Of a stretch of 46,725 bases of DNA, positions 1 to 46,725 are shown in pieces. The position numbers were made by a program, and so were the translations under genes. The notes under the pieces were generated by a model that saw nothing but the letters and a program-made list of their open reading frames with translations, made no database searches and was not told the DNA's origin. How positions within the stretch are numbered: position 1 is the stretch's first letter; every line of letters begins with the position of its first letter. Origin of the DNA: an uncultured Chthoniobacterales bacterium (GTDB lineage: Bacteria; Verrucomicrobiota; Verrucomicrobiia; Chthoniobacterales; CALDSX01); assembly GCA_937924445.1 (NCBI GenBank), contig CALDSX010000109.1, positions 1-46,725 of the forward strand, in the 5' to 3' direction.

Positions 1-255
1 GTGGGTTTTCAAAAAATCCCACCATCAGCATCTTGAAATACACCACCGTGTCAATCCCGGGCCTTCCTCCCCGATCGGCTTCCCGATAGCTCGGTTCTCA
101 AACACCCTCACTTTCTGGGCAAATCCCATCTCGGCCAACGTATCGTTGAGTTTAGCGTAAAGTCCCCGCCCTCGCGAGGTTACCAGATGCTTACGCTCAA
201 CCCCAAACTCTCCTTGTTCTTCTCTCCCAACTCGCTTCTCAAATATTTTTCTCTC
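1..255 (-). pseudogene. Transposase N-terminus, frameshifted and partial
   Basis: Reading right to left, one frame gives ERKHLVTSRGRGLYAKLNDT followed by LAEMGFAQKV, the usual start of this transposase class. About 100 bases from the window start the match moves to another frame, READRGGRPGIDTVVYFKM followed by LMVGFFEN, which is the family's GRPG-(I)-VYFKMLM-GFFE motif (DUF772-type N-terminal domain). A one-frame reading is impossible because a TGA lies just upstream of the second segment, so a frameshift near 90-105 has broken the gene. No convincing ATG is present; the open frame begins after a TAG at 256-258. The catalytic domain would lie outside the window. Confidence 0.7.
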
Positions 256-301
256 CTATCATGCCTGCTTGACTTTGGGGAGCTTTTTCAACAGTCTGCT
301 A
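1..301 (-). mobile_element. Decayed insertion sequence, left part outside window
   Basis: This is the 5' end of a DDE-transposase insertion sequence read on the minus strand and cut by the window start. The outer end lies near 285-301, where the plus strand reads agctttttcaacagtctgc. The reverse complement, GACTGTTGAAAAAGCT, has the look of an IS terminal repeat. The element ends only about 18 bases before the ATG of the broken moxR gene at 319. The transposase inside it is frameshifted (see next entry). The family is probably IS1182-like, judged from the transposase N-terminus; the other end is not visible. Confidence 0.65.
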
Positions 302-318
302 GTCAGTAACAAATTTTA

Positions 319-1332
319 ATGTCTGACTTGCAGCCGAAAAAACCTCTAGAAGAGGAAGGGAAGAGTGCTCACGAGCTTGCCCAAGCGCTGGCGGGAAGGC
401 TGAATGAGGTTTTATTTGGTTAACGACGTCTCATTGAGTTGGTTTTGGCCGGGCTGATGGCTGAAGGGCACCTTCTTCTCGAAGGGCTGCCCGGATTCGG
501 CAAGACATAACTGGTCAAATCGCTTGCTGAACTCGCTGCCCTGGATTTCAAGAGAATTCAATTTACACCCGATTTGTTGCCTGGCGACATCACCGGATCG
601 CTTGTGCTTGAGCAACGCGAATTGGGGACTCGATTTACTTTTTATCGTGGCCCGCTCTTTGCCAATCTTGTTTTGGCGGATGAAATTAACGGAGCAGGAC
701 CAAAGACAAAGTCCGCGCTACTCGAAGCAATGCAGGAACGGCGCGTCGCGGCCGGTGGCGAAAGTCATCGATTGCCGACCCCTTTCTTTGTGGTCGCCAC
801 GCAGAATCCGATCGAGCTGGAGGGGACACATCCACTGCCTGAAGCGCAACTCGACCGATTTCTTTTCAAACTCGATGTCGGTCGAGTTTCTTCTGATGTG
901 GGGCGACGAATTGTCAAAGAACGTCGTCTTGGAGCGCGTCAGCCGCTTGCACCCATCCTTAGACTAGATGACCTCAATCAATCACTCTCTGTCGCCTCTC
1001 GCATTTATATTCCCGAAGCGGTCGCGGATTAGATTGCCCGGCTTGTGGACGCGACCCACACGGCACCAGGGGTAAGGTTTGGCGCAGGTCCGAGAGCGGC
1101 GATTGCGCTGGCATCTGGTGCCCGAGGATTGGCGCTGCTTCGAGGCAGAACGCATATCAGCTTTGAAGATGTACGGGATGTACGGGAGATTGCAAAACCG
1201 GTGATCGGGCATCGGTTGATCTTGGAATACACCGCCCGGCTTGAAGGCCGCACGCCGTAACAAATCATTGGCGAACTGATCTCTTCCGTGCAAGTTCAGG
1301 GAATTCCGGAGCCGCAAATTTACAGACGATGA
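319..1332 (+). pseudogene. MoxR-type AAA+ ATPase with four in-frame stops
   Basis: MoxR AAA+ ATPases act as chaperones, usually with DUF58 and VWA partners. The frame from ATG 319 to TGA 1330 is 337 codons, a normal MoxR length, and stays in register throughout. It shows Walker [35 protein letters not shown] and LPEAQLDRF. It is interrupted by TAA at 421 (after VLFG, where the family has Q), TAA at 508 (right after GKT, often E or L), TAG at 1030 (in VAD-x-IARLV, normally Y) and TAA at 1258 (LEGRTP-x-QIIGEL). No indel is needed to align it to the family. The strongly conserved R of the DEINR motif is G here, which suggests relaxed constraint. The distal TGA overlaps the next gene's ATG as ATGA. 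Probably a young pseudogene; recoding cannot be excluded from sequence alone. Confidence 0.85.
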
Positions 1333-3056
1333 ACTATCAAAGTGCCATCCGAGTACTATTTTCCACAGGTCTGCTGCTGTACTTGGTTATCTCTGGAAAC
1401 TACGGGGTAGTTTGTGCTGCCGGATTTCCATTCCCTTCCCTAAATTCAGATTCCGGAGCAGAAATCATTACTACAGGGTTTTACCAAATCCTGCCACCTT
1501 ATGGTTATGCTCCCGTGCGGATCGAATCGAGAAATCAGAATCCGAGGGCTTTGCGCATAATTGTTTCAAGTGTTACGGAGGGACGCAGTCGCATGGGTAT
1601 TTCTAGATCCTCGGCGGTATGGTCACTTTCTTTTCCTACTGGCTCTGGCCAGGCAGACCTTTTGGTGCCGGTGCGTTTTCACGCAGGGAACTCCGTGTTG
1701 CGGGGTAGCCTCTCACTTCGTTTTAATGGCGCGGGCCTCAATGAAGCTCTCACACAAGGGTTAACCAATGTCAGCAATTTACTTGGAGCGATGATTTTGC
1801 TCGATGAATCGATTTCCAACGAATTGCGGGTGCGGGTGCAGAACAAGTTTGGTCAAAGCAAGCGCGGTTCTAGCCATCAGATCAGCCAAGTGGACTTCAG
1901 AAACGGCCCAGCTTCCTGGCTGGGGTTGGCAGCTGCTGATCAAATTTGGATGACGGAAGAGGGCTGGGAACGTCTTGATGCGCAGCGACGCGCAGCGCTG
2001 CGTGACTGGATGTTGCGTGGTGGGAGGTTGCAGTTGATCCGGGAAGCAGAGGCGTCCGGCGGAGGTGAAATTCGTGCCGGGCTTGGACGTTTGATCCGAT
2101 ACGCCAAACCTAATGCGGATCGTGTCGTTGAGGAAATGCGTGCAGATGGAGGAACTTTGGGTGAGTTGCTCGGGGAATCCTACCGCCCAGGTCGTTTTGG
2201 TCCGCGCGATGCTGCAGGAACCATTGAAGTGAACTGGGGACTGTACATGATACTGATGTTTGCCTTGGTGATTGTTGCCGGACCTTTAAATCTCTTTGTT
2301 CTTGCTGGCGGCAACAAACGACATCGGCTTTTCATTACCACGCCACTCATTTCCCTTGGAGCTGGTGTGGCATTCCTCATTCTCATTATTGTGCAAGACG
2401 GTATTGGGGGGAGGCTTTGGCGGAAAACCTTTGTGCTGCTTGTTCCCGAGGAAAATCGTGAGTTGACGATAACCGAACAAACCGCAAGGACAGGCCTGCT
2501 TCTTTCAGATAGGTTTAAGCGGGATTTGGACACGCTTGTGCTCGCTACAAACTCTAAAGAGAGCGGCGATCCCCAACCTCTCGCGACCTCTGAACTTCCG
2601 GGCGGGGTAATGACGGGATGGTTTCAAAGCCGCAAAATTTCAGGCATGCATCTGCAGAGAGTCAGACCATCTGGGGCGCGGGTTGAGTTCGTGCCTGCCT
2701 CTGAAGAAGATGGGCCTTGGGCGGTTTCAACCATTGAGAGCGATCTCATCAATCTCAACCTCATGGCTGCTGATGGATCGTGTTGGCATGCTCGGCTGCT
2801 CCCAGCAGGCGGGCGGATGCGGCTCGAGCCCATCAATAAACCCGCCTTCTTGCGTGCACTTGATGCGTTTCACAACGCTCTTGGTCCTTTGCCCAAGCGG
2901 CTGGCAGACAAGGATTTTTTCAACAGACCAGGAACATTTTTTGCCGCGTCCGAAGCCGGCGGTAAATTTGCAATCCCTACTCTCGCTCTGCGCGTTGCTT
3001 CCGACGAGGCTCATATCTGTGGCACGCTGGGCGCATGTTATAATGCCGTGCAATGA
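1329..3056 (+). CDS. Membrane protein of the MoxR/ABC cluster
   Basis: A 575-residue protein not assigned to a named family. Residues about 8-30 form a signal peptide or membrane anchor. Residues 195-240 contain a GATase1-like pattern (IWMTEEGWERLD, then a basic stretch and WMLRGGRLQLI), as seen in amidotransferase-like proteins of MoxR clusters. Two membrane helices lie at about 303-327 and 334-356, and a long C-terminal part follows. The start is fixed by the ATGA overlap with the distal stop of moxR, and the end overlaps the ABC ATPase start in the same way, so translation looks coupled. It is fully open over 575 codons although both outer genes of the operon carry stops. Likely role: envelope partner of the ABC transporter encoded next (inferred from context). 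Confidence 0.8.
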   Translation: MNYQSAIRVLFSTGLLLYLVISGNYGVVCAAGFPFPSLNSDSGAEIITTGFYQILPPYGYAPVRIESRNQNPRALRIIVSSVTEGRSRMGISRSSAVWSLSFPTGSGQADLLVPVRFHAGNSVLRGSLSLRFNGAGLNEALTQGLTNVSNLLGAMILLDESISNELRVRVQNKFGQSKRGSSHQISQVDFRNGPASWLGLAAADQIWMTEEGWERLDAQRRAALRDWMLRGGRLQLIREAEASGGGEIRAGLGRLIRYAKPNADRVVEEMRADGGTLGELLGESYRPGRFGPRDAAGTIEVNWGLYMILMFALVIVAGPLNLFVLAGGNKRHRLFITTPLISLGAGVAFLILIIVQDGIGGRLWRKTFVLLVPEENRELTITEQTARTGLLLSDRFKRDLDTLVLATNSKESGDPQPLATSELPGGVMTGWFQSRKISGMHLQRVRPSGARVEFVPASEEDGPWAVSTIESDLINLNLMAADGSCWHARLLPAGGRMRLEPINKPAFLRALDAFHNALGPLPKRLADKDFFNRPGTFFAASEAGGKFAIPTLALRVASDEAHICGTLGACYNAVQ

Positions 3057-4084
3057 ACTTGTCCGCTTCTCCACCATCTTCCAACACCGAAGCTCCAGCC
3101 ATCAAGGTTGAAGGGGTTCTGAAACGTTTTGGAGCTATTACCGCGCTAGAGGAGGTATCTTTTGAAGTGCAGCGTGGGTCCGTAACCGGATTTATCGGGG
3201 CAAATGGTGCCGGCAAAACCACAACGATGCGGATACTAGCCACGCTGGAGAGCGCGGATGACGGAACGGCGACAATCTGCGGCGTTGATGTAGCGAAGAA
3301 TCCTACCGAGGCAAGGCGGGTTATCGGTTGGATGCCTGACAGCTTTGGTGCGTATGAAAATATGACTGTCTGGGAATACCTCGATTTTTTTGCGCGCGCC
3401 TATGGTTGTCGAGGAAGCATGCTTGAGGAGCGGGTCGCGGAGGTGGTCGAATTTACCGATCTGGCACCCCTTCTGGATCGAGCGATGAATAAACTTTCCA
3501 AAGGTTTGAGCCAGCGACTTTGTCTTGGCCGGACGCTGTTGCATGATCCCGAAGTGCTTATTTTGGATGAACCAGCAGCGGGGCTGGATCCAAAAGCACG
3601 GCTGGAGTTCAAACGACTCATCCAGCTTTTGGCTGATGCGGGAAAAACAATATTAATTAGTTCGCATATTATTTCCGAACTGGGTGAGATGTGTGACAGC
3701 CTTTTGTTTATTGACAAAGGCCATATCATTCATCATGGCGATAAAGAAATACTCACAAGAGGCATGGCACCAGGGGGTGGGGCGATGCTGGAGATTCGAA
3801 CATTGCCGGATGCAACAAGTGCTCTGCAGGAGGCGCTGCTTTTGGATGAGGCTGTTAGAGTGTCGGACAAGATCCCCTGCGGCTTCAGAGTCACACTCAA
3901 CTCAGGGGACGATAAAGATGCGGCGGCTCTGCTTGTGCGACTCGTTTCAGCAGGGGTGCCAATCGCCGACTTTCACCGCGTGGAGCGGCGGCTCGAAGAG
4001 GCGTTTGTTGACGTTGTCAGTGGTAAATTGTCCAGCCAAACCGATTCAACAGAGGGTGGGGCGCAAAGGGAGGAGGTCCGATGA
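3053..4084 (+). CDS. ABC transporter ATP-binding protein
   Basis: A 343-residue cytoplasmic ATPase that powers an ABC-2 type exporter, almost certainly the permease encoded next. Visible motifs are Walker A GANGAGKTT at residues 49-57, signature LSKGL at 148-152, Walker B VLILDEP at 168-174, and the H-loop in ISSHI. The Q-loop position reads GWMPDSFGAYENM, with D in place of Q. The C-terminal 100 residues are an accessory domain common in this subgroup. Both ends overlap neighbours as ATGA, so it is cotranslated with the membrane protein and the permease. Clusters of moxR, DUF58 and an ABC-2 transporter are common in Verrucomicrobiota and Planctomycetota; the substrate is not known. Confidence 0.92.
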   Translation: MNLSASPPSSNTEAPAIKVEGVLKRFGAITALEEVSFEVQRGSVTGFIGANGAGKTTTMRILATLESADDGTATICGVDVAKNPTEARRVIGWMPDSFGAYENMTVWEYLDFFARAYGCRGSMLEERVAEVVEFTDLAPLLDRAMNKLSKGLSQRLCLGRTLLHDPEVLILDEPAAGLDPKARLEFKRLIQLLADAGKTILISSHIISELGEMCDSLLFIDKGHIIHHGDKEILTRGMAPGGGAMLEIRTLPDATSALQEALLLDEAVRVSDKIPCGFRVTLNSGDDKDAAALLVRLVSAGVPIADFHRVERRLEEAFVDVVSGKLSSQTDSTEGGAQREEVR

Positions 4085-5523
4085 ACATTATCGGATGTCA
4101 TCCACGAGGTTTTCCCGGGTTTCTCAACCCGATGGTTGTTAAAGAACTGCGACAGGGGTTGCGACGACGGTATTTCGTCACTCTTTTTCTCGTCTCGCAG
4201 ATTTTTTTGCTTTTTACGCTCTCGGCTCACATCACTGCAATTCAGCGGGGCGACGATGAGGTTTGGGTTGCTTCTTCGATATTCTGGGTTTTTCTCGCTG
4301 TTTCACTCGGTGTGCTGATCCCGTTCTCCGGCTTTCACGCCCTCGCAGATGAGAAGAAGGCGATGACCCTTGAATTGCTGCAAATGACAAATTTAAGCTC
4401 ACGCGGCATAGTATGGGGCAAATGGCTCTCTCTCGCTGCCCAGATCTTACTGCTCATCTCGGCGATCTTTCCATGGGTGGTGCTTCGTTACCTTTTGGGC
4501 GGGGTCAATTTGGCCTTTGACTTGGCTCTGCTCGGGCTGCTCACCATTTTTGGTCTGACGCAGGTAGCCTGCTCTGTGGGTCTTTCGAGCCTAAGTTCCT
4601 TATTTTTAAGGATATCTTCTGTCGTTGTTTGGGTGTTGATTTTGCTGAGTGTTGCATGGATTTCTCTCGTCGTTTCAGTATGGCCCGTCTCTGGTGCCAG
4701 ACCGGACGTTTTTGATTTACTCAACTGGGGGGTGGGCGAGTGGTTGATGATAGTTCTTCAATGTGTTGCTGTTGTGTTTTTGGCGCTAGAATATGGGGCT
4801 TCGCAAATCGCCCCGCCCGCGGAGACGCATTCGTTCGCGATTCGGTTGCTTTCTTGGCTTTGTGTTCTTCCTGGTGTGGTTGGTTTCCTTATGAAAAGGG
4901 AGACCGCTGTCTTTTATATTGTGCCTAGTTTTTTTCTTTTGTGGATTGTCTGCGCAGGAGCCGTGGTGGAGCGATTTAGCACCGCGCCCGGTTCCTATAG
5001 TGGCCTGGCTCGATGGGGATGGTTGGGGCGGGGACTTGGTTTGCTTTTCTATCCCGGCTGGCCGTCGGGGGTTCTGTTTGCAACCATCTCCGCTCTTTTG
5101 GTCATCTGTTTTTTTGTTGTCGTCGGGTTAATGAGTCTCGATGCCGTCTTTTTAGTTGTGCTAATGATTGGATCGCTTCTTGTTCCAGCGGCCATGGCGC
5201 AGATGCTGCCTTATGCAACTAAAACTCGCTTTACGATAGGCCAGCTTTTTTACCTCATTATTGCCATCTGTTTCGCGATTGGGCTGTTCGCAACTCTTCT
5301 CCCCATGGGCATTGGGGAAATAATCACCCACCTGTTTTGCTTTCTACCGCCGACAATTCTGTTCCGATGGTTGGTCGGAAAGATCAATGGCAGTGAGATT
5401 GAGTTTTTCCTGGCCGCCAATCTGATTGCGACCGGCGTCGCGTTTTTTGTGCTAGTCTTTCTCTCGCTGCCACGATGGAGAGATATACGACGGATTGAAG
5501 GCGGTTTGAAGGAGGAGAGATGA
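4081..5523 (+). CDS. ABC-2 type transporter permease
   Basis: A 480-residue polytopic membrane protein with roughly ten to twelve hydrophobic segments. The N-terminus, NPMVVKELRQGLRRRYF, is the cytoplasmic amphipathic motif typical of ABC-2 permeases of MoxR clusters, followed by the first helix (FVTLFLVSQIFLLFTLSA). A strong Shine-Dalgarno, GGGAGGAGG, precedes the ATG at 4081, which overlaps the ATPase stop as ATGA. The downstream DUF58 start overlaps this gene's TGA in the same way and has its own GGAGGAG. It forms the exporter with the preceding ATPase. The open frame is intact, unlike the next gene. Confidence 0.88.
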   Translation: MNIIGCHPRGFPGFLNPMVVKELRQGLRRRYFVTLFLVSQIFLLFTLSAHITAIQRGDDEVWVASSIFWVFLAVSLGVLIPFSGFHALADEKKAMTLELLQMTNLSSRGIVWGKWLSLAAQILLLISAIFPWVVLRYLLGGVNLAFDLALLGLLTIFGLTQVACSVGLSSLSSLFLRISSVVVWVLILLSVAWISLVVSVWPVSGARPDVFDLLNWGVGEWLMIVLQCVAVVFLALEYGASQIAPPAETHSFAIRLLSWLCVLPGVVGFLMKRETAVFYIVPSFFLLWIVCAGAVVERFSTAPGSYSGLARWGWLGRGLGLLFYPGWPSGVLFATISALLVICFFVVVGLMSLDAVFLVVLMIGSLLVPAAMAQMLPYATKTRFTIGQLFYLIIAICFAIGLFATLLPMGIGEIITHLFCFLPPTILFRWLVGKINGSEIEFFLAANLIATGVAFFVLVFLSLPRWRDIRRIEGGLKEER

Positions 5524-6431
5524 GAATTTCCCGGGAGGCCATTCGCTAGGCTTTGAAGGTGGCCAAAGAGGTCGCCGATAAAATCCGGCTCCCCTTTGGC
5601 GGGAGGCGGTGGAATGGACTTGCGGGAGACTATTCCGGGTTGGATGTGGGCTGTTCCGTGGATTTTATTGAGCACCGCCCATATATGCCTGGGGATGATG
5701 TCCGGAATATTGATTGGCGCGCCACCGCGCGGACAGGTCAACCGTTGCTTAAAATGTGTGCTCAGGAAGTGAGCCCCGCAGTGGACATCCTCTTGGATGG
5801 CAGCGAGTCGATGGGGCTTGGCGAGTTGAAGCTGAAGTGGATGTTGGAGTGTCTGTTTGCACTGATCGAGGCTGCACGCCAAGAGGGGTCTTCATGCAGA
5901 GTTTTTAACCTTATTCCTCATCGCGCAAAAGGCGCAGCGCCTCGGCTTTTCGAACTTACACGCGGAGAACTCGAGGTTGGCTAGGAAATGACCGGTCTTG
6001 GTCCTCCGCCGGTCGATCAAGTTCCGTGGCGGTCGTCCGGGCTGCAGGTTATTCTAAGTGACCTTTTGTATCCCGTTGAACCGCGCCTGATTCTTCTTAA
6101 ACTTGCCGTCCCCGGGACATCCGCACTTCTTATCGCACCGTTTGATGACGCTGAAATCAAGCCTGCCTGGAGGAAAATGGAATTAATCGAAGATTGCGAG
6201 GATGGACGTCGGTTTCAGATCTCCGGCGACCAACGAACTCGTTCCGCTTATGAACGGGCATATCGGGCACACTTTGAACAATGGACGCGTGCCGCCGCAG
6301 TTGCAGGCGTCTCGCTGCTCGGGGTGGGCAGCAATCTGCCACTCGCTCGCGCTCTGCTTTCCGATGAAAGCCCACTCGCAAGTGTCGGCTAAGATGATGG
6401 TGAAATCCCTATTGACTTGTTTGAGGAGTGA
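5520..6431 (+). pseudogene. DUF58 protein with three in-frame stops
   Basis: DUF58 proteins carry a VWA-like region and pair with MoxR ATPases. From ATG 5520 (SD GGAGGAG, ATGA overlap with the permease) one uninterrupted register of 303 codons reaches TGA 6429-6431. The DUF58 core is clear: DFIEHRPYMPGDDVRNIDW, then ATARTGQPLLK, and the MIDAS-like DILLDGSESMG. Internal stops are TAG 5547 (codon 10, REAIR-x-ALKVA), TAG 5982 (codon 155, GELEVG-x-EMTGL) and TAA 6390 (codon 291, ASVG-x-DDGEIP). The first is most simply a lost CAG. The last could be the true end, because the C-terminus varies in this family. No frameshift is present. The pattern matches that of moxR, its likely partner. Confidence 0.83.
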
Positions 6432-6435
6432 GGGA

Positions 6436-6505
6436 ATGACGTTTTCGCAATTGCCAAAGCCCGCCTCTACCGGGCACTCCTTGTTACCATCAACCTCTTT
6501 ATTTC
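6436..6505 (+). other. Possible vestige of a further operon gene
   Basis: Just after the DUF58 TGA, an ATG at 6436 opens MTFSQLPKP and then runs into the topB start region without any recognisable domain. In related operons the next gene usually encodes a VWA-domain BatA-like protein. The short distance and the abrupt change to topB suggest the rest of the operon was deleted here. This is a guess from position only; no family match is visible in the remnant. Confidence 0.2.
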
Positions 6506-9013
6506 ATGTCGAAAGAACTCGTTATTGCAGAGAAACCGAGCGTCGCAGCCGACCTGGCTCGCGCACTCGGAGGCTTCAAACGAGTTGACGATTATTTTGA
6601 AAGTGACAACCGGATCATCTGCTCCGCGATTGGTCACATCGTCGAGCTTTGTTTACCCGGTGAGCTTGATAAAAAGCGCGGAAAATGGAGCATGGCCAAC
6701 CTGCCGATCATCCCCGAGCGGTTTGACTTAAAACCGGTTGAGAAGACAAAATCACGGTTAAACCTCCTCAAAAAGCTGATGAAACGCCCCGACGTCACCG
6801 CGTTGGTGAACGCCTGCGACGCCGGACGAGAGGGTGAACTGATTTTTCGTTACCTGGTGAAATTCTGCGAAATCGATAAGCCCATTCGTCGGCTCTGGCT
6901 TCAATCGATGACTCCGGAGTCTATTCGAGAGGCTTTCAAAAAGCTGCGACCCGGCAAAGAACTTGAACCCCTCGCAGATGCCGCCGTCTGCCGTTCCGAA
7001 AGTGATTGGCTCGTTGGCATCAACGCTACACGTGCCATGACCGCGTTCAACTCTTCCGGAGGGGGGTTTAATCTTACCCCGGTCGGACGGGTGCAAACCC
7101 CTACGCTGGCCATTCTCGTTGAGCGCGAAGAAAAAATCCGCGCGTTTAAACCACGAACTTATTGGGAGGTTCACGCAACGTTTGGTGCCAAAGCGGGTGA
7201 ATTCAGCGGGCGCTGGTTTGACGAGAGGTTTAAGAAAACCTCTGATGAAGATGCCAAGGCCGAACGGCTCTGGGATCGGGCAAAAGCCGAAGCCATTGCT
7301 GCCAAATGCGCAGGAAAGCAGGGTAAAATAAGCGAGGAACGTAAGCCCGGCTCGCAAGCTCCTCCGCTCCTTTACGACCTGACGAGCCTCCAGCGGGAGG
7401 CTAACACACGGTTCGGATTCAGCGCAGGACGGACACTGCAACTTGCTCAGCGACTCTACGAACGCCACAAGCTTGTGAGCTACCCGAGGACCGATTCCCG
7501 CTTCCTTCCGGAGGATTATTTGGGAACGGTAAACGCCACACTAAAAAAACTGGAGGGCTCACCTCTAGGCTCTTTCGTCCGCCGCGTGCTGGTGGGGGAA
7601 TGGGTGCGTCCAAATAAACGCATCTTTAACAATGCCAAAGTCAGCGACCATTTTGCCATCATTCCCACCGGTCAATCTCCGGGAAATCTCGATGATGCCG
7701 AGCTGAAACTGTATGACATGATCACACGCCGATTTATTGCGGTATTTTTCCCTCCGGCACGCTTTGAGAACACGCTAAGGATCACACGCGTTGAGGGAGA
7801 AGCTTTTCGATCGGATGGCAAAGTTATTACAGACCCCGGTTGGATGGCTCTTTATGGCAAAGAGGCCACGGCGGATGATGATGTGAAAATGCTGGTCCCC
7901 GTCGCTCCGGACGAGTCAGTTCTCACCCTCGCTGTCGAGGCAAAGGAGAACGTCACCAAAGCGCCACCGCGTTACACAGAAGCGACATTGCTCTCGGCAA
8001 TGGAAGGTGCGGGTAAACTAGTGGAGGATGAGGAACTGCGTGAAGCCATGAGCGCCAGAGGGCTCGGCACTCCTGCCACGCGGGCGGCTATTATCGAGGG
8101 TCTTTTGCAGGACGGCTACATTACCCGATCGGGAAAAGAGCTTGTAGCCACGAGCAAGGGCGTTTCTCTCATCAACTTGCTCGGTAGTATGGGTGTTGAA
8201 GCTTTACGTTCGCCCCAGATGACGGGCCAATGGGAATTCAAACTCCGCAAGATCGAACATGGCGAATTCCAACGCGCCGAGTTCATGCGCGAAATCGAGA
8301 CATTTACAAGGGAAATCGTAGATCGTGCCCGGGGATTCGAGGGTGGCGTTGTCTTGGGCAACTACAGCGATCTCGAGGCTCCGTGCCCCAAATGCCACGC
8401 TACCTCTCTGCGTGAGACCTACAAAACATTCGAGTGTGCGACGTGCGACTTCAAAGTCTTCAAAAACATTGCCGGCCGGGAGATCGAACGCCATGAGATG
8501 GTGACATTACTGCGTGAAGGTCGCGTCGGTCCGCTGGAAGGATTCCGATCCCGCCTCGGACGACCTTTTGCTGCCTCACTGAAACTAGGCGCCGAAGGCA
8601 GACCAGAGTTCGATTTTGGCGAAGCGACTTCACCTGACCAAGTGGATCTTTTAAAAGCAGTTGCGTCTCATCCTTGCGCAAGAGCTGAGGATGGAACGCT
8701 TTACGAATTTGAAAATTTTTATTTCGCACGCATCCGCGACGAAAAGGATGTCGTCCGAAATCTTCGCATCAACAAAACCATCCTCCAGCGCCCAATTCCA
8801 GTGCAAGAGGCTTTGAACGTCATCAATACCGGACGAACTGGACTTTTGCCAAGGTTCATCTCAAAAAAGGGGCGACCGTTCTCCGCGTATTTGAAACTCA
8901 ATGGGGACAAACTCGATTTCGAATTCGAGAAACGCCCGCCACAACCCAAAAGCGGGGCCCGCGCCAGACGGGTTGCGTCAAAGACCACCCCGCTTCCTGG
9001 CGCGGAATCTTGA
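6506..9013 (+). CDS. topB: DNA topoisomerase III (type IA)
   Basis: An 835-residue type IA topoisomerase that relaxes or decatenates DNA by passing single strands. The TOPRIM domain begins VIAEKPSVA (Glu9) and holds NACDAGREGELIFR (Asp105 region). The active-site tyrosine is in SYPRTDSRFLP at about residue 326. The cleavage/strand-passage domain contains GLGTPATRAAIIEGL. The C-terminus adds a four-cysteine zinc ribbon (CPKC...CATC) and two copies of a repeat of the form GF-SR-GRPF-A-LKL, the topoisomerase C-terminal repeat, making it longer than the roughly 650-residue E. coli TopB. The first residues, MSKELVIAEKPS, fit the family start, so ATG 6506 is kept. It stands alone beside the truncated MoxR operon. 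Confidence 0.93.
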   Translation: MSKELVIAEKPSVAADLARALGGFKRVDDYFESDNRIICSAIGHIVELCLPGELDKKRGKWSMANLPIIPERFDLKPVEKTKSRLNLLKKLMKRPDVTALVNACDAGREGELIFRYLVKFCEIDKPIRRLWLQSMTPESIREAFKKLRPGKELEPLADAAVCRSESDWLVGINATRAMTAFNSSGGGFNLTPVGRVQTPTLAILVEREEKIRAFKPRTYWEVHATFGAKAGEFSGRWFDERFKKTSDEDAKAERLWDRAKAEAIAAKCAGKQGKISEERKPGSQAPPLLYDLTSLQREANTRFGFSAGRTLQLAQRLYERHKLVSYPRTDSRFLPEDYLGTVNATLKKLEGSPLGSFVRRVLVGEWVRPNKRIFNNAKVSDHFAIIPTGQSPGNLDDAELKLYDMITRRFIAVFFPPARFENTLRITRVEGEAFRSDGKVITDPGWMALYGKEATADDDVKMLVPVAPDESVLTLAVEAKENVTKAPPRYTEATLLSAMEGAGKLVEDEELREAMSARGLGTPATRAAIIEGLLQDGYITRSGKELVATSKGVSLINLLGSMGVEALRSPQMTGQWEFKLRKIEHGEFQRAEFMREIETFTREIVDRARGFEGGVVLGNYSDLEAPCPKCHATSLRETYKTFECATCDFKVFKNIAGREIERHEMVTLLREGRVGPLEGFRSRLGRPFAASLKLGAEGRPEFDFGEATSPDQVDLLKAVASHPCARAEDGTLYEFENFYFARIRDEKDVVRNLRINKTILQRPIPVQEALNVINTGRTGLLPRFISKKGRPFSAYLKLNGDKLDFEFEKRPPQPKSGARARRVASKTTPLPGAES

Positions 9014-9064
9014 GCCATCCACGCCATCAGCCGTTTGAAGCGCTTTTTGGCCTCCACCCGTCAT

Positions 9065-9814
9065 ATGGCCACCTTCCGTCCGGTCATCATTATCCCCTCT
9101 TTTAACACGGGGGCAATACTTCTAACGACCGTGCGTCGGGCGTTAGAGGCCGCCCATCCATATCATGTGCTGGTTTCTTTGGACGGTTGTAGGGACGACA
9201 GCGCCCAATCTCTGGCCCCTTTGGTGGACAGATACGAAGGGCGTCTCAACATCATAATTGACTCACACAACCGCGGCAAGGGTGCCGCAATTCATCGCGG
9301 AACGCTTCGGGCGCGTCTCGAGGGATATACCCACGTTTTGACGATGGATGCCGACGGCCAACATCCCGCCGCCCTTATTCCGGAATTTTTTCGTCTGGGC
9401 GCGAGGTATCCTGACGATTTGATCGCTGGCCAACCGGTCTTTGGTCCGGACGCTCCTATCCTCCGTGTTCTGGGACGCCGGGTGGCGAATTATTTCGCCG
9501 CCATTCAAACACCTGGCGCGGAGCTTGGAGATTCGCTTTTTGGCATGCGACTCTACCCGATTAAGAGATTAATCTCAGCTTTTGAGCAGACGCTCTACGC
9601 GCGTGGTTACGATTTTGACACGGAAATTGCGGTGCGAGTCATCTGGTTGGGATGCCGCGTTCATCCCTTAAACGTGCCAGTGCGGTATTTTCGACGCTCA
9701 GAGGGAGGTGTTTCGCATTACAATTATTTCAGAGACAATATTATTCTTGCATTTTGCCATTTTCGCCTTCTATGCGAATATATCCGCCAGCGACGTGGGC
9801 GAGACTCAGAATGA
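9065..9814 (+). CDS. Family 2 glycosyltransferase
   Basis: A 249-residue GT-A fold glycosyltransferase of the DPM1/GT2 type, which transfers a sugar from a nucleotide donor to a lipid or glycan acceptor. Seen: VIIIPSFNTG at the N-terminus, VSLDGCRDDS, NRGKGAAIHRGTL, and the DxD metal site in TMDADGQHP. The frame extends upstream to a TTG at 9035, but ATG 9065 gives the normal family start, so it is preferred. There are no membrane helices beyond a weak hydrophobic patch near the C-terminus. It lies between topB and recA with no clear functional link. The acceptor is unknown; lipid-linked sugar synthesis or envelope glycan assembly is plausible. Confidence 0.85.
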   Translation: MATFRPVIIIPSFNTGAILLTTVRRALEAAHPYHVLVSLDGCRDDSAQSLAPLVDRYEGRLNIIIDSHNRGKGAAIHRGTLRARLEGYTHVLTMDADGQHPAALIPEFFRLGARYPDDLIAGQPVFGPDAPILRVLGRRVANYFAAIQTPGAELGDSLFGMRLYPIKRLISAFEQTLYARGYDFDTEIAVRVIWLGCRVHPLNVPVRYFRRSEGGVSHYNYFRDNIILAFCHFRLLCEYIRQRRGRDSE

Positions 9815-9877
9815 AATTCGCTGCAGAGTTGCAGACCCACATTATCTTGCCCTCCCGGAATCAATTTTCTGACAGCT

Positions 9878-10945
9878 ATGGCCGCTAAATCAACAAAACC
9901 CGACGAACCCACCCTGGACAAACTTGCCGAAGACAAGATGGCAAGTGCGCGTGCAAAAAACTTGGAGTCTGCGCTACAGCAGATTGCAAAAGACTACGGT
10001 GAGGGTGCCATTATGCGCCTTGGTGAGGAGAAGGCTGTTGCTGTTGAGGCTATTCCCACAGGAAATATCCTCATTGATCGCGCGCTCGGCGTGGGCGGTT
10101 TTCCACGCGGTCGGATCGTTGAGGTTTTTGGGCCGGAATCCTCGGGTAAAACAACCCTCACATTGACGGTCATCGCCCAAGCCCAAAAGCGTGGAGGGCT
10201 CGCGGCGTTTATTGATGTGGAACACGCACTCGATCCTCAATATGCGAGGAAACTCGGGGTCAATCTTGACGATCTCCTCGTTTCCCAACCAAGTTCAGGT
10301 GAGGAAGCTTTGCGTATTTGCGAGACTTTGATCCGTTCAAACGCACTCGATGTGATTGTGATCGATTCGGTGGCGGCTCTTGTGACAAAATCCGAGCTCG
10401 AAGGCGAGATCGGCGACGCCACTGTTGGAGCCCAGGCGCGGTTGATGAGTGCTGCCCTGCGGAAGTTAACCGCCATGATCTCAAAGGCCCGCACCATTTG
10501 TATTTTTACAAATCAAATCCGGGAAAAAATCGGCGTAATGTTTGGAAACCCGGAGACGACGCCAGGGGGCAAAGCTCTTAAGTTTTATGCCAGCGTGCGG
10601 GTGGATATTCGACGCATCAGCGCCATCAAACAGCCTGACGGCAGCGTGACAGGCAATAGAACACGGATCAAAGTGGTCAAAAACAAAGTGGCCCCACCTT
10701 TTGCGGAGGCTGAGTTTGACATCATGTATAACGAGGGGATCTCCTCCACAGGCAGTCTTCTCGATCTTGCGCTCGAAAAGAATATTATCGAAAAACGCGG
10801 CTCCTGGCTCTCATACAAAGGGACACAACTCGCCCAGGGCCGAGATGCCGCAAAGGAGACTTTAAAGAACGACCCCAAGCTGTATGCGGAGATTGAGGCC
10901 CATGTTCTTCGCGCCCTCGCGGAAGAGACAGAGACAAAGCGATAG
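9878..10945 (+). CDS. recA: Recombinase RecA
   Basis: A 355-residue RecA, the ATP-dependent strand-exchange protein of homologous recombination and coprotease for LexA-type repressors. The Walker [10 protein letters not shown] is at about residues 85-93. Other hallmarks are [21 protein letters not shown] (Walker B), [24 protein letters not shown] loop 1, [20 protein letters not shown] (loop 2) and [14 protein letters not shown]. The C-terminal domain ends with an acidic/basic tail EETETKR. The length matches the family. I found no LexA-type palindrome I would trust upstream, and no recX follows. The gene is preceded by the GT2 gene with 63 bases between them and no clear Shine-Dalgarno. Confidence 0.98.
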
Positions 10946-11109
10946 ACTTTTTCTCTCGAACTGTGGCAGAATTTGGCTCTATTTTGGCATCCAAAAAATA
11001 ATCCGACTCGTCCCCGATGGCATGTTTGATACCTCAAACCGAAGCAGAGACTAATTCCGGCGCGTGAGCCGGTGACGGTCGGTGGCTTCCTCACTTTGCC
11101 CAACTGAAA

Positions 11110-11526
11110 ATGAAAAAAATTCTTCTCCTCGATGACAATATCGAAGTGATCCTGCTTTATAACACACTGGTTGGAAGGCTTGGCCACTCAGTCCGCACTT
11201 CTAGCAAGCCTGAAGAAGCTCTCAAAATGATCGAAGAAGAGAATTTTGACCTCATCATCACCGACTTAAAGATGCCAAAAATGGGCGGCATCGAATTCAT
11301 TGAACGAGTTCGCGAGCTCGGTTGCGAGGCAAAAATTATCGTCATTACCGGCTATCCGACGTTGCAGGACGCGCAAAAGTTTAACAAATTCAAAGTCTAT
11401 AAATGCCTCCTCAAACCGGTGCTCATCAAAACTCTCGAACAAACTATCGAAGCCGCATTGGCCGACCCACCACAGGATGTCAGAGTGAATTCACAAACGG
11501 CATTAGGCATGCCCCCCGCAGATTAA
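11110..11526 (+). CDS. Single-domain response regulator
   Basis: A 138-residue protein made of one receiver (CheY-like) domain with no output domain. Key residues are present: acidic pair D8-D9, phospho-acceptor D52 (LIITDLKMP), T80 in VITGYP and K102 in LLKPV. A 25-residue tail follows with no recognisable motif. Such proteins relay phosphate or act by protein contact after phosphorylation by a histidine kinase. No kinase is encoded in the window, so the partner lies elsewhere. It sits 164 bases after recA and 8 to 26 bases before the ABC-like gene, depending on that gene's start, so it may be cotranscribed with it. Confidence 0.88.
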   Translation: MKKILLLDDNIEVILLYNTLVGRLGHSVRTSSKPEEALKMIEEENFDLIITDLKMPKMGGIEFIERVRELGCEAKIIVITGYPTLQDAQKFNKFKVYKCLLKPVLIKTLEQTIEAALADPPQDVRVNSQTALGMPPAD

Positions 11527-11542
11527 CCAGTCTGTGCGGCAG

Positions 11543-13300
11543 ATGACGGGTATGAGTGCCGAGAACGCTGAAAAATCTCCGGCCAGACACCCTTTCCTTA
11601 AACGACTGAGTATATTGGGTCGCCTAGTCGGGGCCCTTGCGGCATTCTTCCATTCTGAGGCAGGCCTTAAGGCAAAGCTACTTTCCATAGCTCTTGTGGC
11701 GTTTCTTTTCGGGATAAATGGTCTGAACGTCTTGCTGAGTTACGTCGGGCGCGATTTTATGTCGGCCATCGAAAACCGCAACCTCGATGTCTTCATCCGA
11801 ATGGCTATCATCTATCTGGTGGTCTTTGCGGTTATCACAACGGTTGCGGTGTTTTTTCGGTTTATGGAAGAACGTCTGGCTTTGTTGTGGCGTCAGTGGC
11901 TGACGCGGCGTTACCTCGACATGTACCTCGGGGGTCGAGTCTATCAGCGCATCGCATCGGCCGGTATGTTACCAAACCCCGACCAAAGAATTGCCGAAGA
12001 TGTGCAAACTTTCACACGCATTAGCATTTCTTTCGGAATACTGTTTTTAAGTGGCTCAATTACAATCGTTGCATTTTCGGGAGTGCTTTGGTCTATCAGC
12101 CACACCCTTTTTCTCGTAGCCGTTACCTATGCGTTGCTTGGGTCGGTCGTCACCGTGCTTATCGGAGCAAAACTCATAGGACTAAACTCAGCCCAGTTCG
12201 ACAAAGAAGCAAGTTTTCGCGCACAACTTGTACACATTCGTGAGAATGCGGAAGCTGTTGCCGTCCTTCATCGCGAACGTCGCCTCAAAGGCAGGCTCAT
12301 CCGCAGCCTAGACGATCTGGTGGCCAACATGAAACGCATCATCGCAATTAACCGGAATTTGAGCTTTTTCACAACAGGATACAATTATCTAATCCAGATC
12401 ATACCTGCGCTGATTGTGGCACCCCTTTTTATTGAGGGCAAAGTCGAGTTTGGAGTTATCACTCAGTCGGGCGTGGCATTTGCGCATTTGATGGGAGCTT
12501 TCTCACTGATTGTCACTCAATTTCAGTCTATTTCTAACTATGCAGCAGTTATTACCCGGCTCGATGCCCTGGACAGAGCAACCATTGCGGCGCGTCGTCC
12601 GCAGACCGGGGGTATTGATGTCGTTGAGCGTGCTGGTAAGGTTGCTTTTGAAAATCTTTGCCTGGTAGATCCCGAGTTCGGCACCCCATTGCTCCTCAAC
12701 TTAACCCTTGAAATTCCAAAAGGGGCTCGCGTTCTTATTTGTGGCAAACCTGGCCTTGCAAAAGTTGCTCTCTTTCGGGCCACAGCGGGGTTCTGGCGCT
12801 CCGGATCGGGTTGCATCATCCGCCCCTCTTTTGACGATATTTTGTTCCTTCCCGAACGCCCTTACCTGCCACCCGGCACACTTCGCGAACTGATGCTGCG
12901 TAGCGCCCAAGATGAACTTGTTTCTGACGAAGAGATCATTCGTGTAATGAATAAACTCGGGCTTGAGCGAGTTCTCACCCGGGCTGGATCGTTGGAGAGT
13001 GAACACCACTGGTCCGAGCTCCTGAGTGATTCGGAACAACAACTCCTTGCAATCGCCCGCCTGTTGCTCGGACAGCCGGAGTTCGTTTTCATAGACAGAC
13101 TCAGCGCGACACTCAGCCGGGAGCAGGTCGCGAATGTTCTTCAAATCTTGGATGAATCAGCCTGTACTCTGATCGCTTTGGGACGGGCAGACGATACAGT
13201 AGCGCATTTCAACGGGGTGCTTGAAATTCGTCCCAACGGCTCATGGTTATACCGTGAGCAATGTCCCCTCAACCGCCGTGCAGTAGCCACACCTTCATGA
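11543..13300 (+). CDS. SbmA/YddA-type ABC protein, ATPase domain degenerate
   Basis: About 585 residues. The N-terminal 340 residues are an ABC_membrane_2 (SbmA/BacA, YddA, ABCD/PMP70) transmembrane domain: LNVLLSYVGRDFMSAIENR, WRQWLTRRYLDMYL and NPDQRIAEDVQTF are family hallmarks, with about six helices. The C-terminal ATPase-like domain has lost its catalytic motifs. Walker A reads GKPGLAKVA instead of GxxGxGKS/T, the signature reads LSDSEQQ instead of LSxGE, Walker B ends FVFIDR instead of a DE pair, and the H-loop histidine of the usual VGHR is gone (LGRADD). The frame itself is open, so this is a protein with a dead ATPase rather than an obvious pseudogene. Starts at 11534 (GTG), 11543 and 11552 (ATG) are all possible. 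The next gene overlaps as ATGA. Confidence 0.85.
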   Translation: MTGMSAENAEKSPARHPFLKRLSILGRLVGALAAFFHSEAGLKAKLLSIALVAFLFGINGLNVLLSYVGRDFMSAIENRNLDVFIRMAIIYLVVFAVITTVAVFFRFMEERLALLWRQWLTRRYLDMYLGGRVYQRIASAGMLPNPDQRIAEDVQTFTRISISFGILFLSGSITIVAFSGVLWSISHTLFLVAVTYALLGSVVTVLIGAKLIGLNSAQFDKEASFRAQLVHIRENAEAVAVLHRERRLKGRLIRSLDDLVANMKRIIAINRNLSFFTTGYNYLIQIIPALIVAPLFIEGKVEFGVITQSGVAFAHLMGAFSLIVTQFQSISNYAAVITRLDALDRATIAARRPQTGGIDVVERAGKVAFENLCLVDPEFGTPLLLNLTLEIPKGARVLICGKPGLAKVALFRATAGFWRSGSGCIIRPSFDDILFLPERPYLPPGTLRELMLRSAQDELVSDEEIIRVMNKLGLERVLTRAGSLESEHHWSELLSDSEQQLLAIARLLLGQPEFVFIDRLSATLSREQVANVLQILDESACTLIALGRADDTVAHFNGVLEIRPNGSWLYREQCPLNRRAVATPS

Positions 13301-14790
13301 GCTTATCTAAGACACCCTGCGTGAAATCCGCCTCTCTTGCGGCGGTTTTCCTGACAGCTTTGGCCCTTCATCTGCTCGGGGCATGGGCATTCCCGCTGGT
13401 GGACCGCGACGAACCGAGGTTTGCAGAGGCCTCGCGAGAAATGATTCAGCGGGGAGACTTCATTACACCATATTTCAACGGCCAACCCCGCTACGACAAA
13501 CCCCCGCTGATTTATTGGCTTCAGGCAGCGGCTTTTCAGATCATTGGCGCATCGGAGTTTAGTGCGCGCCTTCCCTCCGCATGGGCGGCCGCTCTGGCCG
13601 CTCTCTTTGTCTCTCTTTTTGCGAGTCGATTTGCCATGGCGAATGGTGAGCAGGGTGCGGCACGGGCAGGTTTTTGGGCTGCAACGCTCTTTACGTTTTG
13701 TCTTCAAGTCATAGCCCATGCGAAAGCTGCCGTTGCAGATATGGCCATGATTTCATGCGTCGCCGGAGGCTATTGGGCAGCTTGGGAATCTTCACGTGCA
13801 AAAGGTGCTGCGTTGGCAGGGTGGTTTACAGGACTAACCGCCGCCCTTGGTCTTGGTTTCCTCGCCAAAGGCCCCATCGCATGGGCGCCTCTTCTGCTCT
13901 TGGCTCTCTCTCTTCGCGCTTCGGGGCGTCGACGGCTAGCGTTCATTCTGCCACCCCTTGCTCTTGCTTTCTCTCTTGGAATTGTTGCTCTTTGGGGAGT
14001 GCCGGCACTTGACGCGACAAAGGGCGAGTTTTTTCATGTTGGCATCGGAAAACATGTTATCCAGCGCGGTATTTCCGCCCAGGAGGGGCACGGTTCAGCC
14101 AACTTGACAGAATACATCCTCCTGCTGCCTTTTTATTTTGTGACGATTTTCGTGAGTTTTCTGCCCTGGAGCACCGCCCTGCCTGGCTGGCTACGGTCGG
14201 TATGGCGGAAAGAGCGGCCGATTGCGGAATACCCTATGCTCTGGACAGCAGGAGTGGTCTTTACCCTTTTTACGCTTTACAAAACAAAACTTCCCCACTA
14301 TACCCTCCCGGCATTTCCGCTGCTGGCTTTAATGCTTTCGCGTTATCTTCTGGAGCGCGGTTATTCTGATTGCTGGCTGCGCAGAAAATTACTCGTGATG
14401 TGGCTTCTTGTCTGTTTTATCACGCTTGCCGGGCCGTTTGGTGATTATTTTTTCCCCTCAAAACGAGTTGCGGAAGTCGCCCTCCCATATTTGGGGGCGG
14501 ACGGTGAATTTGCCTCGACAGATTACCGCGAGCCGAGTTTGGTCTGGTATATGCGTCGAGGGACAACCTCCCTGCATCAGATTGTGAAACCGCGCGAAGC
14601 AGTGCGGTTCCTCTCAAATACCGAAAAACCGCGCCTGCTCGTATTATCCGAAGAATCTGCGCGGGATATTTCTGGCCTCAACGATTTTCCCCTGCTCGGA
14701 ACCGTTGAGGGGATCAATCTCGCACGGGGGCGCAAGGTGAAGCTGATGATCTACACCAACCGCACTTGCGAGGGCAAGCCTGCCGGGTAA
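13297..14790 (+). CDS. ArnT/PMT-like glycosyltransferase
   Basis: A 497-residue integral membrane glycosyltransferase of the PMT_2/ArnT (GT-C) class, which moves a sugar from a polyprenyl-phosphate donor to an acceptor at the periplasmic face. The first helix is followed by the catalytic loop DRDEPRFAEASREM (about residues 36-49) and then YFNGQPRYDKPPLIYWLQ, the GT-C signature. About eleven more hydrophobic segments follow, including FLAKGPIAWAPLLLLAL, and then a soluble C-terminal part. ATG 13297 overlaps the stop of the ABC-like gene as ATGA; a longer frame from 13261 exists but is less likely. Coupling to that SbmA/YddA-like membrane protein hints at a shared envelope role. Acceptor and sugar are unknown. 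Confidence 0.85.
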   Translation: MSLSKTPCVKSASLAAVFLTALALHLLGAWAFPLVDRDEPRFAEASREMIQRGDFITPYFNGQPRYDKPPLIYWLQAAAFQIIGASEFSARLPSAWAAALAALFVSLFASRFAMANGEQGAARAGFWAATLFTFCLQVIAHAKAAVADMAMISCVAGGYWAAWESSRAKGAALAGWFTGLTAALGLGFLAKGPIAWAPLLLLALSLRASGRRRLAFILPPLALAFSLGIVALWGVPALDATKGEFFHVGIGKHVIQRGISAQEGHGSANLTEYILLLPFYFVTIFVSFLPWSTALPGWLRSVWRKERPIAEYPMLWTAGVVFTLFTLYKTKLPHYTLPAFPLLALMLSRYLLERGYSDCWLRRKLLVMWLLVCFITLAGPFGDYFFPSKRVAEVALPYLGADGEFASTDYREPSLVWYMRRGTTSLHQIVKPREAVRFLSNTEKPRLLVLSEESARDISGLNDFPLLGTVEGINLARGRKVKLMIYTNRTCEGKPAG

Positions 14791-14804
14791 ATATTTTACA
14801 ATGT

Positions 14805-15596
14805 ATGCCTGAGTTTATAAAAACGCTCTTCTGGGCCGGAGTTCTTTTTTTAGCTGCCTATTTTTTATGGGAAGAATTGCGGCCGCCAGAGGACAAAGAG
14901 CCCCCGCAAAAAATCACTCCTCAGGCGATGGCCGAGGAAAAGATGTATTTGGCTGAGCATTATTCGGCCGATCCGAAACAACTCCGCAAGATTCTTTTAT
15001 GGTATCTTGCTAGCGAATCCCGCGATACACCAGGTGACGTGGCTCAGATTTTCAGTCGTTCTAAACACCCGGAATTATTTCAGGGCTGTATTATTGAGGC
15101 GATTGCCCACCAGAATCCTTTAATCCGTCGTAACGCCGCCGAAGTTGCCGGGCTGATGCGGCTCTCTGCTGCCAGGCCTGTCCTCGAAAGTCGCGTTCAG
15201 GATGCGTCGCGCGATGTCCAGCGTGCCGTTGTTAATGCCCTCAAGATAGTCGGAGATGAACGATCTCTGTTTGCTCTGGTGCTGGCTCTGAAGTCCTCTG
15301 CTTGGGAGATTCGTCTTGAGGCTGCTGAAGCCCTGGGCTATCACGGTGGTCCGAAAGCAATTCGATTTCTTTGGTCAGCTCTCAACGACCGCGAACCTTT
15401 GGTAAGTGACAGCGCCGCGGCGGCCATTATGAAAATCGCGCAAACCCACCGCGCAAAAGCGTTGCCTTTTTTAGAACCCAAAGTCGCCGATCCTATCCCT
15501 CAAAGAGCGGAACTTGCACGACGTGCTGTTGCTGTAGCCGTGGCGCTCCCCGAAAACTCCGCCTCCGAGGAAGAAAAAACTTCCGGTGGCACTTGA
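14805..15596 (+). CDS. Membrane-anchored HEAT-repeat protein
   Basis: A 263-residue protein with one N-terminal membrane helix (TLFWAGVLFLAAYFLW) followed by a proline-rich linker and an alpha-helical domain of HEAT-like repeats (ARPVLESRVQDASRDVQRAV, ALVLALKSSAWEIRLEAAEA and similar). Such repeats form protein-binding solenoids; no catalytic motif is seen. The open frame could start at 14766, overlapping the glycosyltransferase, but ATG 14805 places the hydrophobic anchor at the very N-terminus and is preferred. The C-terminus is low complexity (SEEEKTSGGT). It probably faces the periplasm. No specific function can be named. Confidence 0.72.
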   Translation: MPEFIKTLFWAGVLFLAAYFLWEELRPPEDKEPPQKITPQAMAEEKMYLAEHYSADPKQLRKILLWYLASESRDTPGDVAQIFSRSKHPELFQGCIIEAIAHQNPLIRRNAAEVAGLMRLSAARPVLESRVQDASRDVQRAVVNALKIVGDERSLFALVLALKSSAWEIRLEAAEALGYHGGPKAIRFLWSALNDREPLVSDSAAAAIMKIAQTHRAKALPFLEPKVADPIPQRAELARRAVAVAVALPENSASEEEKTSGGT

Positions 15597-15668
15597 CGCG
15601 CCCGCCGCTCTGACGACACTGGCGATGTGTTCATATGACTTTTAAAAACTCCGCAGGAACATAACTCC

Positions 15669-16856
15669 ATGAATATTCACGAATACCAGGCTAGGGAACT
15701 GTTAGCAAAATTTGATGTTGCAACCCCACGAGGTGAAGTTGCCTTCTCCCCCGATGAAGCCGAGCGCATTGCCCGCGCGTTAGGCACCAACCGGCTCGTT
15801 GTCAAAGCGCAAATCCATGCAGGTGGACGCGGGAAAGGAACCTTCACCAACGGGTTCCAGGGAGGGGTGCATGTCTGTAAGACATCGAACCAGGTTCGGG
15901 ATATTGCCGAGAAAATGATCGGTAAGACTCTCGTCACCCACCAAACCGGAACCGGGGGGCGGCTTGTCTCCAAGGTGCTGGTCGGCGAAGGTGTTGAAAT
16001 TCAACGGGAGTTGTATTTTGCCATCCTTCTCGATCGTGCAACAAGCGCCCCTGTCGTGGTCGCATCCACACGCGGCGGCGTGGATATCGAGACGGTAGCG
16101 GCCCAAAACCCGGAAGAGATCGTCCGAGAGGCCATTCATCCTTCATTCGGGTTGCAACCGTTTCAAACACGCAAGCTCTCTCGAAAGCTCGGGTTCAATT
16201 CTCTCGAAATGCGGCCAGCCTGCAAACTGATGTCCCGACTTTACCACCTATTCATTAAATGCGACTGCTCGCTTGTGGAGATAAATCCCCTCGTTGTCAC
16301 CAAGGGAGGCGATGTCTTTGCGCTCGACGCCAAAATCAACTTCGACGACAATGCTCTCTGGCGACACCCGGAAATTCTGGCCATGCGTGACACTGCGGAG
16401 GAAGATCCGCGCGAAGTTGAAGCCTCGAAATCGAACCTTAACTACATCGGTCTCGACGGCTCAATCGCCTGTATGGTCAATGGTGCCGGTCTTGCCATGG
16501 CCACTATGGATATCATCCATCATTACGGAGGGTCCCCGGCCAATTTCCTTGACGTGGGCGGGGGAGCAAACGAAAACCAGGTAACTGAAGCTTTTAAAAT
16601 CCTCACAGCCAACCCCGGAGTTAAGGCTATATTTGTAAATATCTTCGGAGGGATTATGAAGTGCGATGTCATCGCTCAAGGCATTGTCAACGCGGCGAAA
16701 AGCGTTGCCCTCAATGTGCCCCTCATTGTTCGCCTTGAAGGAACTAACGTCGAGGCTGGCAAAGCGCTGCTCAGCAAATCCGGTTTAAAAATGCAGACAT
16801 CTTCCGATCTTGCCGAGGCTGCACGCATGGCCGTTGAGGCTGCAAAGGCCGCCTGA
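15669..16856 (+). CDS. sucC: Succinate-CoA ligase, ADP-forming, beta subunit
   Basis: A 395-residue SucC, the subunit of succinyl-CoA synthetase that binds nucleotide and succinate. It starts [15 protein letters not shown], typical of the family. It contains the ATP-grasp region ([50 protein letters not shown]), then [24 protein letters not shown] and [13 protein letters not shown] of the CoA-ligase domain. AGGA about 10 bases upstream could serve as SD. The alpha subunit gene sucD, normally directly downstream, is absent: the next gene encodes a TRAP-associated lipoprotein. SucD must be encoded elsewhere for this enzyme to act in the TCA cycle. Confidence 0.96.
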
Positions 16857-16932
16857 GCCGCTGCGCCGACCCTCTGGCCCCGGCCTCTGGCAGCTAAATC
16901 CTCCGTTGCGCCGCGCCTCTTGCCCTCCAACG

Positions 16933-17847
16933 ATGCGATCTCCTTTCCCGTTTTTACTCGCCTTGACGGCTACGATTGGGCTTGCCGGATGTGCTGGCGC
17001 AATAAAACGCGCCGCCGTCAATTCCCTTGCCGAAGCACTTTCCGCCGGCGGTACGGTTTACAGTGGAGACGACTCGCCATTACTCATTCGCGAGGCAACA
17101 CCTTTTGGTCTGAAGCTCATGGAAACACTTCTCGCCGAGAGTCCAAACCATGAAAAACTCCTTCTCGCAACCGCTCAAGGTTTTACCCAATACGCTTTCG
17201 CCTTCGTTAAACAAGATGCCGACGAGATCGAGGATCAAGATTTCGAAAAAGCGGTCGCCATTCGAAGTGAGGCGCGTAAACTCTTGTATCGCGCCCGAGA
17301 CTACGCCTTTCGCGCAATTGACGTTCGTCATCCCGGTTTTGCCACGCAGATCAATTCTGCCCATGTCACCGCCCTCGCGCGCCTCTCTAAACGTGATGTT
17401 CCGGAACTCTACTGGGGCGGTGCCGCATGGGGTGCAGCCATCTCGCTCTCAAAGGATGATCCCCTCGCTCTCGCGGATCTCCCGATCGTTGAGGCCATCA
17501 TGGAACGTGCTCTTGCCCTCGATGAAACCTATGATAACGGTGCCATTCACGGCTTCTTCATCTCCTACGAGATGTCCCGGCTCGGAGGCACCGAGACCAA
17601 TGCAAAACGCGCACGCGAGCATTTCAGACGTGCCAACGAATTGGCCCAAGGCCGTAACGCCGGAAATTTTGTTGCGCTCGCCGAAGCCGTCGCCCTTCCT
17701 CTTGAAGACAAGGCCGAGTTTGAATCACTCCTCCACCAGGCACTCGCTATTAAACCTGACGAGGATAAAACCACACGTCTCGCAAATATCATTTTTCAGC
17801 AACGAGCAAGATGGTTGCTCCAACGAATGGATCGTCTTTTTCTCTAA
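16933..17847 (+). CDS. tatT: TRAP transporter TatT-type lipoprotein
   Basis: A 304-residue lipoprotein of the TatT family (TRAP-associated T component; Treponema pallidum TP0956 is the reference). The signal peptide MRSPFPFLLALTATIGLAGC ends in a lipobox with Cys20. The mature part is alpha-helical with TPR-like segments (ARKLLYRARDYAFRAIDVRH, WGGAAWGAAISLSKDDPLA, VEAIMERALALDETYDNGAI, AREHFRRANELAQGRNAGNF). TatT is known to bind the DctP-like partner, here the next gene. The frame is open from 16810, but ATG 16933 gives the lipoprotein signal and is chosen. Gene order T, P, QM is that of T. pallidum. The substrate is unknown. Confidence 0.85.
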   Translation: MRSPFPFLLALTATIGLAGCAGAIKRAAVNSLAEALSAGGTVYSGDDSPLLIREATPFGLKLMETLLAESPNHEKLLLATAQGFTQYAFAFVKQDADEIEDQDFEKAVAIRSEARKLLYRARDYAFRAIDVRHPGFATQINSAHVTALARLSKRDVPELYWGGAAWGAAISLSKDDPLALADLPIVEAIMERALALDETYDNGAIHGFFISYEMSRLGGTETNAKRAREHFRRANELAQGRNAGNFVALAEAVALPLEDKAEFESLLHQALAIKPDEDKTTRLANIIFQQRARWLLQRMDRLFL

Positions 17848-17896
17848 CCTTTGCAGGGGGCTTTGACGTGGATATTCTTTAGCATAACCTCCCTGA

Positions 17897-18919
17897 ATGA
17901 AAAAAAATTTCGACACTCTTTCCGGTCTTCTACTCACCCTAGTGCTATCCATCGCGGCTGTTTGCCACGGGAGGGCAGCAGCCACTATCAAGCTTAGCAC
18001 TCTCGCTCCGAAGGATAGTTCGTATCACCAAGCTCTCGTACGCATGGGGCAGGAATGGAAACGTCTCTCCGGCGGAGCAGTAGATCTCGTCGTTTTTCCG
18101 GGTGGAGTTCAGGGCGGTGAATCTGCCATGATCAAGCGGATGAAAGTCGGGCAAATCCATGCCGCGCTACTCACCGGAGTTGGGCTTAGCGAAATTGAAC
18201 CTGCCGTTGCCGGTCTGCAGAGCATTCCGCTGATGTTTCGCGACTTTGACGAGGTAGACCTTGCCGGTGAAATCCTTCACCCAATTTTGGAAAAGAAATT
18301 TGATGAAAAAGGGTTGAAAGTTCTTTTTTGGACGGACGCAGGGTGGGTGCAGTTTTTCTCCCGAAAACCGATGCGGAGCGTCGATGATCTCCGTAAGCTT
18401 AAACTCTTCTCGTGGGCCACTACGGGCAAGGCGGATGATATCGCGCGCAGTCTCGGAGTAAACCCCGTCCCGCTGGAGACTGCCGATATACTTCCAAGCC
18501 TTCAAACTGGGATCATTGATGTGGTTGCGATGCCTCCCTTTTACGCGCTGGGCACACAGATTTATACGGCAGCCAGTTACATGTTGGACCTTCGATGGGC
18601 TCCGCTTGCCGGTGGCCTCGTGATAGACAAACGCTCCTGGGAAAAAATTCCAGAAACATCGCGTGAAGCAATTCTTGCCACATCGAGAGAGACTGGAAAG
18701 CTCATTAAAACCACATCACGCAAGGAAAGCGAGGATGCGGTTAAAACAATGCAGGAAAAGTGGGGCTTGAAAGTCCTTGAACCCACACCACAGGAATTCG
18801 ATTCCTGGCGACAGACGCTTGAAGGTGTTTATGACCGCGTTCGCGGAGACGTGGTGCCTTTAGAGATTTGGGATCTTGTCGTGCCAAAAATCAAAGAATC
18901 CCGAGACGCTAAGCTCTAA
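17897..18919 (+). CDS. dctP: TRAP transporter substrate-binding protein DctP
   Basis: A 340-residue periplasmic solute-binding protein of the DctP family (the TatP class when paired with TatT). An N-terminal signal peptide ends near CHGRAAA and the mature part begins IKLSTLAPKDSSYHQALVRM, the usual DctP start. VVFPGGVQGGESAMIKRMKV, LKLFSWATTGKADDIARSLG and PLETADILPSLQTGIIDVV are the ligand-binding region of the family; the last normally contains the YxALQTGxVDG motif. It is in an operon with tatT upstream and the fused permease 3 bases downstream. No conserved carboxylate-binding arginine could be assigned with confidence, so the ligand may not be a classical organic acid. Confidence 0.92.
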   Translation: MKKNFDTLSGLLLTLVLSIAAVCHGRAAATIKLSTLAPKDSSYHQALVRMGQEWKRLSGGAVDLVVFPGGVQGGESAMIKRMKVGQIHAALLTGVGLSEIEPAVAGLQSIPLMFRDFDEVDLAGEILHPILEKKFDEKGLKVLFWTDAGWVQFFSRKPMRSVDDLRKLKLFSWATTGKADDIARSLGVNPVPLETADILPSLQTGIIDVVAMPPFYALGTQIYTAASYMLDLRWAPLAGGLVIDKRSWEKIPETSREAILATSRETGKLIKTTSRKESEDAVKTMQEKWGLKVLEPTPQEFDSWRQTLEGVYDRVRGDVVPLEIWDLVVPKIKESRDAKL

Positions 18920-18922
18920 CAA

Positions 18923-20845
18923 GTGACAGAGAAAGAACAGATTTCCGCGGAGCCCGGGACGTGCGACGATAACGGGCTGCACAAGGATAAACTCATCGGG
19001 CAGCAAGAGAGCGGATGGCTCCTTAAACCGCTGCATGTACTAGAAAACACTCTACTTGCCGTTGCGATCGGTGCGATGGTGCTCCTGCCGCTTGCTGCTT
19101 CGGTGGCGCGCCGGTTTTTTCAATACTCCATCGCGCAATCTTCGACCGTCACTCAGCATCTCGTGCTGATTACCGCCTTGTTAGGCGCTGCGGTTGCCGC
19201 TCGGCACCTCAGGCTCTTGGCTCTCTCCACGCTGGCTGACTCCCTGAAAGGCCGCGTCGGAATCGTCGCCCGAATGATCGCGTCCGCGGCAGCTGCTGCT
19301 GTGTCGGCTGGGCTTGCTTATGCCGGTTGGAGTTATCTTCAAATCGAGAGCGGGCTGGTCATAGTCGGCATCAAGCTGGAACATCTGCTCTGGCTTATGC
19401 CGGTTACATATGGTCTTATCGGTCTGCGGCTCATCTGGAATTCCGGCACACAGGCGGGCGTGCGTTTGGGTGCTGCGCTCCTTGCCTCAGTATTTTTCGG
19501 TCTCCCCTGTGTTATTCCTCTTTCATCAGGTCTGGCGCTCTCTGTTGTTTTTGGCGTCCTCCTGTTCTCTGCTGTGCTTGGCATGCCGATTTTTACGATT
19601 TTGGGTGGTGCCGCTCTTGTCTTGTTTCTCGCCAAAGGAGAACCTCTGGCGGCCGTTTCAATTTCGCAATATGATATGGCCGTCAATCCCACATTGCCGG
19701 CAGTGCCCTTGTTCACACTGGCCGGATATTTTCTGGCGGAAGGAGGCACCTCGCGGCGGCTTGTTCGCTTGTTTCAGGCGTTGTTTGCTCATTTGCGGGG
19801 CGGTGCCGGGGTGATGACGGTGGTTGTCTGTGCCTTTTTCACCTCCTTCACCGGCGCCTCGGGTGTCACAATTCTGGCGCTGGGCGGCATTCTTTTGCCG
19901 GTTTTGTTGGATGCGAAATACTCGGAGCGTACGGCGCTTGGGATCATCACCGGGGCGGGTTCACTGGGACTACTATTGCCACCCTGTCTGCCGCTGATTT
20001 TGTATGCCATCGTGGCGAGCAATTCGGGAATGCATCTTGGCATAAGCGTTAGCATCGGAGAGATGTTCGCAGGGGGGATTGTTCCAGGGCTCTTGCTTTC
20101 CCTATTGGCGGGTGCACTCGTCATTCTACAGCAACCCAAGCATGTTCCCGAATTGGAACGATTTTCTTTTCGAAAAGCCGCATCAGCTGTCTGGATAGCC
20201 AAATGGGAGCTACTCCTTCCAATTTTGGCGATTGGTGCGCTTCTGGGCGGCTACGCCACTCCTGTGGAAGCCGCTGCTGTCACAGCATTCTATGCGTTTC
20301 TCATTGAGACGTTCGTTTATCGCGACCTGAAACCCTTCAGAGACACCACCCGGGTGTTGGTTGAATGTGGCCTTCTTGTTGGCGGCATTCTTCTCATTCT
20401 TGGCGTTGCGATGGGTCTGACGAATTATCTAGTGGATGCTCAGATTCCAGATCTAGCGGTGGACTGGGCCAAGTCGGCCATCTCCGCCCCTTGGGTGTTT
20501 TTGATTATGCTTAACTTTTTGCTGCTGATTGCAGGCTGTTTGATGGATATTTTTTCCGCCATTGTGATCATTGTGCCGATTATCGTTCCTGTGGCGATTG
20601 CGTTTGGGATTGAGCCTGTGCACCTTGGCGTTATTTTTCTGGCGAATCTTCAGCTTGGCTACCTCACTCCGCCTGTTGGGATGAATCTCTTCATGACCTC
20701 CTATCGCTTTGGCAAACCGATGTCCGAGGTCATTCGAGCTACTTTGCCTATGCTTGGTGTCTTTGCCATTGGAGTGATTCTGATCACCTTCATCCCTCAG
20801 CTGAGCATGTGGTTGCCGAGAATTCTCAATCCCACCGGGCGGTAG
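18923..20845 (+). CDS. dctM: TRAP transporter fused permease DctQM
   Basis: A 640-residue membrane protein that fuses the small DctQ-like domain (four helices, residues about 35-180: VLENTLLAVAIGAMVLLPLA and following) to the large DctM domain (residues about 200-635: PLFTLAGYFLAEGG, FTSFTGASGVTILALGGIL, SLGLLLPPCLPLILYAIV, MDIFSAIVIIVPIIVPVA, NLQLGYLTPPVGMNLFM). It uses a sodium gradient to import the ligand held by DctP. The start is GTG 18923, just after the dctP stop. A long frame with no internal stop supports a true fusion. No other transporter genes follow; an inverted repeat lies just downstream. Confidence 0.9.
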   Translation: MTEKEQISAEPGTCDDNGLHKDKLIGQQESGWLLKPLHVLENTLLAVAIGAMVLLPLAASVARRFFQYSIAQSSTVTQHLVLITALLGAAVAARHLRLLALSTLADSLKGRVGIVARMIASAAAAAVSAGLAYAGWSYLQIESGLVIVGIKLEHLLWLMPVTYGLIGLRLIWNSGTQAGVRLGAALLASVFFGLPCVIPLSSGLALSVVFGVLLFSAVLGMPIFTILGGAALVLFLAKGEPLAAVSISQYDMAVNPTLPAVPLFTLAGYFLAEGGTSRRLVRLFQALFAHLRGGAGVMTVVVCAFFTSFTGASGVTILALGGILLPVLLDAKYSERTALGIITGAGSLGLLLPPCLPLILYAIVASNSGMHLGISVSIGEMFAGGIVPGLLLSLLAGALVILQQPKHVPELERFSFRKAASAVWIAKWELLLPILAIGALLGGYATPVEAAAVTAFYAFLIETFVYRDLKPFRDTTRVLVECGLLVGGILLILGVAMGLTNYLVDAQIPDLAVDWAKSAISAPWVFLIMLNFLLLIAGCLMDIFSAIVIIVPIIVPVAIAFGIEPVHLGVIFLANLQLGYLTPPVGMNLFMTSYRFGKPMSEVIRATLPMLGVFAIGVILITFIPQLSMWLPRILNPTGR

Positions 20846-20861
20846 CTTTCCCTTCTGCGAC

Positions 20862-20909
20862 CGCGAAAGGGTTCTCTCCCCGCCTTCGGAAGGGCTCCTG
20901 GCTTTCGCG
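20862..20909. repeat. Inverted repeat between convergent genes
   Basis: The arms CGCGAAAG (20862-20869) and CTTTCGCG (20902-20909) are exact reverse complements and enclose the small palindrome CCTTCGGAAGG (20883-20893). The structure fills most of the 78-base gap between the converging dctM and pxpA genes. No T-run follows on either strand, so it is not a classical intrinsic terminator, but it could act as a weak bidirectional terminator or mRNA 3'-end protector. This rests on inspection only. Confidence 0.4.
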
Positions 20910-20923
20910 CAGCAAAACGGGAG

Positions 20924-21694
20924 TCACGGCTGATCTGAGGAGCATCTAGCGTTGGCATGGAAAGATCTTTCGGCCGTTATTGCGGACAGAATCTCAAAGG
21001 CAGCAGGGTTATCGCCATGAACGCAGAGAGTCTTTGCCTCTAGAGGCAGTCTGTTGCCTTCCTTCGTAACAAGGCAGCGTTCTCTAAACAGCAGGCGAAA
21101 CCTTTCGAGAACCGTCGGCCAATCAACCAACACCGCCCCAGGGAGTTCCCTCGGCACCAAAGTGCCATCGGAACGATATGCTCGGTCAAGAAAGGCTTCC
21201 GGAAAGACCTCCACGCCACACCGACAAAGCAACTCGGCGAGAACACCTCCGGCCCGGGCGAAAACTCGCTCGATGCCTGCCTCACCGCGCCACCGTCGAG
21301 AAAGCTCCACGAAGGCTTCGCGATGAGGCGGCGAAGCCTCCGCCAAATGGTAAAGTGCTCCATGAAGTTTGATGTGTGAGGGCGTGGTGTCAAATTCACG
21401 GCACAGCCTCGCGAAGGAGGATGTCTGCTCCAAAAGCAACGCGGTGAAGTCCGAAGGGGTAATGTCAGCCGTGGCACGTCCGAACGCTCCCGGAAGCCCG
21501 GGATGTGCCCCTGGGTTGACCCCGCATTCGAGCGCCAGTCCAATCGCTTCTCTCGTTTGTGCTGTTGACCCGGCATGGACACCGCAACAGATGTTTGCCG
21601 ATGTGATGAGGCACATCAATGCGCGCGTTTTATGACTCGGCTCGCCCTCAGCGAGGTCGCAGTTGATGTCATACTCGAAAGGTGATACCGTCAC
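20924..21694 (-). CDS. pxpA: LamB/YcsF family, 5-oxoprolinase subunit A-like
   Basis: A 256-residue PxpA/YcsF family protein. PxpA works with PxpB and PxpC to hydrolyse 5-oxoproline (pyroglutamate) to glutamate with ATP. The family start motif (D-L-N-C-D-x-G-E) appears as YDINCDLAEGEP, with A for G. ANICCGVHAGS, NPGAHPGLPGAFGR, HIKLHGALYHLA, FPEAFLDRAYRSDG, LVPREL and CVHGDNP are all family hallmarks. No pxpB or pxpC lies in the window, so it is an orphan here. ATG at 21694 overlaps the end of tsaD (ATGA), so it is translated as part of the tsaD operon. Confidence 0.88.
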   Translation of the reverse strand: MTVSPFEYDINCDLAEGEPSHKTRALMCLITSANICCGVHAGSTAQTREAIGLALECGVNPGAHPGLPGAFGRATADITPSDFTALLLEQTSSFARLCREFDTTPSHIKLHGALYHLAEASPPHREAFVELSRRWRGEAGIERVFARAGGVLAELLCRCGVEVFPEAFLDRAYRSDGTLVPRELPGAVLVDWPTVLERFRLLFRERCLVTKEGNRLPLEAKTLCVHGDNPAAFEILSAITAERSFHANARCSSDQP

Positions 21695-22728
21695 AGTGTG
21701 AGCCCCGGTTCGATATCGAGCAGAAAATCATCCGACGGTTCTCTGTCATTTGCCGATTCCCATGCGGCACGCTCTGCGGCGGCGAGGGCGATCATCGCCG
21801 CGTTATCGGTCGCAAGCCAAGGGGGAACAATAAGCAATTCCAAGCCATTTTGAGCTGCAGCAGCTCCTAGCTTTTCGCGCAGTCGGTTATTTCGGCCAAC
21901 GCCGCCGGAGACTGCCACACGTTCACGGCGGCAACGATGAGCAGCCGCGATTGTTTTTTGAACTAAAACATCTACGACCGCCTCTTGGAAAGAAGCGCAC
22001 ACGTCAGGAATATCACCGGGGGCAAGACTCGGCACCAATAGGCGAAGAGCGTTTTTTAAGCCAGAGAAACTGAAGCCTGACTCTCTGAGCATGGGGCGAG
22101 GAAAAAGGAAACGTCCCGGATCTCCGCAACGAGCGAGCTTGTCTATTTCCGGCCCGCCGGGATACGGCAGACCGAGCAGCCTTGCGGCTTTGTCAAAGGC
22201 CTCGCCCGCTGCATCGTCCCGGGTGCTTTCCAGCACAGCATGAAGATTGAACCCGGGATAGTCCACCAGCATAGTATGGCCGCCACTTGCAATGAGCACA
22301 ACAGAGGGTTGAATACCAGTTTTAAAGAATGGGGAAACAAGATGACCCTCCATGTGATTCACGCCGTAAAAACGGCAACCAAGCCCAGCGGCGAGGGCTT
22401 TGGCAAAAACAAATCCCGTGATCAACGCCCCGGAGAGTCCCGGACCGCGGGTGGCAGCCACAATCTCCGCGTCTGTCACTTCAATCCCGGCGGTTTCAAG
22501 GGCGCGTTCGACTACGGGGCGCAGCAACCGGATATGGTTGCGCGAGGCGATTTCTGGCACCACACCACCCCAGGGACGATGATCAGGAATCTGTGAGGAG
22601 ACTTCGGAGGATAGAAGATGTCGCCCAGCCAGCACTGCCGCTGCCGTTTCATCACAGGAAGTTTCGATGGCAAGAATAACCGGTTCAACGGGGCGATCGC
22701 CTCCATCCGGTTCAGCGAATGGCACCAT
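21691..22728 (-). CDS. tsaD: tRNA t6A threonylcarbamoyltransferase TsaD
   Basis: A 345-residue TsaD (Gcp/Kae1/YgjD), which installs the threonylcarbamoyl group on A37 of tRNAs that read ANN codons. Hallmarks are ILAIETSCDETAAAV, GGVVPEIASRNHI, GPGLSGALITG, the metal-binding HMEGH, LIASGGHTML, GEAFDKAARLLGLPYPGG, VSGGVGRNNRLR and ATDNAAMIALAA. The longest frame begins at 22776 (361 residues), but the Met at 22728 gives the usual family length and is preferred. The 5' end then overlaps the 3' end of the S41 protease gene by 17 bases. It is followed by pxpA with an ATGA overlap. Confidence 0.95.
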   Translation of the reverse strand: MVPFAEPDGGDRPVEPVILAIETSCDETAAAVLAGRHLLSSEVSSQIPDHRPWGGVVPEIASRNHIRLLRPVVERALETAGIEVTDAEIVAATRGPGLSGALITGFVFAKALAAGLGCRFYGVNHMEGHLVSPFFKTGIQPSVVLIASGGHTMLVDYPGFNLHAVLESTRDDAAGEAFDKAARLLGLPYPGGPEIDKLARCGDPGRFLFPRPMLRESGFSFSGLKNALRLLVPSLAPGDIPDVCASFQEAVVDVLVQKTIAAAHRCRRERVAVSGGVGRNNRLREKLGAAAAQNGLELLIVPPWLATDNAAMIALAAAERAAWESANDREPSDDFLLDIEPGLTL

Positions 22729-24160
22729 CGGTCGGTTCGAGCGGTTGCGTCTCCCAGGAAACATGTCCGGGTCCATACATCTTTGCGTCCGAGATCGTCA
22801 ATAGTCCTCCACTTTTAAGCACAAAACGACGCTGCGTTGATCCTTTTCCGAACGTAGGACTCCCTTTGGTAACAACAGGAAACGGGGCTGATTCCCGTAG
22901 CGCGGCAATTAACAGTTCGGCGGCACTTGCTGTGCCGCCGTCTTGGAAAATGGTCATCTTTTTAGCTTTGTAAGGCTCGGGATTGTCTGACTTGAAAGCT
23001 TCCTCCCCACTGGAGGTGGCGAGAAAGGCGATTTCGGCGTCTCTGGGTAAAAAAAGCTTAGCCACACCGATACCAGCGTCAAACTCTCCTCCGATACAGG
23101 AGCGAAGATCGAGCGTCAGATAAAGCCCGGGCTCAATTCGAAGTAGAAAGGAACGGATTTCCTCAACGGTCGTTGAGTCAAATTTACGGATACGAAGGTG
23201 AAACATCTCTGCCTCTTCCCGTATCTCAACAGACGAAGGCCGAATGATTTCCCGGCGAACGGCGATCTCGATCGGCTTTCCTCCGCGCAGAATTCCAAGT
23301 TTAACGACGCTCGTCGCCGGGCCGCGCAGACGGTTCTGCACTTCGATCCTGTTCATGCCGAGAATAGGTTGGTTATCTATCTGCTCCAGATAATCGCCTG
23401 CAAGAACCCCAGCGAGATCGGCGGCTTCACCAGCGAGCGGATAGACAACAAATGTGCCATCAGGCAGTTCCTCTACAGTCAAACCAGTGCCGGTATAGCC
23501 GCGACGTTTCTCGTTCTCTTCGAGGAGATGCAGAGCGGAGGCGCTGTGGTAGCTCCCAAATCGGTCTATGTGGCGCACGTAGGCGGCAATTCCGCGTTCC
23601 ATCACTCGACGTTCATTCTCAGCGGCCCCGGGCGCAGCGCCAATCCTTTCAATAGCCATATCGAGAAGATCAAAGACGCTGTCGTCAGTGGGAAAAGGTC
23701 GTTTGGGAAATGCGTCGGGATGGTCATTTCCATAAATCCGATGCAGTTGTTCGAGGATGCCTAGCCCGATTTCCGTTTCGCGCGGTTTGATCATGCTGTA
23801 GGATTTGAGGTGTCGGATGACATCAATGAGCAGTTCGACGGCATCTCCCCCGGGACGCAAGTCAGGGCCGGGGTTGGGGAAAAGCCGGCTTGCCGGAACG
23901 GGTGGGGTGGTGGTTGGCGTGGCAAAAATCGAGGGGTCCGGGCGCCCAGACAGCGGTGGAGCAATCGGGCCGATCCCTTCGACCGAGCGAATGTCACTTT
24001 GGCTCTCGGCTGCTAAAGTTGAAACTGGCGCGGGAACAGCGGCCGGACTGGGAGTGGAGGTGGGCGATGAGGCGTTTTTCGAAGAATTTTTCGCAGGGGA
24101 AACCGCCTCTGAAGGAATGCGCAACAAGACGAGCAGCAAGGCAACAAAAGCCGGGAACAT
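22712..24160 (-). CDS. S41 family C-terminal processing protease
   Basis: A 482-residue periplasmic serine protease of the S41/Ctp family. Signal peptide MFPAFVALLLVLLRIPSEA is followed by a Pro/Ser/Thr-rich linker of about 90 residues, a helical region, a PDZ domain (RRGYTGTGLTVEE, GEAADLAGVLAGDYL, QIDNQPILG) and the protease core. The catalytic Ser is in GTASAAELLIAALRE (about residue 412) and the general-base Lys in PTFGKGSTQ (about 439). DLRSCIGGEFDAG corresponds to the usual DLRxNxGG. A longer frame starts at 24223, but ATG 24160 gives the signal peptide directly. Such proteases mature or degrade envelope proteins. It lies between lipoprotein genes and tsaD in one minus-strand operon. 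Confidence 0.88.
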   Translation of the reverse strand: MFPAFVALLLVLLRIPSEAVSPAKNSSKNASSPTSTPSPAAVPAPVSTLAAESQSDIRSVEGIGPIAPPLSGRPDPSIFATPTTTPPVPASRLFPNPGPDLRPGGDAVELLIDVIRHLKSYSMIKPRETEIGLGILEQLHRIYGNDHPDAFPKRPFPTDDSVFDLLDMAIERIGAAPGAAENERRVMERGIAAYVRHIDRFGSYHSASALHLLEENEKRRGYTGTGLTVEELPDGTFVVYPLAGEAADLAGVLAGDYLEQIDNQPILGMNRIEVQNRLRGPATSVVKLGILRGGKPIEIAVRREIIRPSSVEIREEAEMFHLRIRKFDSTTVEEIRSFLLRIEPGLYLTLDLRSCIGGEFDAGIGVAKLFLPRDAEIAFLATSSGEEAFKSDNPEPYKAKKMTIFQDGGTASAAELLIAALRESAPFPVVTKGSPTFGKGSTQRRFVLKSGGLLTISDAKMYGPGHVSWETQPLEPTDGAIR

Positions 24161-24236
24161 TGGGGTCCCGGCTCTCGATGGCAACTTTCGTGAAGCTGGA
24201 AAAATACGGCAGTTGGTTGGCACGAGAATGCCGCTC

Positions 24237-24455
24237 TCAGGGATTCAAGCGTTTTTCCATCTGCCTGTTTTGCCTTTGGATGCGAGCGGTGTCGCTCTCA
24301 ATGTTTTGAAGAGCGGATTGACGCTGGGCAATCCGGTCTTGCGCCATGGACTCGCTCCAGAAAATGCCGCCCTGAGTGGGATCTCCAGTTACGGCACACG
24401 AACAGAGGAGCATTGCTGAACTAAGCGAGACAGAAAAGGTTAAAAGATGTTTCAT
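24237..24455 (-). CDS. Small lipoprotein, 72 residues
   Basis: A short lipoprotein of unknown role. The signal peptide MKHLLTFSVSLSSAMLLCSC ends in a lipobox, with the acylated Cys at residue 18 or 20 (LLCSC). The 50-residue mature part is Gln/Arg/Ser-rich and helical, with a coiled-coil-like end (RIAQRQSALQNIE, then RIQRQNRQMEKRL). The frame is open further upstream to 24575, but only the Met at 24455 places a signal peptide at the N-terminus. It sits between the glycine-zipper lipoprotein gene (46 bases) and the S41 protease gene (76 bases). The shared coiled-coil character suggests a partner of the preceding lipoprotein. Confidence 0.62.
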   Translation of the reverse strand: MKHLLTFSVSLSSAMLLCSCAVTGDPTQGGIFWSESMAQDRIAQRQSALQNIESDTARIQRQNRQMEKRLNP

Positions 24456-24501
24456 AGCTAATTTTAAGCAGAAAGCCGGGAGAAGGTTACGCTGCGCGGG
24501 T

Positions 24502-25164
24502 TTAAGCGTCGAGGCGGTTGTCAAGGCTTGCGAGACGGGAGAGTTCGCGCTCGCTCTCGGCTTTGGTGCTCTCAAGGTTGGAGATCTGCTGCCGAATAGA
24601 ACCTAATCTGCTTGAATTGGTTTTGGCCTCGGTTTGCAACACCTGACGTTGAATAATGATTTCTTTGTTGATCTCCTGAATCTGGCTTTTTGTCTGGTCT
24701 TTAAGGTTGGCGATAGCTGCCTGGATCTCCGCTTTCTGAGCGGCGTCGTTATTCGCGATGGCAACCTGAGCGCGAGCCTCGAGTTGGGCGATACGGGCGG
24801 AAAGACTTCGGTTGTAGGCAATTGCTCTGTTATTTTTCTCAATTGCAGCGGCAATACAGGCATCCAGATAGCGTTCGGTGTTGGCATATTGTGATTTTTT
24901 GCCGGCCACATGCGTGCCGTAGGCAAAACCACTCAGACCGCCAACAGCTCCACCAATAGCGGCTCCCGCCAGAGCAGAATCACTTCCGCCGACAGAGTAG
25001 CCGATGATGCCACCAAGCAGCGCCCCACCGAGAGCCCCGATCCCGGCTCCTTGTGCTTGTGTGGTTCGCCCATCGGCCGTAGATTCACACCCGCTAAAAA
25101 TGAGAGTTGAAGAAATAGCCGCAACAGCAACGATTTTGAGATATGCCTTTGTTTTTGTTTTCAT
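24502..25164 (-). CDS. Glycine-zipper lipoprotein with coiled coil
   Basis: A 220-residue lipoprotein. The signal peptide from MKTKTKAYLKIVAVAAISS ends in a lipobox IFSGC. A glycine-zipper segment follows (AGIGALGGALLGGIIGYSVG and AGAAIGGAVGGLSG), as found in outer-membrane lipoproteins that insert or oligomerise in membranes. The C-terminal 120 residues are a long coiled coil (SARIAQLEARAQVAIANN, KSQIQEINKEIIIQRQV, LESTKAESERELSRLASL). The frame extends to 25221, but ATG 25164 gives the signal peptide. No Shine-Dalgarno is visible. It is the first gene of the minus-strand operon and is divergent from infC. Function unknown; probably envelope structure. Confidence 0.75.
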   Translation of the reverse strand: MKTKTKAYLKIVAVAAISSTLIFSGCESTADGRTTQAQGAGIGALGGALLGGIIGYSVGGSDSALAGAAIGGAVGGLSGFAYGTHVAGKKSQYANTERYLDACIAAAIEKNNRAIAYNRSLSARIAQLEARAQVAIANNDAAQKAEIQAAIANLKDQTKSQIQEINKEIIIQRQVLQTEAKTNSSRLGSIRQQISNLESTKAESERELSRLASLDNRLDA

Positions 25165-25368
25165 TATTTTTTGAGTCGGTTCGGTTTCTTGTCGGTCGCA
25201 GTGAAACGTCTGGGATAACACCGCTGGCGATCACCACACCTTGCACTGTATCATATTGGCAGACGACTGTGGCTTTTGACAAGCCCAATTTTTTTGTTGC
25301 GCAAATCTTGGGATTGCGCAGGCTGGGTCTGTGAAAAAATGTTTCTGAGCTAAGGACACAATTTCCTC

Positions 25369-25397
25369 TTGTCAGCCTGAATTTTTTGTTTTATACG
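25369..25397 (+). promoter_or_regulatory. Candidate sigma-70 promoter for infC
   Basis: TTGTCA at 25369-25374 (five of six with TTGACA), a 17-base spacer, and TATACG at 25392-25397 (four of six with TATAAT). Transcription would start near 25404 and leave a leader of about 80 bases before the proposed ATT start at 25486. It lies in the only plausible promoter gap, between infC and the divergent lipoprotein operon. Supported by consensus match and position only. Confidence 0.4.
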
Positions 25398-25474
25398 CGG
25401 AACATCATGATGAACTTATTTCACGAACCAGAAGGAACCCTGCCACGATGCGGCAAGCGCGTCGCGGCCTCAAC

Positions 25475-25488
25475 GGAGTAGCACTATT
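25475..25488 (+). promoter_or_regulatory. Ribosome binding site and ATT start of infC
   Basis: GGAG at 25475-25478 lies seven bases before ATT at 25486-25488. No in-frame ATG or TTG exists between the upstream TGA at 25411 and residue 1 of the conserved domain. The only other candidate is GTG 25531, which would remove the first 15 residues of the N-terminal IF-3 domain (IQEFIRVNARIRAKE), a region other IF-3 proteins have. In E. coli infC also starts at AUU, which lets IF-3 repress its own translation by rejecting non-canonical starts. Confidence 0.6.
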
Positions 25489-26136
25489 CAAGAGTTCATT
25501 CGCGTAAACGCGCGCATCCGCGCCAAAGAGGTGCGCGTCATTCTGGCAGCAACGGGCGAGCAGCTTGGGATTATGCGCACCCAAGATGCGATCAAAAAAG
25601 CGCAGGAATATGGCCTGGACCTCGTAGAGGTAGCACCGAATGCCAATCCTCCTGTGTGTCGAATTGTGGATTTTGGCAAATATCGCTACGAAATTGCCAA
25701 ACAAGAAAAAGAACGTCGTCACGCGACCACAAAGCTGAAAGAAATCAAATTCCGTGTGAACATAGATAACCATGATTATCTAACGAAAATACGTCACGGA
25801 GAGGAATTCCTCGTCAAGGGGAACAAAGTTCGCATCCAACTACAATTCAAAGGCAGGGAGAACGTTCATAAAGAGTTCGGAGAAGAGCTCATGGCCCGAA
25901 TTAAAGAAGATCTTTCCGGAGTTGGCCAAATGGAAATGGAGGCCAAACACGTGGGGCGAAATATGATTATGATTATCGCTCCATTGCCGGCTTCAAAGCG
26001 GAAGCGTAAATATGCCCCACCAACAGAGCCCCCACTTGAGGAAGAGCACGAAGAGGCAGGAGAGCAGAAAAAGGGTGCGAGTGCTCGATCCCACAAAGAC
26101 GACCTTTCAAAAGCCGGTGAGATTGTCGAGCAATGA
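25486..26136 (+). CDS. infC: Translation initiation factor IF-3
   Basis: A 216-residue IF-3, which binds the 30S subunit and checks the start codon and initiator tRNA. The N-domain reads VNARIRAKEVRVILA, GEQLGIMRTQDAIKKA and LDLVEVAPNANPPVCRIVDF, then the linker and the C-domain (KEIKFRVNIDNHDYLTKIRH, FLVKGNKVRIQLQFKGRE). The C-terminus adds an acidic/basic low-complexity tail of about 45 residues after the usual end. The proposed start is ATT 25486 with GGAG upstream (see that entry). The next gene overlaps the stop as ATGA. The ribosomal protein genes rpmI and rplT, which often follow infC, are absent here. Confidence 0.93.
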   Translation: MQEFIRVNARIRAKEVRVILAATGEQLGIMRTQDAIKKAQEYGLDLVEVAPNANPPVCRIVDFGKYRYEIAKQEKERRHATTKLKEIKFRVNIDNHDYLTKIRHGEEFLVKGNKVRIQLQFKGRENVHKEFGEELMARIKEDLSGVGQMEMEAKHVGRNMIMIIAPLPASKRKRKYAPPTEPPLEEEHEEAGEQKKGASARSHKDDLSKAGEIVEQ

Positions 26137-26822
26137 ACTCTGGCGCTCTCTGCCTGTTTGATATCGACGGCACCATTCTCACCTCCGGCGGGGCAGGTGA
26201 AGAGGCTCTGCGCAAAGCGGTGCGCGACTTTGCGGGTTGCGACGATAACCTTGCTGGAGTTGAGATCTCAGGGCGAACCGACAAATTCATCGCGATGCAG
26301 ATTTGTCGGCGTCACGGACGAATGGCCTCGCCGGAAAACATCACCGCTTTCATCAATTCCTATCTTGAGCATCTCGAGTCTTTGTTGCCCCTTAAAAAGG
26401 GGCGTCTTCTGCCCGGTATCCCTGGACTGCTTGCCGCATTGAAACAGAGACGGCATGTAGCCCTGGGATTGTTAACAGGCAACGTGGCCAAGGGTGCGCA
26501 TCTCAAACTCTCTCATTATGGTGTGTGGGATTATTTCGAGTTTGGCGCCTTTTCTGACGACTCCCACGACCGCAACGAACTGGGGCATTACGCCGTGGCA
26601 CGTGCCACGGCTCTGCATGGGAAGGGGTTTGATCCAACGCGGACTTTCGTTATTGGCGATACACCTCATGATGTTGCCTGCGGTAAAGCAATCGGGGCGA
26701 AGACGGTGGTGGTGGCCACAGGAAGTCATTCACGTGAAGAGCTGGCAGACTGCAACCCAGACTTTCTTTTTGACGACCTCTCGGATGTCCCGGCGGTTCT
26801 TGCCGCGCTTGGAATTTCGTGA
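26133..26822 (+). CDS. HAD-family hydrolase (phosphatase-like)
   Basis: A 229-residue HAD-superfamily hydrolase, probably a phosphoglycolate-phosphatase-like enzyme. Motif I is LFDIDGTIL (nucleophile Asp10, acid Asp12), motif II LGLLTGNV, and motif IV VIGDTPHDVACGKAIGAKTV. The helical cap lies between about residues 18 and 85. ATG 26133 overlaps the infC stop as ATGA and so the pair is translationally coupled. It is 2 bases from the exporter gene that follows. The substrate cannot be read from sequence. Confidence 0.88.
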   Translation: MNSGALCLFDIDGTILTSGGAGEEALRKAVRDFAGCDDNLAGVEISGRTDKFIAMQICRRHGRMASPENITAFINSYLEHLESLLPLKKGRLLPGIPGLLAALKQRRHVALGLLTGNVAKGAHLKLSHYGVWDYFEFGAFSDDSHDRNELGHYAVARATALHGKGFDPTRTFVIGDTPHDVACGKAIGAKTVVVATGSHSREELADCNPDFLFDDLSDVPAVLAALGIS

Positions 26823-26824
26823 CC

Positions 26825-28747
26825 ATGCCAGACAAGCGTAAGAGAAAGAGAAACACGAGGGCACAAGCGAGGGGGCGCCTGACCAAAAAACAAATCAAAG
26901 CCGAACTGTCAAACGCCGGTTTCTTCAAGCTGCTGAGGGCGAGTTGGAAACCTTACTTCCAGCTATTCGATTACATGAAGCCCTACAAATGGCGCTTTTT
27001 TATGGGACTCGGCTTTGGCGCCCTGGCGGGCTCGGTGAACGGCGTGTTACCAATGGTCATGCACTATGTGGCCTCGAATATCTTCCCGGATGCCGGGGCA
27101 AAAAACATGGTCGCCGCCGCGCATGAGGGGTCAGGACCCGGGATCGGGGCGTTCATTCTGCCCTGCCTGGCCATTCCAGCTGCAATGCTTTTGCGCGGGT
27201 TGTTTTCTTACCTCAATGCCTACTACCTCGCATGGGTAGGGCTCAAAGCCTTGAACGATATCCGTCGGGATTTGTTCCAAAAACTCATGCAACAGAGCCT
27301 TGCATTCTTCAACCAACAGAGGGCTGGTATGATGGTGTCAAGGGTCATGATCCAATCACGCATGGCACAGCAGGCTCTAACGACGCTCAGTTCAGATTTG
27401 ATCAAGCAACCCGTTAACATCCTCGTGGGCATCTCAACATTGATCTATCTCGACTGGAAATTCACCATTATCTCTTTAGTACTTTTTCCGCTATGCCTGG
27501 TGCCCATGGCTGTTTACGGAAAAAAAGTCCGCTCCTCCGGCCGAAAAGAGGAAGAAGAAGCCGGCATGATGGCCGTTATTTTAACAGAATCGCTTCAAGG
27601 TGTGCGGGTGGTGAAATCTTTCGCCAGAGAACAGTTTGAAGTGGAACGCTTTAATTGTGCGAACCGTGCGCAGTTCCAGAATGCAATGCGCGTTCGCAAA
27701 AGTATGGAAATCGTCGGACCTCTCGTTGAGGTGGTGGCTGCTCTCGGAGCGGGCGCGGCGCTGCTCTACGTGTTCTTTAGCGGTCTGCCGGTGGCGCTTT
27801 TTATGGCTTTGCTCACAGGATTATTCCTGCTCTACGATCCTATTAAGACTCTGAGCAGGCTGCATATTCTCATGCAGAAATGCCTCGCTGCCACAGTCGA
27901 TATCTTTGATCTGATGGAGACAGAGCCAGATGTAAATGATGCTCCTAACGCACTTCCATTACGCGCCGGCAAAGGAGCCATCCGACTGGAAAACGTCTCC
28001 TTCACCTACCCGCGAACTGCCAAACCGGCTCTTAATGAGGTCAATCTGGATATTGAGGGTGGCCGCTATTATGCGCTTGTTGGATCAAGCGGTGCAGGCA
28101 AAAGCACACTCCTCTCGTTGATCCTGCGTTTTTACGACCCACAAAGTGGGAGGATCTTGATTGACGGAATGGATATCCGGCTTGTCACACAACAATCTTT
28201 GCGGGCCCAGATTGGCGTCGTCACCCAAGACACGTTCCTCTTCCACGACACCATCCGCAACAATATTCGCTATGGGCGACTCGATGCCACCGACGAAGAA
28301 ATCGAAGAGGCGGCTCGTCAGGCCTACGCGCATGACTTTATCCTTGCCCAAAGTCAGGGCTACGAAACCATCGTCGGCGACAAAGGTTGCATGCTCTCGG
28401 GTGGCCAACAGCAGCGCCTTGCGATCGCACGGGCGTTGCTCAAAAACGCTCCAGTTCTCTTACTCGACGAAGCGATGTCGGCCTTGGATTCTGAATCGGA
28501 ACAAATTGTCCAGGCCGCACTCGAACGCCTCTCACAGGGCCGCACAGTAATTGCCATCGCCCACAGACTCTCAACCATCCTCAAAGCCGATAAAATCGTT
28601 GTCATGGAGCAGGGCAAGATTCTCTCTATCGGACGGCACACAGAATTGCTCAATTCTTCACCCACCTACAAACGCCTTTACGAGTTACAGTTCCTGCACC
28701 CCGAGGAAACCGCTGGCGACGAAGGCAGGATCAGCGCTGCCGCTTAA
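26825..28747 (+). CDS. MsbA-like ABC exporter
   Basis: A 640-residue half-size ABC exporter with its membrane and ATPase domains in one chain, of the MsbA/lipid flippase type. A Lys/Arg-rich N-terminal stretch of about 30 residues precedes the six-helix ABC_membrane domain. The ATPase domain has Walker A GSSGAGKST (about 420-428), Q-loop GVVTQDTFLFHDTIRNNI, signature LSGGQQQRLAIARALL and Walker B VLLLDEAMSALDSESE, all intact. The start may be GTG 26819 (which overlaps the HAD stop) or ATG 26825. It is followed by a PAP2 phosphatase gene, so lipid export or lipid A/undecaprenyl metabolism is likely; this is inferred from the neighbour. Confidence 0.88.
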   Translation: MPDKRKRKRNTRAQARGRLTKKQIKAELSNAGFFKLLRASWKPYFQLFDYMKPYKWRFFMGLGFGALAGSVNGVLPMVMHYVASNIFPDAGAKNMVAAAHEGSGPGIGAFILPCLAIPAAMLLRGLFSYLNAYYLAWVGLKALNDIRRDLFQKLMQQSLAFFNQQRAGMMVSRVMIQSRMAQQALTTLSSDLIKQPVNILVGISTLIYLDWKFTIISLVLFPLCLVPMAVYGKKVRSSGRKEEEEAGMMAVILTESLQGVRVVKSFAREQFEVERFNCANRAQFQNAMRVRKSMEIVGPLVEVVAALGAGAALLYVFFSGLPVALFMALLTGLFLLYDPIKTLSRLHILMQKCLAATVDIFDLMETEPDVNDAPNALPLRAGKGAIRLENVSFTYPRTAKPALNEVNLDIEGGRYYALVGSSGAGKSTLLSLILRFYDPQSGRILIDGMDIRLVTQQSLRAQIGVVTQDTFLFHDTIRNNIRYGRLDATDEEIEEAARQAYAHDFILAQSQGYETIVGDKGCMLSGGQQQRLAIARALLKNAPVLLLDEAMSALDSESEQIVQAALERLSQGRTVIAIAHRLSTILKADKIVVMEQGKILSIGRHTELLNSSPTYKRLYELQFLHPEETAGDEGRISAAA

Positions 28748-28771
28748 GTGTTTTTCACGACAAGCAATCCG

Positions 28772-30076
28772 ATGCGCATTTTGCTGCGAAATCTGGATCT
28801 GATCGGAGTAGTTCTTATCCTCGCTGCAGGAACTCTCATTTTTGTTGCGACAGATGCAGACCTCACCTGGACGGCCCCCTATTGCAATTCAGGAGAATGG
28901 GAGCGGGGAGATAAAGGAGCGTGGGCGGCTCTTTACCATTTCGGAACTTTACCCGCTCTCGCTGTCTGTGCCGGCGCGCTCTTGATTTTAATCGCCGGAT
29001 TTCGCAACGCCCAGATCGCGCGGCTTCGGCGCCCCGCACTTTTCCTCATTCTTCTCATGGCCATAGGCCCCGGCTTGCTGGCAAACGCTATTCTCAAAGA
29101 CAACTGGGGTCGACCGCGCCCTCGTGATGTGGTCGTTTTTGGCGGGCGCGAGAGTTTTGAAAAGGTTCTTAGTATTGACCCAAACTCTCAGGGCAAAAGT
29201 TTCCCCTGTGGCCATGCCACAATGGGATTTTTCTTTATCGGCGGCTATTATCTTTTCCATCGGCAGCGCAGAGTTCTCGCCTTTGGATTTTTTCTTTTTG
29301 GCCTCGCTTTTGGGGGTCTCATAGGTTGGGCGCGTGTCGTGCAAGGGGGGCATTTCCCTAGCGACGTTCTCTGGGCAGGAGGACTCACCTGGCTGACGGC
29401 CGCTCTTCTTGCCCGGGGCTTAAGGCCCGACGAACTGCCATCTGTCGATCCTCGGTTTCAAGCTGCAGGGTGGGGACGGTTGGCTGTAGCGGGTTTACTG
29501 ATTCCGGCGCTTCTCTTTTTTGCATTGCTCGCCACTCCGATCGAAACACGGCAGGAATGGGATCTCAGCGGGGCAACGGAGATCTCTCTACGGATTGAAA
29601 GTGCCGACATCTCGGTTCAACCCGGGAAAAAAACATCGCTCGTGTCGAGCACCAGTGGGTTTGGCCTGCCGGGCAGCGGGATTCGAACGTTACTTTCGTC
29701 CAACCCCTCTAACAATGACAACAAACACCGCAGATTGAGCCAGCGTCGCTCCGGAATAATGACTGAAATTTCTCAGCGCGCCCAACTCTTTTACGACCCA
29801 TCATCTGTTCGGCGGATCAAAATTACTATGCCCACCGGAAGCATGTTGCTCCGGCTGCCACTCAAGGAAGAGTCCGACATTTTGAGACGTTGGGAACTCG
29901 CACTCGGAAGAGGCTCCCTCCTGATAAACCACTCAGGGACAGCTTTTGACCTCGAAACCGACGGCGGAAAACTCTACGATAGCGAACCAGAAACCGAGAG
30001 GATTATTGTCCGCTCCGCGCTAGGCGGCATACGGTTCGACCCACCGCTGCGAGAGTTACCTAATGTTAGCCCCTGA
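28772..30076 (+). CDS. PAP2 phosphatase with C-terminal extension
   Basis: A 434-residue membrane phosphatase of the PAP2/LpxE type. The catalytic motifs are KDNWGRPRP, PCGHATMGF and RVVQGGHFPSDVLW (the K-x6-RP, SGH-like and SRxxxxxHxxxD motifs), set within about six membrane helices. From residue about 265 a soluble region of about 165 residues follows (ISLRIESADISVQPGKK, RIKITMPTGSMLLRLPL, IIVRSALGGIRFDPP) that resembles beta-rich DUF4097-like domains; this is unusual for the family. ATG 28772 is preferred to GTG 28748, since it puts the first helix close to the N-terminus. It probably dephosphorylates lipids handled by the preceding exporter. Confidence 0.8.
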   Translation: MRILLRNLDLIGVVLILAAGTLIFVATDADLTWTAPYCNSGEWERGDKGAWAALYHFGTLPALAVCAGALLILIAGFRNAQIARLRRPALFLILLMAIGPGLLANAILKDNWGRPRPRDVVVFGGRESFEKVLSIDPNSQGKSFPCGHATMGFFFIGGYYLFHRQRRVLAFGFFLFGLAFGGLIGWARVVQGGHFPSDVLWAGGLTWLTAALLARGLRPDELPSVDPRFQAAGWGRLAVAGLLIPALLFFALLATPIETRQEWDLSGATEISLRIESADISVQPGKKTSLVSSTSGFGLPGSGIRTLLSSNPSNNDNKHRRLSQRRSGIMTEISQRAQLFYDPSSVRRIKITMPTGSMLLRLPLKEESDILRRWELALGRGSLLINHSGTAFDLETDGGKLYDSEPETERIIVRSALGGIRFDPPLRELPNVSP

Positions 30077-30105
30077 AACGCCAAGGGCTGGCCATCTCCA
30101 ACAAC

Positions 30106-31671
30106 TCAGACGCTGGGCTTTGAAACTTCGTTTCGCTGACGCAGCGCCATTCCCCAAAAAAGAAAAGCCGTCACGGCGTAACTCACGGCAAACTCGGGGG
30201 CAGCCAGAAAGCCAAACTTCACTTTAAGTCCTTGGGTGTCGAGTTCCCAGGCATGAATCAAACCGACGGCTGAAAGAACGGCGGCGATGGCGGCGCAGAC
30301 AGCTGCCTTCCCGAAACGTCGTTCCACAATAAACACCATGATGGCGGCCAGCAGTGTTGACGAAAGAAGAAAGCCCTGGTTCAGCGCAAACACACCGTTG
30401 ATAAACAGTGAGTTGCCGAATCTCGGAGCGAGTTCAGAAAGTGTCACATCCGCAGCTTTGGCCGTCGCTTCGACAATGAGCAAAGCCCATGCCCCAAGCG
30501 CGGGAATGAGACCGAACGCCACCGCGAGAGCGTGGTTGCGCGGAATTTCCTGGAAGGCTTGCGCGGTGATGATAATTCCGATCCATAGAAGAATGCCTAG
30601 CGTCGCTTCTAGAGGAACAACATAGAGGAGAGCTAGCACACCTCCAAAAACACAAAGGAGCGTGATAACAAAGCCATTCACAATTGAGTAGCCTACGCGG
30701 GCCCCCATCGCCTTCCAACCAGGGTGTCCAATGTAAATAGTCGTAGGAAAAGCGCTACCAAAACACGCGGCAGCGATTGTGCCAAAACCATTGGCTAATA
30801 ACGAAGACCGCGTGGAAAAACGATCACCGGACGCTTCCGCACTCTCCAAATTCTGCAACGAACCGATCACGTTAAGGAGCCCCATCGGAACGATGATAGG
30901 GAGAAACCCCCAGGCGCGGGGATCCCCAAACAACGCCATAATCTCGCCAAAAACTGGCAGGGGCAGAAAAATACCCAGCGAAGGTCCGGACGGGGGTGGG
31001 GCAAACGAAGGGAGTCCCGCCCACTTGCAACCCCAAGCGGTCACCGTGCCTACCGCAACCGCAATCAGCCCGCCTGGCAACCCAAACGGAAAACGCACTT
31101 TGGCTCCGTAAGCCACAAGAATAATGAAAACCGGCACCAGCGCGATGGCAGGCGACGCAAAGATTTGAAGAACAAAACCCATCGAAATAAAAGTCATCGC
31201 AATTCCGGCAAGTGCACTGAGAAGTGCGGCTCGGGGGGTGTGACGCCGAAACCAATCACCAATGAAAGCTCCCGCAATTTCAATAATACCACTGCCAAGA
31301 CAGGCGAAGAGCCCGATCCGCCAAGCAAAGTCGGCATCTTTCGTAACCTGATATACCGGCCCAATTACCGCAAAAACATAGGCAACAAGGCTGGGAGTGT
31401 TTATGCCATAAGGGAGAGCCGTCACATCGGTCCGGTTCTCACGACGCGCAAGTCGCATGGCTTGCCATGCGTAAAACACATTACCCGCCAAAATCGAAAT
31501 CGCCGCTCCGGGCAAGATCCGCCCAACTATCAGCTCAGAGGAGAACCCGCACACCGCACCACCAAGCACGACAATGAGCATGACCTGGAAAAGGTTATCT
31601 ATGAACAAACCAAAAAAACCATCGATATCCCCTTTAACGAACCACCTCCGCTTGTCTGGCGAGTTCATCAC
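30106..31671 (-). CDS. NCS2/AzgA-like purine permease
   Basis: A 521-residue membrane transporter of the NCS2 family (xanthine, uracil, hypoxanthine or adenine permeases). About twelve to fourteen hydrophobic segments are present. Family signatures are DVTALPYGINTPSLVAYVF, SALAGIAMTFISMGF, VIGSLQNLESAEASGDRFST and SAFPTTIYIGHPGWKAMG. The last two regions, with their E and proline/glycine-rich loop, correspond to the substrate-binding helices. It lies 18 bases after the radical SAM gene on the same strand and could be cotranscribed with it, though no purine pathway gene is nearby. It converges with the PAP2 gene with a 29-base gap. Confidence 0.87.
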   Translation of the reverse strand: MMNSPDKRRWFVKGDIDGFFGLFIDNLFQVMLIVVLGGAVCGFSSELIVGRILPGAAISILAGNVFYAWQAMRLARRENRTDVTALPYGINTPSLVAYVFAVIGPVYQVTKDADFAWRIGLFACLGSGIIEIAGAFIGDWFRRHTPRAALLSALAGIAMTFISMGFVLQIFASPAIALVPVFIILVAYGAKVRFPFGLPGGLIAVAVGTVTAWGCKWAGLPSFAPPPSGPSLGIFLPLPVFGEIMALFGDPRAWGFLPIIVPMGLLNVIGSLQNLESAEASGDRFSTRSSLLANGFGTIAAACFGSAFPTTIYIGHPGWKAMGARVGYSIVNGFVITLLCVFGGVLALLYVVPLEATLGILLWIGIIITAQAFQEIPRNHALAVAFGLIPALGAWALLIVEATAKAADVTLSELAPRFGNSLFINGVFALNQGFLLSSTLLAAIMVFIVERRFGKAAVCAAIAAVLSAVGLIHAWELDTQGLKVKFGFLAAPEFAVSYAVTAFLFWGMALRQRNEVSKPSV

Positions 31672-31689
31672 AATAGGAGTGCTTGACTC

Positions 31690-32994
31690 TCAGTTCATTT
31701 TGATCAATCCAGCCCGCTGATGCGGCAAGACAAACGGCGCAAACTCCGGCCAGAGGTCAAGAAATGAAGTCCCGCGTTTGGCATCGAGATCCCCAATGTA
31801 ATCGAGAAAGATCTTGAACTCTTCCTCAGAAACCGGCTGCAGGAGCATCCTCTCGAGAGCCTCGAATTTTTGCCGATGGCGGGATTGCCGTAGGCGCTCG
31901 AGATAGTCCAACTTCAGCGGCTCGGGAAGGTGGCGCGCCTGAAGAAAAGTTGGTTTAGTGATCACACACGTTCCAAACCCGGCGCCAAGCTTGAGCGAAT
32001 CGAAAAATTCTGCGATCTCATGAACATCGCCCGCATTTAGAATACCCGTGGAACAATTAACAGCAACTTCAATGTTGGCCATCTCCCGAGCCAAATGGAT
32101 GTTTGCAACAATAGCATCAAACTTTGATCCGTAGCGAATGTAATCATTCTTCGCGTGGAGATTATCTATCGAGACAAAAATTGTGACCTTCTTGAACACC
32201 GCGAGATAATCGGTAACGCGACGCGCACCCAACTTGAAAGCAGTCAGGTTTGAGTCGTAGGTCAGAGTGATGTGCGGTGCATGCCCTGCAACAATGACAC
32301 GCTCGAGGAAATCATAGTGCTTTTCGAGAAGGAACGGTTCACCGCCAGTAATGCGGATTTTTTTCACGTAGGGAAGTAGGCGAACAGTATCCTCAAGGAA
32401 ACGAATGTAAGCACTTTCATCCGCAAAAAGGTCGTGCCTGTCGGGAACCGTCATCTTGCGAAGCCAATATCCACCGCGAATTTTTTCGAGTTCCGCCATT
32501 CGGCTCGTCGAGTTGACCGGGGCACACATATAACAACGCAGGTTGCAGTTATTACCAAAAATCCTGAGCTTAAGCTCGAGGCAGCGTTCCCTCAAAGGCA
32601 AACGCCCGTCGAAGCGACGTGCGACGCGTGCTGCGGCGCGGAAAACCGGATGTTCCACTGGACGATCCCCAGAAATAAGCCTGCGGTTGGTCTGCTGTCG
32701 AACTGAAAGCATCCCGGCTTTTTCCATGGCGAGACACTTCCGACAGTAACGTTTGGTAACGTCAAGATTGCCAGATAACATTTCCTTCCGAATGCGCCGC
32801 ATCAGCGGGTGGTTGAGATGGGCAAGGGGTGTCATGTCTCCAACAGTGTGATCGAAAGGATGAGCACGACAACACAACCGCCACCGCCCTGCGTTATCGT
32901 TGTAAAGATGAGAGAAAGGCGCAGCGCAGAAGAAATCTCCCTCTCGGGGATTTGCAACGCGCTCAATAAGGCGGGCGACAGCTTTGCGATTCAT
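31690..32994 (-). CDS. Radical SAM protein, twitch/SPASM-like N-terminus
   Basis: A 434-residue radical SAM enzyme. The SAM-cluster motif is CNLRCYMC (C150, C154, C157), followed by a GGE motif in KIRITGGEPFLL. An extra Cys-rich segment precedes it: C23 in FCAAPFSHLY, C41-C42 in RWRLCC, and C84-x2-C87 in YCRKCLAME. This has the look of a SPASM/twitch auxiliary Fe-S domain placed N-terminally. The gene is divergent from the WbaP-like gene, whose open frame overlaps its 5' end by 11 bases. The substrate is not known; peptide or sugar modification in envelope biogenesis is possible. Confidence 0.83.
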   Translation of the reverse strand: MNRKAVARLIERVANPREGDFFCAAPFSHLYNDNAGRWRLCCRAHPFDHTVGDMTPLAHLNHPLMRRIRKEMLSGNLDVTKRYCRKCLAMEKAGMLSVRQQTNRRLISGDRPVEHPVFRAAARVARRFDGRLPLRERCLELKLRIFGNNCNLRCYMCAPVNSTSRMAELEKIRGGYWLRKMTVPDRHDLFADESAYIRFLEDTVRLLPYVKKIRITGGEPFLLEKHYDFLERVIVAGHAPHITLTYDSNLTAFKLGARRVTDYLAVFKKVTIFVSIDNLHAKNDYIRYGSKFDAIVANIHLAREMANIEVAVNCSTGILNAGDVHEIAEFFDSLKLGAGFGTCVITKPTFLQARHLPEPLKLDYLERLRQSRHRQKFEALERMLLQPVSEEEFKIFLDYIGDLDAKRGTSFLDLWPEFAPFVLPHQRAGLIKMN

Positions 32995-33139
32995 GAAGAA
33001 TGGAAAAAAGGTCTCACATCATTTCAAGAAAGCGAATGAAAATTCTCCGCCGATTATAAAACGCCCTGTTGCTATCGAAAAAAAAACGCGGAAGCTGGCC
33101 AGGGTTTCGGATAAGCTCTTTCTTTTTAGTTCAATTTGT

Positions 33140-34582
33140 ATGGTTTCGAATCGCACCCTAGGTCTTTTGCGACTGATCACGTTGATAAATGTTATTGGCG
33201 CGAGTGTGTTGTTTGCGGCGCTGTTTGTTCTGATGGATCTGTCAGGGCAGTTTGGCAGTGAACTTCGTGACCGTTATCCATGGTATTTGCTCGCGATAAT
33301 CGTCTCTTTGATGGTGGGGGGCGGTTCCCAAACACTCGATCCTTCGCGGACATTTTCGCTGCAGTTAGGGCGGATAAATGTCCTCCGGCAAACGCTCTGG
33401 CTCACTTTGAGCGTTACAATTGGCATCCTGCTTTTTCTCGTTGTAACAAAAGATCAAGGAGCGATTTCACGCCAGTTTCTTTTCATCTATCTGCTTCTTT
33501 TGCATCCGGTATTATTTCTCACGCAATGGTTTGCGCCGAAATATCTTGCGGGATTTGTCTTTGGCAAAGGGCGACAGGACCGTGCTCTGTTGATTGGATA
33601 CCCGGTTAGGCCTGAGTGCTTTGCAAACTGGCTTGCTCTGAAACGGGCGGTCGGCATCGAGGCAGTCGGGTTTCTCTCAACTCACGACAGGGCCACTTTG
33701 GAAAACCCATACAAGCAGGATGACCCCGGTAAGCTGAATCTTCCATGCCTCGGCAGTTTAGAAGACCTGGAGCGCTTTATTTGTGAAGGAAAAGTGACTC
33801 AAGCTATTATCGCCGACATCTTCGCTGTTGGAACAAGGGTCGACGCCTTGATTAAGATCTGCGAAGCTGCAGGTGTCCGGGTGATCATTTATTGTGATTT
33901 TTCCCAACGACTCAGACGAAATCTCACGCAATTTCTTGATGACGGATTGCACTTTATCGCAACACGGGCAGAGCCATTGGAGAGCCCTTTCAACCGCGCG
34001 GTCAAGCGGCTGTTTGATTTGGCTTTTGCCCTAGTTGTTGTGCTGGTTGCTCTCGCGCCTCTTGCTTTGGTCGTCTTTATTATGCAACGCGTCCAGTCCA
34101 CTGGCCCGCTTTTTATCCAACAGGTTCGCTCCGGGTTAAATAATCAACAGTTTAAAATGCTCAAATTTCGAACCATGCATACTAATCATGACCAGGAAAC
34201 GTTGCAAGCAACTTCCGGCGACTCACGCATCTACCCTTTTGGACGTTTCCTGAGACGGTTTAGCCTTGATGAAATACCCCAGTTCATCAATGTGCTACGC
34301 GGCGAAATGAGCGTGGTCGGGCCACGACCGCATTTGCCTGAGCACAACAGGCAATTTGCAGAGGCTTATGAAGCCTACAACTTGCGCTCCTGGGTCAAAC
34401 CTGGCATCACAGGTCTTGCTCAAGTGCGCGGTCATCGCGGGCCGGTTTGTTCGCCCCAAGATGTGCGTCTCCGCGTTGAGTCTGACATCGAATATCTTGA
34501 AAACTGGCAGATTTTTCTCGACCTAGATATTGTACTGCTCACGGTAGCACAAATGCTATTTCCTCCATCCACAGCGGTCTGA
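33140..34582 (+). CDS. Undecaprenyl-phosphate sugar phosphotransferase, WbaP-like
   Basis: A 480-residue polyprenyl-glycosylphosphotransferase that starts exopolysaccharide or O-antigen synthesis by adding a sugar-phosphate to undecaprenyl phosphate. Four N-terminal helices and a CoA-binding-like middle domain precede the catalytic domain: KRLFDLAFALVVVLVALAP, FKMLKFRTMH, RFSLDEIPQFINVLRGEMSVVG, PRPHLP and VKPGITGLAQVRGH. The open frame reaches back to 32984 but overlaps the divergent gene. ATG 33140 gives a usual family length and places the first helix near the N-terminus. Other polysaccharide genes are not next to it; the glycosyltransferases at 9.1 and 13.3 kb are distant. Confidence 0.87.
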   Translation: MVSNRTLGLLRLITLINVIGASVLFAALFVLMDLSGQFGSELRDRYPWYLLAIIVSLMVGGGSQTLDPSRTFSLQLGRINVLRQTLWLTLSVTIGILLFLVVTKDQGAISRQFLFIYLLLLHPVLFLTQWFAPKYLAGFVFGKGRQDRALLIGYPVRPECFANWLALKRAVGIEAVGFLSTHDRATLENPYKQDDPGKLNLPCLGSLEDLERFICEGKVTQAIIADIFAVGTRVDALIKICEAAGVRVIIYCDFSQRLRRNLTQFLDDGLHFIATRAEPLESPFNRAVKRLFDLAFALVVVLVALAPLALVVFIMQRVQSTGPLFIQQVRSGLNNQQFKMLKFRTMHTNHDQETLQATSGDSRIYPFGRFLRRFSLDEIPQFINVLRGEMSVVGPRPHLPEHNRQFAEAYEAYNLRSWVKPGITGLAQVRGHRGPVCSPQDVRLRVESDIEYLENWQIFLDLDIVLLTVAQMLFPPSTAV

Positions 34583-34796
34583 CCATCTGGAACAAGGCGC
34601 TTTAAGCAAAACAGGTCAACATATTGTAAGATTCATGCCAATCAACCATTGACAGAACTAATCCCTTGTTGTTTATCCGTGGCTAATCCAGCACTGTTTG
34701 CACCCGGGTAGTTGGTGACGTCAATTTTTAGACCGCGCCATTCGGGATCAAAATTCAAGCAAACGTTGTTGAATTGATTCACCCTATATCTTTACG

Positions 34797-35891
34797 ATGA
34801 AAATTTCACTGGCGAAAGCGGCTCTTCTTGAAGGGTTGCAGCAGGTTCAAAACGTGGTGACCACGCGCACAACTCTGCCAATTCTATCAAACGTCTTACT
34901 CGAAACCTCGAACGGGCACCTGCGGATGACTACCACCGATATGGAGCTATTTATCCAGGGCATGGTCGAGGCCGAAATAGAGCGTCCTGGTGCGACCACT
35001 CTCCCGGCTAGAAGACTTTTAAATATTATCCGTGAGATCCCTCCAGGTTTAGTGAGTCTCGATGTGGACTCCAAAAACTTTGCTGCCATCCGTTGTGGTT
35101 CGGCCTACTTCAGAATCTACGGTCTCCCTCGCGAGGATTTTCCTGCTCTACCAGACTTTTCAGATGCGATAAGCTATTCCCTTGCTCAAAAACTTCTCCG
35201 CGATGGGCTACGTAAAACATCCTATGCCATCTCCACCGACGAAAATCGTTACGTGCTGCAAGGGGTGCTTTTCTCACTCAAAGACAACAAACTCACCCTG
35301 GTCGCAACCGACGGACGCCGCTTGGCTCTAGCAGAAGTTGAATTGGAATTTCCCCAAAGTGCTGAAAGAGACTTCATCGTTCCCGCAAAAGCGGTGACCG
35401 AACTTCAGCGCATTCTCACAGATGAGGGGGACGTGCAAATCTCTGTCAGCGCAAACCAAATTTCCTTTCAACTCGGCGATTCACTCATTACTTCAAAACT
35501 TATTGATGGCAACTATCCCAACTACCGTCAGGTTATTCCCCCAGACGGCAAAGAGCGTATCGAACTAGATCGCGAGCCCCTCCTCGAGGCCGTCCACCGC
35601 GTCGCTCTTTTAACGAGCGAAAAATCGCGCTCAGTTAAACTAGTCTTCGGGCGCAATTCCCTCGAGATTCAGGCAAACACCCCCGAGGTCGGCGAGGCGA
35701 AAGAGGAATTACCCATCAAATACGCAGGTTCAGAAATCTCAGTGGCCTTCGATCCCGATTTTCTGATGGCACCCCTTCGAGCGTTACCCAATGATCAGAT
35801 CTTTCTTCACCTGACGGATGGTCTGAGCCCGGGCGTGATCAAGGTCAACGCTCCTTTTCTCTATGTTCTAATGCCCATGAGGATGCATTGA
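34797..35891 (+). CDS. dnaN: DNA polymerase III beta subunit (sliding clamp)
   Basis: A 364-residue beta clamp, the ring that holds DNA polymerase III on the template. It starts MKISLAKAALLEGLQQVQNVVTTRTTLPIL, continues with KTSYAISTDENRYVLQGVLF and LVATDGRRLALAEVEL, and ends FLYVLMPMRM, the usual VMPMR-like C-terminus. The length is that of the family. The 214-base gap upstream has no gene. The gene is not next to dnaA or recF, which are not in the window. No Shine-Dalgarno is visible. Confidence 0.97.
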   Translation: MKISLAKAALLEGLQQVQNVVTTRTTLPILSNVLLETSNGHLRMTTTDMELFIQGMVEAEIERPGATTLPARRLLNIIREIPPGLVSLDVDSKNFAAIRCGSAYFRIYGLPREDFPALPDFSDAISYSLAQKLLRDGLRKTSYAISTDENRYVLQGVLFSLKDNKLTLVATDGRRLALAEVELEFPQSAERDFIVPAKAVTELQRILTDEGDVQISVSANQISFQLGDSLITSKLIDGNYPNYRQVIPPDGKERIELDREPLLEAVHRVALLTSEKSRSVKLVFGRNSLEIQANTPEVGEAKEELPIKYAGSEISVAFDPDFLMAPLRALPNDQIFLHLTDGLSPGVIKVNAPFLYVLMPMRMH

Positions 35892-36132
35892 ACTCACGAC
35901 GCGGTAACACGTTGTTCTCGCGCTCCAAATCAGACGAAGCCAGATAGGACGGGAGGCCAGATCAGTTCACCGTAAACAAAACCGTCAGTGAGCTCCCGCA
36001 CTTTGCCGACCAAAAAAGTCGTTCCGGTTATCGTCGCTTGTCACAACAGGAGAATTGTACAGCCGGAAAGCCGGGTTGCTCCCAGTCGTTCTGGCGCTTA
36101 AATCACTCCACTTCGTTCCAAATACTATTCCG

Positions 36133-36828
36133 ATGCCCCTTTGGCTTCTCGTCGCACTAGGCAACCCTGGCGCCAGTTATACCTTTACGCGGCATAACAT
36201 CGGTTGGCTTACCGCCGATTTGATTGCTGCCCGGCATCATGCCGGGTGGACTCTTCAAAAGCACTGGCAATGCCTGGTCGCAAATGCTAACCCCCTCCTC
36301 CTCCTCAAACCGCTCACATTCATGAACCTCAGCGGCGAAGCGGTTCAACCTGTTGTCGCATTTTATAAAATTCCATTAGAACGCGTTTTGGTCGTGCTCG
36401 ATGATGTGTCTTTGCCATTTGGAGTGCTCCGCTTGAGAACTTCCGGCTCCGATGGTGGGCACAACGGGTTGAAATCCATCCTCGGCCGCTTCGGGTCGAC
36501 CGCATGTCCCCGTTTGCGTCTCGGCATCGGAGGGAGTAACCCGGAAGATCGAGCTGTTCCAAGCCAAAATCTCGCTGATTTCGTCCTTTCACCCTTCAAC
36601 ACAGATGAGAGAACACGTCTGCCAGCCTTTCTTGAAAAAGCAGCTGATTGTGTGGAATGTATCTTGAAATCCGGTATAGATACGGCAATGAACAGGTTCA
36701 ACCAAAGGTCATCTTCACCTGCGGTCGCTGCCGCCGGTCAAATGGCCGGCAATAAAATAACACAACCAGGCGCGGCTCCGTGCGGCACACCGCACTCAGG
36801 AGTCACTGCTCCCCGCGATCCTGTTTGA
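36133..36828 (+). CDS. pth: Peptidyl-tRNA hydrolase
   Basis: A 231-residue Pth, which frees tRNA from peptidyl-tRNAs released early. ATG 36133 gives the family start PLWLLVALGNPGASYTFTRH, with the catalytic His at about residue 21 in TRHNIGW. Other motifs are KPLTFMNLSGEAV, VVLDDVSLPFGVLRLR and GSDGGHNGLKSI. The last 40 residues (SSSPAVAAAGQMAGNKI onward) are a low-complexity extension beyond the usual end. A longer frame starts at 36055 without family match. It stands 27 bases before rpsF and 241 bases after dnaN. Confidence 0.94.
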   Translation: MPLWLLVALGNPGASYTFTRHNIGWLTADLIAARHHAGWTLQKHWQCLVANANPLLLLKPLTFMNLSGEAVQPVVAFYKIPLERVLVVLDDVSLPFGVLRLRTSGSDGGHNGLKSILGRFGSTACPRLRLGIGGSNPEDRAVPSQNLADFVLSPFNTDERTRLPAFLEKAADCVECILKSGIDTAMNRFNQRSSSPAVAAAGQMAGNKITQPGAAPCGTPHSGVTAPRDPV

Positions 36829-36855
36829 CCAACTTCAAAAACAACACCCAACCAA

Positions 36856-37161
36856 ATGAATACCCGCTACGAAGCTCTCCTAATTCTCGATACAAGTGGA
36901 AAAGATGATGACGTCCAAGGCATTATCGAAATGCTCAAAACCGAATTCAAACAAGAAGGCGCTTCTGTCGAACAGGTGCAAAAAATGGATCGTCGCAATT
37001 TCTCATACGTCTCAGGAAAACTCTCTTCCGGTTTTTATGTGAATTTTATCTTTACCGCGCCACCTGACGCCATTGATAAACTCAAAGCGAAGTTGCGCCT
37101 CAATCCTGTTGTCTATCGCCAGCATTACCAAAAGCTCAGCGCAAAACCCTTAGCGGTTTGA
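36856..37161 (+). CDS. rpsF: 30S ribosomal protein S6
   Basis: A 101-residue S6, which binds 16S rRNA together with S18. RYEALLILDTSGKDDDVQGI, KMDRRNFSYVSGKLSSGFYV and NPVVYRQHYQKL match the family. It is followed by ssb, as in many bacteria. The usual next genes of this operon, rpsR (S18) and rplI (L9), are missing here. Confidence 0.93.
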   Translation: MNTRYEALLILDTSGKDDDVQGIIEMLKTEFKQEGASVEQVQKMDRRNFSYVSGKLSSGFYVNFIFTAPPDAIDKLKAKLRLNPVVYRQHYQKLSAKPLAV

Positions 37162-37219
37162 AGCCCCACACCCCTTACCAAGTAAGTATACCGGTCGCTT
37201 CCAACCACGTTCTCTGCAT

Positions 37220-37720
37220 ATGGCAAATCTCAACAAAGTTCTTCTCATCGGCAACCTCACACGCGACCCGGAAGTCCGCTACACCCCAAAAGGCACAGCC
37301 GTCTGCGAACTCGGTTTGGCAGTCAATCGCTACTACGTCAGCGAAACAAACGAAAAACGCGAAGAAGTTACCTACATCGACGTTGAAACGTGGGGACGCA
37401 CTGCCGAAAATGCCGGCCAATACCTTGCCAAAGGACGGCCGGTTTTCATCGAGGGACGCCTTCGCATGGAGTCATGGGACGACAAGCAGACCGGCCAAAA
37501 ACGCACAAAGTTGAAGGTAGTTGCCGAAGCTCTACAATTCTTGGGCGGATCACGCGACGGAGCCCCCCAAGGCGTAGCCCCCTCCAGGGAATACGCCACG
37601 GATCGTCCCCTCGCTCGACCAACATCCCAGAGCAGGCCCGGTCTCGCCAGCCCACAACCTCCTGAGGACTTTTCTCAGGCCGGAAGCGGTGATATTCAAG
37701 AGGACGACATTCCATTTTGA
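37220..37720 (+). CDS. ssb: Single-stranded DNA-binding protein
   Basis: A 166-residue SSB with an OB fold. Hallmarks are MANLNKVLLIGNLTRDPEVR, FAVNRYYVSETNEKREEVTY-like strand, IDVETWGRTAENAGQYLAKG and RPVFIEGRLRMESWDD. The flexible linker is Pro/Ser/Arg-rich and the C-terminus EDDIPF is the acidic tail through which SSB recruits partners. It is 58 bases after rpsF and is followed directly by an intrinsic terminator. Confidence 0.96.
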   Translation: MANLNKVLLIGNLTRDPEVRYTPKGTAVCELGLAVNRYYVSETNEKREEVTYIDVETWGRTAENAGQYLAKGRPVFIEGRLRMESWDDKQTGQKRTKLKVVAEALQFLGGSRDGAPQGVAPSREYATDRPLARPTSQSRPGLASPQPPEDFSQAGSGDIQEDDIPF

Positions 37721-37729
37721 CAAATACAG

Positions 37730-37756
37730 CGGAAGACGAGTTCTCTTCCGTTTTTT
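37730..37756 (+). terminator. Rho-independent terminator after ssb
   Basis: Stem CGGAAGA (37730-37736) and TCTTCCG (37744-37750) with a 7-base loop, followed by six T residues at 37751-37756. It lies 9 bases after the ssb stop and would end the pth-rpsF-ssb transcript before the ABC-F gene. Confidence 0.8.
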
Positions 37757-37854
37757 CCGAAGTGGTTTCTCCCTGAGATAACCACGTTTATCGGACACAA
37801 TGACCCGGGCGTAAACACCATCTGCCTGCTCGGTCAAGTTGACCACACTCCCTT

Positions 37855-39858
37855 ATGCTCGCTGTTTCGCAATTAAGCAAAACCTTTGCCGGACGCGAAC
37901 TTTTTCGGGATGTCTCCTTCCAGATTCATGCGGGAGACCGGATTGGACTCATCGGCCGGAATGGAGCCGGCAAAACCACACTCTTTTCCCTCATCCTCGG
38001 AGATGAAATTCCCGACTCTGGGACGGTCGAACTGCAACGCGGCGTCACAGTTGGCTACCTGCGTCAGGAATCCGCCCCAACAGGGGGTGAGACGATTCTC
38101 GAACTTGCCATGTCAGTCTCTCGAGAAATGGCAACCTGCCTCGCCACAATTCGACTGCACCCCGACGAAACAACCCCAGAGCATATCGCCGCCCACGAGC
38201 GGTTCTCCGAACTCGACGGTTATGAACTCCGCACCAAGGCCAAGCGCATTCTGGCAGGATTGGCTTTCCACGCTTCCGATCATGACAAACCTGCCTCTAC
38301 CCTCAGTGGCGGATGGGTCATGCGCGCCCATCTGGCCCGCCTTCTGGTCATGGAGCCGGATTTGCTCATGCTCGACGAACCGACCAACCATCTCGATCTC
38401 GAATCACTCGGCTGGTTTCAAAATCATCTCCGAAACTATCTTGGTGCTATTCTTGCCATCTCCCACGACCGAGCCTTCCTGAACAATATCTGCGATGGTA
38501 TTTTTGAAATCTCTCGTCGCAGACTCTACCGCTACCACGGTAACTACGACGCCTATCTCGAACAGCGCGCCACACGAGAAAAACAATATCGGACAGCCTA
38601 CGAAAATCAGCAACGCGAAATAGCCCACCTCAAAGCCTTCGTCGATCGCTTTCGCGCCAAGGCCAGCAAGGCATCCCAAGCTCAGGAAAGGCTCAAACGT
38701 CTCGAACGCATCGAGCGATTGGACCCACCCGATCCCCCTGAGGTTACACTCGACTTTCGCTTTCCAAAACCCGCCCGCTCCACCCGCGTGACGATTGCTT
38801 TGGAAAAAATACGGCAAGCTTACGGCGATCATGTCGTCTATCAAAACCTCTCTCTCGAAATAGAGCGTGGCGAACGAATCGTCCTCGTCGGCCCCAACGG
38901 TGCCGGAAAATCGACGCTTCTTAAAATCCTTGCCGGTTTGCTTCCCTTCGAGGCGGGTCGGCGTCTCCCAGGGCCAAACACGTCTGTCGGTTATTTTGCT
39001 CAAAACCGAACCGACATACTCGACATCCGCAACACTGTTCTCGCGGAAGCTCTCAATAGTAACCGCGTTCTCACCGAACAGGAAGTGCGCTCTCTCCTCG
39101 GCGCATTTCTCTTCCCAGGCGATGATGTCTATAAAAATGTCGGGATCCTCAGCGGAGGCGAAAAAAGCCGTCTCGCCCTGGTCAAGTTATTACTCGATCC
39201 TCCAAATCTGCTTCTGCTCGACGAACCGACCACTCACCTCGATATGCCAAGCATTGATGCCCTCATCCGGGCGCTTCACACCTACGAAGGGACAATCGTC
39301 TTCGTCAGCCACGACGTCTACTTTATCCGCGCCATCGCCCAGAAGGTTATTCATATCAACGCGGGCAATCTAACCATCTACGCCGGAGATTTCGACTATT
39401 ACCTCGAAAAATCCGGTGCCACTTCGGCCACAGCCGGACTCGTTGCAACCTGCGCCGACAACGCCCTGTTACGCCCCTCCGACAAACGTCCCCCTCGTCC
39501 CATAATTCCTGAGAACCAAATCCCCGACAGATCCGGACGATCACTGCGGCAAATCAAAGAACAAAAGCGGGCCGAAGCCGAAGCTCGCAGGGCGGCCAGC
39601 CGGGTCCGGCGAGAAAAAGAACAGCGCCTGGCCGAGCTTGAAGCCGAAATTACCGAACTCGAACAGCTTCAAAATGAGCTCGCTGCAAAACTCGAAAATC
39701 GTGCCACCTACGAAAACCCTGCGGAAGCCCTTGAGATTAATCGCCAGCTTGCCGGCGTCGCCAACTCCCTTTCTCGCGCTAATTCAGAATGGGAAATTGC
39801 AGCCACCGAACTTGCAAATTTCGCTTCCGACGACAAAACCTTTAATCTTGAGATTTAA
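37855..39858 (+). CDS. ABC-F family ATP-binding protein
   Basis: A 667-residue soluble protein with two tandem ATPase domains, no membrane domain. Domain 1 has GRNGAGKTT, LSGGWVMRAHLARLL and LLMLDEPTNHLDLES; domain 2 has GPNGAGKST, LSGGEKSRLALVKLL and LLLLDEPTTHLD. Between them is the interdomain linker of ABC-F factors (QREIAHLKAFVDRFRAKASK, QAQERLKRLERIE). The C-terminus is a charged coiled coil (KEQKRAEAEARRAASRVRRE). ABC-F proteins act on the ribosome, in translation control or antibiotic protection. The gene begins 99 bases after the ssb terminator. It belongs to the Uup/EttA-like group by linker and tail; a specific role is not resolved. Confidence 0.92.
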   Translation: MLAVSQLSKTFAGRELFRDVSFQIHAGDRIGLIGRNGAGKTTLFSLILGDEIPDSGTVELQRGVTVGYLRQESAPTGGETILELAMSVSREMATCLATIRLHPDETTPEHIAAHERFSELDGYELRTKAKRILAGLAFHASDHDKPASTLSGGWVMRAHLARLLVMEPDLLMLDEPTNHLDLESLGWFQNHLRNYLGAILAISHDRAFLNNICDGIFEISRRRLYRYHGNYDAYLEQRATREKQYRTAYENQQREIAHLKAFVDRFRAKASKASQAQERLKRLERIERLDPPDPPEVTLDFRFPKPARSTRVTIALEKIRQAYGDHVVYQNLSLEIERGERIVLVGPNGAGKSTLLKILAGLLPFEAGRRLPGPNTSVGYFAQNRTDILDIRNTVLAEALNSNRVLTEQEVRSLLGAFLFPGDDVYKNVGILSGGEKSRLALVKLLLDPPNLLLLDEPTTHLDMPSIDALIRALHTYEGTIVFVSHDVYFIRAIAQKVIHINAGNLTIYAGDFDYYLEKSGATSATAGLVATCADNALLRPSDKRPPRPIIPENQIPDRSGRSLRQIKEQKRAEAEARRAASRVRREKEQRLAELEAEITELEQLQNELAAKLENRATYENPAEALEINRQLAGVANSLSRANSEWEIAATELANFASDDKTFNLEI

Positions 39859-39953
39859 CACCTCAACACCTTTCGATCGACTCTGCAACGCCTCTGTGAG
39901 ATCCTCGCTTGCACTTGCGCTCTGTGCTTTTGCGACGAATAATCCTCAAATCC

Positions 39954-41066
39954 ATGGAACCCGACGTCCAGCCATCCTCTTCACTCGCTCCCGGCAACAC
40001 TCGCAAACCCCACGGCCTAATGAAGGACTGCGAACCTTTAGATAAAATTAAAAACTTTATCCTTCAACAGCCTTCGCTTGTCATGGCCGTCGCAACAGTC
40101 CTCATCTGCCTGATAATTCTTTTGACAGTGGTGCCCTATTCAAGCGGTTACGGAGGCACTCTTCTCCCTCTCCTGCCCATGATGATGAGGATCTGGTCCG
40201 CTCCAGAATATGCCGATTGGCAACACGGTCTGCTTGTCCCCTTTATCGTTGCCGCATTGCTCTGGTGGAAAAGAGCGGAGATTTTTACCGAGAGACCGGC
40301 CCCGTCCAAGAGCGGCCTCCTTATCCTTATCCCATCGCTGGCAGCTTACTGGTTCGGCGCACGGGCCGAGCTCACCTTCCTCGGCTTCCTTTCCGTTCAT
40401 GCCATTCTGCTTGGCATGATCATCTGGCTGTTTGGATGGCGGGTGTTAGGTAAGCTGCTTTTCCCGCTCATCTTTCTAGGGTTCACCTGGCCGCTTGTTT
40501 TTCTTAACGAAATAATTGCCGTTCCGTTGCGTCACCTGATGGCTGGTATTAGCGCAACAGCACTAAATCTACTCGGCGTCGCAACGCTTCGCGTTGGTAC
40601 AAGCCTTCGCTCAATGGGTGATCCCACTGCCGGAATTCCCGACGGACATCTCTTTGCTCTCGACGTCGCCGACCCTTGCAGCGGTATCCGCTCCCTTTTT
40701 GCCCTGCTGATGGTCAGTGCACTTTACGGCTACGCCACCCTACCAAAATGGTGGCAGCGCATTGCTCTTTTCTTTGCGGGCATTCCTTTAGCGGTTTTTG
40801 GTAATTTCGTCCGGATGATGCTTCTTACTTTCGGCACAATATGGTTTGGGTCAGCATTTGCCGTTGGAGAATTTGAAAAGCCCTCCGCATATCACATGGC
40901 GGCTGGCTATGCGGTCTTCGTCGCAGCCATCGGTGGGATGGTTGCTTTCGGTTGGTTGCTCAGCAGAAATTGGGCGGTATTTCTGGAAAACCTGCGCATG
41001 GAGGAAGAGGCGCTTTCAGAAAAATCCCCCCCTTCCGATACCAAGACGCGCGAAGACGAGTACTGA
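39954..41066 (+). CDS. Exosortase (EpsH/Xrt family)
   Basis: A 370-residue polytopic protein of the exosortase family, the presumed sorting transpeptidase for PEP-CTERM-type proteins. The catalytic triad is visible: Cys242 in ADPCSGIRSLFALL, Arg287 in FGNFVRMMLL and His314 in SAYHMAAGYAVF. The fold has about eight to ten helices, and WPLVFLNEIIAVPLRH is the conserved middle region. ATG 39954 is preferred to the TTG at 39909. No substrate with a PEP-CTERM tail was recognised in this window, so the targets are elsewhere. Exosortases are common in Verrucomicrobiota that make exopolysaccharide. Confidence 0.88.
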   Translation: MEPDVQPSSSLAPGNTRKPHGLMKDCEPLDKIKNFILQQPSLVMAVATVLICLIILLTVVPYSSGYGGTLLPLLPMMMRIWSAPEYADWQHGLLVPFIVAALLWWKRAEIFTERPAPSKSGLLILIPSLAAYWFGARAELTFLGFLSVHAILLGMIIWLFGWRVLGKLLFPLIFLGFTWPLVFLNEIIAVPLRHLMAGISATALNLLGVATLRVGTSLRSMGDPTAGIPDGHLFALDVADPCSGIRSLFALLMVSALYGYATLPKWWQRIALFFAGIPLAVFGNFVRMMLLTFGTIWFGSAFAVGEFEKPSAYHMAAGYAVFVAAIGGMVAFGWLLSRNWAVFLENLRMEEEALSEKSPPSDTKTREDEY

Positions 41067-41129
41067 GTTGGATAGCCCTTTGAGTTAAATCAAGAGTAAC
41101 TTGCCTTTTAAAATCATCCCATCGGCCTG

Positions 41130-41693
41130 ATGAGCGTAAATATTGTCTACTTCGACCTCGAAACACAACGCAGTGCGAACGACGTCGGTGGTTGGGCCAA
41201 TAAAAGCGCAATGCGGATGTCTCTCGGCGTCACCTACAGCACTCGCGAGGATATCTATCGCATTTATCCCGAATCGGACGCCACCGCTCTGGTTGCCGAG
41301 CTTATGAATGCTGATCTCGTCGTCGGGTTTAACGTGATAGGGTTTGACTACGAGGTTCTGGGCGCCTATACCGCAGTGGACATTGCTTACGCCACAAACA
41401 CACTCGATCTCAGCGAGGAAGTGTTTCGTGTCACAGGCACACACGAACGTCTTGATAACCTCGGGCGCACCACATTAAACGTCGGCAAAACCGCCAACGG
41501 GATGGATGCAATAAAATGGTTCCGCCAAGGCAGACTACGCGACATCGCCGAATACTGTTGCTACGACGTAAAACTCACCCGGCTCATCCATGAATGGGGG
41601 AGAAAATGGGGCAAACTCGCCTACACCGACCGCACTGGAGCAAGGCGGGAGTTCACTATCCGCTGGTCAAAGGAACCTTTACTAAAGGAATGA
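41130..41693 (+). CDS. 3'-5' exonuclease, RNase H-like (DEDDy)
   Basis: A 187-residue protein of the RNase H-like, PolB-exonuclease-related type (YprB/RNase_H_2 group). The acidic residues of the DEDDy active site are in VYFDLETQ (D and E), VVGFNVIGFDYEVL (D) and YCCYDVKLTRLIHEW (Y and D four residues apart). It has no helicase or polymerase domain. Its stop overlaps the next gene's start as ATGA, so it is coupled to the TPR protein. Nuclease substrate not known. Confidence 0.8.
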   Translation: MSVNIVYFDLETQRSANDVGGWANKSAMRMSLGVTYSTREDIYRIYPESDATALVAELMNADLVVGFNVIGFDYEVLGAYTAVDIAYATNTLDLSEEVFRVTGTHERLDNLGRTTLNVGKTANGMDAIKWFRQGRLRDIAEYCCYDVKLTRLIHEWGRKWGKLAYTDRTGARREFTIRWSKEPLLKE

Positions 41694-42994
41694 TTCAACA
41701 GGTTAAAACCTCAAAAATCATTTGGACTCTAGAATGGGTCGATCTCGAAGAACCTGCTTTTCTCGCAGATCGCTGCGTGCTGCCGTCCATGGTATTCGTC
41801 TTCCGCCAAGGAGCTGCACCACCTCTCGGCCAGGAACTACTCGCCGAGCTCGATCAACGCAGGGCCGAACGTCTCGTCAACAGGCTCATCGCAGACAACG
41901 GCACTCCCCACCGCCTTTTTATCGCCGGCGCTGACGAGTGGGACGAGGAGAGTTGGGAGGCGTTTGGAAGGGACTTTGGTATATCAATCACCTTCTACGA
42001 AGAGGAAGATTCCCGACTGCCCAAAGCAGTCATCGAAGCCCGCCTCGGACGAGATGCAGCAGCCGCAACGTTGCGCCAGCGCCTCGCAGCAGAGACCGCA
42101 AAGATTTCTGCAGAACACAAACTTGCTCTCGCGGAAACATTAGCCGACGCCGCCGCGAAAATCCGCTCTGTTCGCAAGCGCCGGGCAATGCTCGAGCAAG
42201 CCCTTACTTTTAACAACTTATGCCCCTCCGCCCTTGTGGGACTCGGCGAGGCTGAAATGAGCAATAACGACCCCGACGCCGCCCTAAAATTTTTTTCTCG
42301 AATTCTCGCCCAACCTCACTTTCTTTCGGAAACCTGTAGCTGGGATAATCCCAACTCACGTCTCGTTCTTCGCGCCATCTACGGTCAGGCCATGGCTTAT
42401 TGGCATAAGGGAAACTTGAACGACGCACTGCTCAATCTCGAGGAACTCTTAGCCAGAAACCCGCAAGACCATCAAGGGGCACGATTCTTTATCCCATTAC
42501 TCATGCAACTCAGCGACCTACACACCGAGGCCGCCAGGTGGTTTGCCGAGTACAAAAAACATTACACTGGAGATTTTGCCGATCCAGGCTTGCAATTCTC
42601 CTGGGGGCTCTCTCTCTCCATGGAGGAACATGAGGAAGAGGCCTTCCAACATTATCGCACCGGGCTCTTACGCAATCTTTACATCGCCCCGCAACTTCTC
42701 GATTTGCCCGATCCTCCAGACGATTTCTGGCATCCAAATGATCGCAGCGAGCCTGCTTATGCCGACGAGTTCTGCCGCTCTTTCGGTGCTCTCTGGGAAC
42801 GGGACGCTGCCGCCCGTCGCTTCCTGGCGGAATGTTATGAACGCTCTCAGCACGATATCTCGACACTTATCCATATCCGTCGTCGCATCACCGCGCTTCA
42901 GGATCAACGCTATGACCCACACCACGAAGAGAAATGGAACGCTCTTCTAACTGAGGAAAAAGCTCTCGTCGAAGGCACCTCACAAGCGACCTAG
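41690..42994 (+). CDS. TPR-like repeat protein
   Basis: A 434-residue protein of unknown function. Residues about 1-130 have no family match I recognise. A charged helical stretch (AAAATLRQRLAAETAKISAE) precedes TPR-like repeats from about residue 165 (RRAMLEQALTFNN, SALVGLGEAEMSNNDPDAAL, AYWHKGNLNDALLNLEELLA, HYRTGLLRNLYIAPQLLDLP). The arrangement resembles ST7-type proteins. It starts at ATG 41690 in an ATGA overlap with the exonuclease; a longer frame from 41594 is unlikely. Its TAG stop (42992-42994) straddles the left end of the inserted IS630 element. Confidence 0.75.
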   Translation: MIQQVKTSKIIWTLEWVDLEEPAFLADRCVLPSMVFVFRQGAAPPLGQELLAELDQRRAERLVNRLIADNGTPHRLFIAGADEWDEESWEAFGRDFGISITFYEEEDSRLPKAVIEARLGRDAAAATLRQRLAAETAKISAEHKLALAETLADAAAKIRSVRKRRAMLEQALTFNNLCPSALVGLGEAEMSNNDPDAALKFFSRILAQPHFLSETCSWDNPNSRLVLRAIYGQAMAYWHKGNLNDALLNLEELLARNPQDHQGARFFIPLLMQLSDLHTEAARWFAEYKKHYTGDFADPGLQFSWGLSLSMEEHEEEAFQHYRTGLLRNLYIAPQLLDLPDPPDDFWHPNDRSEPAYADEFCRSFGALWERDAAARRFLAECYERSQHDISTLIHIRRRITALQDQRYDPHHEEKWNALLTEEKALVEGTSQAT

Positions 42995-43020
42995 GGCTGG
43001 TGTTCCGTGAATTGTTAACA

Positions 43021-43058
43021 TAAAACAGTCATATTTAAATAAAACAGTCATATTTAAG
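43021..43058 (+). repeat. 19-base tandem direct repeat in the IS630 end
   Basis: Two adjacent copies of taaaacagtcatatttaa plus one base (43021-43039 and 43040-43058) differ only at the last base. They lie 27 bases inside the left end of the IS630-type element, so they may be a transposase-binding or subterminal repeat, or simply a slippage duplication. Confidence 0.6.
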
Positions 43059-43258
43059 TCACATCCCAAGGCAACACCCAGGCCCCGGAGCGGAGAGAAT
43101 TGACCCGAATGAGCAGAAATCTCGAAGGGCGTCTTGAGGATGTTCGCACAAGAAGAATGATTCTTGGGTTGGCCTCCAAATCTTCTTAAGTGCGGGCTGT
43201 TGCCCGCTGTGGGCAATGAAGTGTCAACACGGTTGTCAAATGGGGGAATCACTTCATT

Positions 43259-44102
43259 GTGAACCGTATTCCGAGGCTCTTTAACAAGGGCAAGGCGAGG
43301 AGAGTTCAAGAGGGCAGCGAGTGTGTCAAAGCGGGCATCATAGACTGGACTCTTCATCGCAAGCCGAACGACGGGAGCACCGATTGGAACTCCCGCAAAG
43401 TGCCCAATGCCCTGGGGGTGCCCATCACGTCCGCCTTAAGCGGGTTATGGCCAAGGCAGGGCTGCAAAACCTCACCACTGACGCTACAACCTGCTCCGCA
43501 ACGACCCAAATTTCCAGACCAAGGAGGCGAGATCGTCGGCTTTTATCCCAATCCCACAATTCAAGACACCGTGTTCCCTCTGGACGAGAAGGACTCCATC
43601 TCAACTCTGGACCAACTGAACTCTCCGTGCTAGCCCTTTCTCCAACCAAGGCCGAAAGGCATGGCCTCAAAAAATATCACCACAGAACGTTCTTTGTCGA
43701 GGCATCTCTGACCAATACCACGGGAGAAGTATCCAGTAAAACCGCCAAGCGCCGCATCAGATAAGTGTTCGTTGCGTTTCTCGGGGCCCTTTTGGCCACG
43801 CCAGAGCCACAGAAGGAAATTCTTATCATTGCAGACACAACTACCCCCATAAGAGCAAATCCGTTGTCGCCTTTCTTAACGCCAAATCCCGAATTCAAAC
43901 TGACTGCATACCAACTTATTCCCGTTGGTTCAAGCGGCTGGAGATCTGGTTTTCCAACTTCCAGCGCCAGATCATCTTATGCTCCATCCTCATCTCGAAG
44001 AATGATATTCGCAAGATGATCATGCGCCTTATCGGTTATTACAATAAGCCAGACATTCCTTTCAAAACGACTTACAAGAACACCTTCACACTAACTCGCT
44101 AA
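43259..44102 (+). pseudogene. IS630-family transposase, several frameshifts
   Basis: Fragments of an IS630 (DDE) transposase lie in order but in three frames. They are WTLHRKPNDGSTDWNSRKV and NALGV (43.35 kb), RVMAKAGLQ in the next frame, LLRNDPNFQTKEA in a third, then GFYPNP and DEKDSISTLDQL, LSPTKAERHGLKKYHHRTFF, EVSSKTAKRRI, and the C-terminal FKRLEIWFSNFQRQII followed by GYYNKPDIPF, ending in TAA at 44100-44102. The DEK and LEIWFS boxes are the family's catalytic surroundings. At least three shifts and one stop (TAA near 43764) are needed, so the gene is dead. The start codon is not identified. Confidence 0.75.
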
Positions 44103-44130
44103 GCTATTGACTTTCAGCTGTAACACGACA

Positions 44131-46410
44131 CTAGAATTCATCATAGGCAATCTGATATGGCGAAACACCAAGGTCAGAGAGCATTTGATTGCAAGCCTTT
44201 ATCATCATCGGCGGGCCGCAGAGATAGTATTCAGCAGCACGCGGGCTCGGATGAGATTTGAGGTAATTTTCGAAAACTACCTGATGGATAAACCCGGTTT
44301 TCCCATTCCAATTATCCTCAGGCAGAGGATCGGAAAGAGCGGGATAAAATCTGAAATTTTTATTTTCGCTCTCTAATTTTTCGAAATATTCTGTGTAATA
44401 AAGCTCCTGTCTAGAGCGTGCTCCGTACCAATAGCTGACCTTGCGGGAGGTTTTTTCTGTTTCAAAAAGGTGAGACAAGTGGGCGCGTAATGGTGCCATT
44501 CCGGCACCGCCACCAATGTAAATCATCTCCTTTTGGGTCGGCTTGATGTGAAAATCTCCGAATGGGCCAATCGCGGTGACGATATCTCCCGGCCGCAAGC
44601 TGAAGACGTAGGCTGAGCCGACACCCGGTGGGCAGTCCTGACCAGGCGGCGGGGTGGCGATTCGCACGTTAAAGCGCAGCGTTCTTTCGATTTTCGGATT
44701 ACTAGCCAGGGAATAATTGTTTCGTCGTCCCGCGGACTCCTGGTTTCGGGAAACAAGATCGAAAACGTGTTGCCTTTCCCAAACTGTGCGAAACGGTTCA
44801 GGAATGTCAAAGTCACGGAAAAAGATTTTGTCATACTCAGGTATATCGAGCTGCATGTAATCTCCCGGTGTAAAGTCAATCACCTCATTTGGATCAACAG
44901 GCTCCAGAACCAATTCTTTGATGAAAGTGGCAACGGACCGGTTGGAAACAACTCGAAGGGTGTAGTTTTTTTGGCTGCGGGCCCCGCATCCAGCAGCAAG
45001 AATGACATTGAGCCAGAGTCGTCCACCTACTTCTTTGATTGGATAAGTTGCTAATCCACGGCAAATAGGTGCTCGGGCGGGGGAGCCATCTTTAAGGTAA
45101 AAACGCCCGTTATGTTTTGGGCACTCAATAATGCCGTCTTTAACCAAGCCGTCAGCAAGATGTGTGTTCCCGTGCGTGCAGATCCCGTCGGTGGCGTAGA
45201 GGTCTCCTTTTTCGTCCCGGATCAGCGCGAAGGTTTTCTTTCCGTAATCAAAACGCAAGACGTCAGCTAAGCCAAGATCAGCAGCGGCGCATATTTCCAA
45301 CCAACCTTCGTCATCGGGCTTGCCAATTCCCTTGAGAGGGGAAGTTGTCGCGGTTTTTGACGGTTTTGGAAGTCGGCGTTTGACATGATACGCAGGATCC
45401 TTGATCTGCCGAAGAAGAGCAGGTATGATTTCTTTCCATGCGGAGAGAATTGAGGGATAAGGTGGCGGACAGTCATGCTTAATCAACTCATGCAACTTGG
45501 GAAGGTTGTGGTAAGGCACGAGCGGAAACATGTGATGCTCCAAGTGGTAATTCATGTTCCAGTAGATGAAGCGGCTGACAGAATTCATGTAGACCGTTCG
45601 ACAATTAAGCCGGTGGTCGAGAACATTTTCAGCCAATCCGGCATGCTGGGTTGTATTGTGAACAATCATTACCCAGGTGCCGAAGAAATGGGGAAGGATA
45701 AAAAGAAAGATCGGAAGCCACGACTTCATCACCAAGGCTGTCGCAATAATGATCAAATAGACAGAAAGAACGATCCGGGCTTTGCGAAAGAGTTTAGGAA
45801 ATTCAGTTTCTGGGATGAATGTGCGTTCAGCTTCGGTGACTTTACCCAAAGCGTGTTTTATGAGGTTAATGTAATAGTACCTGTAACCATCAATGTTGAA
45901 AATGTTTCGCACCAGCGCCGCAAGGTCGGGAGGGCGAGGAACCTGAATTTCAGGGTCGCGACCGACAATAATCGTATCGCTGTGATGACGCACATGGCTC
46001 CAGCGCCAGACGACGGACTCGCGCATGACCATGAAGCAGGCTAATTCATACACCCAGCGGTTTAGCCAATCGGTTTTGAAGGCTGTTCCGTGTCCGCACT
46101 CGTGCCAGCGGGAATCCGAGGCGGTGGCGTAGAAAACCGCATAAATGAGGTAGGGAATTGCAGCCCACCAAGAAGGCCAGAGCCAAACGGTCGCCCCACC
46201 CGTTACCGCTAAAATACCAAACCAAATAATGGTGTCCCGCAAGGCAGGGCCGTCTTTTCGAACCAACAGCTTGCGTAATTCTGCACGTGGGACTGGTGTT
46301 TGATACCATTCCGCTTCGGCAAGTCCTTTTTCAACCGCCACCTGCGCGTTTTCTCCGGTCAAACTGTAATCGATGCGGTTTTTTGATGCTGCTAAAGAGA
46401 CCTCGGCCAT
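44131..46410 (-). CDS. Desaturase-Rieske-NADH reductase fusion (MocDEF-like)
   Basis: A 759-residue fusion of three redox modules. Residues about 50-335 are a membrane fatty-acid-desaturase-type domain with the three histidine boxes HECGHG (103), HVRHHS (139) and HLEHHMFP (289), in the MocD-like subgroup (NTTQHAGLAENVLDHRLNCR). Residues about 365-470 are a Rieske [2Fe-2S] domain with CTH (411-413) and CPKH (430-433). Residues about 480-759 are an FAD/NAD(H) reductase like NqrF: NNYSLAS (FAD), GPFGDFHIK, GGGAGMAPLRAH, YLCGPPMM, and a C-terminal YDEF like that of NqrF. NADH electrons could pass FAD, Rieske, di-iron site in one chain. ATG 46410 is preferred to TTG 46446. The stop TAG uses the IS630 target TA. 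The substrate is unknown: an acyl chain or small methylated compound. Confidence 0.88.
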   Translation of the reverse strand: MAEVSLAASKNRIDYSLTGENAQVAVEKGLAEAEWYQTPVPRAELRKLLVRKDGPALRDTIIWFGILAVTGGATVWLWPSWWAAIPYLIYAVFYATASDSRWHECGHGTAFKTDWLNRWVYELACFMVMRESVVWRWSHVRHHSDTIIVGRDPEIQVPRPPDLAALVRNIFNIDGYRYYYINLIKHALGKVTEAERTFIPETEFPKLFRKARIVLSVYLIIIATALVMKSWLPIFLFILPHFFGTWVMIVHNTTQHAGLAENVLDHRLNCRTVYMNSVSRFIYWNMNYHLEHHMFPLVPYHNLPKLHELIKHDCPPPYPSILSAWKEIIPALLRQIKDPAYHVKRRLPKPSKTATTSPLKGIGKPDDEGWLEICAAADLGLADVLRFDYGKKTFALIRDEKGDLYATDGICTHGNTHLADGLVKDGIIECPKHNGRFYLKDGSPARAPICRGLATYPIKEVGGRLWLNVILAAGCGARSQKNYTLRVVSNRSVATFIKELVLEPVDPNEVIDFTPGDYMQLDIPEYDKIFFRDFDIPEPFRTVWERQHVFDLVSRNQESAGRRNNYSLASNPKIERTLRFNVRIATPPPGQDCPPGVGSAYVFSLRPGDIVTAIGPFGDFHIKPTQKEMIYIGGGAGMAPLRAHLSHLFETEKTSRKVSYWYGARSRQELYYTEYFEKLESENKNFRFYPALSDPLPEDNWNGKTGFIHQVVFENYLKSHPSPRAAEYYLCGPPMMIKACNQMLSDLGVSPYQIAYDEF

Positions 46411-46541
46411 AAGAGCAAATGCAGTTGTTTTTTCTGGGGTCGGCAAGCTTTGTGTGAGACGAGACGAAATTTTTATAACCTATATTTGTAACTGCTCAGG
46501 TAGTCGCACCATGGGAGCATCAGTAACCGAAGAATAGACTA

Positions 46542-46552
46542 CCCCCCCCCCC
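46542..46552 (+). repeat. Poly-C tract of 11 in a gene-free interval
   Basis: The 209-base interval 46411-46619 between the fusion gene and the DUF4338-type gene contains no recognised gene. It holds an 11-C homopolymer at 46542-46552, with another G run (6) at 46594-46599. Runs of this length are slippage-prone in bacteria. They can also mark assembly joins. No promoter match strong enough to report was found in this interval. Confidence 0.55.
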
Positions 46553-46619
46553 GAACGCAACAGAAAAAAGTTCGTTTTTTGCTGAATTCACCAGGGGGGC
46601 CTGCCGTTTCTTGCTCGCC

Positions 46620-46725
46620 ATGACAAGCGTCTTGGTGATGCAAGGGCGACAGTTGAGCGGCGCGGACATCGCTTCGATCCGGGGGCTGCTGGACGAACAT
46701 CCCGAGTGGTGTCGCTCGCGCCTGA
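46620..46725 (+). CDS. DUF4338/DruA-family protein, N-terminus only
   Basis: Only the first 35 codons lie in the window. MQGRQLSGADIASIRGLLDE followed by HPEWCRSRL matches the N-terminal pattern of DUF4338 proteins (GRELSxxDLxxIRxLIxxHPxWSRxRLS), often named DruA-like after the Druantia anti-phage system. Most single DUF4338 genes look like stand-alone mobile genes rather than full Druantia systems. No druBCDE genes are visible, but the window ends here. The start at ATG 46620 follows the G run without a clear Shine-Dalgarno; the ATG at 46638 is an alternative. Confidence 0.55.
   Translation, partial: MTSVLVMQGRQLSGADIASIRGLLDEHPEWCRSRL

Follow-up and report, generated by a model that had tools for sequence, protein, structure and literature searches.

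Apparent stepwise loss of ATP use in a lineage of ABC_membrane_2 transporters

The transporter gene and its altered ATPase motifs

The gene considered here lies in a 46,725-nucleotide stretch of DNA from an uncultured Chthoniobacterales bacterium (the window, meaning the whole stretch analyzed), and all of its features are on the forward strand. The frame (11534-13300) is open from a GTG and encodes 588 amino acids, or 585 from the ATG at 11543, from which residues of the window protein are numbered. By its open frame and Pfam matches, the product (11543-13300) is an ABC_membrane_2 half transporter with a degenerate ABC-ATPase: ABC_membrane_2 (PF06472) matches residues 41-296 (E 5.1e-41, 141.3 bits against a cut-off of 24.4), SbmA_BacA (PF05992) residues 77-344 (E 1.1e-17, over its cut-off), and ABC_tran (PF00005) residues 386-518 (E 1.6e-6, 29.2 bits against a cut-off of 25). 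These matches bear out a sequence-only reading of the locus, which had described an open frame with a recognizable domain fold.

The whole-length AlphaFold2 model (pLDDT 85.7) has one N-terminal helix (17-36) followed by long helices, and its first PDB match by E-value is Rv1819c (6tqe; E 6.4e-26, TM-score 0.80). From the PF06472 match and this model we took residues 27-346 (11621-12580) as the type IV transmembrane domain. Residues 360-572 (12620-13258) were taken as the degenerate nucleotide-binding domain (NBD), in which the ABC_tran match and a confidently modeled fold place an ABC fold. The first cytoplasmic loop retains its NPDQR motif (residues 145-149; 11975-11989); in the structure-conservation alignment, which covered 52 of the 62 clade and close-relative rows, P146, D147, Q148, and R149 are invariant and N145 is held at 90% or more. 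A stand-alone response-regulator receiver protein (PF00072; 11110-11526) ends 8 bases before the transporter GTG, which suggests that the two genes are co-transcribed in the window genome; the other neighbor is a PMT/ArnT-like protein.

Aligned with its canonical relatives, the NBD departs from them at many catalytic positions. The Walker A remnant GKPGLAKVA (12743-12769) keeps its Lys but has A406 for the third Gly and V408 for Ser/Thr; the Q-loop Gln is Glu438 (12854-12856); the signature remnant LSDSEQQ (13022-13042), usually LSLGEQQ in close canonical relatives, has S497 for Gly; the Walker B remnant (13082-13099) ends in D518-R519, with Arg in place of the catalytic Glu; the D-loop Asp is S525; and the H-loop His is Arg548 (13184-13186). 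The full canonical set (Walker A, Walker B Glu, Q-loop, signature, H-loop) is absent from the window protein. The claim that all catalytic motifs had been lost thus holds for changes in Walker A, the Q-loop, the signature, the Walker B Glu, the D-loop, and the H-loop, but overreaches in that G401, G404, K407, S495, and D518 are kept, so that nucleotide binding by the window protein may still be possible.

Relatives, order of events, and selection on the NBD

Relatives were sought in 97 genomes of the same order (21 with a match), in a genome collection (23 loci), in 387 drawn from the phylum (27 matching), in 384 from the class (36 matching at an E value of 1e-40 or below), and in the genomes behind 22 loci. 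The survey yielded 96 distinct frames of at least 100 bits, E. coli YddA counted, from those matches with a fetched locus, and these were sorted by motif. Thirty-six distinct sequences, the window included, are full-length with a degenerate NBD; 10 end at the membrane domain (open frames of 347-505 amino acids, upstream sequence included) and are called domain-less here; 16 are canonical close relatives; and the remaining 34 comprise fragments and other members of the family. Going by record titles or NCBI labels, degenerate proteins occur in Verrucomicrobiota (Akkermansiaceae, Luteolibacter, and others), in Gammaproteobacteria (Stagnimonas, Methylococcus), and in a metagenome-assembled genome (MAG) titled Deltaproteobacteria and labeled Myxococcota. 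Two genomes, G613 and G678, hold the intact, degenerate, and domain-less forms together as paralogs. Over residues 57-542 the window protein shares 25% identity with E. coli YddA. We found no prior description of this degenerate/domain-less family in the open-licence literature, and the main text of a survey of SbmA/BacA and BclA (PMC12003926) never uses "Verrucomicrob" or "degenerate".

Degenerate motifs were present, to a varying degree, in all 36 degenerate members, and the 16 close relatives are canonical throughout (Q-loop Gln and Walker B Glu in 16/16 each). The Q-loop position holds Glu in 35 of the 36, and the catalytic Glu position holds Arg in 26, His in 6, Asn in 2, Gln in 1, and Glu in 1. 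That 36 distinct sequences of one clade share degenerate motifs indicates that the degeneration is not recent. Conservation of the same substitutions among homologs, which the sequence-only reading had proposed as a check, is therefore borne out, and its suggestion that the protein shed ATP use but kept the domain appears to be right, since the substitutions are old and shared. Glu438 and Arg519 might form a charge-swapped pair, although the two positions do not strictly covary, because the Q-loop Glu stays where the Arg is His, Asn, Gln, or Glu.

A membrane-domain tree was built from 84 rows, drawn from the 96 frames plus SbmA; the 13 left out were L054 (at a contig end), both halves of L114 and of L115, which are split, and the outgroup members L016, L026, L027, L030, L071, L073, L075, and L103. 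Together, the degenerate and domain-less proteins (46) fall into a single clade supported at 100/100, which is sister to, or arises among, the 16 canonical proteins. Within it the 10 domain-less proteins are nested among the degenerate ones: the degenerate label needs two changes, and a single change was found in 0% of 200 bootstrap trees for this tree as for a second one (66 rows, without SbmA and other long rows) that agrees with it. Support for the domain-less group is 91/35 in the first tree and 85/36 in the second; the 91/35 value makes a single loss of the NBD likely but leaves it unproven. The exact place of the window protein is likewise unsure, because it diverges early in the clade and its branch is long. 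The ancestral states were probably Arg at the catalytic Glu position and Glu in the Q-loop, these being the commonest and found in most early branches; relatives close to the domain-less group carry His, Gln, or Glu at that Walker B position, the Glu being that of L134, a relative beside that group.

As read from these alignments and trees, decay of the NBD in place appears to have come before its loss, and the earlier description of the protein as an evolutionary intermediate fits a clade that includes members without an NBD. SbmA sits far from the clade, on a branch of 7.23 changes per column, with the caveat that attaches to long branches. The clade would thus apparently represent a second conversion of an ABC transporter to an ATP-free one, separate from SbmA/BacA and with intermediates surviving. 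Passages of a 2026 SbmA paper (PMC13316013) speculate that the membrane domain became separated from the NBD and cite a few split or NBD-less YddA genes; here, by comparison, decay in place apparently preceded loss.

The NBD is still constrained. Its dN/dS is 0.01-0.34 in 16 close degenerate pairs and 0.41-0.76 in 9 more distant pairs, the latter unreliable because the rows are distant; these are the 25 pairs listed of 202 that passed the filter. The ratio of NBD to transmembrane-domain divergence has a median of 1.47 among degenerate proteins (627 pairs) and is 1.03 among intact ones (120 pairs). Columns held in at least 33 of the 36 degenerate proteins number 25 of 213 in the NBD and 113 of 320 in the membrane domain, and those held in at least 15 of the 16 intact proteins number 82 and 106. 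By these measures the dead NBD is kept under purifying selection, yet relaxed. Three charged loop residues, D144, E248, and D251, are present in 16/16 intact proteins, while among the 46 clade proteins the residue is acidic at 144 in 5 and at 248 and 251 in none (251 is Arg in 42). These positions probably face the NBD, in which case their loss would fit transport that has become independent of force from the NBD.

Linked phosphorylases and the candidate substrate

A glycoside phosphorylase lies directly downstream of the transporter at 14 of 35 degenerate loci (4 of the SOGP type on the same strand, 10 of the GH94 type on the opposite strand) and at 7 of 10 domain-less loci, each time an SOGP gene on the same strand. 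No intact locus (0 of 16) has one there, although flank lengths differ and one locus has only 233 downstream bases. Four of the phosphorylases were typed by Pfam and the rest by BLAST to those four. At 10 loci lacking a phosphorylase, a mixture of genes follows the transporter. One intact locus (L149) has an F5/F8-domain protein of a kind that also adjoins some clade loci. Among the minor neighbor clusters (four loci each), which share no common theme, one lies upstream of the domain-less L105, L104, and L148 and of L066 (the scanned L105 member is an outer-membrane efflux protein, PF02321), and the scanned member of another (L049) is PPK2.

The association extends to whole genomes. If, as we assume, the three class draws (384 each) cover identical genomes, 19 of them carry the clade; 11 of the 19 have SOGP and 7 others have a GH94 gene of the L033 type, together 18 of 19. 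Two of the seven GH94 genes are partial (G485, running to the contig end, and G308, a 678-aa frame); their position beside the clade gene is why they were included. SOGP matches came from 11 of the 365 class genomes that lack the clade: identity was 38-41% in ten of them and 62% in one (G048). Another 27 GH94 matches covered only the C-terminal part (query start at 329 or later); 22 were in long frames like those of full synthases (2,314-3,079 aa), and the other 5 in frames of 762-1,494 aa. The Fisher p values, both overstated because of kinship among the genomes, are 6e-14 for SOGP at 50% identity or more (10/19 versus 1/365) and 2e-7 for full-length short GH94 (5/19 versus 0/365). Nineteen further clade genomes add 13 with SOGP (one at 36% identity) and 4 with an adjoining GH94 gene; SOGP is present in all three genomes that supplied Methylococcus loci and in the Myxococcota MAG. 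One genome being common to both sets, SOGP or short GH94 occurs in 35 of 37 distinct clade genomes; in these searches G500/G675 and G691 gave neither. At the same threshold SOGP was found in 0 of 10 control genomes carrying only other members of the family, three of which (G004, G014, G091) gave a C-terminal GH94 match in the class search.

There is no phosphorylase gene within the window. The SOGP gene of the window genome lies, unlinked, on another contig (C8); its product shares 58% identity with the L040 protein and retains the DWND motif, which presumably has a role in SOGP. It is directly downstream of an F5/F8-domain protein of the same Pfam type as that beside the clade gene of L032. 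Both of these proteins (L157:2143-5235 in the window genome, adjoining SOGP, and L032:6695-9778, adjoining the clade gene) are about 1030 amino acids long with an F5/F8-type C domain, and the only solved matches of the former are glucanase/chitosanase chains that are themselves about 137 residues long.

The best solved relative of SOGP is 5h3z (E 2.3e-183), an entry titled "Uncharacterized protein" that we take to be the 1,2-beta-oligoglucan phosphorylase LpSOGP, in keeping with the Pfam name; the nearest solved relatives also include the cyclic beta-1,2-glucan synthases 8rf9 and 8rf0 (E ~1e-212). Both clade-associated phosphorylases thus resemble beta-1,2-glucan enzymes in sequence, and the linked phosphorylase provides a concrete candidate substrate. 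Parts of PMC3960220 describe an arrangement in Listeria in which a 1,2-beta-oligoglucan phosphorylase gene adjoins a putative ATP-driven importer suggested for these oligosaccharides. The peptide uptake proposed in the earlier reading finds no support here: no peptide-related gene was seen among the clade neighbors scanned, and neighboring and co-occurring genes point to glucan.

Transport mechanism and competing explanations

That the clade proteins work independently of ATP is well supported by their sequences. The sequences show directly the motif loss, the shared descent, the nested loss of the domain, the purifying selection, the absence of another gene of the family in the window genome and many others, and the linkage and co-occurrence with phosphorylase genes. 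What we infer is a lack of ATPase activity, a homodimer, a bracing role for the dead domain, and the substrate, direction, and driving force. The explanation that we prefer, and regard as an even call, is a homodimeric half transporter without ATP hydrolysis that imports beta-1,2-gluco-oligosaccharides, the gradient being kept by cytosolic phosphorolysis. The transmembrane domain would still alternate between inward-open and outward-open states, and the dead ATPase domain would probably serve as a cytoplasmic brace or dimer-holding part, one that is dispensable given the 10 relatives without it. The substrate, most likely a linear or cyclic beta-1,2-linked gluco-oligosaccharide, would probably enter down its own gradient, and a cytosolic phosphorylase (of the SOGP type in the window genome) would maintain that gradient by converting it to glucose 1-phosphate. 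A phosphorylase behind a passive carrier would in this way sustain inward flow and save bond energy. Against the preferred explanation stands the purifying selection on the NBD, which implies that this domain does something, and the model of the domain-less form is poor (pLDDT 65.2) and was set aside. Further points against it are the Walker A Lys and Walker B Asp kept by most degenerate members, the lack of linkage between transporter and phosphorylase in the window genome, the intact-type paralogs of 10 clade genomes, with which the clade protein might pair, the Walker B Glu of L134, the two genomes that gave neither phosphorylase, and the SOGP matches in class genomes lacking the clade.

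More tentatively, we propose that this conversion was separate from that of SbmA/BacA, with all stages (intact, dead, domain-less) still alive, and that the ATPase may have become redundant as a phosphorylase draws the imported beta-1,2-glucan into the cell and stores its bond energy in glucose 1-phosphate. Intermediate stages exist in living bacteria and bear on the way in which primary transport driven by ATP turns secondary or passive. The finding is confirmed and larger than first stated, namely an ABC lineage apparently giving up ATP in visible stages, and Verrucomicrobiota proteins annotated as ABC ATPases may not use ATP.

Known systems offer partial likenesses. YddA, BclA, and Rv1819c, ABC_membrane_2 proteins with an active NBD, share the domain order and fold of the window protein, but YddA keeps canonical motifs, whereas the site is dead here and some relatives are domain-less; passages of PMC12003926 state that BclA requires ATP hydrolysis. 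The solved Rv1819c chain (6tqe) keeps the Walker A lysine region, but at the column of the Walker B Glu it shows Gly, which may be natural or engineered. The Cgt/ChvA/NdvA exporters of cyclic beta-1,2-glucan, which are PF00664-type with an active ATPase, resemble the clade in possible substrate class. ChvA and NdvA are ABC transporters that work with a beta-1,2-glucan enzyme, and sections of PMC3960220 and PMC11842490 describe Cgt in the same terms. By these descriptions the clade is set apart, its partner being a phosphorylase and not a full synthase. The ABC exporters LmrA and MsbA, for which parts of PMC2704374, PMC4979069, and PMC6155054 report ion coupling, are a precedent for this fold using ion gradients, although those are laboratory findings on transporters with active ATPases.

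Among the rivals, the one that fares best, though we consider it unlikely, is a sensor role for the NBD, which would bind ATP or some other nucleotide, hydrolyze none, and gate transport. Retention of the Walker A Lys in 24/36 and of the Walker B Asp in 33/36 degenerate members, the near-universal Q-loop Glu, and the purifying selection on the domain speak for such a sensor, and Tyr or Phe occupies the presumed A-loop column in 31/36, where intact proteins have Leu or Ile, so that the true column may be another. The Walker A glycines and Ser/Thr are widely replaced, however, the signature Gly is kept in only 21/36, and the domain is absent altogether from 10 relatives, 7 of which have the same partner gene.

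Slightly less probable again is a proton-driven peptide importer like SbmA/BacA (the SLiPT family), in which the NBD would be dead and a glutamate ladder would couple protons to peptide uptake. SbmA, described in passages of PMC13316013 as a proton-driven relative of ABC membrane domains, belongs to the same membrane-domain family as the window protein (by the PF05992 match), and the likeness extends to an ATP-free transporter on the same kind of membrane domain and, in the domain-less relatives, to the lack of an NBD. The same passages name the six glutamates of the SbmA proton ladder. Two of them, E193 and E276, have counterparts in E152 and E222, but ATP-driven kin share both, and E203, E269, E287, and E378 align with I162, N215, R233, and N332. 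An SbmA-type ladder was rejected on this count. The window protein further differs from SbmA/BacA in keeping a (dead) NBD, which 10 relatives lack, in having one kept N-terminal helix where SbmA/BacA have extra TM0a/b helices and no elbow helix, in keeping the NPDQR loop, and in its place in the tree, subject to the long-branch caveat. On the loss of coupling helices that marks SbmA/BacA the sequences point both ways, with the NPDQR loop kept and D144, E248, and D251 changed. No peptide-related neighbor was seen among those scanned, and the mechanistic analogy drawn in the sequence-only reading finds no support. On the other hand, the residue at D220 is Asp in 46/46 clade members and in none of the 16 intact proteins (9 Glu, 6 Gln, 1 Arg); an acidic residue occupies position 228 in 36/46 clade members and 0/16 intact proteins (the window protein has Gln). 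This pattern would allow an ion-coupled mechanism of another kind, that is, an ion-coupled variant of our preferred explanation using residues other than those of SbmA.

A heterodimer in which the protein is the degenerate half and a catalytic ABC protein the other, as in exporters that have a single dead site, is improbable and somewhat less likely than the SbmA-like importer. In its favor, three other transporters of the PF00664 kind are present in the window genome, and besides the clade gene 10 of the 36 clade genomes carry an intact-type ABC_membrane_2 paralog, which in G667 is broken into two frames. The PF06472 gene is nevertheless single in the window genome and in 20 of the 36 (15 with a degenerate copy only, 5 with a domain-less copy only), most of which are MAGs and may be incomplete, although one, Stagnimonas aquatica, is a named strain; the other 6 carry two clade copies or pieces. 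A lone degenerate or domain-less ABC_membrane_2 gene speaks against a catalytic partner of the same family. Moreover, the ATP site and the signature are both altered, and 10 relatives have no NBD to pair through; no NBD was matched in the flanks of the 10 domain-less loci (tblastn, E of 0.01 or below; downstream flanks of 8-3,964 bases). Intact close relatives beside a nearby catalytic partner, which on the earlier reading would have indicated a heterodimer or recent decay, were in general not found, the nearest intact proteins being a separate group at 33-39% identity, although the 10 genomes with an intact-type paralog go some way in that direction.

A recent pseudogene or assembly artifact is hardly credible and was rejected: the NBD is relaxed relative to intact relatives, but 36 distinct sequences, including that of the named strain Stagnimonas aquatica THS-13 (L048), have open frames and shared substitutions, and dN/dS in the 16 close pairs is far below 1.

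Some further observations concern other ABC genes in these genomes. One of the three PF00664-kind transporters, an ABC_membrane (PF00664) exporter at 26819-28747 of the window, has canonical motifs by eye. The intact-type copies L114 (G345) and L115 (G667) are both split in two frames, G667 also holding a whole domain-less copy; it is possible that these splits reflect ongoing replacement of the ATP-driven paralog, or they may be assembly errors. Another partly degenerate group of ABC_membrane_2 proteins (L011, L013, L014, L016, and L019, from genomes G030, G070, G004, G039, and G046, which all belong to family f5) keeps Walker A and the Walker B Glu intact and has Arg for both the Q-loop Gln and the H-loop His. 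Four of these five genomes (not G039, from which none was fetched) also gave a copy with the Q-loop Gln and H-loop His, and the partly degenerate proteins are possibly halves of heterodimers.

Follow-up and report, generated by a model that had tools for sequence, protein, structure and literature searches.

The last gene on a 46,725-base contig from an uncultured Chthoniobacterales bacterium raises the question of whether a desaturase-type oxygenase, a Rieske protein, and an NqrF-like reductase can be encoded as one chain, and what such a chain might do. The stretch of DNA that was analyzed, referred to here as the window, is this entire contig. On its minus strand, positions 44131–46410 hold a single uninterrupted frame of 759 codons that begins with an ATG at 46410 and has a stop codon ending at 44131; an in-frame TTG upstream (46446) is an alternative start that would give 771 codons. 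The probability of 758 open codons arising by chance at the local composition is ~6e-16. The preliminary description had read the product as these three modules in one chain, and Pfam, NCBIfam, and PDB sequence searches concur in placing all three in the 759-residue protein. A set of two or more separate genes, or an assembly artifact, is ruled out because of wide conservation: 68 distinct homologs, 52–73% identical to the window protein, align with it over the full length and come from many independent assemblies, isolates included. At the sequence level, the fusion is confirmed as a real, intact, and conserved gene.

The N-terminal module (residues 79–321; 45448–46176, minus strand, as are all features of the gene given below) matches the Pfam FA_desaturase family PF00487 with an E-value of 4.4e-37 and 128.7 bits, against a cut-off of 29.7. 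It carries three histidine boxes, H103-E-C-G-H107 (HxxxH; 46090–46104), H139-V-R-H142-H143 (HxxHH; 45982–45996), and H289-L-E-H292-H293 (HxxHH; 45532–45546), all of whose histidines are invariant in the 62 aligned full-length homologs on which ligand conservation was scored. The structure model predicts long helices of the membrane type at residues 53–77, 81–107, and 201–228, among others. Both hallmarks of the class III di-iron membrane fatty-acid-desaturase superfamily are present, the three boxes on the one hand and the Pfam match with long helices on the other. The Rieske [2Fe-2S] module follows at residues 370–457 (45040–45303; PF00355, 6.5e-17, above the cut-off), and its cluster ligands, C411-x-H413 and C430-x2-H433 (45112–45180), are likewise invariant in the 62 homologs. 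Its best structural matches in Foldseek are the Rieske ferredoxins 5bok (TMt 0.94) and 1vck. Pfam detects no mononuclear-iron catalytic domain of the kind found in the alpha subunits of Rieske non-heme iron oxygenases, and the catalytic part of the chain is the desaturase.

The C-terminal module (residues 481–759; 44134–44970) corresponds to positions 128–403 of the NCBIfam nqrF model TIGR01941 (1e-105, 354 bits against a cut-off of 295) and lacks positions 1–127. Its 279 residues share ~48% identity with the FAD domains of solved NqrF structures; a PDB sequence search matches it to 7qu3 (6.9e-91), and its model superposes on the solved NqrF 7qu5 with a TMt of 0.95. In Pfam, NAD_binding_1 is found at residues 632–741 (8e-19, above the cut-off), and the match to FAD_binding_6 falls slightly under the cut-off. 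Both NAD motifs are present, G633xGxGMAP640 and C731GP; the first, GGGAGMAP at 633–640 (44491–44514), is invariant at G633, G635, G637, M638, and P640 in the 62 homologs. Histidine boxes, Rieske ligands, and FAD/NAD motifs had all been described as intact, which holds for each of these except the FAD motif. The RxYS signature, FRAYS in NqrF, is RRNNYS in the window protein (44710–44727), with Asn at the position of the canonical Arg. NNYS belongs to the clade of the window protein, early-branching fusions retain RNYS, and canonical NqrF from the same phylum has FRAYS. Since the membrane anchor of NqrF and its own [2Fe-2S] domain are absent from the chain, the Rieske module occupies the place of the NqrF iron-sulfur domain. 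The C-terminal part alone passes the NCBI nqrF equivalog cut-off, so that automatic annotation may label such proteins NqrF and hide the oxygenase.

Structure prediction yielded a whole-chain model with a pLDDT of 80.8 and a pTM of 0.67, and a model of the desaturase-Rieske half (residues 1–470) with values of 85.7 and 0.82. Among the best 50 Foldseek matches of this half by E-value, most were Rieske ferredoxins, and neither AlkB nor stearoyl-CoA desaturase appeared. The Rieske and NqrF modules are joined by a short linker of ~11 to 23 residues, depending on the domain boundary chosen, and 48 residues (322–369) separate the desaturase from the Rieske module. In the AlkB-AlkG fusion, oxygenase and reductase bind the same face of AlkG (PMC10113152), so that the donor must shuttle between its partners. 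By analogy, the 48-residue stretch may allow shuttling of the Rieske module.

The order of the modules recalls the rhizopine genes mocD, mocE, and mocF, with which the preliminary description considered them colinear. Bahar et al. reportedly described rhizopine catabolism by MocD/MocE/MocF in 1998, including a demethylation step. The comparison bears out the first two modules: the desaturase is 55–58% identical to rhizobial MocD, and the Rieske module ~50% identical to rhizobial MocE, the latter scoring 106.7 bits over residues 370–468 with the MocE_fam_FeS model (TIGR02377), below the cut-off of 136.15 and the 184 bits of rhizobial MocE. It fails for the third. The rhizobial operons examined, which stand in for the original rhizopine mocF sequence, have at the mocF position a gene for a BphA4-type flavoprotein (Pyr_redox_2 plus Reductase_C in Pfam) of a different family from NqrF. 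The match of module order to mocDEF is for this reason functional rather than homologous in its last element; judged by sequence, the desaturase and Rieske modules have MocD and MocE as their homologs, and the third is an analogous replacement of MocF. On Rhizobium pRL11, genes for a desaturase, a MocE-type ferredoxin, and an FAD-dependent oxidoreductase are adjacent, with a LacI regulator and a TIM-barrel gene nearby. The MocD/MocE/MocF ferredoxin oxygenase complex thus resembles the fusion in its desaturase and Rieske components and in the nearby TIM-barrel gene, and differs from it in having three separate genes and a reductase that is not NqrF-like. The mocDEF genes participate in the catabolism of rhizopine (3-O-methyl-scyllo-inosamine), which induces their promoter (PMC10107442), and in Pseudomonas syringae mocDEF adjoins a xylA-type gene (PMC5132102).

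In a tree of the desaturase module, the fusions form one group (98/100) with rhizobial MocD as the adjoining sister clade, and the NqrF modules of the fusions likewise form a group of their own, apart from the NqrF proteins of Verrucomicrobiota. Desaturase and Rieske genes are separate in rhizobia and at one Verrucomicrobiota locus, L172, and three other loci (L166, L167, and L170) encode desaturase-Rieske chains without a reductase. The unfused MocD/MocE pair of L172 falls inside the fusion clade of the desaturase tree with weak support (88/32) and is possibly a split fusion. This pair (L172:3185-8074) has a URO-D gene on one side and a GH120-type gene on the other. The two-module chains at L167:3693-5971 and L166:3834-5246 show 38–40% identity, and an overlapping TIM-barrel gene directly follows that of L167. 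The simplest reading of these sequences is a single main origin of the fusion, followed by spread between phyla. Carriers occur in Verrucomicrobiota, Bacteroidota, Acidobacteriota, Gemmatimonadota, and Ignavibacteriota; those of Bacteroidota include isolates of Winogradskyella, Tamlana, Polaribacter, Flavicella, and Mucilaginibacter. The carriers in Acidobacteriota, Gemmatimonadota, and Ignavibacteriota are metagenome-assembled genomes (MAGs) and a Verminephrobacter draft holds one truncated copy on a 3.1 kb contig; some MAG occurrences and this short contig may reflect binning or contamination error. The full fused chain is absent from all 332 plasmid records having a match. Mapping of the architecture across Verrucomicrobiota, as had been suggested, found it in 28 of the 388 genomes sampled.

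The genes that surround the fusion in other genomes are largely those of carbohydrate metabolism. Across various genomes they include alpha-L-rhamnosidases (GH78/GH106), alpha-L-fucosidases (GH29), aldose epimerases, GFO/IDH dehydrogenases, rhamnogalacturonan lyases (PL11), sulfatases, KduI, SDR proteins, and SusC-like receptors, as well as aldo-keto reductase, creatininase-type, and kinase genes. In 60 distinct fusion loci, RhaT was found near the fusion in five and a URO-D (MtaA-like) gene in eight, and an AraC-type regulator lay within 8 kb in ~25 (20 and 5 with two reference sequences, which possibly overlap). Of the families seen near the fusion, random control regions of the same genomes, comprising 110 genes, gave at least two matches only for TonB plug domains and SDRs and in no case for GH78, GH106, GH29, RhaT, aldose epimerase, GFO/IDH, PL11, or sulfatases, in a coarse comparison based on the 25 commonest families.

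The most regular companion is a protein of the family designated c9, encoded directly downstream on the same strand at 14 of the 60 loci. In the 388-genome sample, c9 is present in nine genomes, eight of which also hold the fusion, and eight of its ten copies lie directly behind the fusion; the probability of this co-occurrence by chance is 2e-9 when genomes are treated as independent, which they are not. Some immediate downstream proteins, certain c9 members among them, show a weak Pfam match to a xylose-isomerase-like TIM barrel, and the label extends to c9 only through these members. Searches with phmmer and NCBIfam assigned no family to the downstream c9 and c47 proteins. At six of the 60 loci, a protein of ~285 residues is encoded directly behind the fusion (e.g., L026:10252-11106 and L040:10310-11158); the L026 copy has no match in Pfam, NCBIfam, or the PDB, and where checked a 3-hydroxyisobutyrate-dehydrogenase-like gene comes next.

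Methyl-transfer genes accompany the fusion at two loci in particular. At L059 (6764-16366), genes for RhaT and an FGGY kinase lie upstream of the fusion, and those for DUF1638, RACo, a B12 corrinoid protein, and MtaB follow it; the cluster also includes a URO-D/MtaA-like gene. Similar genes (URO-D/MtaA-like, corrinoid protein, RACo) surround the fusion at L025 (4509-10515) in a different order. It is possible that both are joint loci for oxygen-dependent and cobalamin-dependent methyl removal. One Akkermansiaceae MAG, CAIXKE01, has distinct fusion genes at three loci (L025, L034, and L064), each in a neighborhood of its own, which suggests several substrates; the variation of sugar enzymes from locus to locus likewise indicates that several may exist.

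Taken as a family, these proteins are best read as self-contained, NADH-driven membrane di-iron monooxygenases that oxidatively O-demethylate a methylated sugar or cyclitol, a reading to which we assign a probability of roughly 0.55. The redox chain and a carbohydrate substrate are its likely parts, and demethylation is the part that we infer. An O-methyl sugar or cyclitol is proposed because of the MocDEF precedent, the deoxysugar and methyl-transfer genes near the fusion, and the precedent of a sugar-demethylating P450 discussed below; the displaced RxYS Arg of the window clade and the variation of sugar enzymes among loci count against the reading as a whole. A bolder version, in which one fusion of MocD/MocE with a captured NqrF half gave rise to a widespread, horizontally spread group of NADH-self-sufficient di-iron oxygenases that O-demethylate methyl-rhamnose or methyl-fucose, with reaction and electron-supply architecture both undescribed, is tentative and stands at less than even odds.

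The families to which the modules belong suggest a path from NADH through FAD, the Rieske cluster, and the di-iron center to O2. NADH would bind the C-terminal NqrF-type flavoprotein module and reduce its FAD, which would pass electrons one at a time to the Rieske [2Fe-2S] cluster as a substitute for the [2Fe-2S] domain of NqrF itself. The Rieske module would then dock at the cytoplasmic face of the N-terminal three-His-box module, in the membrane topology presumed here, and reduce the di-iron site for O2 activation. Hydroxylation of the O-methyl group of a sugar or cyclitol would give a hemiacetal, which would yield formaldehyde and the free sugar. No formaldehyde-oxidizing gene was recognized as a constant neighbor of the fusion, a further point against this reading. 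Enzymes encoded alongside in other genomes, among them the TIM-barrel isomerase, an aldo-keto reductase, and a kinase, might then act on the freed sugar.

Whether the window copy serves this purpose is a separate matter, since its own context is silent: it has no operon partner or adjacent sugar gene in the window, the genome contains no c9 homolog at the threshold used, and a repeat lies alongside. Its function would be that of the family. The repeat (46540–46725, no strand assigned) occupies the right end of the contig ~100 bp from the gene and outside the enzyme. It is one of 40 matches, most of them 92–99% identical, in a 2.58 Mb genome, and nearly all copies lie at contig ends, so that a very high-copy element breaks this assembly. 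We take its reading frame (MTSVLVMQGR..LDEHPEWCRSRL) to resemble the start of DruA/DUF4338 proteins. Pfam gave no match for a 92-residue piece of another copy, nor for suspected transposase remnants on either side. That the gene is a passenger in this genome, brought by mobile DNA without operon partners and perhaps unexpressed or unused, agrees with the proximity of this repeat, with a GC content of 49.4% compared with 53.0% for the rest, and with the missing c9 and sugar neighbors. It is nevertheless somewhat unlikely given the intact frame, the retention of every ligand residue, and several GH78-type rhamnosidases encoded elsewhere in the genome, and it is compatible with the reading of the family as O-demethylases. 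Elsewhere in the window, positions 39909–41066 and 37855–39858 hold an exosortase gene (TIGR02602, above the cut-off) that adjoins an ABC-F protein, and the latter exceeds the NCBI cut-off for ribosomal-protection-like ABC-F proteins.

The same redox chain could instead hydroxylate or dehydrogenate a carbohydrate or cyclitol away from an O-methyl group. The carbohydrate context would suit this, most loci lack a direct methyl marker, and the putative c9 TIM barrel and the aldo-keto reductase, creatininase-type, and SDR neighbors could process an oxidized sugar; the methyl-ether precedent of MocDEF and the URO-D, MtaB, and corrinoid neighbors favor methyl chemistry and make this alternative unlikely. 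A lipid enzyme, i.e., a fatty-acid or sterol-type desaturase or hydroxylase with its own electron donors, is quite improbable in spite of the Pfam family of its catalytic module and its membrane-enzyme fold, as its nearest unfused relatives are MocD proteins, the NCBIfam DesB desaturase model gives 32 bits against a cut-off of 500, and the recurring neighbors are sugar genes, with no lipid genes recurring among them. A carbohydrate or cyclitol methyl ether is a more likely substrate than a fatty acid. Despite a score above the nqrF equivalog cut-off, a respiratory, Na+-NQR-related variant of NqrF with extra domains is strongly disfavored, and NqrF proper ruled out, by the missing model positions 1–127 with the N-terminal helix and [2Fe-2S] domain of full-length subunit F, by the separate clades of fusions and same-phylum NqrF, and by the nqrF profile, whose sole match in the genome is the fusion itself.

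As a proposed O-demethylase of this architecture, the fusion can be set beside several known systems. With respect to NqrF of Na+-NQR, it shares the FAD domain of the C-terminus, and it has a desaturase and a Rieske module in place of the anchor and [2Fe-2S] domain, and NNYS in place of RxYS. A 2022 review, citing a review of 2001, stated that a ferredoxin-fused desaturase had never been found (PMC8918992). The present family provides a conserved counter-example, whose electron donors are a Rieske module and a flavoprotein half derived from a sodium-pump subunit, and no description of a desaturase-Rieske-NqrF fusion was found in the literature searched, which covered few subscription papers. 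Its novelty is limited by the three-domain alkane monooxygenase Fd-FdR-AlkB, a self-sufficient enzyme already reported to be active (PMC8918992). Both combine a membrane di-iron oxygenase, a reductase, and an iron-sulfur donor in one chain; in Fd-FdR-AlkB, the ferredoxin and ferredoxin reductase are N-terminal and the substrate is a hydrocarbon (PMC8918992), whereas the donors of the fusion are C-terminal and its catalytic module groups with MocD. One-chain enzymes are attractive for biocatalysis, and the proposal is testable because some, at least, of the named isolates in the family should be cultivable. If correct, sugar demethylation by these enzymes would account for the removal of methyl ethers from plant and algal sugars by Verrucomicrobiota and Bacteroidota that specialize in sugars, a process for which the literature searched yielded only a P450 route. 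In that route, a P450 of marine Flavobacteriia oxidatively demethylates 6-O-methyl-D-galactose with ferredoxin partners (PMC10033563). The two systems would share O2- and NADH-dependent demethylation of a methoxy sugar by way of a ferredoxin and a reductase (PMC10033563), and they differ in that the P450 is a heme enzyme with separate partners and an unrelated catalytic fold.
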